Shown here one piece after another: positions 1-64,000 of a stretch of DNA of 64,000 bases. The DNA is from Sphingomonas lutea (GTDB lineage Bacteria > Pseudomonadota > Alphaproteobacteria > Sphingomonadales > Sphingomonadaceae): assembly GCF_014396785.1 (NCBI RefSeq), contig NZ_CP060718.1, forward strand, positions 1,322,501 through 1,386,500, given 5' to 3'. The notes beneath the pieces are model-generated. The model did no database searches, was not told where the DNA came from, and worked only from the letters and a program-made list of their open reading frames with translations. The position numbers were made by a program, and so were the translations under genes. Each line of letters starts with the position of its first letter. Positions within the stretch are counted from its first letter, which is position 1.

Positions 1-459
1 AGCACTGACTTTGCCGGCCGTCAGTTCAGCGAGAATCATGCCAACCCGCCGTTCGGCATCGTCAATCGCGCGCCTGCTCCCTCTCGCACGAAATCCAAGT
101 CCCAGAACCATCCTAGCACCAGGCCAGCGATTTCGGTCCTCGTTCTCCGAGATTGCCTCGAACAGCTGCTGGGACCGCTGGAGAAAATCATGCGTGACGC
201 CGTTGTCCCGCAGCGAGAGGTCCCTGTAAGCGACCGCGCCGTCGTTGATAACCAGGGTCCTGTAGTAGCGACCGCTGTGATCGGCGACGATTCGGTGGAA
301 AGTCCGCAGCCGTGTGACCGCCTCCTTCGCTCGCGGGTCGATGGGGTTCAGCTCGGCGTCGGCGATCATCGAGCCGTAGCCGAGCAGGTCAACCCATGCT
401 GTAGCGGAGATACAAAAGGGTAGCGCGCCTGATCGCGAGCGCGAGATCGTGGTGGGCAT
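1..459 (-). CDS. Hypothetical protein, 3' end off the window
   Basis: An open frame of 153 codons runs from an ATG at 459 to the window edge without a stop, so the C-terminus is missing. After about 20 residues the protein reads AWVDLLGYGSMIADAELNP, then a basic/acidic region with RLRTFHRIVADHSGRYY and NDGAVAYRDLS. An early 'DLLGYG/DxLGF' stretch followed by a 'linger-over-display' type domain is common in uncharacterised accessory proteins, but I cannot name the family. It starts 16 bases after the stop of the upstream gene on the same strand, so the two probably form one operon. Confidence 0.65.
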   Translation of the reverse strand, partial: MPTTISRSRSGALPFCISATAWVDLLGYGSMIADAELNPIDPRAKEAVTRLRTFHRIVADHSGRYYRTLVINDGAVAYRDLSLRDNGVTHDFLQRSQQLFEAISENEDRNRWPGARMVLGLGFRARGSRRAIDDAERRVGMILAELTAGKVSA

Positions 460-475
460 GGTGCCTGAGCCGTCT

Positions 476-1117
476 TCAGCTCAGACGCAGCGTTTGGGAG
501 TTAGTGCCCTCCACCTCCACCCGGAATATGCATCCGCCCGCATCAATCTCAAATACATGGCGCACGAAGCCTAGGTATAATGTCGCGGGTGCCGGTGCTA
601 TCTCGCTGCTACGCTGCATTTCCTGGAGACTGGCGAGATCGCCAGCGTGAAGGAGGCGGTAGCTGAGCAGCTGCAGGCTTGGTGGCTCAGCGCCAAGTTC
701 GGCCGTGATGGCCTCCACTGCGATCAACGCCGCACCTTGCCGGTTCAGGTAAGCAGGAATCCGAAGAAGTGGACGCAGCCGCGCTGCAAGCTTCGGCCAA
801 GCTTCGAGACCGTCTTGGATAGGCTTGCCTGCGAAAAATAACGCTGCGATCCAAATCCAGTTCGGCACCTCCGTGGTCGCTTTAAGGAGCGTCAGGAACG
901 CCGGCAAATCGGCACCGGGGCCAATGTTGCCGTCCTCAAAGCGCTGCCCGAACTCGTTCTCAAGCGCCAGACGGAACTGCTCTCGGTCGCGCTCCCACTC
1001 ATCATCCTCCGACCTTCCGTAGGTCTTGTCGACTACGGCGACTAGGATGTTCCCCTCATCCTCAAAAGCTTGGAGATTTTCGTCGTGAGGGAAGGGCTGA
1101 TTGATCCATCCTGTCAT
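476..1117 (-). CDS. Hypothetical protein (213 aa)
   Basis: Not recognised. The ATG at 1117 opens a 213-residue acidic, soluble-looking protein with no signal peptide and no clear membrane segment; a hydrophobic patch near residue 72 (PNWIWIAALFFAG) is too short and too Trp-rich to be a confident helix through the membrane. The C-terminal part (FVRHVFEIDAGGCIFRVEVEG) looks like beta strands. It is followed after 16 bases by the partial gene at the window edge, suggesting co-transcription. It lies in the accessory block next to tRNA-Lys. Confidence 0.6.
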   Translation of the reverse strand: MTGWINQPFPHDENLQAFEDEGNILVAVVDKTYGRSEDDEWERDREQFRLALENEFGQRFEDGNIGPGADLPAFLTLLKATTEVPNWIWIAALFFAGKPIQDGLEAWPKLAARLRPLLRIPAYLNRQGAALIAVEAITAELGAEPPSLQLLSYRLLHAGDLASLQEMQRSSEIAPAPATLYLGFVRHVFEIDAGGCIFRVEVEGTNSQTLRLS

Positions 1118-1225
1118 GATTGAGGTCCCTAGCGCAGCTTACGGGGGAGGTCATCTTCACAGCGTCGGTGCAAGCTCTTCCGAGTAGGCAATTGCTTCCG
1201 CTATTGGGAGTGCAGGAGAATTGGG

Positions 1226-1918
1226 ATGGCGCGAAAAGGCAAAGCGGACTCGGTTGAGCCAGTGTCAGCCGCAACATCGCACCCCAGGCAAAAGACGCCT
1301 TGGTGGAAGAGAGCCTGGGCGGCCCCCGCGGCGTTGGCCGCTGTGCTCACAAGCGTGGTTCTCATCCTACAGAACACACGAGCGCTGCCAGGTGAATTCC
1401 GGAAGACTTCTGAGCAGTTCTTTCAGTGGTATGGCGATTACGATGCGTGGAAAGGACACTGGACCAACGCCACTGAGGGGCTGGTGGACGTTGCCGAATT
1501 AAACCTCTCAAAGGACCGTTTTCGTCTCAACATAGATGCAAGCGCCGGTGGTGCCATTGCGGGATCTCTTGCTACGAAGGGAATCTGTGAGAGGCTGCCT
1601 TTCTTCGAGGAGCTATTGGTCGAAGGTACCATCTCAAGCGCAAGCAGAGCAGAGATCACTGCCTTCGACTTCGTGGGTGGAAAGAGAACAGCGTTTGCGA
1701 GTGCCACCCTACGCCGTGATGGTGATGTGATGACAGTCAGCGCCACCAACGATCCTGCAGGCGTCTTCCCCAAGGAAGCTCGAATTGCTCTTGATCCCGA
1801 CGACGACTTAAACCTTGCCGGAGAGCAAGAGCCGCTCTGCGCAGATAAGAAAGAAAGGTTCATCAGGGGTGCGGTGGATGATGTGCCCCAGCTCAGGAAA
1901 AGTAAATCCGTACCCTGA
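1226..1918 (+). CDS. Hypothetical membrane-anchored protein (230 aa)
   Basis: Not recognised. A purine-rich AGGAG lies 8 bases before the ATG. The N-terminus is basic (about 30 residues, ending PWWKRA), followed by one hydrophobic helix at about residues 31-49, then an extracytoplasmic-looking domain of about 180 residues containing the pattern FRLNIDASAGGAIAGSLATK and two cysteines (about C118 and C209) that could pair. Topology suggests an inner-membrane protein with a periplasmic C-terminal domain. It is divergent from the 213-aa gene at 476-1117, with about 108 bases between the starts. Confidence 0.6.
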   Translation: MARKGKADSVEPVSAATSHPRQKTPWWKRAWAAPAALAAVLTSVVLILQNTRALPGEFRKTSEQFFQWYGDYDAWKGHWTNATEGLVDVAELNLSKDRFRLNIDASAGGAIAGSLATKGICERLPFFEELLVEGTISSASRAEITAFDFVGGKRTAFASATLRRDGDVMTVSATNDPAGVFPKEARIALDPDDDLNLAGEQEPLCADKKERFIRGAVDDVPQLRKSKSVP

Positions 1919-2100
1919 TACAAGCTGGGCGCAGGATGGGCCCAGACATCGGCGATTCGAATGTGACAGCCCTTCCTGCCGCAGCCGTCATCGGATGGCC
2001 ATCGCCTGGTGCAATATGTCAGTAGCTTCCCGTACCGACGTTGATTCGAGTGTCACAAAGAACAACTACTCGCGACTTGGCGCGAGAGGACTGACGCTCA

Positions 2101-3234
2101 ATGGCTGAGCCCGATGACGACCTTCTGCACGTCCGGCAGAACATTTTCGCAGCGGTGCTACTTAGGCTGGCGTATCTCCGCGGGTTCGAACCTCCGCCGG
2201 AGAGAAATTTCATCGGTCAGCGCTACATCGAAGATCCTGCGAAGGTGCGGTGTGTCATAGGCGCACTGTTCATGTTCCCAGGAGAAGTTGAACCTTTTGA
2301 GTATTATGAGAGAGGAGTCCATGTAACAGTTCAGCAGCATGGCCCCATTTTACATGTAGAAATCGACCGGTTTATTTCCCAACTTCTTTGGGACGATCTC
2401 AGACTTCTCGGCGAAGGACAGGAATTCGTTGTAGGCTATTTGTCTACACTAATGCCGAGCTTAAATCGGCGTCTGTTAGACAACAGGTATATGAGAGGCC
2501 ACCTTCTCTCACGGACCTTTGCTGTCTTCGAAGCGGTTGACCTTCACATAACTGTTGGATCGAGACGACTATGGATCCACTGGCCTCCAAGCCTTCCGCC
2601 ATTCCCTCCGACGGTCGCTCTTTCCGGATTAAATTTACCCACATATGTAAGAGATTACATCGATAGTATCGCGGCGTACTTCAGGCATGAATATGACGAT
2701 TGCGTCCGCCGAGTGATAACTGCAACAGAAAACTTTATGGACGCCCACCGATGGCGCGCAAAGCCTCTGAGCCTTCTACACAACGTTCTTGGCATGTTTA
2801 GTGTCAGACAGAAGATGGGTAGTTCATTTCGAGGAAGACTTAGGAATAACTTGGATCTAACAAAAATTAGTGGAACGGTACTGCACGAAAACCTATTACT
2901 AGTCTATTCTCTAAGGAATAGAATAGTTCACAATGGATACAGAATGGCTAGTAATAGCGCAGAGTTTTGCGATAAGGCTGTTATTTCACTTTATTATCTA
3001 CTTAGTAGGCACTGTACTGACGATAGGGTCGTGGAATACTTGTTCACTTTACACCAGCAATACTTCTTACATAAGAACTTACTTGGTCAGCTACTTGACC
3101 TCGATAGGATTGCCAGATGGAACCTTGCTGAGCGCCCGGATGGCGAGATACTCGACGTAGACGATCCTGAGGCCATGGATGAGTTCTTTTTCGGATCAAT
3201 CCGTTTCACGGACGCGGACCGCCGGTCGGTCTAA
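2101..3234 (+). CDS. Hypothetical protein with HEPN-like R-x4-H motif
   Basis: The ORF encodes 377 residues and has a GAGGA stretch upstream of the ATG. The C-terminal half is helical and carries LRNRIVHNGY at residues 271-280, an R-N-x3-H arrangement (R272, H277) typical of the HEPN superfamily, in which many members are RNases in toxin-antitoxin, abortive-infection and CRISPR systems. The HEPN assignment comes from this motif alone and is an inference. The middle and 3' part of the gene is visibly richer in A+T than the rest of the window and uses codons such as TTA, ATA and AGA, which are rare in its neighbours; this indicates recent transfer. No antitoxin partner is obvious; the next gene, convergent, is a DUF3800 protein. 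Confidence 0.6.
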   Translation: MAEPDDDLLHVRQNIFAAVLLRLAYLRGFEPPPERNFIGQRYIEDPAKVRCVIGALFMFPGEVEPFEYYERGVHVTVQQHGPILHVEIDRFISQLLWDDLRLLGEGQEFVVGYLSTLMPSLNRRLLDNRYMRGHLLSRTFAVFEAVDLHITVGSRRLWIHWPPSLPPFPPTVALSGLNLPTYVRDYIDSIAAYFRHEYDDCVRRVITATENFMDAHRWRAKPLSLLHNVLGMFSVRQKMGSSFRGRLRNNLDLTKISGTVLHENLLLVYSLRNRIVHNGYRMASNSAEFCDKAVISLYYLLSRHCTDDRVVEYLFTLHQQYFLHKNLLGQLLDLDRIARWNLAERPDGEILDVDDPEAMDEFFFGSIRFTDADRRSV

Positions 3235-3296
3235 GGCATCATAATGAAGGGCCCATCGACCGACGAGTACGGTACAGGGGCATCGTCAGTGAGCGG

Positions 3297-4013
3297 CTAG
3301 TGAATGCACCCGAACCATATTGATCCCAGCCATTTCTCTGCCGCTCGGACGACTGACGGCGGGCAATTTTGCGAGATGCTGAGGCCAAAGGGGTGCATAA
3401 CAGGTTCCCAGTTTTCAGCTTCATGATCCGGGTGCACGGGCTTCCCACCGAGCGCATATCGAAGGGATGCCCATAATTTAAAATCAAGCTCAACCTCGGG
3501 CGCGTACAGCGGGTCGGCCGTTGCCACGTATTTTGTCACGTGTCCCAGTTCGCTCAGAATGATCCCAGAAATTGTATGGGCTGCACAGTCCGCGAGCTGG
3601 ATGCCGAGCACCTCACGCGAATCGCAATTCATGTGGACCGTCCATCCACTGACGGGAGCGCTTCCACTCCGAAGGCCCGCGTCCAGGAAAATTGCACCGA
3701 CGGGGACATCGAGGGATTGAACGAGCGATATAGCTTCACCACCAATTTTCGCGCGCTCATCTATTCCGCAGATCGCAACGGCAATTTTGCAAGTTTGGAG
3801 TAGTTGCCAGCGCAATTCGTCCCGAAGTGCCTGGCGCAGTGGATCTCCGGCCATGGGTGCACTACTCTTGAACTCGTCAATGCCCGGACGAAGCCCGGCC
3901 CGTTGCAGCGCGGATTCGATGGCCTCATCGGGAGGAACGTCCGACCAGACAGCCGCGGCGAGGATGAAGCCTGCGCGTGTGTGTATACTTTCATCGATAT
4001 AGACGAATGACAT
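3297..4013 (-). CDS. DUF3800 family protein (RNase H-like fold)
   Basis: The 238-residue protein opens with FVYIDES (D7, E8), has a strand ending FLDAGL (D111) and then SREVLGIQLADCAAH (D142). These are the hallmarks of DUF3800, predicted to adopt an RNase H-like fold with acidic residues at the active site. Members are frequent in prophages and defence islands; no substrate is established. It converges on the HEPN-like gene (62 bases between the ends) and diverges from the DUF2971 gene at 4090. Family assignment is fairly confident, function is not. Confidence 0.75.
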   Translation of the reverse strand: MSFVYIDESIHTRAGFILAAAVWSDVPPDEAIESALQRAGLRPGIDEFKSSAPMAGDPLRQALRDELRWQLLQTCKIAVAICGIDERAKIGGEAISLVQSLDVPVGAIFLDAGLRSGSAPVSGWTVHMNCDSREVLGIQLADCAAHTISGIILSELGHVTKYVATADPLYAPEVELDFKLWASLRYALGGKPVHPDHEAENWEPVMHPFGLSISQNCPPSVVRAAEKWLGSIWFGCIH

Positions 4014-4089
4014 GGTGGCGTTCGCACCTAGCGCGGACCGCTGAAGAAGCCCAGTTGTCGCCTTTCGGGCCAGACAATAGACGCGAGTG

Positions 4090-5007
4090 ATGATAGGGCA
4101 GAAAGCTGACGACCAAGAGACCGTGTTCCGCCGGCTCTACAGGCCGGGAGGCGGTACACCGCTTTACCATTACTGCAACACACCGAGCTTTCTTGCCATC
4201 CTGGAGAGCGGCAAGCTTCGCTTTAGCGACGCAAACATGATGAACGACGGCAGCGAAGGGCGCTACGGCTATGCCTTATTTGAGCGCGCTGCCAACGCGC
4301 TCCTAGACATGGCTACCGACAACCCGGTGCTCGAGGGCCTCGATGCCGCTTTTTTCGACAAGATAGACGCGTACTTGTCGCCGAAGCAGCTTCACAGCCA
4401 TCCTATCATCGCATGTTTCTCCAAGAGCCCGGACGTTCTCAGTCAATGGCGAGCCTATGCAAGCGATGGGCAAGGCTGGAGCATCGGTTTTCCCGCGTCT
4501 GCGCTAGCAGCGATGCCCGTCTCGCTGCTCGAGGTTCTCTACGACCCAGATCAGCAGCTGCGGGAAGTGCGCAATCACCTCGGTGCGATGTATGCCATCT
4601 GGAAGGAGTCTGAAGATCGCGAGCTGACCTCCATCAGGACCGAAGTTGCGCTTTTTGCAAGCTGGCTACACGCATACAAGGATCCTACGTTCGCCGAAGA
4701 GCAAGAGGTTCGCGCATTGCATGAACTTCGAGTCGACATTGGTGAGAACGGCCTCCTACTTGTTGACGAAGGCGGGGTAGCGGAAGGAGCTGAGGTCGGT
4801 GGTGAGACTGTCCAGTTTCGGACCGATGGTACGAGTATCACGGCATTTGTGGACATCCCCTTCCGTGCCGGAAAGGGCGGCGAGATAATCGAGCTGTGGT
4901 TCGGACCGCGCAACAACAATGGTCTTGGGAACGCACTTTATCCCATGACCCAGTATGGACATCCCGGCGTTCGCCTGCGGCACTCTGCGTCATTCTATAG
5001 GGGGTGA
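4090..5007 (+). CDS. DUF2971 domain-containing protein (first copy)
   Basis: The 305-residue protein has the DUF2971 signature: PLYHYCNTPSFLAILES near residue 25, then LRFSDANMMNDGSE, then CFSKSPDVLSQWRAYASDG around residue 110 and GWSIGF. The opening Y-H-Y and the later S..QW..Y..G pattern resemble parts of the ADP-ribosyltransferase-type fold, but that relation is inference. The ATG at 4090 is chosen; a GTG directly before it is also possible. A second DUF2971 gene lies on the opposite strand 35 bases after the stop, so the paralogues converge. Confidence 0.75.
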   Translation: MIGQKADDQETVFRRLYRPGGGTPLYHYCNTPSFLAILESGKLRFSDANMMNDGSEGRYGYALFERAANALLDMATDNPVLEGLDAAFFDKIDAYLSPKQLHSHPIIACFSKSPDVLSQWRAYASDGQGWSIGFPASALAAMPVSLLEVLYDPDQQLREVRNHLGAMYAIWKESEDRELTSIRTEVALFASWLHAYKDPTFAEEQEVRALHELRVDIGENGLLLVDEGGVAEGAEVGGETVQFRTDGTSITAFVDIPFRAGKGGEIIELWFGPRNNNGLGNALYPMTQYGHPGVRLRHSASFYRG

Positions 5008-5042
5008 TCAAGTTCCGTCGGCGACGTCTGTGCCAGCTTCGA

Positions 5043-5903
5043 TCAAAGAGGGCTGGCGGCCTTCACGGCCAGGCCTGCCGAAGCCCGCAAGAGCTCGTCA
5101 AATTCAGTACTGCCGCGGGCAATCGCGGGCCCGAGAGTGATGCTTCGGATAGCGCAACCGCGGCGCGTCTGAAGCGGGAGGCTGATGAACGGCGTAGGCC
5201 CGTGCGCTCCCTCACGGGCCCCTACCTCGAGGGACGGCAAGGCGTTTCCGAGCTGATCCTGCCCGCCGACATCAAGCCAGGCGCCGCCGGACTCAGCCCG
5301 GACCAGCAGCCGAGAGATTCGGATCTCCTTTTCGCGGGCGAAATCCGGATGTTTGAAGGCGAATAGGTCGCAGACGAGGAATTGAGCGAGCTCCCGCAGA
5401 GCGGCGATGTCGTTGGGCTCTTCCTCGAACTGGGTCTGCAGCATTTCAAATCCCGCCGATGAAAACGCGTCGAAGTTCGCACGGTCGTAGACAACCCTCC
5501 GCATCGCGACCCCTGCTTCTGCAGCAAGGAGAGATGCGTCGAGCCCGATGGCGCAGCCTGTGCCCTCAGCACCGTATTGCCTCCATTGATGCGCGTCGTT
5601 GTCATCCGGTGACAGGCAGCCGATGAACATCTTGGTATTTTGCTCAAGACCGATCAGCGCCGCGCTCAGGACGAGACGTGGGGTCATGTCGAGGTAGCGC
5701 TGGCGGGATCGATGATTCTCGAGAAAGCAGGAGCGCGCATAAGCATATTCTCGAGGATCGTTCATGCGGGTGAAGTCGGATAGCCAGAGCGCCTGGCTAC
5801 CCAGAATGCCTTTGGCTGCCGCGATGCTTGTATAATGATAAAGGATCGTGCCCTCTCCAGGCTCGAAGAAGTGCGCAAGCGCGGGCGGTGGGGCCCTCAC
5901 CAC
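5043..5903 (-). CDS. DUF2971 domain-containing protein (second copy)
   Basis: The 286-residue protein shares the DUF2971 layout with its neighbour at 4090: EPGEGTILYHYTSIAAAKG, then LWLSDFTRMNDPREYAYA, then GCLSPDDNDAHQWRQYGAEG and GCAIGLD. The two are diverged paralogues rather than recent duplicates. The start is a GTG at 5903, since no ATG precedes the conserved region. It is divergent from the 148-aa gene at 5968 with 64 bases between them. Biochemical function is not known for the family; linkage with RES and HEPN genes here suggests a role in nucleotide- or RNA-directed defence. Confidence 0.75.
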   Translation of the reverse strand: MVRAPPPALAHFFEPGEGTILYHYTSIAAAKGILGSQALWLSDFTRMNDPREYAYARSCFLENHRSRQRYLDMTPRLVLSAALIGLEQNTKMFIGCLSPDDNDAHQWRQYGAEGTGCAIGLDASLLAAEAGVAMRRVVYDRANFDAFSSAGFEMLQTQFEEEPNDIAALRELAQFLVCDLFAFKHPDFAREKEIRISRLLVRAESGGAWLDVGGQDQLGNALPSLEVGAREGAHGPTPFISLPLQTRRGCAIRSITLGPAIARGSTEFDELLRASAGLAVKAASPL

Positions 5904-5967
5904 GGTGAGATGCGCCGCCGGATCGGAGTCATGGCGTCGCTCTCGAAGTCAGAATAGGCCTCGGTAC

Positions 5968-6414
5968 ATGCATCCTGTTTCCCTAATCTGCCGCAACGCG
6001 CCCGGCGAGGCTGTCGATCTAGTCGAGCGCTTTTTTCATGAGGCTCGCCTCGATACACGACTGTTCGTCTTCGGATCGGATCCAGACAAGAACGCTGAGG
6101 TGGCGGCGGAGCTAGCGGAAGTGAGCCTGGGCGCTGCGGGCGGCTTAGAGGTGTGGCTCGTTCCAAGCGCCTTCACCCGAATAGAGCAGGAGGGGCAAGA
6201 AACGGCAATGGAAGCGCGTGCTTTCCTCGGCCTCCCGAATTCCGAGAAAGCATCACAAAGGTTGCTTATCTTGCTCGATGACGACGAGTTGTCTCCCGCG
6301 ACCGTTCACGTGTTGAGATTGTCGGACCTGGTGGGAGGTCGCATTTCACCGGATGAATTTCGCGCTCGTTTGCAGGAAATTCAGAACACGACTGGTCCGA
6401 AGCCTAAGTCGTAG
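5968..6414 (+). CDS. Hypothetical protein (148 aa)
   Basis: Not recognised. I chose the ATG at 5968 because the 40 codons open upstream of it overlap the opposite-strand DUF2971 start and read as non-protein-like. The product alternates strands and helices (TRLFVFGSDPDKNAEVAAEL, EVWLVPSAFTRIEQEG, RLLILLDDDELSPATVHVL), consistent with a small alpha/beta domain, and ends basic. Its last 34 bases overlap the 3' end of the convergent RES-domain gene. Confidence 0.55.
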   Translation: MHPVSLICRNAPGEAVDLVERFFHEARLDTRLFVFGSDPDKNAEVAAELAEVSLGAAGGLEVWLVPSAFTRIEQEGQETAMEARAFLGLPNSEKASQRLLILLDDDELSPATVHVLRLSDLVGGRISPDEFRARLQEIQNTTGPKPKS

Positions 6415-7445
6415 GAGACTTTGCGGATTACGAGCCGGTTAATCCCGGCAACGTCCACCACTTTGTTAGCCACAGGCCTGCCGAACAAAGCGATATTCTC
6501 AATGATCTTCGAGCGCTCATAGCTGTGAGCGCTGTCCAACCTGCGCAGCGACAGACCATAAACAGTTTCGAACGGCACTGACCCGGTTCTCAGCACGCTG
6601 AAGTAAGAGGGATAGATCATACCATCGAAGCCTCTGTCCCTGGTGGCCCGTGCGATGGCGCGCGTCGTTTCGTAGGATTTGCTGCTGCCGAGAAACAGCA
6701 TAAGCACGGCCAGGTCGAGGCTCTCGAACTCCGTGCCCTCCTCCTTCAGGATCGCGGAAAGATCGAGGAGGCGGAGGGGGCGCCGGGCACTGAGACTGGC
6801 GGCGTAAAGCTCGTCTCCGGCGATGAAACGGCTCTCGTGGACGCAGATGTCAAGGTCCTGCGATCCATAGAATATCGGATATCCGGGTGCGTCTAGGCGC
6901 CCTTTCCCGTAGCTTCCTTCGGGCGGTGAATCATACTGCAATGGGTCGCCGGGCCGCTCGGGCTGTTTTCGGACTCTGAAAAAGATGTCTCCTGGCGCGA
7001 GTTCGACCTTCGGGAATAGGTCGAGCATGCGGGCAATTTCGAAGCCGCGGTGCTTGGGATCAAGTAGTCGTTGCAGCGGCTCGATATGTCCCAGCATCCA
7101 GAGCCTGGGGCCATAGTGGAAGAGGCCGATCCCGGCCGCCTTCTGGATGAGCTCTACGTCCTTAGTGAGATTGGGGTCTGGATCGAGCGACCCCGTTTGC
7201 ATCTCGTTGAACTGAATCGCCGGCGCTCCGCCAAAATCTACGGCGAGCATGCTTCCGCGTACGAAGAACATGTCGGCAAGCCACAGCAGCTCCGGACGCC
7301 GAAGGAGGTGCTTCGAGGTGGTGCCGCAGTTCGGGCAGCGGAGTTCAGGCGACGTGACAGCGGCCGCAGTGCGCTTCAATCCCTCGTCGAGAAAACAATG
7401 AGCGCACAGCAGCGGCTCGCCTAACTCTTCCTTTTCCTCGCTCAT
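6381..7445 (-). CDS. RES-domain protein with N-terminal zinc ribbon
   Basis: The 354-residue protein begins with paired cysteines C14-x2-C17 and C37-x2-C40, a zinc-ribbon pattern. From about residue 150 it shows a RES domain: FFRVRK (R157), GRLDAPG (R183), FYGSQD (Y193), CVHES (E204) and later RGFDGMIYPS. Known RES toxins degrade NAD+ using an ADP-ribosyltransferase-like fold, and the R, Y and E positions match. It is longer than the short Xre-RES toxins and no Xre-type antitoxin is present. It is the last gene of an operon: its ATG overlaps the stop of a 46-codon ORF (TGATG). The domain call is confident; NAD+ cleavage is inferred. Confidence 0.75.
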   Translation of the reverse strand: MSEEKEELGEPLLCAHCFLDEGLKRTAAAVTSPELRCPNCGTTSKHLLRRPELLWLADMFFVRGSMLAVDFGGAPAIQFNEMQTGSLDPDPNLTKDVELIQKAAGIGLFHYGPRLWMLGHIEPLQRLLDPKHRGFEIARMLDLFPKVELAPGDIFFRVRKQPERPGDPLQYDSPPEGSYGKGRLDAPGYPIFYGSQDLDICVHESRFIAGDELYAASLSARRPLRLLDLSAILKEEGTEFESLDLAVLMLFLGSSKSYETTRAIARATRDRGFDGMIYPSYFSVLRTGSVPFETVYGLSLRRLDSAHSYERSKIIENIALFGRPVANKVVDVAGINRLVIRKVSYDLGFGPVVF

Positions 7446-7585
7446 CAGACCAGTCGGCCTTTCGCATCGAGGACTTGGTCCTCGGCCATACGTAGCAGCC
7501 GGTCCACTTGCGCCTCAGGAGTGTTTACGGGGCCGGAAGACAAATCAGAATTATTGCCATCGTCGTCCGAGCAATAGCGCTTCAA
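7445..7585 (-). CDS. Small ORF (46 aa) between the RES gene and its operon partner
   Basis: A 46-codon frame opens with TTG at 7585, overlapping the TGA of the upstream gene (7584-7582) as TTGA, and ends with TGA at 7447-7445, sharing its last base with the ATG of the RES gene. The product is acidic at the start (KRYCSDDDGNNSD) and ends in an amphipathic stretch (EAQVDRLLRMAEDQVLDAKG). The double overlap argues for a translated gene coupling its neighbours. It could be an antitoxin or adaptor; there is no recognisable domain. The non-ATG start lowers confidence. Confidence 0.5.
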   Translation of the reverse strand: MKRYCSDDDGNNSDLSSGPVNTPEAQVDRLLRMAEDQVLDAKGRLV

Positions 7586-8292
7586 GACTGGGCCTCTGAA
7601 TGGTCTTCGAAGGGCCACGGATCCATTTCAGTGGGCCCGGACAAAGAGGATATTGCCAGCCAAAAGTCAGAGACGGACTGTGCATAGGCTTCCAACCGGT
7701 CCACCGAAATCGCAAGCTCGCTGGCAAGATCGTCAAGGCCGCCTTCGGACTCAGGGTTCGGCGGATTAAGCCAGATGTCCGGTCGCAGAGCGTTTAGCCG
7801 GAGCGCCGACGGTCCATCGCCGTGACGCACTACGTTTCCAACCAGGACAAGCTCATGAAGGAGCTGCCCGCCGGCGAGGTCTGCCATACGTCGGCCGCGC
7901 AACTCGAAAAGTAAGTCATCCAGTTTGGGGGTGTTGGCGATTTGAATCCGGCGCAGTAGCGCAACTGGTCGATCCAATTCCTTCGCGCAAAGTCGTAGCC
8001 ATCGACGAAAGTGCGACTCCCACACTGACTGAACAGCGAGCGCCAGGTGCTTGTTCAGCTGGGCAAGGGCAAGTTCCACCCGCAGGTTGTGAGATCCAAC
8101 TGCACTTGGGTCGATCAGCTTGGCGGAGAGCGCAGCGGCAGCGTGATGCACTACGTATTCCTGGAAATACGAGAACTCGAGGACGAAAGAGGCGATTTCT
8201 CGATCAGCTTCAAGGACGGTCCAAGAAGGCGCAGTTTGGGCCTCTTTTTCGGAATTCTTTGGTTCGCAGCGAGAAGAGTCTCCGGGGCTCAC
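7582..8292 (-). CDS. Hypothetical protein, first gene of the RES operon (236 aa)
   Basis: A GTG at 8292 starts a largely helical 236-residue protein (for example FVLEFSYFQEYVVHHAAAA and AVQSVWESHFRRWLRL). Around residue 150 it reads LVLVGNVVRHGDGPSALRL. This resembles the core of HEPN-like helical domains, but the arginine expected five residues before the histidine is a glycine, so a catalytic HEPN is not supported. It may be an antitoxin-like or structural relative. It is followed without gap by the 46-codon ORF and the RES gene. Confidence 0.6.
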   Translation of the reverse strand: MSPGDSSRCEPKNSEKEAQTAPSWTVLEADREIASFVLEFSYFQEYVVHHAAAALSAKLIDPSAVGSHNLRVELALAQLNKHLALAVQSVWESHFRRWLRLCAKELDRPVALLRRIQIANTPKLDDLLFELRGRRMADLAGGQLLHELVLVGNVVRHGDGPSALRLNALRPDIWLNPPNPESEGGLDDLASELAISVDRLEAYAQSVSDFWLAISSLSGPTEMDPWPFEDHSEAQS

Positions 8293-8508
8293 GTCGATCT
8301 TTGTAGGAGGGGGCCGCCTACGAAGTCGATAGAGACGAAATGCGCGCCAGCAATCCTTCGTGTAAATCGTTCCACATCGGCATTTAGGGCCTCTGCGCTT
8401 GTAACAGGCGCTTTCGCCGAGTCTGCTGTTTTGCTTGCTATCTGATTGCTAGGCTCGTGCGTGCCCGCGCAATCCGTTGCAAAACCATTGCTAAGTTCTT
8501 GAAAATAA
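8293..8508. other. Non-coding junction between the accessory block and tRNA-Lys
   Basis: I see no convincing ORF on either strand. The stretch should contain the promoter of the leftward operon that starts at 8292 and, immediately next to the tRNA 3' end, any integration junction. No copy of the tRNA 3' end is visible elsewhere in positions 1-8508, so the second attachment site, if there is one, lies outside the window. Confidence 0.4.
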
Positions 8509-8584
<76 letters not shown>

Positions 8585-8694
8585 CCAAGATGACCTGGGC
8601 TGCCGTGAGGCGGATGCGCGCGGCCGCTTGCGGTCACTGCGCGGCGCGCCGGTAGCATGGCGCCAGATGGGGCGCAACCGCTGCCGCTTCAAGA

Positions 8695-9807
8695 TCAGTC
8701 GAGGCGCGACACCGTCCGCTGCTGCCGCTCGAGCGCCATCAGCAGCCCGAGGCAGAACATCACCGTCATCACCGCCGATCCGCCATAGCTGATCAGGGGC
8801 AAGGGCACGCCCACCACCGGCGCCAGGCCCATCACCATCAACAGGTTGATTCCGGAATAGAAGAAGATGCACGCGGTGAGTCCCGCCGCGGCGAGCTGCG
8901 CGAAGCGCGTGCGGGCATTGATGCTGACCCGCATGCCCCACAGGATCACCGCACCGAAGGCAAGGATCAGGATGGTGCCGCCGATGAAGCCCCATTCCTC
9001 GACCAGCGAGGCAAAGGCGAAGTCGGTGTGGCCCTCGGGCAGATAATCGAGATGGCTCTGGCTGCCGTTGAGAAAACCTTTGCCGGAAAGCCCGCCCGAG
9101 CCGATCGCGATCTTCGACTGCGCAATGTGATAGCCGGTTCCGAGGGGGTCGCTTTCCGGATCGAGGAAGGTGTCGACGCGCTTCTTTTGATAGCCGTGAA
9201 GCATCTGGTAGACGAAAGGCGCCGCGACCGCGACCGCGCCGGCGGGCGCAAGGAAGACCCAGAGCGGAACGCCTGCCAGATACATCACGGTCAACCCGCA
9301 AAAGACGACCATCAGGCAGGTGCCAAGGTCCGGCTGGACCAGGATCAGCGCGGCGGGCACGCCGAGGATCACCAGCGCGGGCCAGATCGCGCGCCACTTC
9401 TTGATCTCGCTCGCCGGGACCAGTTCGTAGAATCGGGCCAGCGTCAGCGCTATGGCCGGCTTCATGAATTCGGACGGCTGAAGGCGAATGGGCCCGATAT
9501 CGAGCCAGCGCTGCGCCCCCTTGGCCGCGAAGCCGAGAACCTCCACGCCGATCAGCATGATGACGATTGCCGCGTATGCAGGAAAGATCAGCGCCTTGAT
9601 CGTTGCTTCGCTGACGTAGGAAATGGCGACTGCGGCGCCGAGGAAAAACAGGAAGATGGAGCCTTGCTTCATCGCCCACGGCTGCGGCGATCCGCCCGCG
9701 GCCGAATAGAGGACGATGACCCCAAAGAGGGCAATGCCGGTGATCATGAAAATCAGCCGCCACGGCAGCCGCGCCAGCGGCCGAGGGATGATCGCAGACG
9801 TGATCAT
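8695..9807 (-). CDS. rodA: RodA, peptidoglycan glycosyltransferase (SEDS family)
   Basis: RodA polymerises lipid II glycan strands in the elongasome together with PBP2. The 370-residue protein has about ten hydrophobic segments and SEDS landmarks: WLDIGPIRLQPSEFMKPA, LVQPDLGT, LPEGHTDFAFASLVEEWG and LPLISYGGSA near the end. The ATG at 9807 overlaps the stop of mrdA (ATGA), showing translational coupling. It is the last gene of mreB-mreC-mreD-mrdA-rodA. Confidence 0.95.
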   Translation of the reverse strand: MITSAIIPRPLARLPWRLIFMITGIALFGVIVLYSAAGGSPQPWAMKQGSIFLFFLGAAVAISYVSEATIKALIFPAYAAIVIMLIGVEVLGFAAKGAQRWLDIGPIRLQPSEFMKPAIALTLARFYELVPASEIKKWRAIWPALVILGVPAALILVQPDLGTCLMVVFCGLTVMYLAGVPLWVFLAPAGAVAVAAPFVYQMLHGYQKKRVDTFLDPESDPLGTGYHIAQSKIAIGSGGLSGKGFLNGSQSHLDYLPEGHTDFAFASLVEEWGFIGGTILILAFGAVILWGMRVSINARTRFAQLAAAGLTACIFFYSGINLLMVMGLAPVVGVPLPLISYGGSAVMTVMFCLGLLMALERQQRTVSRLD

Positions 9808-11741
9808 GCGCGCGGCACGGCGGCGGCGCCGAGGGCCGCGGCCTTGATCGCTTCGGCGCGCCTCTGCGTGCGCTCGGCCAGCGTGCCGCCCCATTGCTGT
9901 TCGAGCCCGGCGAGCGAAGCGAGCGCTTTCTGCCGATCGAAAAGGAAGGTCAGCGCGTCCTTGGCGACCGGCGCCGCGGCGCGGGCGCCGCCCATGCCAT
10001 GTTCGATCACGACGGCGCCCGCATAGCGCGGCTTGTCGGACGGTGCGAAGAAGACGAACAGGCCGTGGTCGCGATATTTCCAGTCGCCCCCCTGACCGCG
10101 CGTTGCGCTGGCGGACAGGCGGCGAACCTGTGCGGTTCCCGTCTTGCCGCTCATCTGGATACCTTCAAGCGGTAGCCGGCTAGCGCCCGCGGTCCCGTCG
10201 CCGTTCACCACTTCCCACATGCCGCCGCGCACGGTTTCAAGGTGCTTGGGATCGAATCCAAGCAGCGGCGCGGGTGAATCGTGCACTCCCAGAAGCATCG
10301 GCTGCACGTTGCGGCCGGAGGCGATGCGGGCGGCCATGACCGCCAGCTGCAGCGGATTGACGATCAGAAAGCCTTGGCCAATCGACGCGTTGAGCGTGTC
10401 GGAGCTGGTCCAGTCCGGGCGTTCGACAACGCGGCGGTTCGTCTCGAATTTCTTGGCCTTCCAGGCACTATCGGGAACGGTGCCGTAATTCTGGCTGACC
10501 ACCGGCAGGTCGAACTTGGCGCCGAGGCCAAGCAACTTGGCCGTCGGCGCGATGTTGTCGTAACCGATTCGGTTACCCATAGCGTAGAAATAAGTGTTGC
10601 AGCTCTTGGCGATGGCGCGGCGCATGTCGACGCTGCCGTGCCGCCCCAGGCAGCGGAAAAAGCGGTTGCCGAGCTGGTAGCCGCCCGGGCAGTTGATCCG
10701 CTGCGACGGGTCGATGCCAGCCTTGAGGATCGCCAGCGCACCCATCGGCTTGATCGTCGACCCTGGCGGATAAAGGGAGTTGAGCACCTTGTTGCGCAAC
10801 GGTTGGCGCTCGTCTTCTGACAGCATCTTCCATTCGGTTCGGCCAATGCCGTCGGAAAAGCTGTTGGGATCGTAGGCCGGCATGGACACCATCGCGAGAA
10901 TATCGCCGGTCATGCAGTCCATGATGACGCAGGAGCCCGATTCCTCGCCCATGCGGCGGGCCGTGAATTCCTGCAGGTCGGCATCGATCGCCAGCTGGAC
11001 GGTGCCGCCGCTGCGATCCGGCTTGGGCTCCAGCTCGCGCACCAGCTTGCCGCGCGCGGTCAGCTCCACGCGCTGCCCGCCGGGCACGCCGCGCAACCGG
11101 CTCTCGAGCGTTTCCTCAAGCCCCTCCTTGCCGATCTTGAAGCCCGGCGTGATCAGCAGCGGATTCTTTTCCTTCTCATATTCGGCGGCGGAGGCGGCGC
11201 CGACGTAGCCGATCAGGTGACCGACGGCAGGCCCGGCCGGGTAATATCGCGAAAAGCCGCGCATGGGCTGGACTCCGGACATCTCCGGCAGGCGCACCGT
11301 GACCGCGGCATAATTTTCGTACGGCACATTTTCCGCGACTTGGACGGGCCGATAGCCCTTCGCCGCCTTGAGCTCGTCCAGGACGCGCTGGAAATCGTCG
11401 GCGGGAAGATCGAGCAACTGGCGGAGCATGGTCAGTGTCTGCGCCGGACGCTCAAGCTGATCGGGAATGATGTCGACGCGAAAGTCGCTGCGGTTGATCG
11501 CGATCGGCTTGTTACGCCGATCGACAATCCAGCCGCGCCGTGGCGGGACGATGATAAGCTGGACGCGGTTGCTTTCGGATAGCAGTTGATAATGCTCGTT
11601 CTCTGCGACCGACAGCCATCCCAGGCGCCCGATCAGCACCGCGCCGACGCCTGCTTGGCCGAGGCCCAGCAGCATCATCCTTCTGGAAAAGGTGATGCTC
11701 TGGTGTGTCGTGGTGAAGCGGCGAGCGCTTTCCATCTTCAT
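9804..11741 (-). CDS. mrdA: Penicillin-binding protein 2 (peptidoglycan transpeptidase)
   Basis: PBP2 cross-links peptidoglycan during side-wall growth, working with RodA. With the ATG at 11741 it has 645 residues: a short cytoplasmic N-terminus, one membrane helix (about 22-44), the non-catalytic dimerisation domain, and a transpeptidase domain with the three penicillin-binding motifs S328-T-I-K331, S380-C-N382 and K533-T-G535. The chosen start overlaps the mreD stop (ATGA). Confidence 0.95.
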   Translation of the reverse strand: MKMESARRFTTTHQSITFSRRMMLLGLGQAGVGAVLIGRLGWLSVAENEHYQLLSESNRVQLIIVPPRRGWIVDRRNKPIAINRSDFRVDIIPDQLERPAQTLTMLRQLLDLPADDFQRVLDELKAAKGYRPVQVAENVPYENYAAVTVRLPEMSGVQPMRGFSRYYPAGPAVGHLIGYVGAASAAEYEKEKNPLLITPGFKIGKEGLEETLESRLRGVPGGQRVELTARGKLVRELEPKPDRSGGTVQLAIDADLQEFTARRMGEESGSCVIMDCMTGDILAMVSMPAYDPNSFSDGIGRTEWKMLSEDERQPLRNKVLNSLYPPGSTIKPMGALAILKAGIDPSQRINCPGGYQLGNRFFRCLGRHGSVDMRRAIAKSCNTYFYAMGNRIGYDNIAPTAKLLGLGAKFDLPVVSQNYGTVPDSAWKAKKFETNRRVVERPDWTSSDTLNASIGQGFLIVNPLQLAVMAARIASGRNVQPMLLGVHDSPAPLLGFDPKHLETVRGGMWEVVNGDGTAGASRLPLEGIQMSGKTGTAQVRRLSASATRGQGGDWKYRDHGLFVFFAPSDKPRYAGAVVIEHGMGGARAAAPVAKDALTFLFDRQKALASLAGLEQQWGGTLAERTQRRAEAIKAAALGAAAVPRA

Positions 11742-12258
11742 CGCCGGAGCCTCCACTGATCGATCCGGGAGACAATCCAGGCGACAACGGGGAAGGCGAA
11801 AGCGGCGACCAGCACCGGCGCAAGGATGCGGCTGAACGGCACTGCTGCGCCCGTCGCCGCGGCGACCTGCCATTCCAGCCATTCGTGGACGAAGATGAAC
11901 ACGGCGGCCAACCCCCACTCAATCCAATAATCGCGCCACATCGTACGGCGGTCGATCAGGTCGAGCGCGAGCATGGTCGCACTCCACAAGGCGATCGAGA
12001 AGCCTATCGGATGCCCGTTGAACAGATCGTTGACGAGACCGAGGGGGCCGCCCACCACGCCGGCCACGGATCCGACCGCAGCAACCGCCAGGCCAGCAGG
12101 ACCAGGAAGGCGAAATCGGGGAACCAGCCGCTCATCGACACGATCGGCATGGCGGCAAGGAACGATGCCGCTACGACGCTGATTGCAGGGATGTAAGCCG
12201 CAAACGGGGCAGGTCCGTCGCCGATGCGGCGGCGCGAGGCGAGGGCGGCGCGGACCAT
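11738..12258 (-). pseudogene. mreD: MreD, rod-shape-determining membrane protein, disrupted by a 1-nt frameshift
   Basis: MreD is an integral membrane partner of MreC in the elongasome. The ATG at 12258 (overlapping the mreC stop as TGATG) begins a hydrophobic N-terminal half reading ISVVAASFLAAMPIVSMSG and RLLRSDPWPAWWAAP. The frame then fails, and the expected continuation PLGLVNDLFNGHPIGFSIAL through to WRLRR lies in the next frame. The shift falls at a run of five G on the plus strand (12043-12047); one more base restores a 173-residue MreD. Genes on both sides are intact. A consensus error is more likely than real loss. Confidence 0.8.
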
Positions 12259-13136
12259 CAGGGCGTCTCGGGTTCGGTGCCCCGGCTTTCGGCGGCGACC
12301 GCCGCAGGCTCGTAGGGCGCCTCGACAATCGCGAAGCTCGTCGTTGCCGGGTCGGCCAGGGGCACGGCGACGGCGCCGTCGTCGTCCAGCTTAACGACGC
12401 GCGCAATCGGCACCAGCGGCGGATAGAGGCCACCGGTGCCCGACGTGATGATGATGTCGCCGCGCCGGAAGGGATTTCGGCCGACTTCGAGCGGACGGAC
12501 GTCGATTGTCCCATCACCGCGCCCTTGCGAAATGACGGGAATGCCGCCGCGCAGCAGTCGCGCGGGGACGATGTTGGCGCGATCGGACACAAGCAGCACG
12601 CGCGACGCGAGGTTGCCCGCGTCGACGATCCGCCCGACCAGCCCGTCGGGGGAGCGTACCGGCATGCCGACGCGAACGCCGTCCTGCTTGCCGGCAGAAA
12701 GGATGGCGAAGCGGCGCGGGCTGCCGAAGGACGAGCCGACGATGCGCCCCGTTGCGACGACGGTCTCGCTGCGCTCGCGCAATTGCAGGGTCGCCTTGAG
12801 CTGGCGATTCTCCTGAACGATCGCGCGCGCCTCGACCATGCGGCGCAGCATCGCCTGCCGTTCCTGCTTGAGCTTGCCGTTCTGCCGCGCCGCGTCCCAA
12901 TAATCCCCGGCGCCGGAAAAGACGCCTTGAGTCGTTGCAGTGACCTCGCTCAGGGCGGTCGTCACCGGGCCGGTGATGTCCAGCGCCGCGCCGCGAATGT
13001 CGGCGAAGGTGCGCGGCGCGACCATTGACATGATGAGCAGGACAAGGCCGACGACGACCCCGCCAATGACGGCGATCAGACTGAAGAATAGCCCGTATTG
13101 CGCGCGACGCGACCAACCGGGGCGCGCGGTCGCCAT
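12258..13136 (-). CDS. mreC: MreC, cell-shape protein
   Basis: MreC is a bitopic periplasmic scaffold linking MreB to PBP2. The 292-residue protein has one N-terminal membrane helix (about 14-40), then a coiled-coil (about 85-118), then the beta-rich MreC core with GRIVGSSFGSPRRFAILSAG and GLVGRIVDAGNLASRVLLVSD. Its stop overlaps the mreD start. Thirteen bases separate it from mreB. Confidence 0.93.
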   Translation of the reverse strand: MATARPGWSRRAQYGLFFSLIAVIGGVVVGLVLLIMSMVAPRTFADIRGAALDITGPVTTALSEVTATTQGVFSGAGDYWDAARQNGKLKQERQAMLRRMVEARAIVQENRQLKATLQLRERSETVVATGRIVGSSFGSPRRFAILSAGKQDGVRVGMPVRSPDGLVGRIVDAGNLASRVLLVSDRANIVPARLLRGGIPVISQGRGDGTIDVRPLEVGRNPFRRGDIIITSGTGGLYPPLVPIARVVKLDDDGAVAVPLADPATTSFAIVEAPYEPAAVAAESRGTEPETP

Positions 13137-13149
13137 GCTTATGCCCTAG

Positions 13150-14229
<1,080 letters not shown>

Positions 14230-14343
14230 TCAGCGACGTCGAGGCTTAACTTTCGCTTGAACCCTATCCATTGAACGCGGTCTGAATTTTCGCGAAAAAT
14301 CAGTGCTTCGCCGGCCGCTTCGGATTGGGATACAAGCCTTAAC

Positions 14344-16131
<1,788 letters not shown>

Positions 16132-16190
16132 CCGCGTCCCATTGCAGACCGATGGTCTTCTGTTAGCCTCCGCTGCGAACGGGGGTGTTC

Positions 16191-16883
16191 ATGCGTTTTC
16201 TGTTGCCCAAGCGTCTCGATGGCTGGCGCATGTTCCTCGGCGAGGTGACCGTCATCGTGCTCGGCGTGGCGATCGCGCTCGGCGCCCAGCAACTGGTCGA
16301 GGACGCGCACTGGCGCAGCGCCACGCGGGAGGCGGTCGCGGGCATGACTGCCGATGCGCTGGGGGAGCGTGGCGCGATCATCGCCCGGTATCAGCAGCGC
16401 CATTGCATCGATCGTCGCCTGAACGATCTCGCCACCTTGTTTGCGCGCCACGATCGCGGCCAGCCGATCGGCCCGATCAACCGCGTCGGCCGGCCGTTCT
16501 ACAGCTTCGGCAGCGCGCCGTCGTGGGAGGTGGCGGTGGCCGACGGATCGGTAGCGCGCCTGAGCTTCGACCAGCGGCAGAAGTTTGCCAATGCGTTCGA
16601 CATTTACGAGGCCTTCGCCGAACAGATGTGGGAGGAGAAGCGTGCTTGGCAGCAGCTGCAGATGCTCAACCACGTCGCGAGCTTCACCCCCGCCGACTGG
16701 TCGGAGGCGCGTTTGGCCTTCATCCTGGCGAACGATTTCCAGACCAGTTTCCGGATCACGATCCCGCAATATCTCGCGGAGTTTCGCGTATTCGGGCCGG
16801 GCGGCCCCGAAGCGCAAGGCAATGCCCAAAACCGCTTCACGACCGAGTTGTGCAAACCGCTGTTCGCCACGGCATCGCCCTAG
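16191..16883 (+). CDS. Hypothetical membrane-anchored protein (230 aa)
   Basis: Not recognised by name. An ATG at 16191 follows a G-rich ribosome site (GGGGG) by about six bases; a GTG two codons earlier is possible. The N-terminus is basic (MRFLLPKRLDGWRMF) and runs into one hydrophobic helix (about 13-35, VTVIVLGVAIALGAQQLVE). The rest is soluble and mostly helical, with two cysteines. This layout, a short anchor followed by a helical domain, recurs in uncharacterised sphingomonad proteins. Confidence 0.65.
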   Translation: MRFLLPKRLDGWRMFLGEVTVIVLGVAIALGAQQLVEDAHWRSATREAVAGMTADALGERGAIIARYQQRHCIDRRLNDLATLFARHDRGQPIGPINRVGRPFYSFGSAPSWEVAVADGSVARLSFDQRQKFANAFDIYEAFAEQMWEEKRAWQQLQMLNHVASFTPADWSEARLAFILANDFQTSFRITIPQYLAEFRVFGPGGPEAQGNAQNRFTTELCKPLFATASP

Positions 16884-16952
16884 CCGGGGGGCACGGCCTC
16901 ACGCCTCATCACCTTGTTACCCGGCGCTGCGCTCTTTAGGGGAAGCGCCGCC

Positions 16953-17498
16953 ATGAACATCGACCTCATCCCCGTCGGCGACGACCCGCCCAACAGCGTC
17001 AACGTCATCATCGAAGTCCCGGTCGGCGGCGAGCCCGTGAAATATGAATTCGACAAGGCGTCGGGCGCCTTGTTCGTCGACCGCATCCTTCACACGCCAA
17101 TGCGCTATCCGGCGAATTACGGCTTCATTCCGCACACGCTCTCGCTCGACGGCGATCCGATCGACGCACTGGTGATCGCGCGCTCGCCCTTCGTTCCGGG
17201 CTGCGTGGTGCGCGCCCGGCCGATCGGCGTCCTCAACCTCGAGGACGAGCATGGCGGGGACGAGAAATTGATCTGCGTCCCGGTCGACTCCACCTTTCCT
17301 TATTACTCGGACATCGGCGAGCAAAAGGATCTGCCTTCAATCATCCTCCAGCAGATCGAGCATTTCTTCACCCATTACAAAGACTTGGAGGAAGAGAAAT
17401 GGGTGCGCGTCGGCCGCTGGGGCGATGCCGATGAAGCTCGGCGCCTGCTGACGGAAGCGATCGCACGCGCCAAGGCCAATCCGTCGCACGGCGGTTGA
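16953..17498 (+). CDS. ppa: Inorganic pyrophosphatase (family I)
   Basis: The enzyme hydrolyses pyrophosphate to orthophosphate in the cytosol. The 181-residue protein, of normal length, has the family I landmarks: KYEFDKASGALFVDR, MRYPANYGFIPHTLS, and the metal-binding signature DGDPIDALV, with a further DEKLICVPVD. The ATG at 16953 is preceded by AGGGGAA; an in-frame upstream start has no comparable ribosome site. Confidence 0.96.
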   Translation: MNIDLIPVGDDPPNSVNVIIEVPVGGEPVKYEFDKASGALFVDRILHTPMRYPANYGFIPHTLSLDGDPIDALVIARSPFVPGCVVRARPIGVLNLEDEHGGDEKLICVPVDSTFPYYSDIGEQKDLPSIILQQIEHFFTHYKDLEEEKWVRVGRWGDADEARRLLTEAIARAKANPSHGG

Positions 17499-17563
17499 TT
17501 CAGCGGGCCGCGACTTGTGCGAGGATTCCTGCTAATAACATCGCCGTAGCGAGGAGCCGGGCC

Positions 17564-17737
17564 ATGCAGGACAACGATCGCGTTTATTGTGCGCAACGTG
17601 CCGCCGAGGAGCAGGTGCTTGCCGCCGCGGCCCGCGATCCCGGCGTGGCCGAGGCCCATCGCAAGATGCAGCGCGCCTATCTCGAACGCGCAAGCGTCGG
17701 AGCGCGGCCGATGATGGCGAGCGAGACCGTCGGTTAG
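17564..17737 (+). CDS. Small conserved-looking hypothetical protein (57 aa)
   Basis: The ATG at 17564 has GAGGAG eight bases upstream. The 57-residue product is one long charged helix (RAAEEQVLAAAARDPGVAEA) followed by HRKMQRAYLERA. Small proteins of this composition are common in Sphingomonadales, with no function known to me. It lies 65 bases downstream of ppa and converges on the IlvC-like gene. Confidence 0.6.
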   Translation: MQDNDRVYCAQRAAEEQVLAAAARDPGVAEAHRKMQRAYLERASVGARPMMASETVG

Positions 17738-17746
17738 GGTTCAGAC

Positions 17747-18721
17747 CTAGTCTGGCTTGGCCGACAGCTTGCGATAGGCCGCCTCGATCGGCGTTTCGCG
17801 GGCGTCGCGCCGCGCGGCCTTCAATCGCGGGTACGCCGCCAGTTCCTCCTCCTGAAGCGCATCGGCGAACTTGCCCGCGCGGACTTCGCCCAGCACGTCG
17901 CGCATGCGCGTCCGCACACCCTCGTCGATGATTCGACGTCCGCCCAACGTCGCTCCTAGCTCGGCGGTATTTGAGATCGCCTCGCGCATGCCCGCGATTC
18001 CACGAGCTTCGATCAGGTCGGCGAGCAGCTTGAGTTCGCCGACGCATTCCAGATAGGCGATCTCGGGCTTGACCCCGCCTTCGACCAAGGTTTCGAAGCC
18101 GGCGACCAGCAATTCGGGAACGGCGCCCCAAACCACCGCCTGTTCGTTAAAGAGGTCGGCTTCGGCCTCTTCGGCAAAGGTGGAATGAATCAGGCCCGCA
18201 CGACCGCAACCGATGGCGCGTCCATAAGCCAAGGCGATCTTGCGGGCTTTGGGCCGGGCATTTTCGGGGACCGCCCACAAAGCGATCATCCCGCGGCCGT
18301 CCTTGTATAGGGAGCGCAACGCCGTGCCCGGTCCCTTCGGCGCGACCAGGAAGATGTCGAGGTCGCCGCGCGGTTTGACGAAACCGAATCGGATCGACAG
18401 GCCATGACTGAAGCCAAGCGCTGCGCCCTGCCGAAGGCGCGGCTCGATCGCTCGATAGAGTTCGCCGTGAATTTCGTCCGGAGCCAGCAGCATGACGATA
18501 TCCGCGCTGGCGACCGCCTCGTCGACCAGCTCGACCTCCAGGCCCAACGTCTCCGCGACGGCCGCGTTAAGCGAGCTGGGCCTGAGACCCACGACCACAT
18601 TGATCCCGCTGTCCTTGAGGTTGAGCGCCTGGGCGCGGCCCTGGTTGCCGAAGCCGATGATCGCCACGCGCTTGCCGTCGAGAACGGTGGCGTCGATGTC
18701 GGCGTCGCGGATCATGTGCAT
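17747..18721 (-). CDS. ilvC: Ketol-acid reductoisomerase-like protein (divergent IlvC)
   Basis: KARI converts acetolactate to dihydroxyvalerate with NADPH in valine/isoleucine synthesis. The 324 residues contain the Rossmann motif AIIGFGNQGRAQALNLKDSG, the specificity loop start VVVGLRPSS, and the knotted C-terminal domain with DLFNEQAVV and YLECVGELKLLADL, which keep the Mg ligand D/E pairs. Several usually invariant positions differ: SHGL where AHGF is usual, GPGT where GPGH is usual, and VGE where LHE is usual. It is somewhat shorter than typical class I enzymes. It lies 11 bases after miaA, with no ilvB or ilvN between. It could be the working enzyme or a paralogue with altered substrate. 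Confidence 0.75.
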   Translation of the reverse strand: MHMIRDADIDATVLDGKRVAIIGFGNQGRAQALNLKDSGINVVVGLRPSSLNAAVAETLGLEVELVDEAVASADIVMLLAPDEIHGELYRAIEPRLRQGAALGFSHGLSIRFGFVKPRGDLDIFLVAPKGPGTALRSLYKDGRGMIALWAVPENARPKARKIALAYGRAIGCGRAGLIHSTFAEEAEADLFNEQAVVWGAVPELLVAGFETLVEGGVKPEIAYLECVGELKLLADLIEARGIAGMREAISNTAELGATLGGRRIIDEGVRTRMRDVLGEVRAGKFADALQEEELAAYPRLKAARRDARETPIEAAYRKLSAKPD

Positions 18722-18732
18722 GGGGAATTTGC

Positions 18733-19649
18733 CTAGGCCGATCGCTTCAGCAGTTCCAGCGCGCGCTCGTCGAGCACGTCGGTGAAGCGTGGCCAGTCGG
18801 CGGGCGGCTGATGCGCGAACCAGGTATATTGCCGCTTGGCGTAGCGCCGGGTCGCCTGCTGGCCCGCGGCGACCGCCTGATCGCGCGATAGCTCTTTCCG
18901 CAGGAATGCCGCGATCTCGGACACGCCGATTGCACGCATCACCGGCAAATTGGGATTCAGGTCGCGGGCGAGCAGTCGTTCGACCTCTTCGACGGCGCCC
19001 CCGTCGAACATTGCGGCGAAGCGCTCATCGCAGCGCGCATAAAGCCAGTCGCGGGGGGGAGGAGGATCAGCGGCCGAAGCTCGACGTCCTTGCCGATTCC
19101 GCCGGTACGCTCGCCCTGCCATGCGCGCAGGGTCCGGCCGGTCGACAGCACGACCTCCAACGCGCGCGCGATGCGGGTCTTGTCCGCGGGCTTCAGGCGC
19201 GCCGCGGCTTCCGGATCATGTTGCGCCAGCTTCACGCCCGCTTCTTCCGTCGGCATCTCTCGAACCGACTGGCGCACCGCGGGATCGATCGCGGGCACGG
19301 GCGCAATGCCGTCAAGCAAGGTGCGCAGATAAAGCCCAGTCCCACCGACCATGATCGGCAGCCGTCCCCTATCATGGATGCCGGCGATCTCACTTCGGGC
19401 CATGTCCGCCCAGTCCGCGGCGGAGCAGGGCAGGGCGCCGTCGCGCACGCCGTAGAGGCGATGCTCCGCCCGCGATCGGTCCCGGTCGGTCGGTGCGGCG
19501 CTCAGGACGGGCAAGTCGCGGTAAATTTGTGCGCTGTCGGCGTTGACGATCACGCCGTCATTTTGTTCTGCAAGGGCAAGTGCCAGTGCCGACTTGCCGC
19601 TGGCGGTGGACCCGGCAATGACGGCCAACGGAGGTTTTGAGGACGGCAT
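18733..19649 (-). pseudogene. miaA: MiaA, tRNA dimethylallyltransferase, disrupted by a 1-nt frameshift
   Basis: MiaA prenylates A37 of tRNAs that read UNN codons. From the ATG at 19649 the frame gives [17 protein letters not shown] (P-loop), [19 protein letters not shown] and [19 protein letters not shown], and continues to LRPLILLPP. The rest ([19 protein letters not shown] to the end, with MRAIGVSEIAAFL and TRRYAKRQYTWF) is in the next frame. The break is at a run of seven G on the plus strand (19053-19059); eight would restore a 305-residue protein. A sequencing or consensus error is likely. Confidence 0.85.
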
Positions 19650-20526
19650 GGCGATTGCGACGCTGATAGCAGCAGGACGGCTCAATGACAGGCTTGTGGA
19701 TCGCGCGCTGGCGCAGCTGCGTGAAGTCGATCCCAAAGCGCGTTTCCTGCAATGGATCGACGAGGGCGACGCCGTCGATCTCCAGGTCGACACGCCGACG
19801 AACGCCGCGCGCTGGGCGCTCGACGGGCTCCCCGAAGTCGACGTTGTCGTCCAGCCTGAGGAACATCGCTTCAAGCGCCTGCTCGTCGCCGACATGGATT
19901 CGACCATGGTCGGGCAGGAATGCCTCGACGAACTTGCCGACTTCGCCGGCCTGAAGCGGGAGATCGCCGAGATCACAGAGCGTGCGATGCAGGGCAAACT
20001 CGACTTCAAGGCCGCCCTGCGCGAGCGCGTGGCGATGCTTTCCGGGCTCGATGAAGGCGCGATCCGCCAGTGCCTTGCCGAGCGCGTGGTGCCCAATCCC
20101 GGGGCGGCGACCCTGGTGCGCACCATGCGCGTCGGTGGCGCGCATTGCATCCTGGTCACCGGCGGCTTCGTGTCGTTCGCCGAGCCTATTGCCAAAATGC
20201 TCGGCTTCAACGCCATCCGTGCCAATCGCCTATTGTTCGACGGCAGCCAGCTCAGCGGCTCGGTCGAGGATCCGATCGTCGACGCGCAGGCCAAGCTTGA
20301 TGCCTTGGTCGAGGCGCGCGGCGAGCTCGGGCTCGATCGCGACCAGGTCCTTGCGATCGGCGATGGCGCCAACGACCGTCTGATGATCCAGGAAGCCGGG
20401 CTTGGCATCGCCTACCGCCCCAAGCCGGCGCTCGCCGAAGTGGCCGATGCCTGCCTCAATCACCATGGCCTCGACGCCCTGCTGTGGGCCCAGGGGATCC
20501 GCCGCAAGGATTGGGTGAGCGGCTGA
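19648..20526 (+). CDS. serB: Phosphoserine phosphatase
   Basis: SerB makes serine from phosphoserine. The 292-residue HAD protein has [18 protein letters not shown] (motif I, DxDST), VTGGFVSF (motif II) and [18 protein letters not shown] (motifs III/IV), with an N-terminal ACT-like segment of about 75 residues. The ATG at 19648 is chosen because GGAGG and GAGGA lie just upstream. It shares the palindrome CATG with the ATG of miaA on the other strand, so the two divergent start codons overlap. Confidence 0.93.
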
Positions 20527-21411
20527 TTACTTCGCCGTGACGGGGAAGCAGGCTTGGTCTTTCAAGCTGTTGCACGCCGCCTGCGCCGCGGCGCGGCTGG
20601 GGTAGGGGCCGACCTGCAGGCGCGTGACCGGACCTGCGGCAACATAGAATGGCGCCCGGCCCGGCAGCGCGCCCGCGACCTTGCGATAGAGCGCTTCCGC
20701 CGCACCGCGCTGGGAGAAAGCGCCGAGCTGGATGCGCCACGCACCGCCTGCCGTGGGTGTGGGTGACGGTGCTGCCGGTGCCGCGGCTTGCGTCGGCGGC
20801 TTGGCCGCGGATTTCGCTTTGACCGCGGTTGACGGTGGCGGCGCGGCCTTGGCCTTGGCGATGGCCAGCGTCACCGCCTTCTTGCGTTGGTCGAGGGGCA
20901 AGATCTGGTCGAGCTCGGCCAGCGTCGCTTTCGCTGGTGGAAGTCCCTGCGCCGCGGCGCGGCTGACGTAGGCGTAGCCCAGCACCGGGTCGCGCGGCAG
21001 GCTGTCGCCGTTGAACAGCGCCGTGCCGTAGATCAGCATTGCGCGCGCATCGCCGCGCTCCGCCGCCTGGCCGAGCCAGCGCAGCCCGGAAACCTGGTTG
21101 CCGTTCTGGAACAGCATCAGCCCAAGCGTCGTCTGCGCGTCGAGATGCCCCTTGCGGGCCGCGCGCTCGAGCCAGGTTTGGGCCGCGGCGAGGTTGATCG
21201 TCACGCCCCGGCCAAGGCGATAGGCTTGCCCGAGATTGAACGCGGCATCGAGGTCGCCCTTTTCCGCAAGCGGCCGCCAGATATCCACCGCCGCCGCGTA
21301 GTCGGCTTTTTGCCAGGCATCGATCCCGGCTTTCACGGACTGCGCCGCCAGGGGCGCAGTGGGAATCGTCATTGCCGCCGCGGCTGCCAGACACAGGAAA
21401 CGCATGTCCAT
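20527..21411 (-). CDS. Secreted Sel1-repeat protein with SPOR domain
   Basis: The 294-residue protein has a signal peptide (FLCLAAAAAMTIPTAPLAA, cleavage near AAQS). It then has Sel1-like repeats (AAFNLGQAYRLGRG, AQTTLGLMLFQNG, AMLIYGTALFNGD), a low-complexity Ala/Pro/Lys linker, and a C-terminal SPOR domain (WRIQLGAFSQRGAAEALY to the end). SPOR domains bind denuded peptidoglycan at septa, so a periplasmic envelope role is likely. The ATG at 21411 is preceded by AAGGTGAG. It converges on serB. Confidence 0.8.
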   Translation of the reverse strand: MDMRFLCLAAAAAMTIPTAPLAAQSVKAGIDAWQKADYAAAVDIWRPLAEKGDLDAAFNLGQAYRLGRGVTINLAAAQTWLERAARKGHLDAQTTLGLMLFQNGNQVSGLRWLGQAAERGDARAMLIYGTALFNGDSLPRDPVLGYAYVSRAAAQGLPPAKATLAELDQILPLDQRKKAVTLAIAKAKAAPPPSTAVKAKSAAKPPTQAAAPAAPSPTPTAGGAWRIQLGAFSQRGAAEALYRKVAGALPGRAPFYVAAGPVTRLQVGPYPSRAAAQAACNSLKDQACFPVTAK

Positions 21412-21470
21412 TCTCACCTTGGCCCAAGCCTAGCGCACGGGAACGCCGGGCGAAATACAACCTGGCATCG

Positions 21471-21485
21471 TTAACCAGATTTTAG
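21471..21485 (+). promoter_or_regulatory. Possible CtrA-binding site upstream of the ParA-like gene
   Basis: TTAA, seven bases, then TTAG: one mismatch from the CtrA consensus TTAA-N7-TTAA, 55 bases before the parA-like ATG. The assignment is by pattern only. Confidence 0.35.
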
Positions 21486-21540
21486 ATGCTTCGGTGCCAC
21501 TCCGATGCCTGAACATGCGTCATTGGGCGAGGGGAAGAGC

Positions 21541-22263
21541 ATGCGCGTCTTGGCTATGGCATCGCAGAAGGGCGGATCGGGAAAAACGACCCTGTCCGGC
21601 CATCTTGCGGTGCAGGCGCAGCTGGCAGGGGCGGGTCCTGTCTGCCTGATCGACATCGATCCGCAAGGCAGCCTGGCCGATTGGTGGAACGAACGCGATG
21701 CCGAAATGCCGGCCTTCGCGCAGACCACCGTTGCCCGGCTCGCTTCCGACCTTGAGGTTCTTCGCCAGCAGGGCTTCCGCCTTGCCGTCATCGACACCCC
21801 GCCGGCCATCACCATGGCGATCCAAAGCGTCATTGCCGTTGCCGAGCTGATCGTCATTCCGACCCGCCCCAGCCCGCACGACCTGCGCGCCGTCGGCGCC
21901 ACGGTCGATTTGTGCGACCGCGCCGGGAAGCCCTTGATCTTCGTCGTCAACGCGGCGACGCCCAAGGCCAAGATCACTTACGAAGCCGCTGTCGCACTGT
22001 CGCAGCACGGCACCGTGGCCCCGGTCACGCTTCATCATCGCACCGATTTCGCCGCTTCGATGATCGATGGGCGCACGGTGATGGAAATCGATCCCAACGG
22101 CCGCTCCGCCAAGGAAGTGGTCGAGCTGTGGGATTATATTTCCGACCGTCTCGAAAAGAATTTCCGCCGGACGGTGTTCGCGGCGCCGGGTGCGGCGCCG
22201 GGGATCAGCCCGGCCAGTCCGCGTCCGGTCGGTGGCTTCGGCCGCCGCGTCGTGGGTCAGTAA
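21541..22263 (+). CDS. ParA-family ATPase
   Basis: The 240-residue protein has the deviant Walker A of ParA/MinD ATPases (SQKGGSGKTT, K10 and K15), Walker A' (LIDIDPQGSLADWWNERD) and Walker B (LAVIDTPP). These proteins dimerise on ATP and position DNA or protein cargo. No parB follows; the next gene has a ribbon-helix-helix-like C-terminus, so this is an orphan ParA that may act in a sphingomonad-specific positioning system. The ATG at 21541 follows GAGGGGAAG; an earlier in-frame ATG has no ribosome site. Confidence 0.82.
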   Translation: MRVLAMASQKGGSGKTTLSGHLAVQAQLAGAGPVCLIDIDPQGSLADWWNERDAEMPAFAQTTVARLASDLEVLRQQGFRLAVIDTPPAITMAIQSVIAVAELIVIPTRPSPHDLRAVGATVDLCDRAGKPLIFVVNAATPKAKITYEAAVALSQHGTVAPVTLHHRTDFAASMIDGRTVMEIDPNGRSAKEVVELWDYISDRLEKNFRRTVFAAPGAAPGISPASPRPVGGFGRRVVGQ

Positions 22264-22275
22264 GGGGGCCCCCTC

Positions 22276-22890
22276 GTGAGCGAACCCAAACCCTTCGCCT
22301 CCCTTTCTTCGGGCCTCCTGGCTCGCAAGGGTGCGGCGCGCCCGGCGATGAAGCCTCAGGGCTTCGGCCAGATGGGCGGCGGCAATCTCGAGGATCTCGG
22401 CTGGAACGACATGGGCTTCGAACCGCCCAAGCCGGCGGTGGTGCCGATCCGCGACGAGGATCATGACGCCTTCGGTCAGGAGATCGAGGATCAGCCGCGC
22501 GTCCATTCCACGGGGCTGACGCCGGTGCAGTCGCCGGTGCACAGCCAGCAATCGGAACTCGCCGGCCGACTGGCGGAAACCGGCGATGCCGACGAGGATT
22601 TCGATGAAACCGCCGAGCCGGCTGAGGCCATTGAGCCTTCACCGATGCCGGCCCTCGCCATTCCCGCGCCCGCGCCGCGTCGTGCGCCGCGCCCGCGCGC
22701 TGCGCCCGGATCGAAGGGGAAGGCGGCCTTCACGCTGCGGCTCGATCCGCAACGCCATTTGAAATTGCGTCTGGCCTGCGCCGTTGGCGGTCGCTCGGCG
22801 CAACAGATCGTGACTGACGCTCTCGACCAGCTGCTGGGGGGTATGCCGGAGCTCGAGGGCATGGCCGAAAAGGCCAAACGCAAGGGGTAA
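22276..22890 (+). CDS. Hypothetical protein with ribbon-helix-helix-like C-terminus
   Basis: A GTG at 22276 starts a 204-residue protein 12 bases after the ParA-like gene. The first 145 residues are disordered-looking and rich in Pro/Glu/Ala. The last 55 read FTLRLDPQRHLKLRLACAVG then RSAQQIVTDALDQLL, a strand-helix-helix pattern like ribbon-helix-helix DNA-binding domains. Together with the upstream ATPase it resembles a ParA-adaptor pair. The cognate site is unknown. Confidence 0.65.
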   Translation: MSEPKPFASLSSGLLARKGAARPAMKPQGFGQMGGGNLEDLGWNDMGFEPPKPAVVPIRDEDHDAFGQEIEDQPRVHSTGLTPVQSPVHSQQSELAGRLAETGDADEDFDETAEPAEAIEPSPMPALAIPAPAPRRAPRPRAAPGSKGKAAFTLRLDPQRHLKLRLACAVGGRSAQQIVTDALDQLLGGMPELEGMAEKAKRKG

Positions 22891-22894
22891 TCCA

Positions 22895-24211
22895 ATGTCG
22901 AATCCGTTTCGCTTCGCTTCTACCGCATCGTTCATTGTGCTTGCCTCAATGACGGCGGGCTGCGCGGGCACGCCGAAGCAGACCGTCACCACCTCCGGGT
23001 TCGGCGGCAAGGCGAACGGGGAAATCGGCTATGCCACCCGCGCGCTCACCGCTCTGTCCTCGGGTGATGTGGGCACCGCGATCAATTACGCCGAAAAGGC
23101 GGTCGAAAAGACGCCTGACGATGCGGGTTTCCGGGCCTTGCTCGGCAACAGCTATTTCGCCGCTGGGCGCTTTGCGTCGGCGGAAGCAGCCTATCGCGAT
23201 TCACTCACCATCTACGCCCAGCAGCCGCAGGTGCTGCTCAAGCTCGCGCTGTCGCAGGTTGCGCTTGGCAAGACCGACCAGGCGGTGAGCTTCCTCCACT
23301 CTGCCCAGGGCATGCTCGATCCTGCGGATTATGGTCTCGCCTTGGCACTCGCGGGACGCCCGTCGGATGCGGTTAGCATTCTCGATGCGTCGGCACGGCT
23401 CCAGAATGCGGATGCTCGTGTTCGCCAGAACCTCGCGCTCGCTTACGCCTTATCGGGCAATTGGTCGCAGGCGCGCATCGTCGCGGCGCAGGACGTCAGC
23501 GCCGACAAGCTCGACGCCCGCATCCAGGAATGGATCAGGCTCGCCAATCCGGCCAAACCGCATGATCAGGTGGCCGCGCTGACCGGGGTGGTCCCAGCCG
23601 CGGTCGACGCGGGCCAGCCCGTTCGCCTTGCGCTCCGCCCGACGGCAACGCGTACGGCCGAAGCACCGAAGAAAGCCGATCCGGCGTTCGTCGCTGCCTC
23701 TGCGCCGCAGCAGGTCGCTGCCGCCGAGTCCGCCCCGACCTTCGTGCCGCCGCCGCCCCCGCCGCCAGTCGTCGAGGCGCCGCCCCCGCCGCCGCCACCG
23801 GCGCTGGTTCCCGAATTTGTCGCCGCGTCGGCGCCCGAAGCGGTCTACACCGCGCCGCTGCCGCCGGCGAAGCCCGTTGCCCGCAAGGCGTCCGCCCCGG
23901 TGCGCAAGACTTCGGCCGTGCTGCGCAGCGGCGGCTCCAAGGCCGTCGTCCAGCTCGGCTCCTACCGCTCGCCCGAACAGGTGTCGGCGGGCTGGGCCAC
24001 GCTGACCCGCCGCTATCCCGCGCTTAAATCCTATCTGCCGATGCGTGCGCGCTTCGATTCGCCCAAGGGCACCTTCTGGCGCTTGTCGATCCAGGGGTTC
24101 GGCAGCCAGAGCGAAGCGCAGGCCCGGTGCCAGGTGCTCAAGAGCCGCGGCGGCGCCTGCTTCGTCCGCACCGTCGCGGGCGATGCGCCGGTGCGCATGG
24201 CAAGCCGCTAA
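22895..24211 (+). CDS. TPR lipoprotein with SPOR domain
   Basis: The 438-residue protein starts with a lipoprotein signal (lipobox MTAGC, Cys about 23). Tetratricopeptide repeats follow (GTAINYAEKAVEKTPDDAGF, RALLGNSYFAAGRFASAEAA), then a Pro-rich linker with polyproline runs, and a C-terminal SPOR domain (AVVQLGSYRSPEQVSAGW). It starts four bases after the upstream gene, so the ParA-like, RHH-like and SPOR genes probably form one operon, perhaps linked to division or the cell pole. Its stop overlaps the convergent pyrB stop. Confidence 0.8.
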   Translation: MSNPFRFASTASFIVLASMTAGCAGTPKQTVTTSGFGGKANGEIGYATRALTALSSGDVGTAINYAEKAVEKTPDDAGFRALLGNSYFAAGRFASAEAAYRDSLTIYAQQPQVLLKLALSQVALGKTDQAVSFLHSAQGMLDPADYGLALALAGRPSDAVSILDASARLQNADARVRQNLALAYALSGNWSQARIVAAQDVSADKLDARIQEWIRLANPAKPHDQVAALTGVVPAAVDAGQPVRLALRPTATRTAEAPKKADPAFVAASAPQQVAAAESAPTFVPPPPPPPVVEAPPPPPPPALVPEFVAASAPEAVYTAPLPPAKPVARKASAPVRKTSAVLRSGGSKAVVQLGSYRSPEQVSAGWATLTRRYPALKSYLPMRARFDSPKGTFWRLSIQGFGSQSEAQARCQVLKSRGGACFVRTVAGDAPVRMASR

Positions 24212-25083
24212 GCCAGCAACATCTCCAGGCAGGCCATGCGCGTGGCCACACCCATTTCGACCTGAAGCGCGATCAGCGATCGCGCTGGATCGTCGGCGAC
24301 GACGTCGGCGATCTCGACGCCGCGGTTCATCGGTCCGGGGTGAAGCACGACCGCGTGCCGGTCCGCCAGCGCCAGCCGCTCGGGCGTGAGGCCGTAGAGC
24401 CGCAGATATTCGCCCGGCGCGTCGCCCAATTCCTGCTCCTGCCGCTCGCGCTGGACGCGCAGCATCATCACCACGTCGGCGCCGCCGATCGCGTCCTCGA
24501 CGGAAACCGTAGCGACCTCCGCCGGCAATAACTCCGGCGGCCCCGACAGCCGCACGTCGGCACCTAGCCGCCGCAGCAGCTTGGCGTTCGATCGCGCGAC
24601 ACGGCTATGCTTGATGTCGCCGACGATCGCGACCTTGAGGCCCTCGATGCGGCCCAGCCGTTGCCGCAGCGTGGCGGCATCGAGCAAAGCCTGCGTCGGA
24701 TGCTCGTTGGTCCCGTCGCCGGCATTGATCACCGGCGCGTCCATGATTGCCGCAACTTCGGCCGGCGCCCCATTCTCGCTGTGTCGCAACACCAGCAGGT
24801 CGGGCCGCATCGCGTTCAGCGTGCGCGCCGTGTCCTCCAGCGTCTCGCCCTTCTTCACCGACGAATGTTCGACCGACAGCGAGATGGCGGCCGCGCCGAG
24901 CCGATGCGCCGCGGTCGCGAACGACATCGCGGTGCGCGTCGAGTTTTCGTAAAAGACGTTGAAGACGATCCGCCCTTCCAGGCCGCCGACCGTCCGCCCG
25001 ACTTGCGGATGGATCGCCAGCGCGCGGTCGAGGATGCGCGCGATCTGCGCGTCGCTGAGGTCGTCGATCGAAAGCAGGTCCAC
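24208..25083 (-). CDS. pyrB: Aspartate carbamoyltransferase catalytic subunit
   Basis: This enzyme performs the first committed step of pyrimidine synthesis. Key motifs are VFYENSTRTAMSF (carbamoyl-phosphate loop), HSSVKKGETLEDT, NAGDGTNEHPTQALLD and VLHPGPMNRGVEI. The start is uncertain: a GTG at 25083 gives 291 residues beginning MDLLSIDDLSDAQ, and no ATG lies in frame nearby. The start lies 12 bases after the ruvX stop, so the genes are probably coupled. The gene pyrC, often next, is absent; the end overlaps the convergent TPR gene. Confidence 0.92.
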   Translation of the reverse strand: MDLLSIDDLSDAQIARILDRALAIHPQVGRTVGGLEGRIVFNVFYENSTRTAMSFATAAHRLGAAAISLSVEHSSVKKGETLEDTARTLNAMRPDLLVLRHSENGAPAEVAAIMDAPVINAGDGTNEHPTQALLDAATLRQRLGRIEGLKVAIVGDIKHSRVARSNAKLLRRLGADVRLSGPPELLPAEVATVSVEDAIGGADVVMMLRVQRERQEQELGDAPGEYLRLYGLTPERLALADRHAVVLHPGPMNRGVEIADVVADDPARSLIALQVEMGVATRMACLEMLLA

Positions 25084-25094
25084 GAGCGCGGGGA

Positions 25095-25577
25095 CTAGCT
25101 GCCGTCGCCCATGTTGACCAGTGCATCGATTGCGCCTTGCAGGATATGCGCGGCGGCGAGTGCATCCACCTTCTCCGCACGCCGCGCCCGGCTGACGTCG
25201 GCGTCGATCATCGCCCGCTCGACCGCCTGCGTCGACCAGCGCTCGTCCCACAGCAGGATCGGCAGCTGAAGCGGGCCGAGATTACGCGCGAACGCGCGCA
25301 CCGATTGCGTCCGAGGACTGTCGCGGCCGTCCATGCTGAGCGGCAGGCCGACGACCAGCCCGACGACATGCTCGCGCGTCACGAAGGCCGTCAGCGCTTC
25401 AAGGTCCTTGGTGAATTTCGCTCGTTGGATCGTCTCTGCGGGCCCGGCGAAATGCCACCCCGCGTCGCAGATGGCGAGGCCGATGGTCTTCGTCCCGACA
25501 TCGAGCCCGGCGAGCTTCCCGCCGTCACCAAGCGCGGCATGGAATTCGGCGCTAGACGCAGTGACTAACGTTGCCAC
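25095..25577 (-). CDS. ruvX: Putative pre-16S rRNA nuclease RuvX/YqgF
   Basis: YqgF trims the 5' end of 16S rRNA; the family has an RNase H-like fold. The 160-residue protein has [16 protein letters not shown] (catalytic Asp), [17 protein letters not shown] and [16 protein letters not shown], ending with [10 protein letters not shown], all typical. The start is a GTG at 25577, inside the last 13 bases of the upstream gene, indicating coupling with it and with pyrB. Confidence 0.93.
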
Positions 25578-26674
25578 GCCGCGATCCGCCGCCGCGCGTC
25601 TTCGCGCACCGATGCCCAGAACAAGGCGTAGTCATAGACGTGATGATTGTTGCCCGGCAGGACAAAGGCCCCGAGCGGCGGGATCGCACCATCGATTAGG
25701 AGCAGCCCATTGTCGCACCGCGCGCCAACCCGCCCGGGCTCGATCGTGGCGCTCGCCAAATCGGCGCTTGGCACCAGCGTGCCAAGGTTGGCGCTTGGCG
25801 GCGCGGCGCCGCCCGCGGTGCCGGTGATCGGGTTGACGCACAGCATGTCCTTGCGCTCGCGCTTCATTCCGGTCGGACCGAGGGTGCCAACCCACGCGTC
25901 CGTGATCAGGTCGGGATTGGCGGGCTGCCCGAAGCTTTGCCAGGACAAGACGCAGCCGGTCTGATCAGGCCTCGAGCAGCCGGGCAGGCCGATTGCCGGC
26001 AAGTCGGCCGCGGTACTCAGCGGCCACCCGACGACATAAGCGGCGACCAGCCGCCCCTTCACCGCACCGGCCCGCTCGCGCAGCAGGCGTGACAGGTGCA
26101 GCGCGCCCTGGCTGTGGGCGGCCAGGATCAGCGGGCGTTGCGGGTTGCGCCTGACAAATGCGTCGAAGGCTGCGGCAACATCGGCATAGGCCAGGTCGAG
26201 CGCCTTCTGCGCATCGTCGCTCCGCAGCAGGAAGGCGCCATAGGCCGCCTGGCGATAGCGCGGCGCCCACACCGTCGCATCTTGGGCGAACACGCTGGCC
26301 TGGCTTTGCACGAACAGGCGGGTGCGCGCTTCGGTCTGCGCGTCGGGGCGCATCTGGGCGTTCCAGCTGTCGCGCGACAAATAGGTCGTCGGGTGAACGT
26401 AGAAGACGCTGACATCGTTCGCCGACGGCTCGGTGGAACCCGCGTCATTTTCCGGGCGCCAATGGGACGGATTGTCGGGCAGGTCGGCCGACGCCAGCCA
26501 ATTCTCCGCCCGGCTGTAATCGGGCGCATCGCTGGTCGGCGGCGGCGCGAAATGACCCTTGGGCGTCGCCTGGCTAATCAGGACGCGCTGCCCAAACTGA
26601 AAAATCGCAAACGCCCCCGCGACGCCCAGCAAGGTGAGGACGAAAATGACGATGAGGAATCGGCGCGCGCACAT
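25565..26674 (-). CDS. DUF3089 domain-containing protein (alpha/beta hydrolase-like)
   Basis: The 369-residue protein has an N-terminal signal or anchor ([20 protein letters not shown]) and then a DUF3089 domain: [11 protein letters not shown], a nucleophile elbow [17 protein letters not shown], and LCVNPITG in the C-terminal part. The fold is that of alpha/beta hydrolases, with a probable Ser in AHSQG, so an exported esterase or lipase-like role is inferred; no substrate is known. It overlaps ruvX by 13 bases. Confidence 0.8.
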
Positions 26675-26780
26675 GAGGCGGGGGCGTTACGGGCGAGCGT
26701 GCAAGTCGGCAACCGCAGCGGCGGGAAAGAAGCGCCCGCGCGGCGCGTTATCGCAGCTCACATCAGGCAAGGGCGAGCGC

Positions 26781-27176
26781 ATGAGCATTTTCAGCAAGAT
26801 CAAGGACGCGATTTTCGGGCGCAAGGCGGAGGCCAGGCCGGCGCCGCAGCCGGTTCCGCAATCCACCGACGCGACCACCTCGGCGCCCACCGCGCCAACC
26901 TTCAATCCCACGCCGGAAACGGTCGATGTCGGCGCGGTGCTCGCCAACCTCGCCCAGGCGAAGGGTGGCGGCGGCAATTACAAAACCTCGATCGTCGACC
27001 TCTTGAAGCTGCTCGATCTCGATTCGAGCCTGGCCGAGCGCAAGGAGCTGGCCGCGGAGCTCAACGTCAACGCCGGCGATCCTGGCAGCGCCGAGCAGAA
27101 TATCGCCCTTCACCGTGCGGTGATGCAGAAGCTCGCTGAAAATGGCGGGATCGTCCCAGCGGACATGCGCGACTGA
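26781..27176 (+). CDS. DUF3597 family protein
   Basis: The 131-residue protein starts MSIFSKIKDAIFG, followed by a Pro/Ala/Thr-rich linker and then a conserved C-terminal domain (VDVGAVLANLAQAKGGGGNY, SIVDLLKLLDLDSSLAERKE). This is the DUF3597 layout, whose C-terminal domain is a small helical fold related to LysM-associated proteins. The ATG at 26781 follows GGGCGAGCG. It appears to be a single gene. Confidence 0.8.
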   Translation: MSIFSKIKDAIFGRKAEARPAPQPVPQSTDATTSAPTAPTFNPTPETVDVGAVLANLAQAKGGGGNYKTSIVDLLKLLDLDSSLAERKELAAELNVNAGDPGSAEQNIALHRAVMQKLAENGGIVPADMRD

Positions 27177-27381
27177 ATCCGCTGGGAGGGTGGTCCCATT
27201 TGCGGACCGCCGCCTTTCATCTGGAATCGGCTCGAGAGACTTCGGAGCGCCAATTTTTGGCACGCGACGCGCGAGGATTGCGTCCACTTGGCAACGGAGC
27301 ACGCTAAATTCGTAGCGCTCGAAACCCCGCCGCGGCCGATGGGCGGCCTAAGGGTTGCTTCGAACGCCGGATCGAACCGCT

Positions 27382-27540
27382 ATGGAAGAACGGAAAATCG
27401 TCGCCGGGGCTCAGCAGGAGATCAAAGACGCGGCCGTTTCGCGGCGGGAACTGCGCGACCAACTCCGCGAGACGTCGCGATCGAAGCCGGCGGGCAAAGC
27501 TGCCGGCCTCGCAAAGAGCAGGAAGCCGGGCCTCTACTGA
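27382..27540 (+). CDS. Possible small basic protein (52 aa)
   Basis: In the stretch 27177-27591 the only plausible gene is this 52-codon frame. The product is strongly charged and helical (EERKIVAGAQQEIKDAAVSR) and ends basic with KSRKPGLY. No ribosome site is evident, and an upstream in-frame start at 27355 is also open. Low confidence; I see nothing else in the remaining 360 bases. Confidence 0.3.
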   Translation: MEERKIVAGAQQEIKDAAVSRRELRDQLRETSRSKPAGKAAGLAKSRKPGLY

Positions 27541-27591
27541 CCCATCGGTCCGCATATTGCGGAAGCTTGGCGCGTGGGGCAGGGCGCCGGG

Positions 27592-28050
27592 ATGCCCACC
27601 TTCAGTGATTTTGGATTCACACCCCTTCCGCATCTGATTGCGATGGCGGTCGCCTATGTGCTTGCACTTCCGATCGGCTGGAACCGCGAGCAGGAGGAGC
27701 GCAGTGCGGGCCTGCGCACCTTTCCGCTGGTCGCCGTCGCGACCTGCGGCCTCATCGAGGGCACCGAATCGCTCACCGCCGACAGTCCCGAAGCGATGGC
27801 GCGGATTATCGAAGGTTTGATCACTGGCATGGGCTTCATTGGCGGCGGCGCCATTCTGCGGCTTGAAAACAGCGTCAAGGGAACTGCCACCGCGGCTAGC
27901 TTGTGGATTACAGGCGCGATCGGCGTCGCCGTCGGCGTGGGCAGCTTCGACGTTGCCGTGCTTCTGTCGCTAGTGACCGTGGTGACCCTGTGGGCGTTGC
28001 CGCCGCTGAAAAAGCTTACGAAGGACGACAAGAAGTCTCGCGGCGAATGA
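27592..28050 (+). CDS. MgtC/SapB family membrane protein
   Basis: The 152-residue protein has four to five hydrophobic segments and the family motifs [20 protein letters not shown] and [16 protein letters not shown], followed by [20 protein letters not shown]. MgtC-like proteins are inner-membrane proteins affecting Mg homeostasis or F-ATPase activity; which applies here is unknown. The ATG at 27592 is preferred over a GTG at 27574. Confidence 0.85.
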
Positions 28051-28135
28051 CCGGCATGCGGCCGCTTGCCGCCTTCCAGACCCGCCGCTATCGACCCCCA
28101 AGCGTCGCTCGGCGATGCGTCCTAACGAGAGTTGC

Positions 28136-28423
28136 ATGTCCGTCAGCATCGACCAAGTTCGCCACATCGCTGGGCTCGCGCGCATCGCCATGAGCGATGA
28201 GGAGCTCGCGCGCCTCGAGCCCGAACTCAACAACATCCTTAGCTGGATCGAGCAGTTGTCCGAAGTCGACACCGACGGCGTCGAACCGCTTGCCACCGTG
28301 ATCGACCAGAAGATGCGTCTGCGCGAGGATGCGGTGACCGACGGCGATTGCCGCGACGACGTGCTGGCCAATGCGCCGAAGCCCGAACACGGCTTCTTCG
28401 GCGTTCCCAAGGTGATCGAATGA
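28136..28423 (+). CDS. gatC: Asp-tRNA(Asn)/Glu-tRNA(Gln) amidotransferase subunit C
   Basis: GatC is the small chaperone-like subunit of the GatCAB amidotransferase that converts mischarged Glu-tRNA(Gln) and Asp-tRNA(Asn). The 95 residues show [40 protein letters not shown] and the C-terminal [11 protein letters not shown]. Its stop overlaps the gatA start (ATGA), so subunits A and C are translationally coupled. Confidence 0.95.
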
Positions 28424-29883
28424 CCGACCTCACCAGCCTGACCATCGCCCAGCTGCGCGACGGCATCGCCGGGCGCCAGTTCAAGGCGCGCGAAGTCGCC
28501 GAGGCCTATAATGCCGCCGTTGCCGGGGCGACGACGCTCAACGCTTACACCGTCACGACGCCGGACGACGCGCTCGCCGCCGCCGATGCCGCCGATGCAG
28601 GGCAGTCGAACGGTCCGCTCGCCGGCATCCCGCTCGGCATCAAGGATCTTTTCGCGACCAAGGGCGTGGACACCACCGCGGGCAGTCACATCCTCAAGGG
28701 CTTCAAGCCGACCTACGAAAGCACCGTCACCGCGAACCTGCGCAAGGCCGGCGCGGGGATGCTCGGCAAGCTCAACATGGACGAATTCGCCATGGGCTCG
28801 TCCAACGAAACCAGCACCTACGGGCCGGTCATCAGCCCATGGCGGCGGCAAGGCAGCAATGTCGGCCTGACCCCGGGCGGCAGCTCGGGCGGGTCGGCGG
28901 CGGCGGTCGCCGCGCGCATCGCGCCCGGCGTCACCGGCACCGACACGGGCGGCTCGATCCGCCAGCCCGCGGCGTTCACCGGGATCAGCGGGATCAAGCC
29001 GACTTACGGCCGCTGCAGCCGCTGGGGCGTGGTCAGCTTTGCCAGCTCGCTCGACCAGGCGGGGCCGATGGCGCGCGACGTGCGCGATTGTGCGATCATG
29101 CTCGAGGCGATGGCCGGCTTCGACCCCAAGGACACGACCTCCCTCGATCTGCCCGTGCCGCAGTGGGAAGCGGGCCTGTCGAGCGATCTCAAGGGCAAGC
29201 GCGTCGGCATTCCGAGGGAATATCGCATCGACGGCGTTCCCGCCGAAATCAATGCGCTGTGGGACCAGGGCATTGCCTGGCTCAAGGATGCGGGCGCCGA
29301 GATCGTCGAGATCAGCCTGCCGCACACCAAATATGCGCTGCCGACCTATTACATCATCGCGCCCGCCGAGGCCTCGTCCAACCTCGCGCGCTTTGACGGC
29401 GTCCGCTACGGCCTCCGCGCCGAGGGCGGCGAGAGCCTGGCCGACATGTATTCGCGCACCCGCGCCGAAGGTTTCGGGGCCGAGGTCAAGCGGCGGATCA
29501 TGATCGGCACCTATGTGCTGAGCGCCGGCTTCTACGACGCTTACTTCACCAAGGCCCAGCGCGTCCGCGCCCTCATCAAGCGCGACTTTGTCCAAGCCTT
29601 CGAGCAGTGCGACGTCATCCTGACGCCGACCGCGCCGAGCGCTGCCTTCGGCATCGGCGAGACGACCGACCCGCTGGCGATGTATTTGAACGACGTGTTC
29701 GCCGTTCCCGCGAGCCTCGCCGGCCTGCCCGCGATGAGCGTCCCCGGCGGCCTCGACGCGCAGGGCCTGCCGCTCGGCCTGCACCTGATCGGTCCGGAGC
29801 TGGACGAACAGATCGTGCTCAATGCGGGTCTCGCAATCGAAGAACGCGCGGGCTTCACCGCCCGTCCGGAGAAGTGGTGGTGA
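28420..29883 (+). CDS. gatA: Asp-tRNA(Asn)/Glu-tRNA(Gln) amidotransferase subunit A
   Basis: GatA is the glutaminase of GatCAB. Its 487 residues belong to the amidase-signature family, with the Ser-cisSer-Lys triad at K75 (PLGIKDLF), S155 ([14 protein letters not shown]) and S179 ([11 protein letters not shown]). Length is normal. A palindromic repeat separates it from gatB. Confidence 0.96.
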
Positions 29884-29893
29884 GTCGCCTCAA

Positions 29894-29966
29894 CCGTTCG
29901 TCCCGAGCGAAGTCGAGGGACGCTGGCAGGACGTGTCTCGACTTCGCTCGACACAAGCGGGACGGG
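29894..29966. repeat. Intergenic palindromic repeat between gatA and gatB
   Basis: CGAGCGAAGTCGAGG and its complement around 29936-29951 form a long hairpin bounded by CGTTCGTCCC and AGCGGGACG. It shares its core with the elements at 35914-36006 and 53711-53797, so this is a dispersed family. Folding in the mRNA could alter the gatA-to-gatB ratio. Confidence 0.75.
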
Positions 29967-29974
29967 GTAAGACC

Positions 29975-31444
29975 GTGACGACAGACTATAGCATCAAGGG
30001 CGAAACCGGGGACTGGGAGGTCGTGGTCGGGCTTGAGGTCCACGCGCAGATCACCGCGACCGCGTCCAAGCTCTTCTCCGGCGCGGCAACTGCGTTCGGC
30101 GCCGAGCCGAACACGCAGGTGTCGCTGGTCGACGCCGCGATGCCGGGGATGCTTCCGGTCCCCAACAAGGAATGCATCCGCCAGGCGGTGCGCACGGGCA
30201 TGGCGATCGACGCAGTGATCAACCGCTGGAGCCGCTTCGACCGCAAGAATTACTTCTACGCCGATCTGCCGCAGGGCTATCAGATCAGCCAGCTCTATCA
30301 CCCACTGGTCGGCCCGGGCGAGGTCGAGATCCTGATCGATCCCGCGGACGAGAACAGCACCAAGCAGATCGGCATCGAGCGCATCCACGTCGAGCAGGAC
30401 GCGGGCAAGCTGATGCACGACCAGCATCCGACGATGTCCTACGTCGACCTCAACCGCTGCGGCGTCGCGCTGATGGAGATCGTGTCGCGCCCCGACATGC
30501 GCTCGCCCGTCGAAGCCGGCGCGTACCTGCGCAAGCTGCGCGCGATCCTGCGCTACGTCGGCAGCTGCGACGGCAACATGGAAGAAGGATCGATGCGCGC
30601 CGACGTCAACGTCAGCGTGCGAAAGCCCGGCGAGGAGTTCGGCACGCGGACCGAGACCAAGAACGTCAACAGCGTCCGCTTCGTCATGCAAGTCATCGAG
30701 CATGAGGCCAAGCGCCAGGTCGATCTGATCGAGGAGGGCGGCAGCGTCGTCCAGGAAACCCGGCTGTTCGACCCTGACAAGGGCGTGACGCGCACCCTGC
30801 GCACCAAGGAAGACGCGCACGATTACCGTTACTTCCCCGATCCCGATTTGCTGCCGTTGGAGCTCGACGACGCCTTCCTCGACGAATGCCGCGCGAGCCT
30901 GCCCGAGCTGCCCGACGCCAAGCGCCAGCGTTACGAAGGCCATGGCATCACGCCCTACAATGCCGGCGTGCTGACCGCCGAGGTCGAGATTGCGCGCTGG
31001 TTCGATGCGTTGCTCGAAGAGGGCGTGGAGCCCAAGCAGGCAAGCAACTGGGTCGTCGCCGAGCTGTTCGGCGCGCTCAACCGCCGCAACGAAAGCATCG
31101 CCGACACGCCCATCTCTCCCAAGGAAGCCGCGGAGCTGCTCAAGCTCGTCGCCGACGGGACGATCAGCGGGACGATCGCCAAGCAGGTGTTCGAGATCAT
31201 GCTCGAAACCGGCATCGCGCCGTCGGTGATCGTCGAGGAGCGCGGCCTCAAGCAGACCAGCGACACCGGCGCGATCGATGCCGAGATAGACCGGATCCTC
31301 GCCTCCAACGCCGACAAGGTCGAACAATATAAAGCAGGCAAGGAAGCCCTGTTCGGCTTCTTCGTCGGGCAGACGATGAAGGCGATGCAGGGCAAGGCCA
31401 ATCCGCAAGTGGTCAACGAGCGGCTTCGCGCCAAGCTGTCTTAA
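29975..31444 (+). CDS. gatB: Asp-tRNA(Asn)/Glu-tRNA(Gln) amidotransferase subunit B
   Basis: GatB binds the mischarged tRNA and activates its carboxyl group. The 489 residues include the N-terminal kinase-like domain ([56 protein letters not shown]) and the C-terminal YqeY-like tail. The GTG at 29975 lies just after the palindromic repeat; the frame is open further upstream, but only through repeat sequence. Confidence 0.95.
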
Positions 31445-31445
31445 G

Positions 31446-31530
31446 TTCGTCATTGCGAGGAGCGTAGTGACGCGGCAATCCATCGCGGCGTTGCCCTGGA
31501 TTGCTTCGCTGCGGCCGCAAAGACGGAGTG
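31446..31530. repeat. Intergenic palindromic repeat downstream of gatB
   Basis: CGTCATTGCGAGGAGCGTAG, with GGCAATCCA, is mirrored by TGGATTGCTTCGCTGCGG and CGCAAAGACG. This second dispersed repeat type, with a 'GTCATTGCGAGGAGCG' core, is widespread in Alphaproteobacteria. It sits between gatB and the phosphatase gene and runs to within a few bases of its start. Confidence 0.75.
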
Positions 31531-31533
31531 ACC

Positions 31534-33150
31534 ATGCCTAAGCTTTTCCTCGCCGCAGCTGCCCTCCTCGCCGCATGCGCGCCGCCCGCGGCACAGGCGC
31601 AGGGCGGGCCGCCCAAGCTGCTCATCGTCATTTCCGTCGATCAGCTGTCGGCCGACCTGTGGGACGAATATCAACCTGTATTCACCGGCGGCTTTGCCCG
31701 GATCGCTTCAGGCGCGGTGTTCCGCAACGGCTACCAAAGCCACGCCGCGACCGAGACTTGCCCGGGTCATTCGACGATCCTTACCGGCCGCCGCCCGGCG
31801 ACCACTGGCGTCGTCGCCAATATCTGGTTCGACGGCAACGCGCCGCGCCGTGACAAGAAGATCTACTGCGCCGAGGACGAGCGCGCGCCCGGCTCGACCT
31901 CCACGAAATATGTCGTGTCGCCCGAACATCTGCGCGCTCCCACGCTCGGCGACTTGCTCAAGCAGCAGACCCCCGCCAGCCGCAACGTCGCCGTCGCAGG
32001 CAAGGATCGGTCGGCGGTGATGATGGGCGGCCGCAACGTCGACCAGCGCTGGTACCCTAGCGGCACGCGCTTCGTCACCGACCGCACCGGCGCTGCCGTG
32101 CCGGCCAGCGTCACGCGCGCCAACGCCTTCCTTGCCCGCACCATCGCCGCCGCGCGCCCGCCGTTGACGCCGTCGCCCTTCTGCGCCGGCAAGGCGCGCA
32201 GCTTTGCGATCGCTGGCGGCGGCAAGCCCACCGGCAGCGGCCGCCTCGCGCGCGCCGCGGGGGATGCCTCGGCCTTCCGCGCCTCGCCCGAATATGATGC
32301 GACCGTGCTCGCGCTCGCCGCCGGGCTGATCCAGGAATTGCGGCTGGGGCAGGGGAGCGCGACCGACCTCATCTCGATCGGCCTCGCGGGCACCGATTAT
32401 GTCGGCCACACCTACGGCTCGGGCGGGCAGGAGATGTGCCTGCAACTGACTTCACTCGACCGCGACCTCGGTGACTTCTTGGCCGCGCTCGACCGCTGGG
32501 GAATCTCCTATGCCGTGGCGATGACCGCCGACCACGGCAGCCTCGACATTCCCGAGCGGCTTCGGGCGAAGGGTGTCACCGATGCGGCCTGGATTGACCC
32601 CGATCTCGATTCGGAAGCGCTCGGCCCGCGGATCGCGCGCGAGACCGGGCTCGGCGGCCCGATCATCGCGTTCGGCTCGACCGGCGACGTCTTCCTCGAT
32701 CCCGCGCTCAAGGGTGCGGCGCGCAGCAAGGCGAGCAATGCGTTGCTCGCTTTCTATCGCCGTCACCCGCAGGTGCACACGGTCCTGACCAGGGACGACA
32801 TTGCGAAAGCGCCGATGCCGGACGGGCCGCCCGACCGCTGGAGCGTGACCGACCGCGTTCGTGCGTCGTTCGATCCGCAACGCTCGGGCGACCTCTACGT
32901 GGTGCTCAAGCCGCATATCCAGCCGATCGCCGACACCCGCAGCGACGTCTCCACGCACGGCAGTCCGTGGGACTATGACCGCCGGGTGCCGGTGATCTTT
33001 TGGCGGCCGGGAACGCCAGGCGCCGCGTCGGACCAGCCGGTCGAGACGATCGACATCATGCCGACCCTCGCCGCGATGCTCGGGATTGCCGCAGGTCAGG
33101 TCGACGGTCGCTGCCTTGCTGTTCCGGGCGCATCTTGCGGATCGCGCTAA
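31534..33150 (+). CDS. Secreted alkaline phosphatase/phosphodiesterase family protein
   Basis: The 538-residue protein has a signal peptide (LFLAAAALLAACAPPAAQA) and a type I phosphodiesterase/alkaline phosphatase domain. Metal-binding and nucleophile sites are visible: IVISVDQLSADLW, ATETCPGHSTILTGRRP (Thr nucleophile region), LAGTDYVGHTYG, MTADHGSLDIPE and STHGSPWDYDRRVPVIF. It resembles PafA-type, Pho-independent phosphatases that release phosphate in the periplasm. A Cys after the signal (LLAACA) might instead make it a lipoprotein. Confidence 0.85.
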   Translation: MPKLFLAAAALLAACAPPAAQAQGGPPKLLIVISVDQLSADLWDEYQPVFTGGFARIASGAVFRNGYQSHAATETCPGHSTILTGRRPATTGVVANIWFDGNAPRRDKKIYCAEDERAPGSTSTKYVVSPEHLRAPTLGDLLKQQTPASRNVAVAGKDRSAVMMGGRNVDQRWYPSGTRFVTDRTGAAVPASVTRANAFLARTIAAARPPLTPSPFCAGKARSFAIAGGGKPTGSGRLARAAGDASAFRASPEYDATVLALAAGLIQELRLGQGSATDLISIGLAGTDYVGHTYGSGGQEMCLQLTSLDRDLGDFLAALDRWGISYAVAMTADHGSLDIPERLRAKGVTDAAWIDPDLDSEALGPRIARETGLGGPIIAFGSTGDVFLDPALKGAARSKASNALLAFYRRHPQVHTVLTRDDIAKAPMPDGPPDRWSVTDRVRASFDPQRSGDLYVVLKPHIQPIADTRSDVSTHGSPWDYDRRVPVIFWRPGTPGAASDQPVETIDIMPTLAAMLGIAAGQVDGRCLAVPGASCGSR

Positions 33151-33254
33151 GCTTCTAAGAATAGACGCTTTTCTTTCATCCTTAGTTCAGGCATGACTCG
33201 CCAGGGCACGGGCGGGGAAGGGCCGCGCGTGCGCGCTTGGCGGGGAGCTTTAGT

Positions 33255-34034
33255 ATGCGGAAAACCACCATTGCTCTGGCTGCGCTTGCGCTCGCCGTGC
33301 CGCTCGGCGGCTGTGTCGAGACGCGGCAATATGCCGATGTCCAATTCACCCCGCCGCAGGGCCAGTACCGGCTTCTCGTTCTTCGTCCCGATGTCACCGT
33401 CGGGTCGCTGACAACCGGGGGAATGGTCGAGCCGCGCGCCGATTGGACCGAACAGGCCCGCACCAACATCATCGCCGCCTTGCGCGCGCAACAGGCGACG
33501 CGCGGCGGCGAGACGCTGATCCTCGATCGCCGCAACCAGCTTCAAGGCGTCAGTGCCGAGGAAGTCGCCGAGGTCGAGCGGCTGTTCTACGCGGTTGGCC
33601 AGTCGATCGTGCTCCACAAATATCTCGGCGAATATCTGCCGACCAAGCGCGGCAAGGGCCTCGACTGGACCCTCGGCCAGGACGCGGTGAAGCTCGGCCA
33701 GAAGACCGGCTATGATTATGCCCTGTTTCTCCACGCCGAGGATCAGGTCGCGTCCACCGGGCGCGTCGCGCTCGGCGTGATCGGGCTTGCCGGTTGCTTC
33801 GTCGGCTTCTGCGCCCCCAACGTCGGCGGCGCCACGCAGATCGATTATGCAGGGCTGGTCGACCTCAAGACCGGCGAAGTCGTCTGGTTCAACGTCGTTC
33901 GCGCCGGAAGCCAGGTGCCGGGAATCAAGTTTGGTGAATTGCGCACGCCCGCGGGCGCCGCGCAGATGGTCGAACGGCTGCTCGGGCGGATGAAGCCCGG
34001 CCAGGCCGTCCGCCAAGCGATGGAGCGCCGCTGA
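33255..34034 (+). CDS. Hypothetical lipoprotein (259 aa)
   Basis: Not recognised. The ATG at 33255 starts a lipoprotein signal with lipobox LGGC (Cys about 20). The mature part contains QYRLLVLRPDVTVGSLTTGG and ADWTEQARTNIIAAL, and a hydrophobic patch VALGVIGLAGCFVGFCAP that may be a membrane segment or buried. The protein ends in a helical region. Its stop overlaps the start of the M48 protease gene (TGATG), so they are coupled. Confidence 0.7.
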   Translation: MRKTTIALAALALAVPLGGCVETRQYADVQFTPPQGQYRLLVLRPDVTVGSLTTGGMVEPRADWTEQARTNIIAALRAQQATRGGETLILDRRNQLQGVSAEEVAEVERLFYAVGQSIVLHKYLGEYLPTKRGKGLDWTLGQDAVKLGQKTGYDYALFLHAEDQVASTGRVALGVIGLAGCFVGFCAPNVGGATQIDYAGLVDLKTGEVVWFNVVRAGSQVPGIKFGELRTPAGAAQMVERLLGRMKPGQAVRQAMERR

Positions 34035-35251
34035 TGTGCCGCAATCATGTTGATCGCCGCTCGCTGCTGATCGGCGGGGGCGTCGCCGCCGCATCCCTCA
34101 CCACCGGAGTCGCGCACGCGCGCGTCCGCCCGCAGGACATGGTGCCGCTGGTCGGTCCCGGCTTCCGGCCGACCGACAAGGACGAACAGGGCCTGTGGCA
34201 GCTGATGGATCGCGCCGAGGAGGAGATCGCGGGCTCGAACCTGCTGATCAAGGACCCGGCGCTGACCGGCTATCTCGGCGACCTCATCGAAAAGGTCGGC
34301 GGTCCCGCGGCCAAGGATTTTCGCATCTATCTGGCGCACATCCCCGATTTCAACGCGATGATGTTTCCGAGTGGCTTTTCGGTCATCTATTCGGGACTGC
34401 TGCTGCGCGCGCGCAATGAGGCGCAGCTGGCGGGCGTGATCGCGCACGAAACGGCGCACTTCCTGCGCCGCCACATGATCCGCAGTTGGCGCGACCAGCG
34501 GCGCAAGACCGATATCTTCGCGATCGGGTCGATGGTCGCCGGCGTCGGCGGGGCCGCGGGCGGGGTCAACGTCGGCGATTTCGTCCAGCTCGCGCAGCTT
34601 GGCACGATCCTGTCGCTGTTCACCTACAGCCGCGGGATGGAAGCCGAGGCCGATGCGATGGGCGCCAAGCTTCTCGCCGAGACCGGCTATCCGCCGATCG
34701 AAATGGCCAATGTGTGGGAGCAGTTGATCGGCGAGGAAGCGGCAAGCGCGCGCTACCGCCGCAAGCGCCGCCGCCGCGGGTCGCTGTTCGATACTCACCC
34801 GTCGCCGGATTCGCGCATGGCCGACCTGCGCATCTCCGCCGCGGAAGTGACCGTGCCCGGCCGCGCCTACGACAATCGCCGTGCGCAATATCTGTCGACC
34901 ATCGCGCCCATTCGGCAGATGCTGCTCGACGATCAGGTCAAGCTCAACGATCCGGGCGCGAGCACCTATCTCATCAACACCTTGGCGCGCGATGGCTGGA
35001 ACGGTCTTATGCGCTTCTACGAGGGCGAGATCTGGCGGTTGCGCAATCGCCCGGGCGACGATGTGCGCTCGAGCCAGAGCTATGCCGCGGCAGTGATCTA
35101 TCCCGATGCCCCGGCGGACGCTTTCCGCTGGCACGGCATTTCGCTGCTCAAGGCGGGCCGGTCGGGTGAGGCCCGCACCGCCTTCGCGCGCTATCTGACG
35201 ATGAAGCCCGACGCGCCCGACGCCGCCTGGGTGCGGCAGATGATGGGTTGA
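34034..35251 (+). CDS. M48 family metalloprotease, exported
   Basis: The 405-residue protein has a twin-arginine-type signal (VDRRSLLIGGGVAAAS), then an M48 domain with H138-E-T-A-H142 (VIAHETAHFLRRH) and the third zinc ligand in GMEAEADAMGAK. The C-terminal third has TPR-like helices (WHGISLLKAGRSGEARTAF). It resembles BepA/LoiP-type periplasmic proteases of outer-membrane quality control. It is flanked by two lipoprotein genes in one operon. Confidence 0.87.
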   Translation: MCRNHVDRRSLLIGGGVAAASLTTGVAHARVRPQDMVPLVGPGFRPTDKDEQGLWQLMDRAEEEIAGSNLLIKDPALTGYLGDLIEKVGGPAAKDFRIYLAHIPDFNAMMFPSGFSVIYSGLLLRARNEAQLAGVIAHETAHFLRRHMIRSWRDQRRKTDIFAIGSMVAGVGGAAGGVNVGDFVQLAQLGTILSLFTYSRGMEAEADAMGAKLLAETGYPPIEMANVWEQLIGEEAASARYRRKRRRRGSLFDTHPSPDSRMADLRISAAEVTVPGRAYDNRRAQYLSTIAPIRQMLLDDQVKLNDPGASTYLINTLARDGWNGLMRFYEGEIWRLRNRPGDDVRSSQSYAAAVIYPDAPADAFRWHGISLLKAGRSGEARTAFARYLTMKPDAPDAAWVRQMMG

Positions 35252-35262
35252 GGGGGATGACG

Positions 35263-35895
35263 ATGAAGAATTTCGCCAAGATCGGCCTGCTTGCGGCCGC
35301 CGCTTTCGCTCTCCCGGCCTGCTCGAGCCTTGGCGCGGGCGAATCCGGCTTCAGCAGTTTTGCCGCGGTCCAGGTCAAGCGCGTCTCGGTCGGCGACGGG
35401 TCCCTGTCGGTCGTGGCGCCGCGTCCGTGGAATCGCACGCGCCCGCTCGGCTACGTCGATATTCGCGTAGTCGAGGATTGGACGCTGAACGGCCCCTATC
35501 TCGACGGGATCAGCTTCGTCAGCGGGCTCAAGAACGACCGCTACCTCGTCTATCAGCGGCGCACGACGTCGCAGCAGGTTCCCAAGTTCCGTTCGAACAT
35601 GACGCCGCCTGAGATTGCGGCGATGATCGAAAGCCTGTTCCGCGTTCGCGGCGGCGCGATCGAATATCGAACGCTCGGAATCGCTCCGCGCCCGTTTCTC
35701 GGGACCAACGGCTTTCAATATGATTACGAGCACCTCGACACCGACGAACTGTGGCGCAAGGGCCGCGCGGTCGGCGCCGTGATCGACGGTCGGCTGTACC
35801 TCATCCTGCTCGACGCGGCGCGATCGCATTATTACCCCGCGACGCTCCCCGATTTCGAGGCGATCGTCGCGTCGGCACAGCTGCGGCGGGGGTAG
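35263..35895 (+). CDS. Hypothetical lipoprotein (210 aa)
   Basis: Not recognised. The ATG at 35263 follows GAGGGGG by about six bases. Residues 1-19 form a lipoprotein signal (lipobox LPAC). The mature part has RPWNRTRPLGYVDIRVVEDW, then TLNGPYLDGISFVSGLKN, and ends beta/helical. It lies 11 bases after the M48 protease gene and is probably exported with it to the same envelope compartment. Confidence 0.7.
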   Translation: MKNFAKIGLLAAAAFALPACSSLGAGESGFSSFAAVQVKRVSVGDGSLSVVAPRPWNRTRPLGYVDIRVVEDWTLNGPYLDGISFVSGLKNDRYLVYQRRTTSQQVPKFRSNMTPPEIAAMIESLFRVRGGAIEYRTLGIAPRPFLGTNGFQYDYEHLDTDELWRKGRAVGAVIDGRLYLILLDAARSHYYPATLPDFEAIVASAQLRRG

Positions 35896-35913
35896 CTCCG
35901 CAAACGCGCAACC

Positions 35914-36006
35914 TCGTTCGTCCTGAGCGGAGCGCGGAGCGCGCAGTCGAAGGGCGCGTGGCACGGACGTTGAACCAGCGCCCTTCGACAAGCTCAGGAC
36001 GAACGA
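35914..36006. repeat. Intergenic palindromic repeat
   Basis: CTCGTTCGTCCTGAGCGGAG at the left is mirrored by CCCTTCGACAAGCTCAGGAC and GAACGAAG at the right, with an AT-poor centre. It belongs to the same family as the elements at 29894 and 53711. It lies between a rightward lipoprotein gene and a leftward small ORF, and could act as a structural barrier. Confidence 0.75.
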
Positions 36007-36021
36007 AGTGAAGGCGAGATA

Positions 36022-36240
36022 CTAGCTCACCGGCGAAATCGGCGTCGTGGGCGGTGCAGTCCCGGGCGTCGACGGCGACGGCACGTCGATATCCGGTCCC
36101 TGCGGCGGGGTTTCGGCGGGCGCCTCGCTCGGCTGGCCGGGCTCGGACGGCTGGGCGGGCTGGCCCGGCTGGGGTTCGACCGGGTCATTGGCCGGGCTGG
36201 GGTCGGGCTGGCCGTCGGGGAAGGGGGGCAATTGCTGCAT
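36022..36240 (-). CDS. Proline-rich small protein (72 aa)
   Basis: The 72-residue frame encodes almost only Pro, Gln, Glu, Gly, Ser and Thr (QQLPPFPDGQPDPSPANDP, GQPAQPSEPGQPSEA). The repeated PGQP/EPGQ pattern looks protein-like, and similar small proteins occur in sphingomonads. No signal peptide or ribosome site stands out. It could be a chance frame in G+C-rich sequence. Confidence 0.45.
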   Translation of the reverse strand: MQQLPPFPDGQPDPSPANDPVEPQPGQPAQPSEPGQPSEAPAETPPQGPDIDVPSPSTPGTAPPTTPISPVS

Positions 36241-36333
36241 GATGGTGTAACTCCTCGCGCAATCAACGCCTTTCGCCCGCCCCGGGTTGCCCGAGCGGCG
36301 ATCCTTGCTATAGCCCGCAACCTTCGCGGCCGC

Positions 36334-36418
36334 GCGCGCGTGGCGGAACTGGTAGACGCGCTGGATTTAGGTTCCAGTATCGAAAGATGTGGGGGTTCGA
36401 CTCCCTCCGCGCGCACCA
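36334..36418 (+). tRNA. tRNA-Leu(TAG)
   Basis: A cloverleaf of 85 nt with a long variable arm (class II) and encoded CCA at 36416-36418. The acceptor stem is GCGCGCG/CGCGCGC, the anticodon stem CTGGA/TCCAG around TTTAGGT with anticodon TAG, and the T loop TTCGACT. It lies just upstream of tig. Confidence 0.95.
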
Positions 36419-36499
36419 TCGCAGCGCGCAGCCTGTCCGGGGGACAGGCGAGCACTGCGATCGCGCGCATCGTGGCCATTTTGTGTGGGATTTTGAGAC

Positions 36500-38125
36500 G
36501 TGATCAAGACGGTTGAGACTGAAAACGAGGGCCTGAAGCGCGCCTTCATGCTGACCATCCCGGCCGAGGATATCGAGGCCCGGCTCGACAAGGAGGTCAA
36601 GCGCATCGCGCCGCAAGTGCGCATGCCCGGCTTCCGCCCCGGCAAGGTGCCGCCCAACCTCATCCGCAAGATGCACGGCGAATCGTTGCAGCGCGACGCG
36701 CTCGCCAACGCCGTCCAGGAAGGCGTGCAGGAACTGCTCGAAACGCAGAAGGTCCGCCCCGCGCTCCAGCCGCAGGTCGAGCTCGACGAGAAATATGAGC
36801 CCGGCAAGGACGCCGAAGTGCGCGTCAGCCTCGAAGCGTTGCCCGACCTGCCCAAGCCGGACATCGACGGCCTGACGCTCGAGCGTTTGACGATCGCCGC
36901 CGACGAAGCGCAAGTCGATGAGCAGCTCAAGCAGATCGCCAGCGCCACCAAGCGCTGGACCGACGCTCCCAAGAAGCATGTCGCGGCGACCGGCGACCAG
37001 GTCATTGTCGATTTCGTCGGCCGCGTCGGCGACACCGAATTCGAGGGCGGCACCGGCACCGACATGCCGATCGAGCTTGGCTCGGGCGCGCTCATCCCGG
37101 GTTTCGAGGATCAGCTGGTCGGCGCCAAGGCGGGCGACAAGCGCGAGGTCAAGGTGACCTTCCCCGACGATTATCCGGCCGAGAATTTGAAGGGCAAGGC
37201 GGCCGTCTTCGACGTCACCGTCAAGGCCGTGAAGACCGCTGGCGAAAATGCCATCAACGATGAGCTGGCGACCTCGCTCGGCCTCAAGGATCTCGACCAG
37301 CTGCGCGGCCTTATTCGCGACCAGCAGGGGCAGGAGCTGAACGCGCTGACCCGGACGCACATGAAGCGCCAGCTGCTCGACCAGCTTGCCAACCGTCATG
37401 ATTTCGACGTGCCGCAATCGATGGTCGATGCCGAATATCAGAACATCCTGAACCAGCTGCGCCACGAAGCCAGCCATGAGGCCGATCCCAAGGCCGCGCT
37501 GGCGGAAATCGAGAGCGAAGCGAGCGAATATCGCAAGATCGCCGAGCGCCGCGTGCGCCTCGGCCTGCTGCTGTCGGAAATCGGCGCCGCGAATAACGTC
37601 CAGGTCAGTGAGCAGGAAATGAACCGCCTGATCGGCCAGGCCGCGTCGCAATATCAGGGCAAGGAGCGGCAGCGCTTCCTCGACTATATCCAGCGCGAGC
37701 CGATGGCCGCGGCCCAGCTTCGCGCGCCGCTCTACGAGGACAAGGTCGTCGACTTCCTCTTCTCGAAGGCCGACGTGACGGAGCGCGCCGCGACCCGCGC
37801 CGAGGTCGAAGCCGACCTCGAGAGCGAGGAAGGCCATGTCCACGGCCCCGGCTGCGGCCACGACCATGCCGCCAAGCCCGCCAAGGGCAAGAAGGCCAAC
37901 ACCAAGGCGGACACCAAGCCTGCCCCGAGCAAAGCCGGGGGGCCCAAGCCCGCCAAGCCCGTGAAGGACGGCGCGGGCGCGAAGGCTCCCGAAGCCAAGG
38001 CCAAGCCTGCGGCGAAGGCCGACGCCAAGCCCGCCAAGGCTGAAGCGAAGCCTGCTGGCAAGGCCGAAGCCAAGCCTGCTGCCAAGGCCGCTCCCGCCAA
38101 GAAGGCACCCGCCAAGAAGAAGTAA
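36500..38125 (+). CDS. tig: Trigger factor with a long low-complexity tail
   Basis: Trigger factor is the ribosome-bound chaperone and prolyl isomerase. The 541 residues contain the ribosome-binding signature GFRPGKVPPNLIRK (about 44-57), an FKBP-type domain (GDQVIVDFVGRVGDTEFEGG) and the helical substrate cradle. From about residue 446 an extra tail begins with EEGHVHGPGCGHDHA, a His/Cys-rich possible metal site, then about 90 residues of Lys/Ala/Pro repeats. The GTG at 36500 is the start. Common family members end near 430-450 residues. Confidence 0.94.
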   Translation: MIKTVETENEGLKRAFMLTIPAEDIEARLDKEVKRIAPQVRMPGFRPGKVPPNLIRKMHGESLQRDALANAVQEGVQELLETQKVRPALQPQVELDEKYEPGKDAEVRVSLEALPDLPKPDIDGLTLERLTIAADEAQVDEQLKQIASATKRWTDAPKKHVAATGDQVIVDFVGRVGDTEFEGGTGTDMPIELGSGALIPGFEDQLVGAKAGDKREVKVTFPDDYPAENLKGKAAVFDVTVKAVKTAGENAINDELATSLGLKDLDQLRGLIRDQQGQELNALTRTHMKRQLLDQLANRHDFDVPQSMVDAEYQNILNQLRHEASHEADPKAALAEIESEASEYRKIAERRVRLGLLLSEIGAANNVQVSEQEMNRLIGQAASQYQGKERQRFLDYIQREPMAAAQLRAPLYEDKVVDFLFSKADVTERAATRAEVEADLESEEGHVHGPGCGHDHAAKPAKGKKANTKADTKPAPSKAGGPKPAKPVKDGAGAKAPEAKAKPAAKADAKPAKAEAKPAGKAEAKPAAKAAPAKKAPAKKK

Positions 38126-38126
38126 T

Positions 38127-38213
38127 CGTCACCCCGGGCTTGACCCGGGGTCCACCTTTTTCCACCCCTGCAAGGACAAGGTGGATCCCGGACGAAACCC
38201 GGGATGACGGGGG
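38127..38213. repeat. Intergenic palindromic repeat downstream of tig
   Basis: CGTCACCCCGGGCTTGACCC and GGGGTCCACC are mirrored by GGTGGATCCCGG and ACCCGGGATGACGGGG. This is a third dispersed type ('GTCACCCCGG...CCGGGATGAC'). A five-T run lies in its loop, so it may help end tig transcription. Confidence 0.75.
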
Positions 38214-38223
38214 TCGCGCAGTC

Positions 38224-39207
38224 ATGCAGCAACAACAAGCACGCATTGCCGTCGTCCTGCCCTGCTACAATGAGGAAGCGGCGATCGCGCTGACCGTCGC
38301 GGGCTTCCGCGACGCGCTGCCGTCCGCAATCATCTACGTCTACGACAACAACAGCCGAGACCGCACGCGCGAGGTCGCGGCCGCGGCCGGCGCGGTCGTC
38401 CGCGTCGAGCGCCAGCAGGGCAAGGGCCATGTCGTCCGCCGCATGTTCGCCGATATCGAGGCCGACGTGTACATCATGGCCGACGGCGATCTGACCTACG
38501 ATCCCAAGGCCGCGCCGGCGATGGTCGAGCAACTCCTGGCCGAGGAGCTCGACATGGTCGTCGGCACCCGCCGCCATGAGGAGAAGGACGCCTATCGCGG
38601 CGGCCACGTCCTCGGCAACAAGGTCTTCACCGGCCTTCTCTCCGGCCTGTTCGGGCGCAGCTTCAGCGATATCTTTTCGGGCTACCGCGTCTTCTCGCGC
38701 CGCTTCGTCAAAAGCTTCCCCGTCCTCTCCTCGGGCTTCGAGATCGAGACCGAGATGAGCGTCCACGCGCTCGAGCTGCGCATGCCCGTGGGCGAGGTCG
38801 AAACCGCTTATGCCGCGCGGCCCGAGGGGTCGGAAAGCAAGCTCTCCACCTTCCGCGATGGCTGGCGCATCCTCAAGACCATCGCCACCCTCTACCGGAT
38901 CGAGCGGCCCGTGCTGTTCTTCGGCAGCGTCGGCGCGCTCCTGCTCGTCGCCGCGATCATCCTCTCGGTTCCACTGGTGATCACCTATCTCGACACCGGC
39001 CTGGTGCCGCGCTTCCCCACCGCCATCCTCGCCACCGGCCTTGTCATCATCGCCGTGCTCTGTTTCTTCGCCGGCCTGATCCTCGACACCGTCACGCGCG
39101 GCCGGCGGGAGATGCGGCGGCTCGCCTATCTGTCCATCCCCGGCCCCCGCGACGAGCGCGGCGCCCACAATCCGCCCCTGCATTTGCAGGGGAGGGGGAC
39201 CAGCTGA
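38224..39207 (+). CDS. GT2 family glycosyltransferase
   Basis: The 327-residue protein has a GT-A fold: IAVVLPCYNEEAAIALTVAG, YVYDNNSRDRT, VYIMADGDLTYDP (DxD-type metal site), and SFSDIFSGYRVFSRRFVKSF. Two C-terminal membrane helices follow (about 235-262 and 272-296). This matches polyprenyl-phosphate glycosyltransferases related to DPM1/GtrB that load sugars on lipid carriers. The last dozen codons are supplied by a palindromic repeat (39173-39230). Confidence 0.87.
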   Translation: MQQQQARIAVVLPCYNEEAAIALTVAGFRDALPSAIIYVYDNNSRDRTREVAAAAGAVVRVERQQGKGHVVRRMFADIEADVYIMADGDLTYDPKAAPAMVEQLLAEELDMVVGTRRHEEKDAYRGGHVLGNKVFTGLLSGLFGRSFSDIFSGYRVFSRRFVKSFPVLSSGFEIETEMSVHALELRMPVGEVETAYAARPEGSESKLSTFRDGWRILKTIATLYRIERPVLFFGSVGALLLVAAIILSVPLVITYLDTGLVPRFPTAILATGLVIIAVLCFFAGLILDTVTRGRREMRRLAYLSIPGPRDERGAHNPPLHLQGRGTS

Positions 39208-39230
39208 AAGCTGGTGGAGGGGCCCCTTCG
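39173..39230. repeat. Palindromic repeat forming the 3' end of the glycosyltransferase gene
   Basis: CCCCTGCATTTGCAGGGG and GACCAGCTGAAAGCTGGT are nested hairpins, and GGGGAGGGGGACC is mirrored by GGTGGAGGGGCCCC. It is a fourth repeat type. The stop codon of the upstream gene (39205-39207) lies inside it, so it determines the C-terminus NPPLHLQGRGTS. Confidence 0.7.
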
Positions 39231-39304
39231 TCGCGGCTTCGCCGCTTGAACCTTCCCGCAATCCGCCCGATGTAGTGCGGACCACATTCAAGGATCCGCT
39301 TCAC

Positions 39305-39960
39305 GTGCCAGACCATCAGGACATCGTTTCGCAGCTCGTCCCATCGTTATCGAGCAGTCCAACCGGGGCGAGCGCAGCTTCGACATTTATTCGCGCCTGC
39401 TGCGTGAACGGATCGTCTTCATCACCGGCCCGATTGAGGATCACATGTCCTCGCTGATCACCGCCCAATTGCTCTTCCTCGAGTCCGAAAACCCGAAGAA
39501 GGACATCTTTATGTACATCAATTCGCCCGGCGGCGTGGTCACCGCCGGCCTCGCGATCCATGATACGATGCAATACATCCGGCCCAAGATCAGCACCGTG
39601 TGCATCGGCCAGGCCGCGTCGATGGGCAGCTTCCTCTTGGCGGCGGGCGAACCCGGGATGCGCGTTGCGCTGACCAACAGCCGCATCATGATCCACCAGC
39701 CCTCGGGCGGCGCCCAGGGCATGGCCGCCGACATCGAGATCCAGGCCCGCGAAATCCTCCGCATGCGCCAGCGCCTCAACGAGCTCTACGCGAAGTACAC
39801 CGGCCAACCGCTTGAGGCGATCGAGAAAGCCATGGACCGCGACAAATTCCTCGAAGCCGACGAGGCGAAGGCGTTCGGGATTATCGACGAGGTGTTCGAT
39901 ACCCGGCCGGATGCTGGGGATGATGCGGGGACTGGGGCGGGGGAAGTGACGCCGGCTTGA
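39305..39960 (+). pseudogene. clpP: ClpP protease subunit, disrupted by a 1-nt frameshift
   Basis: ClpP is the serine peptidase of the ClpXP/ClpAP proteases. The start region (GTG at 39305, AAGGA upstream) reads [12 protein letters not shown], then the frame is lost. The continuation [39 protein letters not shown] is in another frame and joins [27 protein letters not shown] (catalytic Ser) and [11 protein letters not shown] (catalytic His) to the end. The break is at a run of three C (39340-39342); four restore about 218 residues. A consensus error is probable. Confidence 0.85.
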
Positions 39961-40378
39961 GCGCCCGAGCATAAGGGAGCGTTTGCGCCAGCAAACGGGA
40001 GCTTATGTCGAAGAGAGCGCGAATGCCGGCCAGCGGGTCGGCATAGCCGAACCCGACTGACGTCACGGATTTACTCCGTGACGGCTCTTTTCACCATTGG
40101 TCGAAGAGCCGTCGCACGCCCGACCGGGCGGGGCGGCTCGCCTCAAGCGAGCCGAACCCGGCCGACGCGGTCATGCGATCCGCTCGCGTGACCCAGTCCA
40201 TTCGCCCCGAAGGTCGCTAAGCTAAACATCTCGTTAGGCAGGGCGCCAGGGCGCCTCACGCTCGTGTCTCGTCGGGTGGCTGCTTACCTCTATCCGAACG
40301 AGCTCCCAATTGAACTTTGTCAGGTCAGCTACCAAGTGCCGGGTAGTGCAGGGCGCGCTCCGCCGCCACGTCACCAAG
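39961..40378. other. Structured non-coding region after clpP
   Basis: About 400 bases without a convincing gene. It holds an inverted repeat CATAAG...CTTATG with inner arms CGTTTGC/GCAAACG (39970-40007), a terminator-like hairpin (40061-40091), and a long G+C-rich stretch with further partial complementarity around 40120-40200. I looked for a tmRNA or other known small RNA and recognised none. Confidence 0.45.
40061..40091 (+). terminator. Probable Rho-independent terminator after clpP
   Basis: A perfect 9-bp stem CGTCACGGA (40061-40069) / TCCGTGACG (40075-40083) with a 5-base loop is followed by GCTCTTTT. It lies about 100 bases after the clpP stop. Confidence 0.6.
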
Positions 40379-40519
40379 ATGGAGCGCAAGGAGCTCGATA
40401 CCGTCATTGCCGCGCGTAAACAGGCCGATCTGGACGCCCAAAACGCCTATAATGCGGAGCTAGAAGCGCTTCTCGAAAAAGGAAAAGCCGCGCGAATCCC
40501 GCGCATTGCGTTCATTTGA
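40379..40519 (+). CDS. Possible small charged protein (46 aa)
   Basis: The frame opens upstream (in-frame GTG and TTG) but the sequence becomes protein-like at the ATG 40379: MERKELDTVIAARKQADLDA followed by AELEALLEKGKAARIP, a helical, coiled-coil-like stretch. There is no clear ribosome site. The 90 bases from here to the next gene hold nothing further that I recognise. Confidence 0.35.
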   Translation: MERKELDTVIAARKQADLDAQNAYNAELEALLEKGKAARIPRIAFI

Positions 40520-40609
40520 CCCGCTTATCGTCACACCAAAAGCGCCGCACTCCATGACAATGATGACTTTAGCGATGCGCGGGAATGAGGCGTCCGGCCG
40601 CGACCAGCC

Positions 40610-41890
40610 TCACAGCAGACGCGCGATCCATTTCGGCAGCGGGCGGATATGCCCCTCCGGCGTGCGGCACAGGCCGAAGCTGAGCTTGGTTCCCGCGGGG
40701 CAGGCCGCGGCCGATGGGACGGGCGGGGGCGGGGTGAGCACGCATGTCCCGCCGCCGAAATTCTCGGCGCATTTGGCGAGCACCTTGCGCGCTTGGCGCT
40801 CGTTCAGCCCATACGATTCGCGCAGCTCGCGCATCGACTGGGCGTTGCTGCTGGCGGAATATTGCGCGCGGTCGGCGGCGGTGCTGCGCGTGGCGTTGAT
40901 CGCGATGACCCGGCCCGCGCCGCACGCCTTGCGGATCGGCGCGACCAGCTCGGGCGCGGTGACTTCGGCGATCGATCCCATGAACACCACCTCCTCGCCG
41001 ACGCGGGCATAGCCGGGCGTCTCGCCCGTGCCGAAGGCGAGATAGCCCGCGCGGTCGACGAACAATTGCTCGCCGAGCGGGAACTGGACCAGCGCATCGC
41101 CCTGGTCGGGTGCGCGGAAGCAGCCGTCGCGAAGCACCACCTTGGCCTGGCTGTTGATCGCATTGACCAAGCCGACCGGGCGGTCCGACCGTGGGAAGAT
41201 GCGCACCAGCGGCGCGATCGACGGGGGCAGGGGCCGGTTGAGGTCGCGCGCCGATTGCGTGACTCGGAACTCCAGCTTGACTGCGTCGGGAATGGTCACG
41301 CCCTTCCTGGCGACGAGCGCGCGGAATTCGGCTTCGGGCACGTTGATCTCGATATCGGCGCGGTTGGACTTGCTGCCGTAGCCGCCGCCGGCGATCACGC
41401 GGTCGTCGCGAAAGGTGGTCATCATGAAGTCGAGCGCACGTTCGAGCTCGGCCCTCGAATAGCGCACCTCGGTCGCGAAGAAGCGCGGGTGCTTGGTATA
41501 TTTGGCCAGCGTCCTTTTGCCGTCGCGGAGGAAGCGGAACACGACGTGGGGGTCGCCGTCATTCTCGAAATAGAGGTCGACGAAGTTGCCTTTCTCCGCG
41601 ACCCGCAGCTTGCGCGCGAGCGCCCGCACGTCGCCGCCGACCTTGTTCTGGAATTCGCCCGCGCGGCGGAATTGTTCCTGGTCTGCAATCTGCGCGGCCG
41701 TCGGCGGCTTCGGCTCGCCCGCGACGGCCGGGGCGAAGTGCGCGGGCGGGGCGTCGAGGATCGTCGCATGGCCGCCCGAGCCGATCGTCGCGCCGCGCGG
41801 CGCCAAGGATCCCGCGGGCGCAGCCGCTTCGCTGCGCCCGCACGCCGCGGTAAGCATCAGCAGAGCGAAAATGGTCATATGTTTGAGCAT
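40610..41890 (-). CDS. Hypothetical lipoprotein (426 aa)
   Basis: Not recognised. The N-terminus is a lipoprotein signal with lipobox LTAAC (Cys about 17), followed by a disordered Ala/Pro/Gly region. The central part includes GNFVDLYFENDGDPHVVFRF and ADIEINVPEAEFRALVARKG, and a C-terminal region with four cysteines (PVPSAAACPAGTK, SFGLCRTPEG). It is followed at distance by the TPR gene on the same strand (stop at 41934), so the two may be co-transcribed. Confidence 0.65.
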   Translation of the reverse strand: MLKHMTIFALLMLTAACGRSEAAAPAGSLAPRGATIGSGGHATILDAPPAHFAPAVAGEPKPPTAAQIADQEQFRRAGEFQNKVGGDVRALARKLRVAEKGNFVDLYFENDGDPHVVFRFLRDGKRTLAKYTKHPRFFATEVRYSRAELERALDFMMTTFRDDRVIAGGGYGSKSNRADIEINVPEAEFRALVARKGVTIPDAVKLEFRVTQSARDLNRPLPPSIAPLVRIFPRSDRPVGLVNAINSQAKVVLRDGCFRAPDQGDALVQFPLGEQLFVDRAGYLAFGTGETPGYARVGEEVVFMGSIAEVTAPELVAPIRKACGAGRVIAINATRSTAADRAQYSASSNAQSMRELRESYGLNERQARKVLAKCAENFGGGTCVLTPPPPVPSAAACPAGTKLSFGLCRTPEGHIRPLPKWIARLL

Positions 41891-41933
41891 CTTGGGCAGG
41901 ATGCTTGCCGCGCCGTTAGCGGCCGATGAATGC

Positions 41934-43775
41934 TTATCGCCGAACGACCATGCGGCGTGCCCGGTTCAGCTCCGCCCACCTCGGCGCCAGCTTCAGCGCC
42001 GCGTCGTATTTGGCTTGCGCCGCGTCACGCTTGCCCTGCGCGGCAAGTGCGTCGCCCCAGTATTTCAGCGGGTCGGCCCAGTTGGGCGACAGCTCGGCGG
42101 CGCGCGCGAAGCGCTGCTCAGCGCTGGCCCAGCGGCGATGCTGACTAAGCAGGCGGCCCCAATCGACATAAGCGGCGGGCAGGCGCGGGCCCTGCCGCAC
42201 CGCTTCCGCAAACCAGCGCTGCGCCGCCGCTGCCTCGCCCATCGCTCGCGCAGCCATCCCGCGCGCGCGGACGCAATTGTAACAGTCGCGCGGCATCCTG
42301 CCGGCGAGCGCCGCCGCTTCATCCGCGCGCTTGAGCATGACCAGCGCCTCAACCTGCACCGGCCAAGCATATACCGGCGCCGAATTACGATGATACGCGC
42401 GCTTCGCCTCACGCGCCGCAGTGGCGGACTGAAGGGTTGCCAGCGCTTGCGTCAGCGCCGGCGAGGGGCCGCGCAGCATCTCGCCCGATAGCTTGTACTC
42501 CGCCGCCACGGCCGCTCCTTCTTCTGGCTGCTCGCCGCTTTTCGGCAGAGCACGGATGGCGAGCGCCGGCCCCGGGTCGCGCCGCAGCAGCGCGAGCGAT
42601 GCGCGAAGTTCGTCGACATATTGGCTGTAGCTGCCGGGGGCGCGGACAACGCAGGCGATGCCTTCTTCGAGGCGGGCAGCGTTGCGCATGATCTCGCCGG
42701 TGCTGGTCAAGCTGCTGCAGCGGTTGGCTGCGGCAATCCGCGGATCATATTGGTTGGTCGCCTTGCTGCTCAATTCCGCTTCGAACGCATCGAATGCCTC
42801 CTGGTCGCGCCCCATCAGGCGGAGCGCTATGGCGAGGTTGCCGCGGGCCGGGGTCATCTCAGGGTCGATCGCCAGCGCATTGTGTGCCGCGCGCGCCGCA
42901 TCGGCGAAGAAGCCCATTTCGCGGCGGTCATAGGCCAACCCGCTAAACGCCCATTTGCGTTCAACCTCGGACGGGTCGGCGGTCAGCGCGGTCAGCAAGG
43001 CATAGCGCTCGGCTTCGCGCTCGGGGACTCGACCGACATACACCGCGTGGCGATAGGGCTGGGTACGCTTGAAGATCAGCTCGGCGCCCTGCGCGATCAG
43101 CGCATCAAGATCGCCTTGCGAGCTGACGAAGCGCTGCCCCGAAGCGGTGCCGACGCGCGCCGTGAGCGCGAGGCCGCCGCCCAGGTCGATGACCTCTCCC
43201 GAAATCCGCGTCTCCTTGCCCAGCCAGCCGCGCAGCACCTTCCACACCTGGTCGGTGGTCGCGCCGGTGTTGGGAATGTCGATCTTGAGTTCGTCCTCCC
43301 AATTGTTGGCGTAGGTCGATGCTGCACGGACCGATTCGGTTCCCTCCTGCATCTCGGCCAGCTTATCGAGCACCTGGGTCGCAACGACCTCGCCGGTCAA
43401 ACCGCGCGCAGCGAGCGCGGGCGGGACGCGGAAGCTCTGCACCACCAAGGCATCGGAGCGCGAGGCGCGGATGACCACCGCGGCAATAACGCCGACGATC
43501 GCCAGCGCAGCGATGGCGAGGATTGCCCAAAGTGCCGCGCGCACACCTTCGCCGACGCGGCGCAGCTTGAGTTCGCCGCACTGGGCATGGGCAAGCTCGG
43601 CCTGACGATCGATCAGCTTGGCATGTTTCTCGAGGACGCTGCGCGCGGCGTCGGGAAGCGGCTTGCCCGAAGACGCGACGGCCATCGCGATTTCGACTGG
43701 ATCGGACGTGCTCGGGAGTTCATCGCGCAGCGGGGTGGTGCGCGCCTTGGCGCGGCTTGCGGTCTTCGTCGCCAT
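41934..43775 (-). CDS. TPR-containing membrane protein (613 aa)
   Basis: The ATG at 43775 follows AGGGGGCG. The product has a basic N-terminus, one membrane helix (about 83-106, WAILAIAALAIVGVIAAVVI) and a large extracytoplasmic domain. This contains helical repeats of TPR type, clearest near the end (YVDWGRLLSQHRRWASAEQR, YWGDALAAQGKRDAAQAKYD). The region before the repeats resembles a transcription-activator-like periplasmic domain, but I cannot name it. It is divergent from recA. Confidence 0.7.
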   Translation of the reverse strand: MATKTASRAKARTTPLRDELPSTSDPVEIAMAVASSGKPLPDAARSVLEKHAKLIDRQAELAHAQCGELKLRRVGEGVRAALWAILAIAALAIVGVIAAVVIRASRSDALVVQSFRVPPALAARGLTGEVVATQVLDKLAEMQEGTESVRAASTYANNWEDELKIDIPNTGATTDQVWKVLRGWLGKETRISGEVIDLGGGLALTARVGTASGQRFVSSQGDLDALIAQGAELIFKRTQPYRHAVYVGRVPEREAERYALLTALTADPSEVERKWAFSGLAYDRREMGFFADAARAAHNALAIDPEMTPARGNLAIALRLMGRDQEAFDAFEAELSSKATNQYDPRIAAANRCSSLTSTGEIMRNAARLEEGIACVVRAPGSYSQYVDELRASLALLRRDPGPALAIRALPKSGEQPEEGAAVAAEYKLSGEMLRGPSPALTQALATLQSATAAREAKRAYHRNSAPVYAWPVQVEALVMLKRADEAAALAGRMPRDCYNCVRARGMAARAMGEAAAAQRWFAEAVRQGPRLPAAYVDWGRLLSQHRRWASAEQRFARAAELSPNWADPLKYWGDALAAQGKRDAAQAKYDAALKLAPRWAELNRARRMVVRR

Positions 43776-43861
43776 CGGTGCGCCCCCTACGCGGACCATG
43801 CGGCCCGGTCGTGAAACTAACAGGCCGGCGCGAAAAGCCAATGGCAGCGAGACTCACTTAT

Positions 43862-43885
43862 GTTCTGCTATTGTTCTGCACGAAC
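43862..43885 (+). promoter_or_regulatory. LexA (SOS) box upstream of recA
   Basis: GTTC-TGCTATT-GTTC (43862-43876) matches the alphaproteobacterial SOS box GTTC-N7-GTTC exactly. It overlaps a second GTTC...GAAC palindrome (43873-43885). The recA ATG is about 65 bases downstream, so LexA repression of recA is expected. Confidence 0.85.
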
Positions 43886-43949
43886 AAATCAGATACGACC
43901 GCATAATCACGGGCGGTGCTCGGCCGCCGATTGACGGGAGATTGAGGTC

Positions 43950-45023
<1,074 letters not shown>

Positions 45024-45032
45024 GGTCTCCCC

Positions 45033-45068
45033 GGCCGGGCGCGCTCGCGACTTACGGCGCGTCCGGCC
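45033..45068 (+). terminator. Possible hairpin terminator after recA
   Basis: GGCCGGGCGCGC (45033-45044) pairs with GCGCGTCCGGCC (45057-45068) with one G-T. No U-rich tail follows, only CCCCTTC. It lies between convergent genes, so it could slow polymerase from either side. Confidence 0.4.
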
Positions 45069-45102
45069 CCCCTTCAGCTTAGCCCCTTAACCAAGCTGCT
45101 CT

Positions 45103-46389
45103 TCAGCCGAGATCGTCGGGAAGGCAGGGCGGATCCTCGATCCGTTTGCCGGTGTCGATGCGAATGGGCGCGAACAAGGCTCGTGGCTCGGTGAAGAGGA
45201 TGAGGACGAACGTCAGCGCGGCGCACAGCGCGGTGCCGACGATGAACGGGGTCGCGGTGCCGTCGAACGCCTGGCCGATGACGAAACCGATGATCGCCGC
45301 GCCGATCGTCCCGACCACGCCCTGGACCGACGCCGCGGTGCCCGCGATCGGCGCCATATGCTCCATCGCCAGCGTGCCGAGGTTGGACGAGGTCAGCGCG
45401 AAGCAGCACATCGCTAGCGCCTGGAGGATGATGAAGCTGGTCAGCGTCTCATGCCCCGACAATGCAATCGCGGCGTGGATGGCGGTGACCACGACAAACG
45501 CCGCTGCGGCGCCATGGCCGACGCGGCGAAGGCCGAAGCGCCCGACGATCCGGCTGTTGGTCCAGGATGCGAGCGCCATCGGCGCCGCGATCCCGCCGAA
45601 CACCAGCCCGATCAGTTCCGGCCGGCCGAAGGCATCGAACACGATCTGCTGAATAGAGGAGATGTAGGCAACCAGGCTGGCGAAGGTCACCGTTAGCGCC
45701 AGCGTATAACCGCGCGACTGCGGCTCGCGCAGCGTCTCCCACGCCGCCCCCGCCATCTCGCCAATCTTGAGCGAGCGGCGGAATTCGGGGTGCAACGTCT
45801 CGGGCATGCGCAGCCACGCCCAGGCCAGCATGATCAGCCCATAGCCCGCAAGCACGATGAAGATCGCGCGCCACGGGGCGAACAGCAGGATCGCCTGCCC
45901 GATGCTCGGCGCCAGGACGGGCACGACCATGAACACCATGAACACCAGGCTCATGACCCGCGCCATCTCTTCGGATTCGAACAGGTCGCGGACCATGGCC
46001 ACGACCAGCACCCGGGTCACCGCCGCCGACGCGCCCATCGCAACGCGGCTTGCAATGAGCAACGCGAAGCTGCCCGCGATCCCGCACAGCAAGGCGAAGA
46101 TGGTGTAGAGCGCGACCCCCGCGGCCAGCACCGGCCTGCGCCCGAAGCGGTCGGCCAGCGGACCCCAGATAAGCTGGGTCGACCCGAAGCCGATCATGTA
46201 GGCGATCACCACCAGCTGCCGCCGATTCTCATCCGCTACGCCGAGCGAGCGGCCAATATCGGGCAGCGCTGGGATCATCGCATCGATGGCAAAGGCGTTC
46301 AGCGCCATCAGCCCGGCGAGCATCGCAGTCATCTCGCGCCGTCCCGGCGGGCGTTTTGCCCCCGGTTGCTGGGTTGTCGGAAAGGTCAT
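45103..46389 (-). CDS. MFS transporter, Bcr/CflA-type drug exporter
   Basis: The 428-residue protein has about twelve hydrophobic segments and the MFS signature between helices 2 and 3 (GPLADRFGRRPVLAAG). The N-terminal ALNAFAIDAMIPALPDIGRS is the DHA1 pattern with Asp in helix 1 typical of the Bcr/CflA multidrug exporters. It is divergent from the methyltransferase gene with about 48 bases between the starts. Confidence 0.85.
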   Translation of the reverse strand: MTFPTTQQPGAKRPPGRREMTAMLAGLMALNAFAIDAMIPALPDIGRSLGVADENRRQLVVIAYMIGFGSTQLIWGPLADRFGRRPVLAAGVALYTIFALLCGIAGSFALLIASRVAMGASAAVTRVLVVAMVRDLFESEEMARVMSLVFMVFMVVPVLAPSIGQAILLFAPWRAIFIVLAGYGLIMLAWAWLRMPETLHPEFRRSLKIGEMAGAAWETLREPQSRGYTLALTVTFASLVAYISSIQQIVFDAFGRPELIGLVFGGIAAPMALASWTNSRIVGRFGLRRVGHGAAAAFVVVTAIHAAIALSGHETLTSFIILQALAMCCFALTSSNLGTLAMEHMAPIAGTAASVQGVVGTIGAAIIGFVIGQAFDGTATPFIVGTALCAALTFVLILFTEPRALFAPIRIDTGKRIEDPPCLPDDLG

Positions 46390-46437
46390 GGACGGCCGCT
46401 GCTGGCGCAGGGGCGCGGGACATGCAAGGAGGAATGG

Positions 46438-47265
46438 ATGAAGCCGCCCGATTGGTCCGGCGCCAGCGGCGACGCATGGGCGCAGCACTGGCGGTCCACC
46501 GACCGCGCGCTTGCGCCCGTCGGCGCCGCGCTCGACGCGGCGATCGCCGCGGCCGCGCCGCCCGGTGCCTTTCGCGCCTTCGATGTCGGCTGCGGCCCCG
46601 GCACGACCGCGCTCGCACTGGCCGAGCGGCGCGGCGACGCGCACGTCATCGGTTGCGACGTGTCCGCGCCGCTTATCGCCATCGCCCGGGCGCGCGCGGA
46701 GGATATCGCCAATGCGGAATTCCTGGTTGGCGACGCGGAAGCGGTCGTGGCCGCGCATGCGCCATTCGACCTGATCTTTTCCCGCCACGGCGTGATGTTC
46801 TTCGGCGACCCGGCCCGGGCTTTTCGAGGGTTGCGCGGAGCAGCGGCGCCGGGCGCGCATCTCGTCCTCTCCTGCTTCCGGGCATGGGACGCCAATCCCT
46901 GGGCGTCGCTGCTGGAAGCGGCCGCCGCAGGCGCCCCAGCCACGCCGCCCGAATCCGGGCCGGGCGCGTTCGCCTTTGCCGACGCGGAAGAGGTCGGCGA
47001 CATGTTGGCGCAAGCCGGGTGGGCGGCCGCGGAAGCAACCGCGCTGGATTTCGACTATGTCGCGGGGGCCGGGGAGGATGCGGTCGAGCAGGCCGTTACC
47101 TTCCTCACCACCATCGGCCCCGCATCGCGCATCATCGCCGAGCTGAATGGAGACGCCCGCGCGGCGGCAGTCGCGCGCTTGCGCGACGCGCTGCGCGCAC
47201 GCCTTGGCGATTATCGGGTCGTGTTTGCGGGCGCGGCCTGGATCTGGACGGCGCAGGCCGCATGA
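46438..47265 (+). CDS. Class I SAM-dependent methyltransferase
   Basis: The ATG at 46438 follows AAGGAGG by five bases. The 275 residues show motif I FDVGCGPGTTALAL and the acidic residue of motif II (IGCDVSAPLIAIARARA), then GDAEAV and FDLIFSRHGVMFF. The target is unknown. Its stop overlaps the start of the next gene (ATGA), so they are coupled. Confidence 0.82.
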   Translation: MKPPDWSGASGDAWAQHWRSTDRALAPVGAALDAAIAAAAPPGAFRAFDVGCGPGTTALALAERRGDAHVIGCDVSAPLIAIARARAEDIANAEFLVGDAEAVVAAHAPFDLIFSRHGVMFFGDPARAFRGLRGAAAPGAHLVLSCFRAWDANPWASLLEAAAAGAPATPPESGPGAFAFADAEEVGDMLAQAGWAAAEATALDFDYVAGAGEDAVEQAVTFLTTIGPASRIIAELNGDARAAAVARLRDALRARLGDYRVVFAGAAWIWTAQAA

Positions 47266-48074
47266 GCGCCGCCCGCCCGACGATCCGCCTGATCGGCCTG
47301 CCGACCGACAGCCACAGCTCGTTCCTGCGCGGCAGCGCGGCGGGGCCGCCGCTGATCCGCGCCGCGCTCCGTTCCGACCACGCCAACATGGCCGCCGAAA
47401 GCGGGGTCGAGCTTGATGCCGACGTTACGGTCGAGGATGCGGGTGAGCTCGCCCTCGACGAAGGCGCGGCCGACTTCGATCGCATCCGCGATGCCGCCAC
47501 GCAGGCTGCGCGCGACGAGGTCGTGCCCATTTTCATCGGCGGCGACCATATGGTGACCAACCCCATCGTGGCCGGACTGGTCGCCGTGCACGGCCCGGTC
47601 AACATCCTCCACTTCGACGCCCATCCCGATCTTTACGCCGACTTCGAGGGCGATCCGCTGAGCCATGCGTCGCCCTTCGCGCGGATCATGGAGCGGGGCG
47701 ATGCGCAGCGTCTGGTCCAGGTCGGAATCCGCACGCTCAACGCCCACTGCCGCGCGCAGGTCGCGGTGTATGGCGTCGAGGTTGTGGAGATGCGCGACTT
47801 CGCGCCCGATCGAGTGCCGGTCCCGCACGCGCCGCTGTACATCAGCATCGACCTCGACGCGCTCGACCCGGCTTTCGCGCCGGGGGTCGCGCATCACGAG
47901 CCGGGCGGGCTGTCCGTGCGCGACATCCTGTCGGTGCTGCATCGGGTGCGCGTGCCGATCATCGGCGCCGACGTGGTCGAATATCATCCGCAGCGCGACA
48001 TCCACGGCATGACCGCCACGGTCGCTGCCAAGCTGGTCAAGGAACTGGCCGCGCTCAGCGTGCCGCGCGCTTGA
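47262..48074 (+). CDS. Ureohydrolase (agmatinase/arginase family)
   Basis: The 270 residues carry the binuclear Mn motifs IFIGGDHMVT, LHFDAHPDLYADFEG and SIDLDALDPAFAPGVAHHEP. Agmatinase (agmatine to putrescine) or a guanidino-acid hydrolase is likely; the sequence alone does not choose. The start overlaps the methyltransferase stop. Confidence 0.85.
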   Translation: MSAARPTIRLIGLPTDSHSSFLRGSAAGPPLIRAALRSDHANMAAESGVELDADVTVEDAGELALDEGAADFDRIRDAATQAARDEVVPIFIGGDHMVTNPIVAGLVAVHGPVNILHFDAHPDLYADFEGDPLSHASPFARIMERGDAQRLVQVGIRTLNAHCRAQVAVYGVEVVEMRDFAPDRVPVPHAPLYISIDLDALDPAFAPGVAHHEPGGLSVRDILSVLHRVRVPIIGADVVEYHPQRDIHGMTATVAAKLVKELAALSVPRA

Positions 48075-48123
48075 CTTTCGTGGCCATGCCGCGATGCCAG
48101 AGCCCGAGAACAGGGGAGTAAGC

Positions 48124-49446
48124 ATGGCGGAAACGGTGAAGAAGCGCGGGCTGGAACTGCAGTGGCAGATGCTGATCGGCTTCCTGGTCGGCCTGACTCT
48201 CGGCCTCATTGCCTATAGCGTGCAGCGCGACGCCGCGTGGGTCGAATTCGTTACCACCTACATCACCACGCCGATCGGCCAGATCTTCCTGCGCCTGATC
48301 TTCATGCTCGTCATCCCCTTGCTCTTCTCGGCGCTGGTCGTCGGCATCTCGGAGATGGGCGAAGTCCGCTCGCTCAAGCGCGTCGGCCTGCGCACGCTTG
48401 CCTATACCGTGATCGTGTCCTCGATTGCGGTCGCGGTCAGCCTGGCGGCGGTCAACATCTTCCAGCCGGGCGCCGGCGTCGACCGCGCCGCCGCATCCCA
48501 GATGCTCGAGGAGTCCGCCGGCCGCGCCGGAGAGATCGTCAAGGCGGGCGCGGAGCAGCCGTCGGGCGTCGATGCCTTCGTCAACATCATCCCCAACAAC
48601 CTCGTCGAAGTGATGGGCAGCAACAGCGCCATCCTGTCGGTGATGTTCTTCGCTCTCTTCTTCGGCATCGGGCTGATGCTGACCAACACGCCCAATTCGC
48701 GCGCGCTGCAGCGCGGCTTCGAAGGGCTGTTCGACGTGTCGATGCGGCTCATTCTGCTGGTCATCAAGCTCGCGCCGATCGCGGTTGCCTGCTTCATGTT
48801 CAACCTTGCCGCCTTGTTCGGCTGGGACCTGCTGATCCGCTTGTCGGCCTACGTCGGGGTCGTCCTGCTGGCGCTCGCGATCCAGATGTTCATCGTCTTC
48901 CCCACGCTGCTTGCGACCCTGGGCAAGAAGAACCCGCTGCAATTCTTCCGCCAGACGCAGGAGGCCAGCCTGATGGCCTTTTCGACCGCATCGTCGAACG
49001 CGACGCTGCCGACCGCGCTGCGCGTGGCCGAAAACAATCTCGGCATCCCGCGCCGCATCGCGCGCTTCGTCCTGACCATCGGCGCCACCGCCAACCAGAA
49101 CGGCACCGCGATGTTCGAAGGTGTGACGGTGCTGTTCCTCGCCCAATTCTTCGGCGTCGAATTGTCGCTCGGCCAGCAATTGATGGTGATGCTGGTGTGC
49201 ATCCTTGGCGGGATCGGCACGGCGGGCGTGCCCGCGGGCTCGCTGCCGGTGGTCGCACTGATCCTCGCCATGGTCGGGATCGATCCGCAGGCGATCGCCA
49301 TCGTGCTCGGGGTCGACCGCTTCCTCGACATGTGCCGCACTACGCTCAACGTCGTCGGCGACCTCGTCGCGGCGCAGGTGATTTCAGCGCGCGAGCCGGA
49401 GCGCGAGGCGGTCCAGCCGGCGGAAACGGCGGCGCAGACGGGGTGA
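48124..49446 (+). CDS. Dicarboxylate/amino acid:cation symporter
   Basis: The 440-residue membrane protein of the DAACS (SDF) family has the reentrant and helix motifs STASSNATLPTALR, GATANQNGTAMFEGV, GGIGTAGVPAGSL and DRFLDMCRTTLNVVGD. Glutamate or C4-dicarboxylate uptake with Na+ or H+ is expected. The ATG at 48124 is chosen; its stop overlaps the next start (GTGA). Confidence 0.9.
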   Translation: MAETVKKRGLELQWQMLIGFLVGLTLGLIAYSVQRDAAWVEFVTTYITTPIGQIFLRLIFMLVIPLLFSALVVGISEMGEVRSLKRVGLRTLAYTVIVSSIAVAVSLAAVNIFQPGAGVDRAAASQMLEESAGRAGEIVKAGAEQPSGVDAFVNIIPNNLVEVMGSNSAILSVMFFALFFGIGLMLTNTPNSRALQRGFEGLFDVSMRLILLVIKLAPIAVACFMFNLAALFGWDLLIRLSAYVGVVLLALAIQMFIVFPTLLATLGKKNPLQFFRQTQEASLMAFSTASSNATLPTALRVAENNLGIPRRIARFVLTIGATANQNGTAMFEGVTVLFLAQFFGVELSLGQQLMVMLVCILGGIGTAGVPAGSLPVVALILAMVGIDPQAIAIVLGVDRFLDMCRTTLNVVGDLVAAQVISAREPEREAVQPAETAAQTG

Positions 49447-50243
49447 GCTTTCTCGACGCGCTGCCCGAGCGCTATCGCCTGATCCTGTGCGATGTGTGGG
49501 GCGTGATTCATGACGGTCGGCGGCTCTATCCGGGCGCCGCGGAACGGTTGCGGCAATGGCAGGCGCAGGGGCGCTGCGTGATCCTGGTGACCAACGCCCC
49601 GCGCCCCGCCGACGCGGTCGAGTCCTATCTGGAGCGCGTCGGCATGGCGGACCGCGCGTGGGACGCGGTTGCGTCGAGCGGGGAGGCGGGGATTACCGCA
49701 CTCGAGAAGCTTGGCCGTCCGGTTGGCTTTGTCGGCACGGGTATGGATCGGGAGATTCTCGAAGCGCGCGGGATCGCGGTCGACGAGAGCGGGGTCGCCG
49801 ATCACGTCGTGTGCACCGGCTTTGCCGACAAGCAGGAGCGGGTGGAGGATTATGGGGACGATCTCCGCGCGATGGAGCGGCGCGGCGCGACGTTGCATTG
49901 CCTCAACCCCGACCGGGTAGTGGTTTATGGCGGCGCGCTTTACCCCTGCGCCGGGGCGCTTGCCGATGCCTATGAGGCGATCGGCGGGACGGTGCGCTGG
50001 TACGGCAAGCCCTATCCGGCGATCTACCAATATGCGCTGGCGCAAGGCGGCGAGCCCGCGCCCGGCGAGGTGCTGGCGATCGGTGACAGCATCCAGACCG
50101 ACATGGCGGGTGCGCACGCGATGGGGTTCGACACCGTCTTCGTCCGCGGCGGGATCCATGCCGAAGACGACATTGCCGCACTCGCCGCCGAACATGGGCT
50201 TAGTGACTGGACGCCGGTCGCAATCGTGGATTCGATCGGATGA
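49443..50243 (+). CDS. HAD superfamily hydrolase, subfamily IIA
   Basis: A GTG at 49443 starts a 266-residue protein with LILCDVWGVIHDGRRLYPGA (catalytic D17; D-V-W-G-V rather than DxDGV), VILVTNAPRP (motif II Thr) and VLAIGDSIQTDMAGAHAMG (motif IV). This matches the TIGR01459-type HAD-IIA group. A phosphatase of unknown substrate is likely. It overlaps the next gene (ATGA). Confidence 0.88.
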   Translation: MSFLDALPERYRLILCDVWGVIHDGRRLYPGAAERLRQWQAQGRCVILVTNAPRPADAVESYLERVGMADRAWDAVASSGEAGITALEKLGRPVGFVGTGMDREILEARGIAVDESGVADHVVCTGFADKQERVEDYGDDLRAMERRGATLHCLNPDRVVVYGGALYPCAGALADAYEAIGGTVRWYGKPYPAIYQYALAQGGEPAPGEVLAIGDSIQTDMAGAHAMGFDTVFVRGGIHAEDDIAALAAEHGLSDWTPVAIVDSIG

Positions 50244-51199
50244 AGGCGTATTTCGGCGGCCCGGACTTGCCGGCGCGCGCACTCCGCGACCTGCTCCAGG
50301 CGCGCGTCGAGGGCGTGCCTGCTGGGGGGACCATCGACTGGATGACCTATTATTTCCGCGACGAGGCGCTCGCCGATGCGCTGGTCGCGGCGAAGCGGCG
50401 CGGCGTTCGCGTCCTGGTGCGCCTGGAAGGCAAGCCACGCCATCGCGGCGCCAACGACGCGGTGATCGCCCGGCTGCGTGCGGGGATCGGCGAGGGGCTG
50501 AAGGTTGAAACGCGGCTGTTCGGCGCCTCGCATCTTCACACCAAGCTCTACGCCTTCGGCGGCGACCGCCCGCACGTGCTGGTCGGATCGTTCAACCCGT
50601 CGGGCAACGATCCCGAAGATGTGGCGATCATCGCTGACATCGGCGACCAGGATCGGGGTCATAATCTACTGGTCGAGATCGACGAGCCCGCGCAGGTGCA
50701 GGCGCTGCTGACCCATGTGCGCGACGGAACGCATCTCGACGGGCCAAACGCCTTCTCCTTTCCGCGCGGGATTGCCAGTCCGCTCGACCGCCGGATCGCG
50801 GCGCTGGGCCGGGGAGCGCACCTGCGCATTGCCGCGTCGCATCTGCGCGATGCGGGCGTCGCGCGGCAACTCAAGCGGCTCGCCGCAAAGGGCGCGCGAG
50901 TCGAAGTGCTGACCCACCACACGCGGCGGCGAACGCCCGACCGGCTGATCGCGCAACTTCGCAGGGGGAGCGTGCACAGCTTGCGCTACCACCATCCGGA
51001 AGAGCTGCCGATGCACGCCAAATTCATCCTCGCCGAGGATGGAGCGCGGCGCTGGAGCGCGTTCGGAAGCTACAACCTGACCCGCACCTCGCGATGGCTG
51101 AACCAGGAGGTGCTGATCTTTTCCGACGATGCCGCGCTGTGGGGGCAGCTCGATGCGCGCTGGGCGTCGATCCTGGCCGAGCCGTGGGTCGCGCCGTGA
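50240..51199 (+). CDS. Phospholipase D-family protein
   Basis: The 319 residues contain two HKD motifs: HLHTKLYAFGGDRP with GSFNPSGND, and MHAKFILAEDGA with AFGSYNLTRTS. This gives a typical bilobal PLD fold, but it lacks a signal peptide, so it is cytoplasmic. A phospholipid or nucleic-acid phosphodiester substrate cannot be decided. Its stop overlaps the GT4 start (GTGA). Confidence 0.85.
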   Translation: MKAYFGGPDLPARALRDLLQARVEGVPAGGTIDWMTYYFRDEALADALVAAKRRGVRVLVRLEGKPRHRGANDAVIARLRAGIGEGLKVETRLFGASHLHTKLYAFGGDRPHVLVGSFNPSGNDPEDVAIIADIGDQDRGHNLLVEIDEPAQVQALLTHVRDGTHLDGPNAFSFPRGIASPLDRRIAALGRGAHLRIAASHLRDAGVARQLKRLAAKGARVEVLTHHTRRRTPDRLIAQLRRGSVHSLRYHHPEELPMHAKFILAEDGARRWSAFGSYNLTRTSRWLNQEVLIFSDDAALWGQLDARWASILAEPWVAP

Positions 51200-52317
51200 A
51201 CATCGTCATGATCGACAGCCATGCCGAGATCGAGCGCGGCGGGGCGATCCAGTGCGCGCGGCTCGCCGCGACGCTGGCCGAGCGCGGGCACGAAGTGACC
51301 TGCGTGTTCGACAGTGCGGCGCGCGCCTCGGGCAAAGTATCGCCCGAATGGGCACGGATGGAGCGAGCCGGAGTGACCGTCCTGCGCCGGCCGCTCAAGA
51401 GCCTTGCTGCGATGCGCCGCTTCCGTCGCGAGCTCGACGAAATCGGCCCCGACATCGTCCACACGCACAAGAATGGCGCGCTCTATTTCCTCGCCGGCGC
51501 GACGCGGAATCGACGCCGCTTCGGCTGGGTCGCCAATCGCGGCACCGAATATTCGCTGCTGCGCGAGCCGCCGGCCTGGGCGATCCATCGCTTCTGGGTC
51601 GACCGCATGATCCCCGTCGCCGATGCGGTGAAGGCGCAGTTGATCCGCGACGGCATCCCCGAGGCGCGGCTGCGCACGATCTACGGCAGTTTCGATGTCG
51701 GGCGGTTCGATCCGGCGACATCGGGCGCAAGCCTGCGGTCCGACTGGGGGGTGGCCGAGGGTGTGCCGCTGATCGGCATGGCCGCTTCGTTCAAGAGCCG
51801 GAAGAAAGGGCAGAGCGACTTCCTCAAGGCCGCCGCACAGGTGCTCACGCACATTCCCGACGCCGTCTTCGTCCTTGCCGGTGACGGACCGTCGGAGCGC
51901 TGGCAGAGACAGGCGCGCGACCTTGGCATTGCGCAGAACGTCCGCTTCCCCGGCTTCGTCACCGACATGCCCGCGGCGTTGGCCGCAATGGACGTCGCGG
52001 TATGCGCCTCAACCCGAGGGGAGGGGCTGACGGGCTCGGTCCGCGAAGCGCTGGCGATGGCGCGGCCGGTGGTGTCGACCGACGTCGCGGGCAATGGCGA
52101 ACTCGTGCGCGATGGCGAAACCGGGCGTCTCGTCCCGCCGCGCGACCCCGCGGCGCTCGCCGCTGCGATTACGCAGCTTCTGAGCGACGGCGAGGCGGCG
52201 GCGGACATGGGCGCGGCGGGCCGCGAGCTGGTGCTGCAGTTGTGCACCGACGCTTATCGCGCCGCGCGCGTCGAGGAATTGTATCGCGATCTGCTGGCCG
52301 AACGCGCCTCGCGCTAG
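51196..52317 (+). CDS. GT4 family glycosyltransferase
   Basis: The 373 residues start at a GTG and have a GT-B fold: NIVMIDSHAEIERGGAIQCA, a Rossmann N-domain, and a C-domain with GMAASFKSRKKGQSDFLKA, FVLAGDGPSERWQRQARDLG and STRGEGLTGSVREALAMARP (E-x7-E). The operon and the flippase next door suggest a cell-surface polysaccharide or lipid-linked glycan. The end overlaps the flippase stop at CTAG. Confidence 0.88.
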   Translation: MNIVMIDSHAEIERGGAIQCARLAATLAERGHEVTCVFDSAARASGKVSPEWARMERAGVTVLRRPLKSLAAMRRFRRELDEIGPDIVHTHKNGALYFLAGATRNRRRFGWVANRGTEYSLLREPPAWAIHRFWVDRMIPVADAVKAQLIRDGIPEARLRTIYGSFDVGRFDPATSGASLRSDWGVAEGVPLIGMAASFKSRKKGQSDFLKAAAQVLTHIPDAVFVLAGDGPSERWQRQARDLGIAQNVRFPGFVTDMPAALAAMDVAVCASTRGEGLTGSVREALAMARPVVSTDVAGNGELVRDGETGRLVPPRDPAALAAAITQLLSDGEAAADMGAAGRELVLQLCTDAYRAARVEELYRDLLAERASR

Positions 52318-53672
52318 TCGAGGTTCGGCGCCTCGCTCTGCCGGAGTTTCCCGGTGTCCGCGGCGACGGTCGCCGGCTTGCGCACCCGCCGATATTCCGA
52401 GCGCAGCTGCAACATCAGCGTGATCACCGTCACGGCATAGCCGATGACGAACGCGACCGCGGCGCCGATCACGCCGAGCTGCCAAGCGAACGGCGCGACG
52501 ATCAGGAAGAAGGTCCCGGTGCCGATCAGTCGCGCCTTCAGCGGCGCATCGGCGCGGTCGAGCGCGTAGAGCATCGGCGCGAGCGGGAAACTGAACACGC
52601 CCATTAGCGGCACCAGCAGCAACACCATCAGCACCGAATAGGCGCCGACGAACTCCTCGCCGAACAGCAAACGGACGAGAGTCTTGCCCCCGACGAGCAG
52701 TATGAGGATCGCGATGATGGCGACCGCGCCGGCGAGCGCGGTGCTGCGCAGCATCAGTTTCCACGGACGCTTGGTGGTCAAATCCATGCGCATGATTTCG
52801 GGGTAAAAGGCTTTTGCGAGCTGGTCGGCCGGGCGCTGCGCGCTGTCGGCCAGCGCCGATCCGACGCGAAAGAGGGCGGCGCCCGCGGGCCCGAGCAGGC
52901 CGCCGACGACCAGGCGCGCGATCGGGCTCCACGCGGCCATCACGCTCGCGGTCAGATTGACGTTGATCGCGAAGCGCCACGCGCCGGGAAGCGCGGTCGG
53001 CTTGAGTGTCGGGCGAATGCCCTCGAGCAGGCCGCGTCGGCGCAATTCGCGCCAGCCGAGGAACCACAGGAACAGGAGCCCGAACAGCTCGGTCACGTAC
53101 CAGATGATCACATAGGTCGCGAACGGCGCCTTGGTCAGGAAGGCGCCGGTGGTGAGGATCGCGCGGGCAATCGGCGCCGCGGTCGTCTGCCAGCTGATGA
53201 GGTCGAACCGGTCGAGCGAGCGGAGCACGCCCGTCGGCGTCGCCCCGGCCATGAGGGGCAGCAGCGTGCAATAGAGCATCGCCAGCCACAAATGCTGTTG
53301 CTCGATCCCGAACCAGCCGCCGATCAGCGGCAGGAGCAGGACCGCGACGAGCATCCCGCCGATGCCGCTGATCACGTCGAGCGCGAAGGCGAAGCCGGTC
53401 GAGGTCTTGAAGTCGTCCGAGCGCCCCTCGTTGAGCGCAAGGCCACCGTAGCGCACGATCAACTGCCAGGACTCGAATTTGCTGAGCCCGCTGACGGCCT
53501 TGGCGTAGCTCGTGATGAGCACCAACGTGCCGAACAGCATCAGCCCAAGCCCGCGCCCGGTCATCGCCAGCGTGGCGATCGAGGCGACCGCCGCGACCGC
53601 CTTGGAAATGCCAAGATAGCTGCTGTTCTTGAGCAGCGAGCGCAGGTGCTGGTCTTTGAACCAATGCTTCAC
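52314..53672 (-). CDS. Oligosaccharide flippase (Wzx-type)
   Basis: The 452-residue protein has about twelve to fourteen hydrophobic segments and the MATE/Wzx pattern (RFAINVNLTASVMAAWSPIA, GPAGAALFRVGSALADSA). It probably translocates a lipid-linked glycan. The GTG at 53672 is preferred because in-frame codons upstream run into a palindromic repeat. It converges on the GT4 gene, their stops sharing CTAG. Confidence 0.78.
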   Translation of the reverse strand: MKHWFKDQHLRSLLKNSSYLGISKAVAAVASIATLAMTGRGLGLMLFGTLVLITSYAKAVSGLSKFESWQLIVRYGGLALNEGRSDDFKTSTGFAFALDVISGIGGMLVAVLLLPLIGGWFGIEQQHLWLAMLYCTLLPLMAGATPTGVLRSLDRFDLISWQTTAAPIARAILTTGAFLTKAPFATYVIIWYVTELFGLLFLWFLGWRELRRRGLLEGIRPTLKPTALPGAWRFAINVNLTASVMAAWSPIARLVVGGLLGPAGAALFRVGSALADSAQRPADQLAKAFYPEIMRMDLTTKRPWKLMLRSTALAGAVAIIAILILLVGGKTLVRLLFGEEFVGAYSVLMVLLLVPLMGVFSFPLAPMLYALDRADAPLKARLIGTGTFFLIVAPFAWQLGVIGAAVAFVIGYAVTVITLMLQLRSEYRRVRKPATVAADTGKLRQSEAPNLD

Positions 53673-53710
53673 GACAGGTTGGTTAGGGCCAGATCGGCCG
53701 TCCGCCAACA

Positions 53711-53797
53711 TTCGTTCGTCCTGAGCGAAGTCGAAGGGCGCAGCATCGGCGCCCGAGCCGGACTACGTGCCTGCGGCACTCCGCTCAGGACGAACGG
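53711..53797. repeat. Intergenic palindromic repeat upstream of the flippase gene
   Basis: CGTTCGTCCTGAGCGAAGTC with GAAGGGCG is mirrored by CGCTCAGGACGAACGG. Same family as the elements at 29894 and 35914. It lies in the leader of the leftward flippase gene. Confidence 0.75.
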
Positions 53798-53814
53798 ATC
53801 CGATCGCTGCCGAT

Positions 53815-55839
53815 CTAAGCCGGCTCGGCAACCCTCTGCGTCACCTTCTCCGCCAACGGGCCGTTGAGCTCGGCAAGGTGGTCGAACTCGGCCTCGTAGG
53901 TCGCCAGCCCCTGGCTCTGAGAGCGCAGTTCCGCTTCCAGCCCGGCAAGCTCTGCCTCTGGGATCATTGCCTCGATCCGGTCCCATCCGGCCCAGCCGTC
54001 GCGCGGGCCGAGGCCGAGCATCTGGCCGCGGCGTCCGGCGATGGCCGAGGTAATCCGGCTCGTCGCACTCGATGGCGAGACGACGATCAGCTTGTGCATC
54101 GGTTCGAGCAAATGCGGCTGCGCGGCGCCGAGGGCTTCCTGCATCGCCAGCCGGCCCGCGAGGCGGAAGGCGAGTTCGCTGCTGTCGACGCTATGATAGC
54201 TGCCGTCGACCAAAGTCACCGCGCAATCGACGACTTCGAAGCCGAGCGGGCCCTTGCGCATCGCTTCGCGCACGCCTTCCTCGACCGCCGGGATCCATTG
54301 CTTGGGCACCGATCCGCCGTGAATTTTCTCCTCGAACTGGAAGCCTTCGCCGCGGCCGAGCGGGCGGATCTCGATGATCACGTCGCCGAACTGGCCGTGG
54401 CCGCCCGACTGCTTCTTGTGGCGGCCGTGCTGGCGCACCGGCTTGCGGATCGATTCGCGATAACCAATTGCCGGTGGATGGCTCTTCACCTCGACCCCGT
54501 AGCGGCGCTTGAGGCGGGCCAGGACGGTATTGAGATGTTCGTCATTGACCCCGCGCAGGCGCATTTCGTGCGCGGCATCGTCATGTTCGACGATTAGCCC
54601 CGAATCCTCTTCGGCAAGGCGCTGAAGCGCGCCGGACATCTTGACGTCATCCTTGCGATCGGCGGGCTCAATCGCGACTGCGCAATTGCGCGCCGGAAAC
54701 TCGACGTCGACCGCCGGCGGCAGAGCGCCGGTGCCAAGCCACTGGCCGACTTTGACATTGTCGATCTTGGCCACGGCGACAACGTCCCCGGCACGGCCTT
54801 CATTCGTCTTTTGCGTCTTTTCGCCCTGGACCTTGAACAAGGATCCGATGCGCGCATAGCTGCCGTCGTCGGCCTTGGCGTCGGATCCTTCGGTGATGCG
54901 GCCACCCAGCACGCGCGCCATCGCCAGCCGGCCGATTGCGCCGTGGACCACCTTGAAGACATACATTGCCGGATCGCTCACGCCGAGGCGCGCGGCGGCG
55001 GCCTGCGCGGTGGGCGCTTCGTGGCGAAGTGCCTTGAGCAAGCGGCGCACGCCCCACGAGCTTACGGCCGAGCCGAACAGCACCGGCACGCCAAGGCTCT
55101 CGCCGGTTTCGCGTGCGAGGTCGTGCAGGATGCGCTCCTGGCTCGGCGTTTCGTCCATCAGCAATTGTTCGAGCAATTCGTCGTCATGGTCGGCGAGCTG
55201 TTCCAGCATGTGAGTGCGCGCCTCGACCTCGCGGTCCTGCAGCTCGGCGGGGATTTCGATCCGCTCCGATTCCTGGCCGGCGCGATATTTGAATGCACGC
55301 TCGAGTGCGAGGTCGACGAAGCCGTTGACCTTCTCGCCATCCCGGATCGGGATTTGCCGCGCGATCAAGGGCGAAACGCTCATCGGCTGAAGTGCGGAGA
55401 GAAGGTCGCGGATGCGGCCATGCGCCTGGTCGATGCGGTTGACGAAGACGATGTGCGGAATGCCAAGCTCGTCGAGCGCGCGCAGGGCCGGGGCGGCGAG
55501 GGGCGCGCGCGCCGGGTCGGGATCGACCACAACGATCGCTACATCGGCCATTGCCAACGCGCGCGCGCCATCGGCGGCGAAACCGACCGAGCCGGGGCAA
55601 TCGAGAATGGCGAAGTCATCGCCGAGATATTTGAAATTGTAGAGGTTGAGCTCGGTCGATCCGCCGCGCTGGCGGCTTTCGGGGCTCGAATCGCCGATGC
55701 TGGAGCCGTTGGCGGTCGATCCCAGGCGGTCGGTGGTGCCGGCGGCGAAGAGCATCGCCTCGGCCAGGCTGGTCTTTCCCGCGCCGGCGGGTCCCACCAG
55801 CGCGATCACTCGGTTACCTTTGGTGGATTCTCCAGCCAT
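53815..55839 (-). CDS. EF-G-like translational GTPase
   Basis: The 674 residues align with elongation factor G in outline: G1 ALVGPAGAGKTSLAEA, G3 LDCPGSVGF, G4 FVNRIDQAHG, domain II, and the C-terminal domains with GHGQFGDVIIEIRPLGRG and HSVDSSELAFRLAG. It is shorter than housekeeping EF-G and has a modified switch region (SSPESRQRGGSTEL). It is therefore a paralogue of the EF-G2/'FusA-like' type, with a role other than general elongation. Downstream is the repeat at 53711; upstream, 143 bases without a gene. Confidence 0.87.
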   Translation of the reverse strand: MAGESTKGNRVIALVGPAGAGKTSLAEAMLFAAGTTDRLGSTANGSSIGDSSPESRQRGGSTELNLYNFKYLGDDFAILDCPGSVGFAADGARALAMADVAIVVVDPDPARAPLAAPALRALDELGIPHIVFVNRIDQAHGRIRDLLSALQPMSVSPLIARQIPIRDGEKVNGFVDLALERAFKYRAGQESERIEIPAELQDREVEARTHMLEQLADHDDELLEQLLMDETPSQERILHDLARETGESLGVPVLFGSAVSSWGVRRLLKALRHEAPTAQAAAARLGVSDPAMYVFKVVHGAIGRLAMARVLGGRITEGSDAKADDGSYARIGSLFKVQGEKTQKTNEGRAGDVVAVAKIDNVKVGQWLGTGALPPAVDVEFPARNCAVAIEPADRKDDVKMSGALQRLAEEDSGLIVEHDDAAHEMRLRGVNDEHLNTVLARLKRRYGVEVKSHPPAIGYRESIRKPVRQHGRHKKQSGGHGQFGDVIIEIRPLGRGEGFQFEEKIHGGSVPKQWIPAVEEGVREAMRKGPLGFEVVDCAVTLVDGSYHSVDSSELAFRLAGRLAMQEALGAAQPHLLEPMHKLIVVSPSSATSRITSAIAGRRGQMLGLGPRDGWAGWDRIEAMIPEAELAGLEAELRSQSQGLATYEAEFDHLAELNGPLAEKVTQRVAEPA

Positions 55840-55983
55840 GCGACTCTCCCTCCGTCCGTTTCCGGGCGCGCGAGTCGCAGGCGAAAGGCGCTCGGGCGCC
55901 GATGTGAGGATTTCACCGTCCGCCTGTTTGGCGCGCTTGGCAAGAGGGTTCGTTACGGGGGCGTCGCGCGTAGGGTCAGACGC

Positions 55984-56814
55984 CTAGTTCGTGAGGAAGA
56001 GCTGGCGCATCGCTGCGCGATAGGCGTTCGCGGCATCGGCCGAGTGCGTCCCGCCGGGGATGTCGATTCGCGTCAGCTTCCACGGCGTCCGCCGCGCATT
56101 CCAGTGGCTGAACCATTCGCCGGCCTTGATGCGCCGATCCGGATATTCCTCTGTCCCGACCGCGACGAGCAGCTGGAGGTCGGGGCGGGTTGCCGCCGGC
56201 GCCGCACCGAAGAAGATGTCCTCGCCCGGGGTCCAGGACGGATTGCTGGCAATGCGCGCCCAGAACAGGTCGGGCTGTTTGAACGCCGAATAGAGGATCA
56301 GGGCGCCGGCGCGCGACTGGCCGAACAGGATGCGTTTCGCCGGATCAGCGCGGTAGCGGCCCTCGACCTGCGGGATCAGCTCGCGCTCGAGGAAATTGTG
56401 GAAGTCGGCGATCCGCGATTCCCCCGGCTTCACGTCCGGTCCTAAAGGCATGAAGTCGATGTGCCGTCGATTGATCGGCTTGTCGAACGACCCGTAGGCG
56501 ATGCCGACCACGATCACCTCGGGCATCTTGTCGTCGATCGTCAGGAAGATGTGGTTGCCACCGACGACCGGGAACAGCGAGTCACCGTCGAGCAGATAGA
56601 CGATCGGATAGCGCCGGGCCGGGTGCGCGGCATAGTCCTGCGGCAAGCGGACATAGATGTGGTAATCGTGACCGGCCTCGCGCGAGCGGAACGGAAAATA
56701 GTCACCCCGGAGCGCCGGCAGATGGTCGAGCGGAGTGACGGCCGCGCGCGGCGGAGCAGGGGTCGCGCAACCCGCCAGCAACGCCGCTGCGAAGACGCCA
56801 AGGATGATCCGCAT
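55984..56814 (-). CDS. Putative esterase, lipoprotein (alpha/beta hydrolase)
   Basis: The ATG at 56814 starts a lipoprotein signal (lipobox LLAGC). The domain is of the esterase-D/enterobactin-esterase type: YPIVYLLDGDSLFPVVGG, MPEVIVVGIAYG, and the nucleophile elbow LFGQSRAGALILYS, ending near GGTHSADAANAYR (catalytic His). A substrate such as a siderophore or acyl ester cannot be assigned. It lies about 50 bases downstream of rpoH on the same strand. Confidence 0.8.
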   Translation of the reverse strand: MRIILGVFAAALLAGCATPAPPRAAVTPLDHLPALRGDYFPFRSREAGHDYHIYVRLPQDYAAHPARRYPIVYLLDGDSLFPVVGGNHIFLTIDDKMPEVIVVGIAYGSFDKPINRRHIDFMPLGPDVKPGESRIADFHNFLERELIPQVEGRYRADPAKRILFGQSRAGALILYSAFKQPDLFWARIASNPSWTPGEDIFFGAAPAATRPDLQLLVAVGTEEYPDRRIKAGEWFSHWNARRTPWKLTRIDIPGGTHSADAANAYRAAMRQLFLTN

Positions 56815-56863
56815 CCGTCCTCCGAGCGCTGAACTTACGCCGGAGGATTGCCCGCGCAATCCC

Positions 56864-57772
56864 TTACGCCGCCGGCAGTAGCCTGCGCTCGCCCGCGAGC
56901 CGCAGCAGGCCCGCCTGCAGCTTTTCGAACGCGCGTACTTCGATCTGGCGGATGCGTTCGCGGCTCACGCCATAGACCTGGCTCAGCTCTTCAAGCGTCT
57001 TCGGCTCGTCGGCCAGGCGCCGTTCCATCAAGATATGCCGCTCGCGGTCGTTCAGATTCTCGAGGGCATTCATCAGCAGATCATGGCGGACCTTCGCTTC
57101 TTCGTCTTCCGCGATCAGCTCGTCTTGCAGCGGGCCGTGGTCGACCAGGAAATCCTGCCACTGCGCTTCGCCGCCCTCGTCGCCCTTCAGCGGGGCATTG
57201 AGGCTGGTGTCGCCGCCCATGCCCATGCGGCGGTTCATCGAAATGACCTCGTCCTCGGTCACGCCAAGGTCGGTGGCGATCTTGGTCACCGCTTCGGGCT
57301 TGAGGTCGCCTTCCTCGAACGCGTCGATCTGGTTCTTCATCCGCCGCAGGTTGAAGAACAACTTTTTCTGCGCGGCTGTGGTGCCCATCTTCACCAGGCT
57401 CCAGCTGCGCAGGATGAATTCCTGGATCGACGCGCGGATCCACCACATCGCATAGGTCGCGAGGCGAAAGCCGCGGTCGGGCTCGAACTTCTTCACGCCC
57501 TGCATCAGCCCGATATTGCCTTCACTGATCAGCTCGCTGACCGGCAAGCCGTAGCCGCGGTAGCCCATGGCGATCTTTGCCACGAGCCGCAGGTGCGAAT
57601 TGACCAGCTTGGCGGCCGCGTCGGTGTCCCCATGCTCGCGCCAGCGCTTGGCGAGCATATATTCTTCCTCGGGCGAGAGGATCGGGAATTTCTTGATCTC
57701 GGAGAGATAGCGGTTGAGTCCGGCCTCCCCACCGGACGCGGGGAGCGAGACGATATTCTTGCCCTGTGCCAT
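56864..57772 (-). CDS. rpoH: RNA polymerase sigma factor RpoH (sigma-32)
   Basis: RpoH directs heat-shock transcription. The 302 residues contain region 2 (LRLVAKIAMGYRGYGLPVSE, FRLATYAMWWIRASIQEFIL), the RpoH box QKKLFFNLRR, and region 4 helix-turn-helix (EELSQVYGVSRERIRQIEVR). The ribosome site AGGGAGGAAG lies upstream. Many alphaproteobacteria have more than one copy. Confidence 0.95.
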   Translation of the reverse strand: MAQGKNIVSLPASGGEAGLNRYLSEIKKFPILSPEEEYMLAKRWREHGDTDAAAKLVNSHLRLVAKIAMGYRGYGLPVSELISEGNIGLMQGVKKFEPDRGFRLATYAMWWIRASIQEFILRSWSLVKMGTTAAQKKLFFNLRRMKNQIDAFEEGDLKPEAVTKIATDLGVTEDEVISMNRRMGMGGDTSLNAPLKGDEGGEAQWQDFLVDHGPLQDELIAEDEEAKVRHDLLMNALENLNDRERHILMERRLADEPKTLEELSQVYGVSRERIRQIEVRAFEKLQAGLLRLAGERRLLPAA

Positions 57773-57842
57773 ATTGTCTTCGTCTTCCTCCCTTGGCGGG
57801 CGGGCCGGCAGAACCGGGGCCGCGCCCTTAGCTTGTTAACAC

Positions 57843-58786
57843 TTATACACCAAGCGCCTTGAACAGTTCCTGCATGTCGCTTGGCATAGGGGACGAAAAC
57901 GACAGTTTACGCTTCGTCACCGGATGAATGAATCCAAGCTCCGCAGCATGCAGCGCCTGGCGAGAAAATTGCAGATCATTCAATATCTTGCGGTGGTCTT
58001 TTCCGGCGCGGCCATAAACAGGGTCGCCCAGCAAAGGATGGCCGATCGAAGCCATGTGCACGCGTACCTGATGCGTCCGCCCGGTTTCCAGACGGCATTC
58101 GACCAACGCGGCGTTCCTGAGCAACGAAAGGCGGGTCCAGTGCGTGACTGCGCGCTTGCCCCGCCCATCGGCGACGATCGCGATCTTCTTGCGGTCGGCC
58201 GAAGAGCGCGCGAGCGGGGCATCGATCGTGCCGTCCTTTGCCCTGGGCACGCCGTTGACGATCGCCAGATAGCGGCGGTCGATCGAATGCGCCGCGAATT
58301 GCCGCGCGAGACCTTCATGCGCAACGTCGGTCTTGGCGACAACGAGCAGCCCTGATGTGTCCTTGTCGATGCGATGGACGATTCCGGGCCGCGCGACCCC
58401 GCCGATTCCCGACAGGCTCCCTCCGCAATGGTGGAGCAATGCATTGACCAGGGTCCCGTCGCGATTGCCCGCAGCCGGATGGACAACGAGGCCCGCGGGC
58501 TTGTCGACGACGAGCAGATGCTCGTCCTCGAAAGTCACCCGCAGCGGGATGTCCTGAGCCTCATTATGCGCCGGCTCGGGCTCGGGCACGGTCAGCGAGA
58601 AGACCTCGTCGCCGCGCACCTTGCTTGCCGGATCGCGGATCGCGCCACCACTTAGCGCGCCGCTGCGAACCAGCGCCTTCAGCCGCTCGCGCGACATGGT
58701 CGGGACAGCAGCCGCGAGCGCGCGGTCCAGACGCCAGCCGGCGTGTGCCGGCTGCAGCCGGATGTCGATCGTATGATGGCCCCCAT
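57843..58786 (-). CDS. rluD: Pseudouridine synthase RluD, N-terminus affected by a probable 1-nt frameshift
   Basis: RluD modifies U1911, U1915 and U1917 of 23S rRNA. The catalytic domain is intact: GIVHRIDKDTSGLLVVAK with Asp, RLETGRTHQVRVHMA, GHPLLGDPVYG. The first ATG in frame (58697) starts midway through the S4 domain, whose beginning (DIRLQPAHAGWRLDRALAA) reads in frame upstream but has no start codon. An ATG at 58786 lies one base out of register, at a C run 58780-58784 on the plus strand (five; six would fit). One more base gives 314 residues. Confidence 0.75.
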
Positions 58787-58860
58787 GCCCGGCCGATATG
58801 GGTCGGAAAGGTGCGGGTTCAATCCTTGCGCAATGTTAAACTCTGACGCACTAGGCGGCG

Positions 58861-59498
58861 ATGAACGCGGTCGATCTCGCCAGCCTGCTTTGTTCGCGGC
58901 TTTGTCATGATCTGATGTCGCCGGTCGGCGCCCTCAACAACGGCATCGAACTGCTCTCTGATGAGCAGGATCCGGACATGCGCGAAAAATGTCTCGAGCT
59001 GCTCGCCGACAGCGCGCGCGCCTCGGCCAGCAAGTTGAAATTCTTCCGCCTCGCCTTCGGTGCTGCGGGTGGTTTCGGCGACGATGTCGACACGCGCGAA
59101 GCGCATGCTGCGCTGGAGGGCGTGTTCGGGCCTGAACGACGGATCGAGCTGGGCTGGCTGGTCGAGGGCGACAAGCTGCCCAAGGGCGCGGTGAAGCTGC
59201 TGCTCAATCTCGCGCTGCTTGGCGGGGATGCGCTGGTGCGCGGCGGCCGGCTCGATGTCGGGGCGGAGCGGCGCGACGGCGCGATCGAATTGGTCGTGCG
59301 GGGGAAGGGCCGCGCATCCTGCTCGATCCCGCATTGCGCGAAACATTGGCCAAGGGCGCTTCGTCCGGAACGGTCGAGCCGCGCGCCGCGGGCGCCTGGC
59401 TCGCGCACAGCCTCGCCGCGGAAGCAGGCGGTTCAATCCGGCTGTCCGATCCCGAAAGCGAAGTGCTGATGATCGGGGCGACGTTGCCGCAAGCCTGA
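58861..59498 (+). pseudogene. chpT: ChpT-like histidine phosphotransferase, disrupted by a 1-nt frameshift
   Basis: ChpT shuttles phosphate from CckA to CtrA and CpdR. The N-terminus has the dimerisation helix with the phosphoacceptor: LLCSRLCHDLMSPVGALNNG (His16). The degenerate Bergerat domain reads to AIELVVRGKG; then the frame fails and the expected tail RILLDPALRETLAKG to VLMIGATLPQA is in the next frame, ending at 59498. The shift falls near GGGAAGGGCCGCGC (59303-59316), where one more C restores about 212 residues. Confidence 0.8.
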
Positions 59499-59510
59499 AG
59501 CGGCGCACGA

Positions 59511-59525
59511 CTAACGGCGCATTAA
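59511..59525 (+). promoter_or_regulatory. Possible CtrA-binding site upstream of cheA
   Basis: CTAA, seven bases, then TTAA: one mismatch from TTAA-N7-TTAA, about 50 bases before the cheA ATG. CtrA control of motility is known in Sphingomonadales relatives; this site is a pattern match only. Confidence 0.4.
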
Positions 59526-59573
59526 CTCCTCCCCGGCATAAGCGGGCGACACGCCGGGGGAAGTCACGCACCG

Positions 59574-61907
59574 ATGGACGATCTGATCGCCGATTTCGTC
59601 GCCGAATGCCGCGAAATGCTCGAGGCCCTGGGCGGGGAGATCGTGGCTTGGGAAGCGCAGCCCGGCGACCGTGCCCGGCTCGACAGCATCTTCCGCTTTG
59701 TCCACACGGTGAAGGGCAATTGCGGCTTCTTCGAATTCCCGCGGCTCGAGGCGCTCAGCCATGCCGCCGAGGATGCGCTTGCCGATGTCCGCGCCGGCCG
59801 CCGCCAGGCCGATGGCGCGCTGGTCAGCGCGGTTCTCGCAGTGATCGACCGCATCGGCGAAATGGTCGCCGCCATCGAAGTGGGCGAGGACATGCCCGCA
59901 GGTGATGACAGCGCCTTGATCGAGGCATTGGAGCCCGGCGCCGAAGTCGTTGTGGCTCCCGTCGCAGCCGTGCCCGCCGACGGGCAGAAAGCCCCCGCCG
60001 CGCCGCGCACCATCCGCCTGTCCGTCGAGCTTCTCGATCGCGTGATGAGCACCGTGTCCGACATGGTGCTGGCGCGCAACGAACTCGCTCGCCGGTTGCG
60101 CGAGGCGCCCAACGACGTGTCGGTCGACGGCGCCTTCGAGCGGTTGAGCGCGATCATTGCCGACATGCGCGACGCGATCACCCGCACACGCATGCAGCGT
60201 ATCGAAAACCTGTTTGTCGGGCTTCCGCGCATGGTCCGCGATCTCAGTGCGGAGCTCGGCAAGCAGGTGCTGGTCGATATCGAAGGCGGCGACGTCGAGC
60301 TCGATCGGGAAATGATCGAGATGATTCGCGATCCGCTGACCCACATCATCCGCAACGCGGTCGACCATGGCATCGAAACGCCGGCCGACCGTTTGAAAGC
60401 GGGTAAGCGTGAGATCGGCCTGCTCGCCGTGTCGGCGCGCCAGTCGGGGAACCAGATCCTGATCGACATCCAGGACGACGGCCGCGGCATCGATGGCAAG
60501 AAACTGGTCGAAAAGGCGATCGCGGCCGGGACAGTCGACAAGGCGGCCGCCGCGCTCTTCTCGCCGCGAGAGCAGCTAGCGCTGGTCTTCGAAGCGGGCT
60601 TGTCGACCGCCAAGGCAGTGACATCGATTTCCGGCCGCGGCGTGGGCATGGACGTTGTCCGCTCGAACGTCGAGCGGATCGGCGGCATCGTCGAGGTCGA
60701 CAGCACGCCGGGGCAGGGGACGCGCATGACCCTGCGCGTTCCGCTGACCTTGACCATCATTCCCGCGCTGACCGTATCGATCGATGGCCAGCATTTCGCC
60801 ATTCCGCGCTCGGCGATCGATGAGATCGTCCGCGCCAACGGCGAATCGGTCACGCTCGAGCATGTCGGCGGTGCCGGCATCGCCACCATCCGCGGCCGCC
60901 GTGTGCCCGAAGTGTCGCTGGCCGACATCCTCGGGCTCCACAGCGACGTGCCCGCCGAGGAGCGCACTTTGATCGTCCTTCGTCCCGCCGGCGGAGATGT
61001 CTATGCCCTCGCCGTCGACCGCATCCACGATCACGAGGAGCTGGTGGTCAAGCCCGCCGCGCCTGCAGTGATGGCGACCGGCATTTACGCCGGCACGACA
61101 CTCGCCGATGACGGTAGCCCGATCCTGCTGTTTGATCCGGCTGGCCTCGCCGAAGTCGGCGGCGTTCGCCTCGAAGCGCAGGAACGCACGGCGCGCATTG
61201 CCGAGGCCTCGGAAAGCGCGGAAGCCGCGGCGCAATCCGTTCTCTTGTTTCACGGTCTCGACGGCGCTCGCCGAGCTTTGCGCCTCGCGGTCGTCGACCG
61301 GATCGAGGAAGTTCCGGCAAGCGCGGTCAGGCAGGCGGCGGGACAATTGCGGGTCCAACTTGGCGATTCAATTCTTCCCCTTGCCGGGGCCACGAACATG
61401 GACTTCGCCGACGGCAAGGTGCGCCTGTTCCGCCTCAACGATGGCGTTCACGAAGTCGGCTACGCCTTTGCCGACGTGATCGATTTTGCGGCGATCGACA
61501 ATGACGTCATCCATGCCGGACGTGAAGGCGAGGTCAGCGGGGTTTCGCTAATCAACGGCGAGCCCGCCGAATTGCTCGACGCGCATTGGCTGTTCGCCAA
61601 TCATGTCGGCGCCGCCGCGCGGCCGGCCGAACCCCTGGTCTGCCGCCTGCCGGGCGATGACCCGTGGATGCAGAACATGCTCCGGCCAATGGTCGAGGCG
61701 GCTGGCTATCGCGTCGTCGGCGAGCAGGACGATGTCGCCGCCGATCTCGTCATTGCCGCCCAAGGCGCAAACGCGCCGGCCGATGGCACACGTACGATCT
61801 GGCTGCGCGGCGAACCCGAAGCTTCGGGCAAAAAGGACGAGAGCATTTATCGTTACGACCGCGCCGGTCTGCTGATGGCACTCAAATCCGCAGGAGGCGC
61901 AAAATGA
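59574..61907 (+). CDS. cheA: CheA, chemotaxis histidine kinase with extra C-terminal domains
   Basis: CheA phosphorylates CheY and CheB. The 777 residues contain the Hpt domain with H44 (FVHTVKGNCGFFEF), no long P2, a dimerisation segment, the kinase core with DPLTHIIRNAVDHGIE (N box), DIQDDGRGID and SGRGVGMDVV, and a CheW-like domain. About 200 further residues follow, holding a second CheW-like part and a final section (MLRPMVEAAGYRVVGEQDD) resembling a degenerate receiver. The final part is inference. Confidence 0.93.
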   Translation: MDDLIADFVAECREMLEALGGEIVAWEAQPGDRARLDSIFRFVHTVKGNCGFFEFPRLEALSHAAEDALADVRAGRRQADGALVSAVLAVIDRIGEMVAAIEVGEDMPAGDDSALIEALEPGAEVVVAPVAAVPADGQKAPAAPRTIRLSVELLDRVMSTVSDMVLARNELARRLREAPNDVSVDGAFERLSAIIADMRDAITRTRMQRIENLFVGLPRMVRDLSAELGKQVLVDIEGGDVELDREMIEMIRDPLTHIIRNAVDHGIETPADRLKAGKREIGLLAVSARQSGNQILIDIQDDGRGIDGKKLVEKAIAAGTVDKAAAALFSPREQLALVFEAGLSTAKAVTSISGRGVGMDVVRSNVERIGGIVEVDSTPGQGTRMTLRVPLTLTIIPALTVSIDGQHFAIPRSAIDEIVRANGESVTLEHVGGAGIATIRGRRVPEVSLADILGLHSDVPAEERTLIVLRPAGGDVYALAVDRIHDHEELVVKPAAPAVMATGIYAGTTLADDGSPILLFDPAGLAEVGGVRLEAQERTARIAEASESAEAAAQSVLLFHGLDGARRALRLAVVDRIEEVPASAVRQAAGQLRVQLGDSILPLAGATNMDFADGKVRLFRLNDGVHEVGYAFADVIDFAAIDNDVIHAGREGEVSGVSLINGEPAELLDAHWLFANHVGAAARPAEPLVCRLPGDDPWMQNMLRPMVEAAGYRVVGEQDDVAADLVIAAQGANAPADGTRTIWLRGEPEASGKKDESIYRYDRAGLLMALKSAGGAK

Positions 61908-62344
61908 GCGAGCTGTTGCTGGTCGTAACCATCGGTGGCGAGCGCGTTGCTATGTCCGCCGCGGCCGTCGAATCAGTGGTCGAGCTCGATGCGCTGACGC
62001 CGGTGCCGCGCGCGGCACCGCATGTCGCCGGCCTGTCCGCATTGCGCAGCCGAGTGCTGACGGTGATCGATTGCATGCGCTCACTCGAACTGGGTGAAAC
62101 CGATTGCTCGGACGGCATCCGCGAAGCTGCGGTGGTCGAGCTGGATTCGCACCATTACGCCTTGATCGTCGACCTGGTCGAAGACGTCGTCGAGGCCTTG
62201 TCGGAGCCGGTCCCAGTGCGCGCGTCGATGGCCGCAGGCTGGGCGCGCGCTTCGAAGGGAATGATAGAAACCGAGCAGGGGCCGCTGCTCCTGGTCGACG
62301 TCGGCGCGCTGATCGCAGGCGCCGAGACCAAGGCTGCCGCTTAA
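61904..62344 (+). CDS. cheW: CheW, chemotaxis coupling protein
   Basis: CheW bridges receptors and CheA. The 146 residues form a CheW domain with VTIGGERVAMSAAAVESVVE and HVAGLSALRSRVLTVIDCMR. The start overlaps the cheA stop (ATGA), so the pair is coupled. Confidence 0.9.
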   Translation: MSELLLVVTIGGERVAMSAAAVESVVELDALTPVPRAAPHVAGLSALRSRVLTVIDCMRSLELGETDCSDGIREAAVVELDSHHYALIVDLVEDVVEALSEPVPVRASMAAGWARASKGMIETEQGPLLLVDVGALIAGAETKAAA

Positions 62345-62402
62345 GGTCTTCGTTACCCTTGCCGATTACAGCCGTGGTCCAGGGTTTGTGGGAAGTCGAA
62401 CC

Positions 62403-62768
62403 ATGAAGAGTTGCTTGATCGTCGATGACTCGAAAGTGATCCGCAAAGTGGCGCGGCACATTCTCGAGACGCTCGAGTTCGAAGTCGAAGAAGCCGGTGA
62501 CGGACAGGAAGCGCTGTCACGGTGCGAATCCAAGATGCCGGACGTTGTCCTGCTCGATTGGAACATGCCGGTGATGAGCGGCATGGAGTTTCTGAAGCTG
62601 CTTCGGCAGCGCGGTCACAGCGACCAGCCAAAGGTGGTCTTCTGCACCACCGAAAACGACATGGTGCACATCCGCGCGGCGCTGGAAGCGGGCGCGGACG
62701 AATATGTGATGAAGCCGTTCGACCGCGAAACGCTCCACATCAAGCTGCAGCTCGTCGGCGTCGCCTGA
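62403..62768 (+). CDS. cheY: CheY, chemotaxis response regulator
   Basis: The 121 residues form a single receiver domain with acidic pocket D8-D9, phosphoacceptor D52 (VVLLDWNMP), and conserved Thr and Lys (CTTENDMV, VMKPF). Phospho-CheY acts on the flagellar switch or signals in a chemosensory branch. The ATG at 62403 is chosen over a GTG at 62388. Confidence 0.93.
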   Translation: MKSCLIVDDSKVIRKVARHILETLEFEVEEAGDGQEALSRCESKMPDVVLLDWNMPVMSGMEFLKLLRQRGHSDQPKVVFCTTENDMVHIRAALEAGADEYVMKPFDRETLHIKLQLVGVA

Positions 62769-62778
62769 GCCGCTGATC

Positions 62779-63882
62779 GTGGAGCGGGCGCTCGCCAGAT
62801 CGCGGGACCGCTTTCCGGAGCCCAAACGCGCACACCGCCGCATCCGGCTGATGATCGTCGATGATTCGATGGTCGCCCGGGCCGTGCTGTCGCGAATGAT
62901 CGAAAGCGATCCGGCGTTCGAAATCGCCGCCGTTGCCGCCACCGCTGAGGACGCGATCGACGCATTGCGTGCGATCCGCGTCGACATCGTCCTGCTCGAT
63001 CTCGAAATGCCCGGCGCCGGCGGGCTCAAGTCCCTACCGGGAATTATCCGCGCTGCCGCTGGCGCCAAGGTGATGATCGTTTCCTCGCTTGCCGAGGAAG
63101 GCGCCGAGCAGACCGTCGCAGCGCTTGCGCTGGGCGCTGCGGACACCTTGCCCAAGCCAGGCACGGGCCGCTTCAACGGGCGCTTCTCCGAAGTCTTGCT
63201 TGGCAAGCTGCGCGCGCTCGGCTTTGCGGGCGGCGTGACGGTTGCGGTGCCGGCGTCGATAGGGATCACCGCGCCGCTGCGCGCCATGCCGTCGGATCCG
63301 ATCGACCTGCTGGCGATCGGCGCGTCGACCGGGGGCATCCACGCGCTGGGCGCGCTATTCCAGGCTTTGCCGCGTCGCATCGGCGTCCCGATCCTCGTTA
63401 CGCAGCATCTTCCCGTCGCCTTCATGAACGTGTTCGCGCGTCAGCTTGGCGCCGCCGCGGGCCGTGAGGCAATCGTTGCCGAGGATGGGATGGCGCTTGT
63501 ACGCGACCGGATCCTGCTTGCGCCGGGCGATGCGCACCTCACGGTCGAAGCATCGCGCGACGGACCCGTGGTTCACCTGGTCGAAGGCCGCAGCGCAAGC
63601 GGTTGCATGCCTTCGGTCGATCCGATGTTTGCGTCCGCCGCCACGGTCTTCGGACGCGGTGCGCTCGGCGTGGTGCTTACCGGCATGGGCCGCGACGGAG
63701 TCGATGGCGCGGCGCGTCTGGTTGCATGCGGCGGCGGCGTCATCACGCAGGACGAAGCCAGTTGCGCCGTCTGGGGCATGCCGCGCGCGGTGCTCGAAGC
63801 TGGGCTCGCCTGCGCCGTGCTGCCGCCCGACAAGATCGCGCGCCGCATTGCCGGTAGGACCGGGGATTCGGCGTGCAAATAA
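62779..63882 (+). CDS. cheB: CheB, receptor glutamate methylesterase/deamidase
   Basis: CheB resets receptor methylation. The 367 residues have a receiver domain (D74 in VLLDLEMPG) and the methylesterase domain with catalytic S183 (GASTGG), H210 (TQHLP) and D306 (TGMGRDGVDG). A GTG at 62779 is taken as the start. It overlaps cheR by ten bases. Confidence 0.93.
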   Translation: MERALARSRDRFPEPKRAHRRIRLMIVDDSMVARAVLSRMIESDPAFEIAAVAATAEDAIDALRAIRVDIVLLDLEMPGAGGLKSLPGIIRAAAGAKVMIVSSLAEEGAEQTVAALALGAADTLPKPGTGRFNGRFSEVLLGKLRALGFAGGVTVAVPASIGITAPLRAMPSDPIDLLAIGASTGGIHALGALFQALPRRIGVPILVTQHLPVAFMNVFARQLGAAAGREAIVAEDGMALVRDRILLAPGDAHLTVEASRDGPVVHLVEGRSASGCMPSVDPMFASAATVFGRGALGVVLTGMGRDGVDGAARLVACGGGVITQDEASCAVWGMPRAVLEAGLACAVLPPDKIARRIAGRTGDSACK

Positions 63883-64000
63883 GCGATAGTTCGAGCCGCA
63901 TTCTCGCCGGCCTTCTGGAGGCGCGGACGGGCCAGCAATTGACGATGAGCCGCCGCTGGCGGATCGAGACCGCGCTGTCGGGCCTGCTCCGCGAACGCGG
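63873..64000 (+). CDS. cheR: CheR, receptor methyltransferase, 3' end off the window
   Basis: A GTG at 63873, inside the end of cheB, opens a frame to the window edge: ISDSSSRILAGLLEARTGQQ, LTMSRRWRIETALSGLLRER. This is the N-terminal helical domain of CheR. Only 42 codons are visible. The cheB/cheR overlap is normal for the pair. Confidence 0.75.
   Translation, partial: MQISDSSSRILAGLLEARTGQQLTMSRRWRIETALSGLLRER

What the first reader, a model, noticed from the sequence alone, without database searches (positions are those of the whole stretch)
1..8508. Accessory island at tRNA-Lys rich in RES, DUF2971, HEPN-like and DUF3800 genes
Eleven mostly unrecognised genes on both strands sit directly against the 3' side of tRNA-Lys(CTT), while everything beyond is conserved core genome. 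At least four encode domains typical of toxin-antitoxin or defence loci: RES, two DUF2971, one HEPN-like motif and one DUF3800. No transposase or integrase is visible in the window. The combination could be a new defence or conflict system, or several adjoining ones.
Basis: partly seen in the sequence, partly recalled or inferred. Interest (0 to 1): 0.8.

Follow-up and report, generated by a model that had tools for sequence, protein, structure and literature searches.

The report
Mobile defence-type island at tRNA-Lys
A 20.8-kb piece of apparently foreign DNA sits in a lysine tRNA gene and carries a known type of DNA-restriction system plus a row of mostly unrelated toxin-like or defence-like genes; this is a common way for bacteria to collect such genes, and two of them may belong to an overlooked family of NAD-using enzymes.

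Summary
The island is real, but the window shows only its right 8.5 kb. The whole element is 20.8 kb (genome 1310222-1331058), between tRNA-Lys(CTT) and a copy of that tRNA's 3' end (inner 52 of 52 bases identical). A tyrosine integrase starts 117 bp inside the copy; then come a primase-polymerase, DUF3987 and McrBC. G+C is 57.5% against 66.6% in the rest of the window. Related integrases in four other genera of the same unnamed family sit near tRNA-Lys genes; none of the region's other proteins matched there, and one (G388) uses the same tRNA-Lys/rodA site. None of the window's cargo was found at this site in 32 genus relatives (five with under 4 kb in hand). Neighbouring cargo genes mostly change strand, and relatives of those that could be followed have other neighbours, so they look like independent modules, not one new system; this test is limited by short loci. 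New: a DUF2971 model resembles the ADP-ribosyltransferases DarT and KptA (moderate support), so with RES the island would carry three such enzymes. Defence and mobility are inferred, not tested.

The parts
8507..8558 (-). tRNA-side attachment sequence: 3' part of tRNA-Lys(CTT) plus two bases, identical (52 of 52) to a copy at genome 1310243-1310294, 12.2 kb left of the window
7582..8292 (-). orfF236: helical in the model, conserved N..RHG motif; relatives on plasmids and three viral contigs; HEPN-like only by motif
6381..7445 (-). RES-domain protein (354 aa) with N-terminal CxxC..CxxC extension; no Xre/MbcA-like antitoxin recognised beside it
5968..6414 (+). orfE (148 aa from ATG 5968; 188 aa from GTG 5848), no family; overlaps the 3' end of RES by 34 bp
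5043..5903 (-). DUF2971 protein b, model resembles DarT/KptA
4087..5007 (+). DUF2971 protein a, 27-28% identical to b, convergent with it
3297..4013 (-). DUF3800 protein (marginal Pfam match)
2101..3234 (+). orfD377, RNRIVH (HEPN-type) motif; no relative in 72,556 plasmids or 245 other genomes of the order
1226..1918 (+). orfC230, no family; relatives not searched
476..1117 (-). orfB213; relative on a Paracoccus plasmid (41%)
1..459 (-). orfA277, N-terminal 153 aa (rest at genome 1322126-1322500); relatives 46-48% on rhizobial and Blastomonas plasmids

Best explanation
An integrative element of 20.8 kb inserted in the 3' end of tRNA-Lys(CTT) next to rodA. Shown: tRNA-end direct repeats, a tyrosine integrase at the far repeat, a Prim-Pol gene and a DUF3987 gene next to it, low G+C, absence of its cargo from the same site in relatives, and related integrases in other genera near tRNA-Lys with other cargo. 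Inferred: the integrase recombines the tRNA 3' ends, the primase and helicase-like proteins copy the excised circle, and a helper passes the element on (no capsid, packaging or conjugation gene recognised). The cargo is McrBC (by family, restriction of modified DNA) and a row of mostly independent conflict genes, added or swapped piecemeal. RES and the two DUF2971 proteins are predicted NAD-consuming ADP-ribosyltransferase-fold effectors, restrained until a signal such as infection and then stopping growth of the cell; HEPN-like orfD would cut RNA.
For: Repeat and integrase. Prim-Pol 2.9e-27, DUF3987 2.5e-87, MrcB_N 6e-43, McrBC 1e-33, DUF2726 1.8e-20; MBL-like protein, LmuA 3.3e-11 in PADLOC. 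G+C 57.5% against 66.4% (his side) and 66.6% (window side). G388 (integrase 64-65%): 45-of-45 repeat and tRNA-Lys(CTT) 6.5 kb apart, then rodA; G600: 58 of 60, 8.9 kb; G301: 54 of 56 at tRNA-Lys(TTT), 11.7 kb; G579: tRNA-Lys(TTT) 6.35 kb from the integrase start. Viral contig L205: an intact tRNA-Lys(CTT), 52 of 52 to our sequence, about 160 bp before a 44% integrase. In 9 of 37 genus genomes (G000 included) a tRNA-Lys 3'-end copy of 47 bp or more lies on the island side. DUF2971: 14 of the 16 best PDB matches are DarT or KptA/Tpt1; H23 on the first strand is invariant in 30 of 30 rows, and ExExR is invariant in the 7 rows of A2, which were not chosen by that pattern. RES and KptA are placed in the ADP-ribosyltransferase superfamily by PMC9503650 (passages).
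Against: No empty site with this genome's left flank was found: the his cluster beyond the repeat lies elsewhere in the 13 relatives examined, and a third repeat lies beyond it. Of 29 related integrase loci, 24 show no tRNA-Lys match in their 1.5-kb flanks (query of the CTT type). G541 has a repeat but no tRNA-Lys within 20 kb, G627 neither in 6.3 kb. No DUF2971 PDB match reaches E 0.001; the best is 6.6e-3, probability 0.84, with low TM-scores. The 28 viral rows of A4 were found with a pattern that holds K184, F188, E191 and E193, so their invariance there says nothing. Defence and mobility are untested.
Confidence: 0.8

Rival explanations
1. The window genes form one new multi-gene defence system that happens to sit in an island.
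For: Ten adjacent genes, several of conflict-type families; orfB and orfA are 16 bp apart on one strand, and RES and orfF share a strand; a Novosphingobium plasmid has an annotated DUF3800 gene 2.3 kb from an orfF relative, though our DUF3800 protein does not match it.
Against: 6 of 9 neighbouring pairs change strand. Upstream neighbours of four orfA relatives are not orfB-like (R. etli and S. fredii share theirs; R. sullae and Blastomonas have others). RES relatives lie beside tRNA-Ala, among insertion sequences, or near a related integrase and a tRNA-Ser. No two cargo families were matched in any of 227 other loci, most of them short.
Confidence: 0.08
2. A phage satellite of the P4 or PICI type with a defence-gene hotspot, moved in the capsids of a helper phage.
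For: Integrase of the Arm-DNA-bind_3 kind at a tRNA, primase and helicase-like genes next to it, cargo at the far end; six integrase relatives in IMG/VR contigs.
Against: No capsid, packaging or helper-hijacking gene was recognised in the Pfam scans of 18 proteins or the PHROGs scan of 10 (one chance-like tail-protein match of the MBL protein over 31 residues).
Confidence: 0.3
3. A decayed or fixed island that no longer moves and is merely a store of genes.
For: The outer part of the repeat is degenerate (70 of 78 columns identical in all); a third partial copy beyond the his cluster hints at old rearrangement.
Against: The integrase frame is intact (451 aa), the inner 52 bp of the repeat are perfect, and the cargo is absent from the site in the genus members examined.
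Confidence: 0.25

Closest known systems
tRNA-integrated, integrase-bearing islands among E. coli defence hotspots (PMC10121019, 2023; passages read)
   Same: Integration at tRNA loci, islands with an integrase and no other known mobility gene, variable defence cargo at a fixed site.
   Different: Other lineage and another attachment site (tRNA-Lys next to rodA); most cargo here belongs to no catalogued system in PADLOC.
Mobile elements with archaeo-eukaryotic primases in bacteria (PMC5862659; passages read)
   Same: Primase together with DUF3987, integrases, tRNA targets; DUF3987 is predicted there to be a helicase.
   Different: Here Prim-Pol and DUF3987 are separate genes; assignment to a primase family of that paper was not tested.
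RES-Xre toxin-antitoxin pairs, for example NatR-NatT (PMC11535050; passages read)
   Same: RES domain; that paper reports NAD phosphorylase activity and a structure superposed on diphtheria toxin.
   Different: No Xre-like antitoxin recognised beside it; N-terminal CxxC..CxxC extension of about 150 aa.
DarT of DarTG; KptA/Tpt1
   Same: Best PDB fold matches of the DUF2971 model.
   Different: No DarT family match by sequence, and no DarG-like macrodomain among the island proteins scanned.

Membership tests
tRNA-integrated mobile island | Direct repeat of the tRNA 3' end at both ends | tested here: met
   inner 52 of 52 identical, 70 of 78 in all
tRNA-integrated mobile island | Integrase gene next to one repeat | tested here: met
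   117 bp from the repeat; Arm-DNA-bind_3 8.2e-15, Phage_integrase 3.2e-11
tRNA-integrated mobile island | Patchy presence among relatives | tested here: met
   0 of 32 genus relatives match a window cargo gene at the site; for five of them under 4 kb of island side was in hand, and 4 of the 36 were not fetched
tRNA-integrated mobile island | Empty site with the same two flanks | tested here: inconclusive
   G001, G018, G035 have an 858-864-aa gene 22-48 bp from the tRNA, which lies 8.2-8.9 kb away in G006 and G019, but G000 has other left-flank genes
tRNA-integrated mobile island | Excision and transfer | not testable with these tools
   needs an experiment
P4-like satellite | Integrase of this kind with primase/helicase genes | tested here: met
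   that this set marks P4-like elements is recalled
P4-like satellite | Helper-hijacking or packaging genes | tested here: not met
   none recognised in Pfam (18 proteins) or PHROGs (10 proteins)
Type IV restriction McrBC | McrB with MrcB_N and AAA_5 followed by McrC | tested here: met
Type IV restriction McrBC | Cleavage of modified DNA | not testable with these tools
   needs an assay
RES-Xre toxin-antitoxin | RES domain | tested here: met
   3e-14
RES-Xre toxin-antitoxin | Adjacent Xre/MbcA-like antitoxin | tested here: not met
   neighbours orfE and orfF match no Pfam family
DarTG | DarT sequence family | tested here: not met
   Pfam gives DUF2971 and, for protein a, Tox-ART-HYD1 at 0.19
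DarTG | DarG-like macrodomain partner | tested here: not met
   no such domain among 18 island proteins
ADP-ribosyltransferase superfamily (DUF2971) | Fold | tested here: inconclusive
   favourable but moderate: 14 of the 16 best PDB matches, best probability 0.85, none with E below 0.001
ADP-ribosyltransferase superfamily (DUF2971) | NAD-dependent activity | not testable with these tools
   needs an assay
HEPN (orfD, orfF) | R-x4-6-H motif in a helical domain | tested here: inconclusive
   orfD has RNRIVH but no model; orfF is helical with NxxRH, and its PDB search gave nothing significant (HEPN 7ae6 at rank 17, probability 0.09)

The most novel reading that the evidence does not exclude
DUF2971 is a little-noticed branch of ADP-ribosyltransferase effectors that travels on prophages, plasmids and islands, so this element delivers three independent NAD-targeting effectors (two DUF2971 and one antitoxin-less RES with a zinc-ribbon-like extension) next to McrBC: a second line of abortive defence behind restriction.
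Probability: 0.4. Interest if true: 0.6.

Novelty: new member of a known kind. Interest (0 to 1): 0.4.

Why it matters
It fixes the borders and vehicle of a gene store that a single window could not show, and points to an integrase group that uses tRNA-Lys genes in at least five genera of one family with different cargo each time, so such sites can be mined for conflict genes. The fold lead on DUF2971, matched here on 112 plasmid records and 34 viral contigs (both searches limited), gives a widespread uncharacterised family a testable activity.

Tried and rejected
One new system: disfavoured for the reasons given under rivals. On checking I raised its odds from 0.06 to 0.08, because of the annotated DUF3800 gene near an orfF relative and the shortness of the loci, and changed the DUF2971 fold test from met to inconclusive. 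orfA as a class III nucleotide cyclase: its motif order (WxDLLGYG, NDGAVAYRDL, GAR) suggested it to me, but hhalign against PF00211 domains from relatives gave probability 0.5% over 20 columns, and PDB sequence searches with it found nothing. HEPN fold for orfF: no significant structure match. Conserved orfB-orfA pair: not borne out by four orfA relatives. The his cluster as cargo of an older tRNA-Lys element: open; see Noticed in passing. PDB sequence searches with DUF2971, orfF, orfD and RES gave no usable match (DUF2971 only chance-level rows). A viral-contig scan with DUF2971 b alone found nothing; the alignment query did. A literature search for sphingomonad islands at tRNA-Lys gave no paper that I opened (listing only).
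Full report
WHAT IS THERE. The tRNA-Lys(CTT) gene lies at window 8509-8584, minus strand. A search of the own genome with the tRNA region found two further partial copies to the left, at 1310222-1310294 and 1302182-1302228, and a weak match to tRNA-Trp. The first aligns over 78 columns with 70 identical, 52 of them one perfect inner stretch covering the tRNA 3' end. The integrase frame starts 117 bp inside it (1310412-1311767, plus strand; Arm-DNA-bind_3 and Phage_integrase). The element between the repeats is 20.8 kb, of which the window shows the right 8.5 kb.

CONTENT FROM LEFT TO RIGHT (genome). Integrase; orf149 (no family); Prim-Pol 1312538-1313455; DUF3987 1313418-1314971; McrB 1315922-1318456; McrC 1318351-1319517; a metallo-beta-lactamase-like protein 1319881-1321053 (Pfam below its cut-off), whose best PADLOC match is LmuA (3.3e-11); DUF2726 1321387-1322046 (minus); orfA277; then the window genes orfB213, orfC230, orfD377, DUF3800, DUF2971 a, DUF2971 b, orfE, RES, orfF236. 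The frames were picked by length and overlap only. Gaps in the window run from -34 to 216 bp, and 6 of 9 neighbouring pairs from orfA to orfF change strand. The G+C of the island is 57.5%; the his side is 66.4% and the window beyond the tRNA 66.6%.

THE SITE IN RELATIVES. All 61 genomes searched have some match to the tRNA/rodA query. In 9 of the 37 genus genomes (G000, G002, G013, G015, G017, G019, G020, G025, G034) a copy of the tRNA 3' end of 47 bp or more lies on the island side of the same contig, 1.6 to 73 kb from the tRNA; the list was cut at its weak end, so this is a lower bound. I took the island side of 32 of the 36 genus relatives (33 loci of at most 20 kb; five of the 32 with under 4 kb of island side). 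tblastn with 28 proteins of the region found only an integrase in G025 (45%) and two copper-gene frames in G006. The first genes beside the tRNA differ between most genomes. G001, G018 and G035 share an 858-864-aa gene 22-48 bp from the tRNA; in G006 and G019 the same gene lies 8.2 and 8.9 kb away, as expected if DNA enters at the tRNA. An empty site with G000's own left flank was not found. G020 has an Arm-DNA-bind_3 match beside its tRNA-end copy.

THE INTEGRASE GROUP. Of 298 genomes of the family, 47 (own included) have a match with E of 1e-60 or less. Among 29 loci examined besides the own one, three have a tRNA-Lys(CTT) repeat of 45 bp or more 134-165 bp before the integrase, two a 24-bp match, and 24 none, by a query of the CTT type. 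Fetching 6 to 20 kb for six of them showed: G388 (integrase 64-65%) with a 45-of-45 repeat and tRNA-Lys(CTT) 6.5 kb apart, followed by genes that I read by eye as rodA, mrdA, mreD, mreC and mreB, that is, the same site in another genus; G600 (48-52%) 58 of 60 at tRNA-Lys(CTT), 8.9 kb; G301 (63%) 54 of 56 at tRNA-Lys(TTT), 11.7 kb; G579 (63-64%) tRNA-Lys(TTT) 6.35 kb from the integrase start, the far copy outside the piece; G541 a repeat without a tRNA-Lys within 20 kb; G627 neither in 6.3 kb. None of the other 27 proteins of the region matched there. Viral contig L205 has an intact tRNA-Lys(CTT), sharing our 52 bp, about 160 bp before a 44% integrase; the other five viral integrase loci show no such match. 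So the closer members of the integrase group target tRNA-Lys genes and the cargo is exchanged; more distant ones may use other sites.

IS THE CARGO ONE SYSTEM? orfF: 1 of 240 class genomes (the own) and 10 of 72,556 plasmids. orfD: 1 of 246 order genomes (the own) and no plasmid. orfB: 1 of 250 class genomes (the own) and 2 plasmids. orfA: 4 of 256 order genomes with the own, two of the hits short, and 7 plasmids. RES: 6 of 219 family genomes with the own, only G610 full length (59%), 1 plasmid, and one Blastomonas contig where it lies 0.36 kb from tRNA-Ala; in G610 it is on one 20-kb piece with a related integrase and, 3.6 kb away, a tRNA-Ser. orfE: no plasmid. DUF2971: 10 of 119 family genomes with the own, 112 plasmids, 34 viral contigs. 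orfC and our DUF3800 protein were not searched. A tblastn over 227 loci not from this genome (median 4.2 kb, so a weak test) found none with two cargo families and one with RES and the integrase (an earlier run, agrees for the cargo). Against this, a Novosphingobium plasmid carries an annotated DUF3800 protein 2.3 kb from the orfF relative. Other neighbours of the relatives include abortive-infection, AbiEii-type, ABC-three-component, reverse-transcriptase and transposase genes, so the genes often keep defence-type company.

DUF2971. The model of protein b (30 sequences, mean pLDDT 82.8, pTM 0.83) has DarT (7omv, E 6.6e-3, probability 0.84) as best PDB match, and 14 of the 16 best matches are DarT or KptA/Tpt1; none reaches E 0.001, and TM-scores by query length are 0.14-0.32. 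Among viral models the best are unnamed phage proteins and an ASCH-domain protein, two with E below 0.001. H23, Y24, N48, D49, E52, W107, R108, Y110, Y139 and R195 are invariant in 30 of 30 rows; K184, F188, E191 and E193 are too, but 28 of the rows were found by a pattern that contains them; in the seven rows of A2, not so chosen, they are also invariant. H on the first strand and ExE before a late strand is the layout of H-Y-E-type ADP-ribosyltransferases (recalled, not from a call). One paper in the library names DUF2971 and none names PDC-S31 (listings only); subscription papers are mostly not in that library, so I cannot say that the idea is unpublished.

RES. PMC11535050 (passages) reports that the RES toxin NatT degrades NAD with phosphate and superposes on diphtheria toxin, and says that no RES toxin-antitoxin system had been implicated in immunity. 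PMC9503650 (passages) lists RES and KptA within the ADP-ribosyltransferase superfamily. Here no antitoxin of the usual kind is recognised, so a different control must be assumed.

VERDICT. Defence is an inference from families and company, not a result.

Noticed in passing
L005:6182-14167 (genome 1302182-1310167); L131 (G022): The his cluster (hisG, D, C, H, A, F, IE and a phosphatase-like gene, named from sequence) lies between the far island repeat and a third tRNA-Lys 3'-end copy (45 of 47). In 13 relatives it lies elsewhere; in one of them, G022, it ends 7 bp from the 3' end of tRNA-Lys(TTT), with no second copy or integrase in that 20-kb locus. Whether tRNA-Lys elements once moved it is open.
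   Followed up: partly
L005:2634-5392 and L050: copA/copB-like copper genes (named by eye) lie just beyond the third repeat; G006 has relatives of them between its tRNA-Lys and the gene that abuts the tRNA elsewhere.
   Followed up: no
L006:10126-10959, window 1-459: orfA family has an ordered set of invariant motifs (WxDLLGYG, NDGAVAYRDLS, PQLQANFAF in five rows) and no Pfam family; 46-48% relatives on rhizobial and Blastomonas plasmids and one at 38% on a viral contig.
   Followed up: partly
L060 (G025): Remodelled tRNA-Lys site: several direct and one inverted copy of the tRNA end, an intact inverted tRNA-Lys, and a 45% integrase beside the outermost copy.
   Followed up: partly
L057, L058 (G023): tRNA-Lys and rodA are about 25 kb apart, so DNA may also have entered on the rodA side.
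   Followed up: no
L139 (G610): A 59% RES relative shares a 20-kb piece with a related integrase and a tRNA-Ser, as if a RES gene rides on a similar element at another tRNA.
   Followed up: partly
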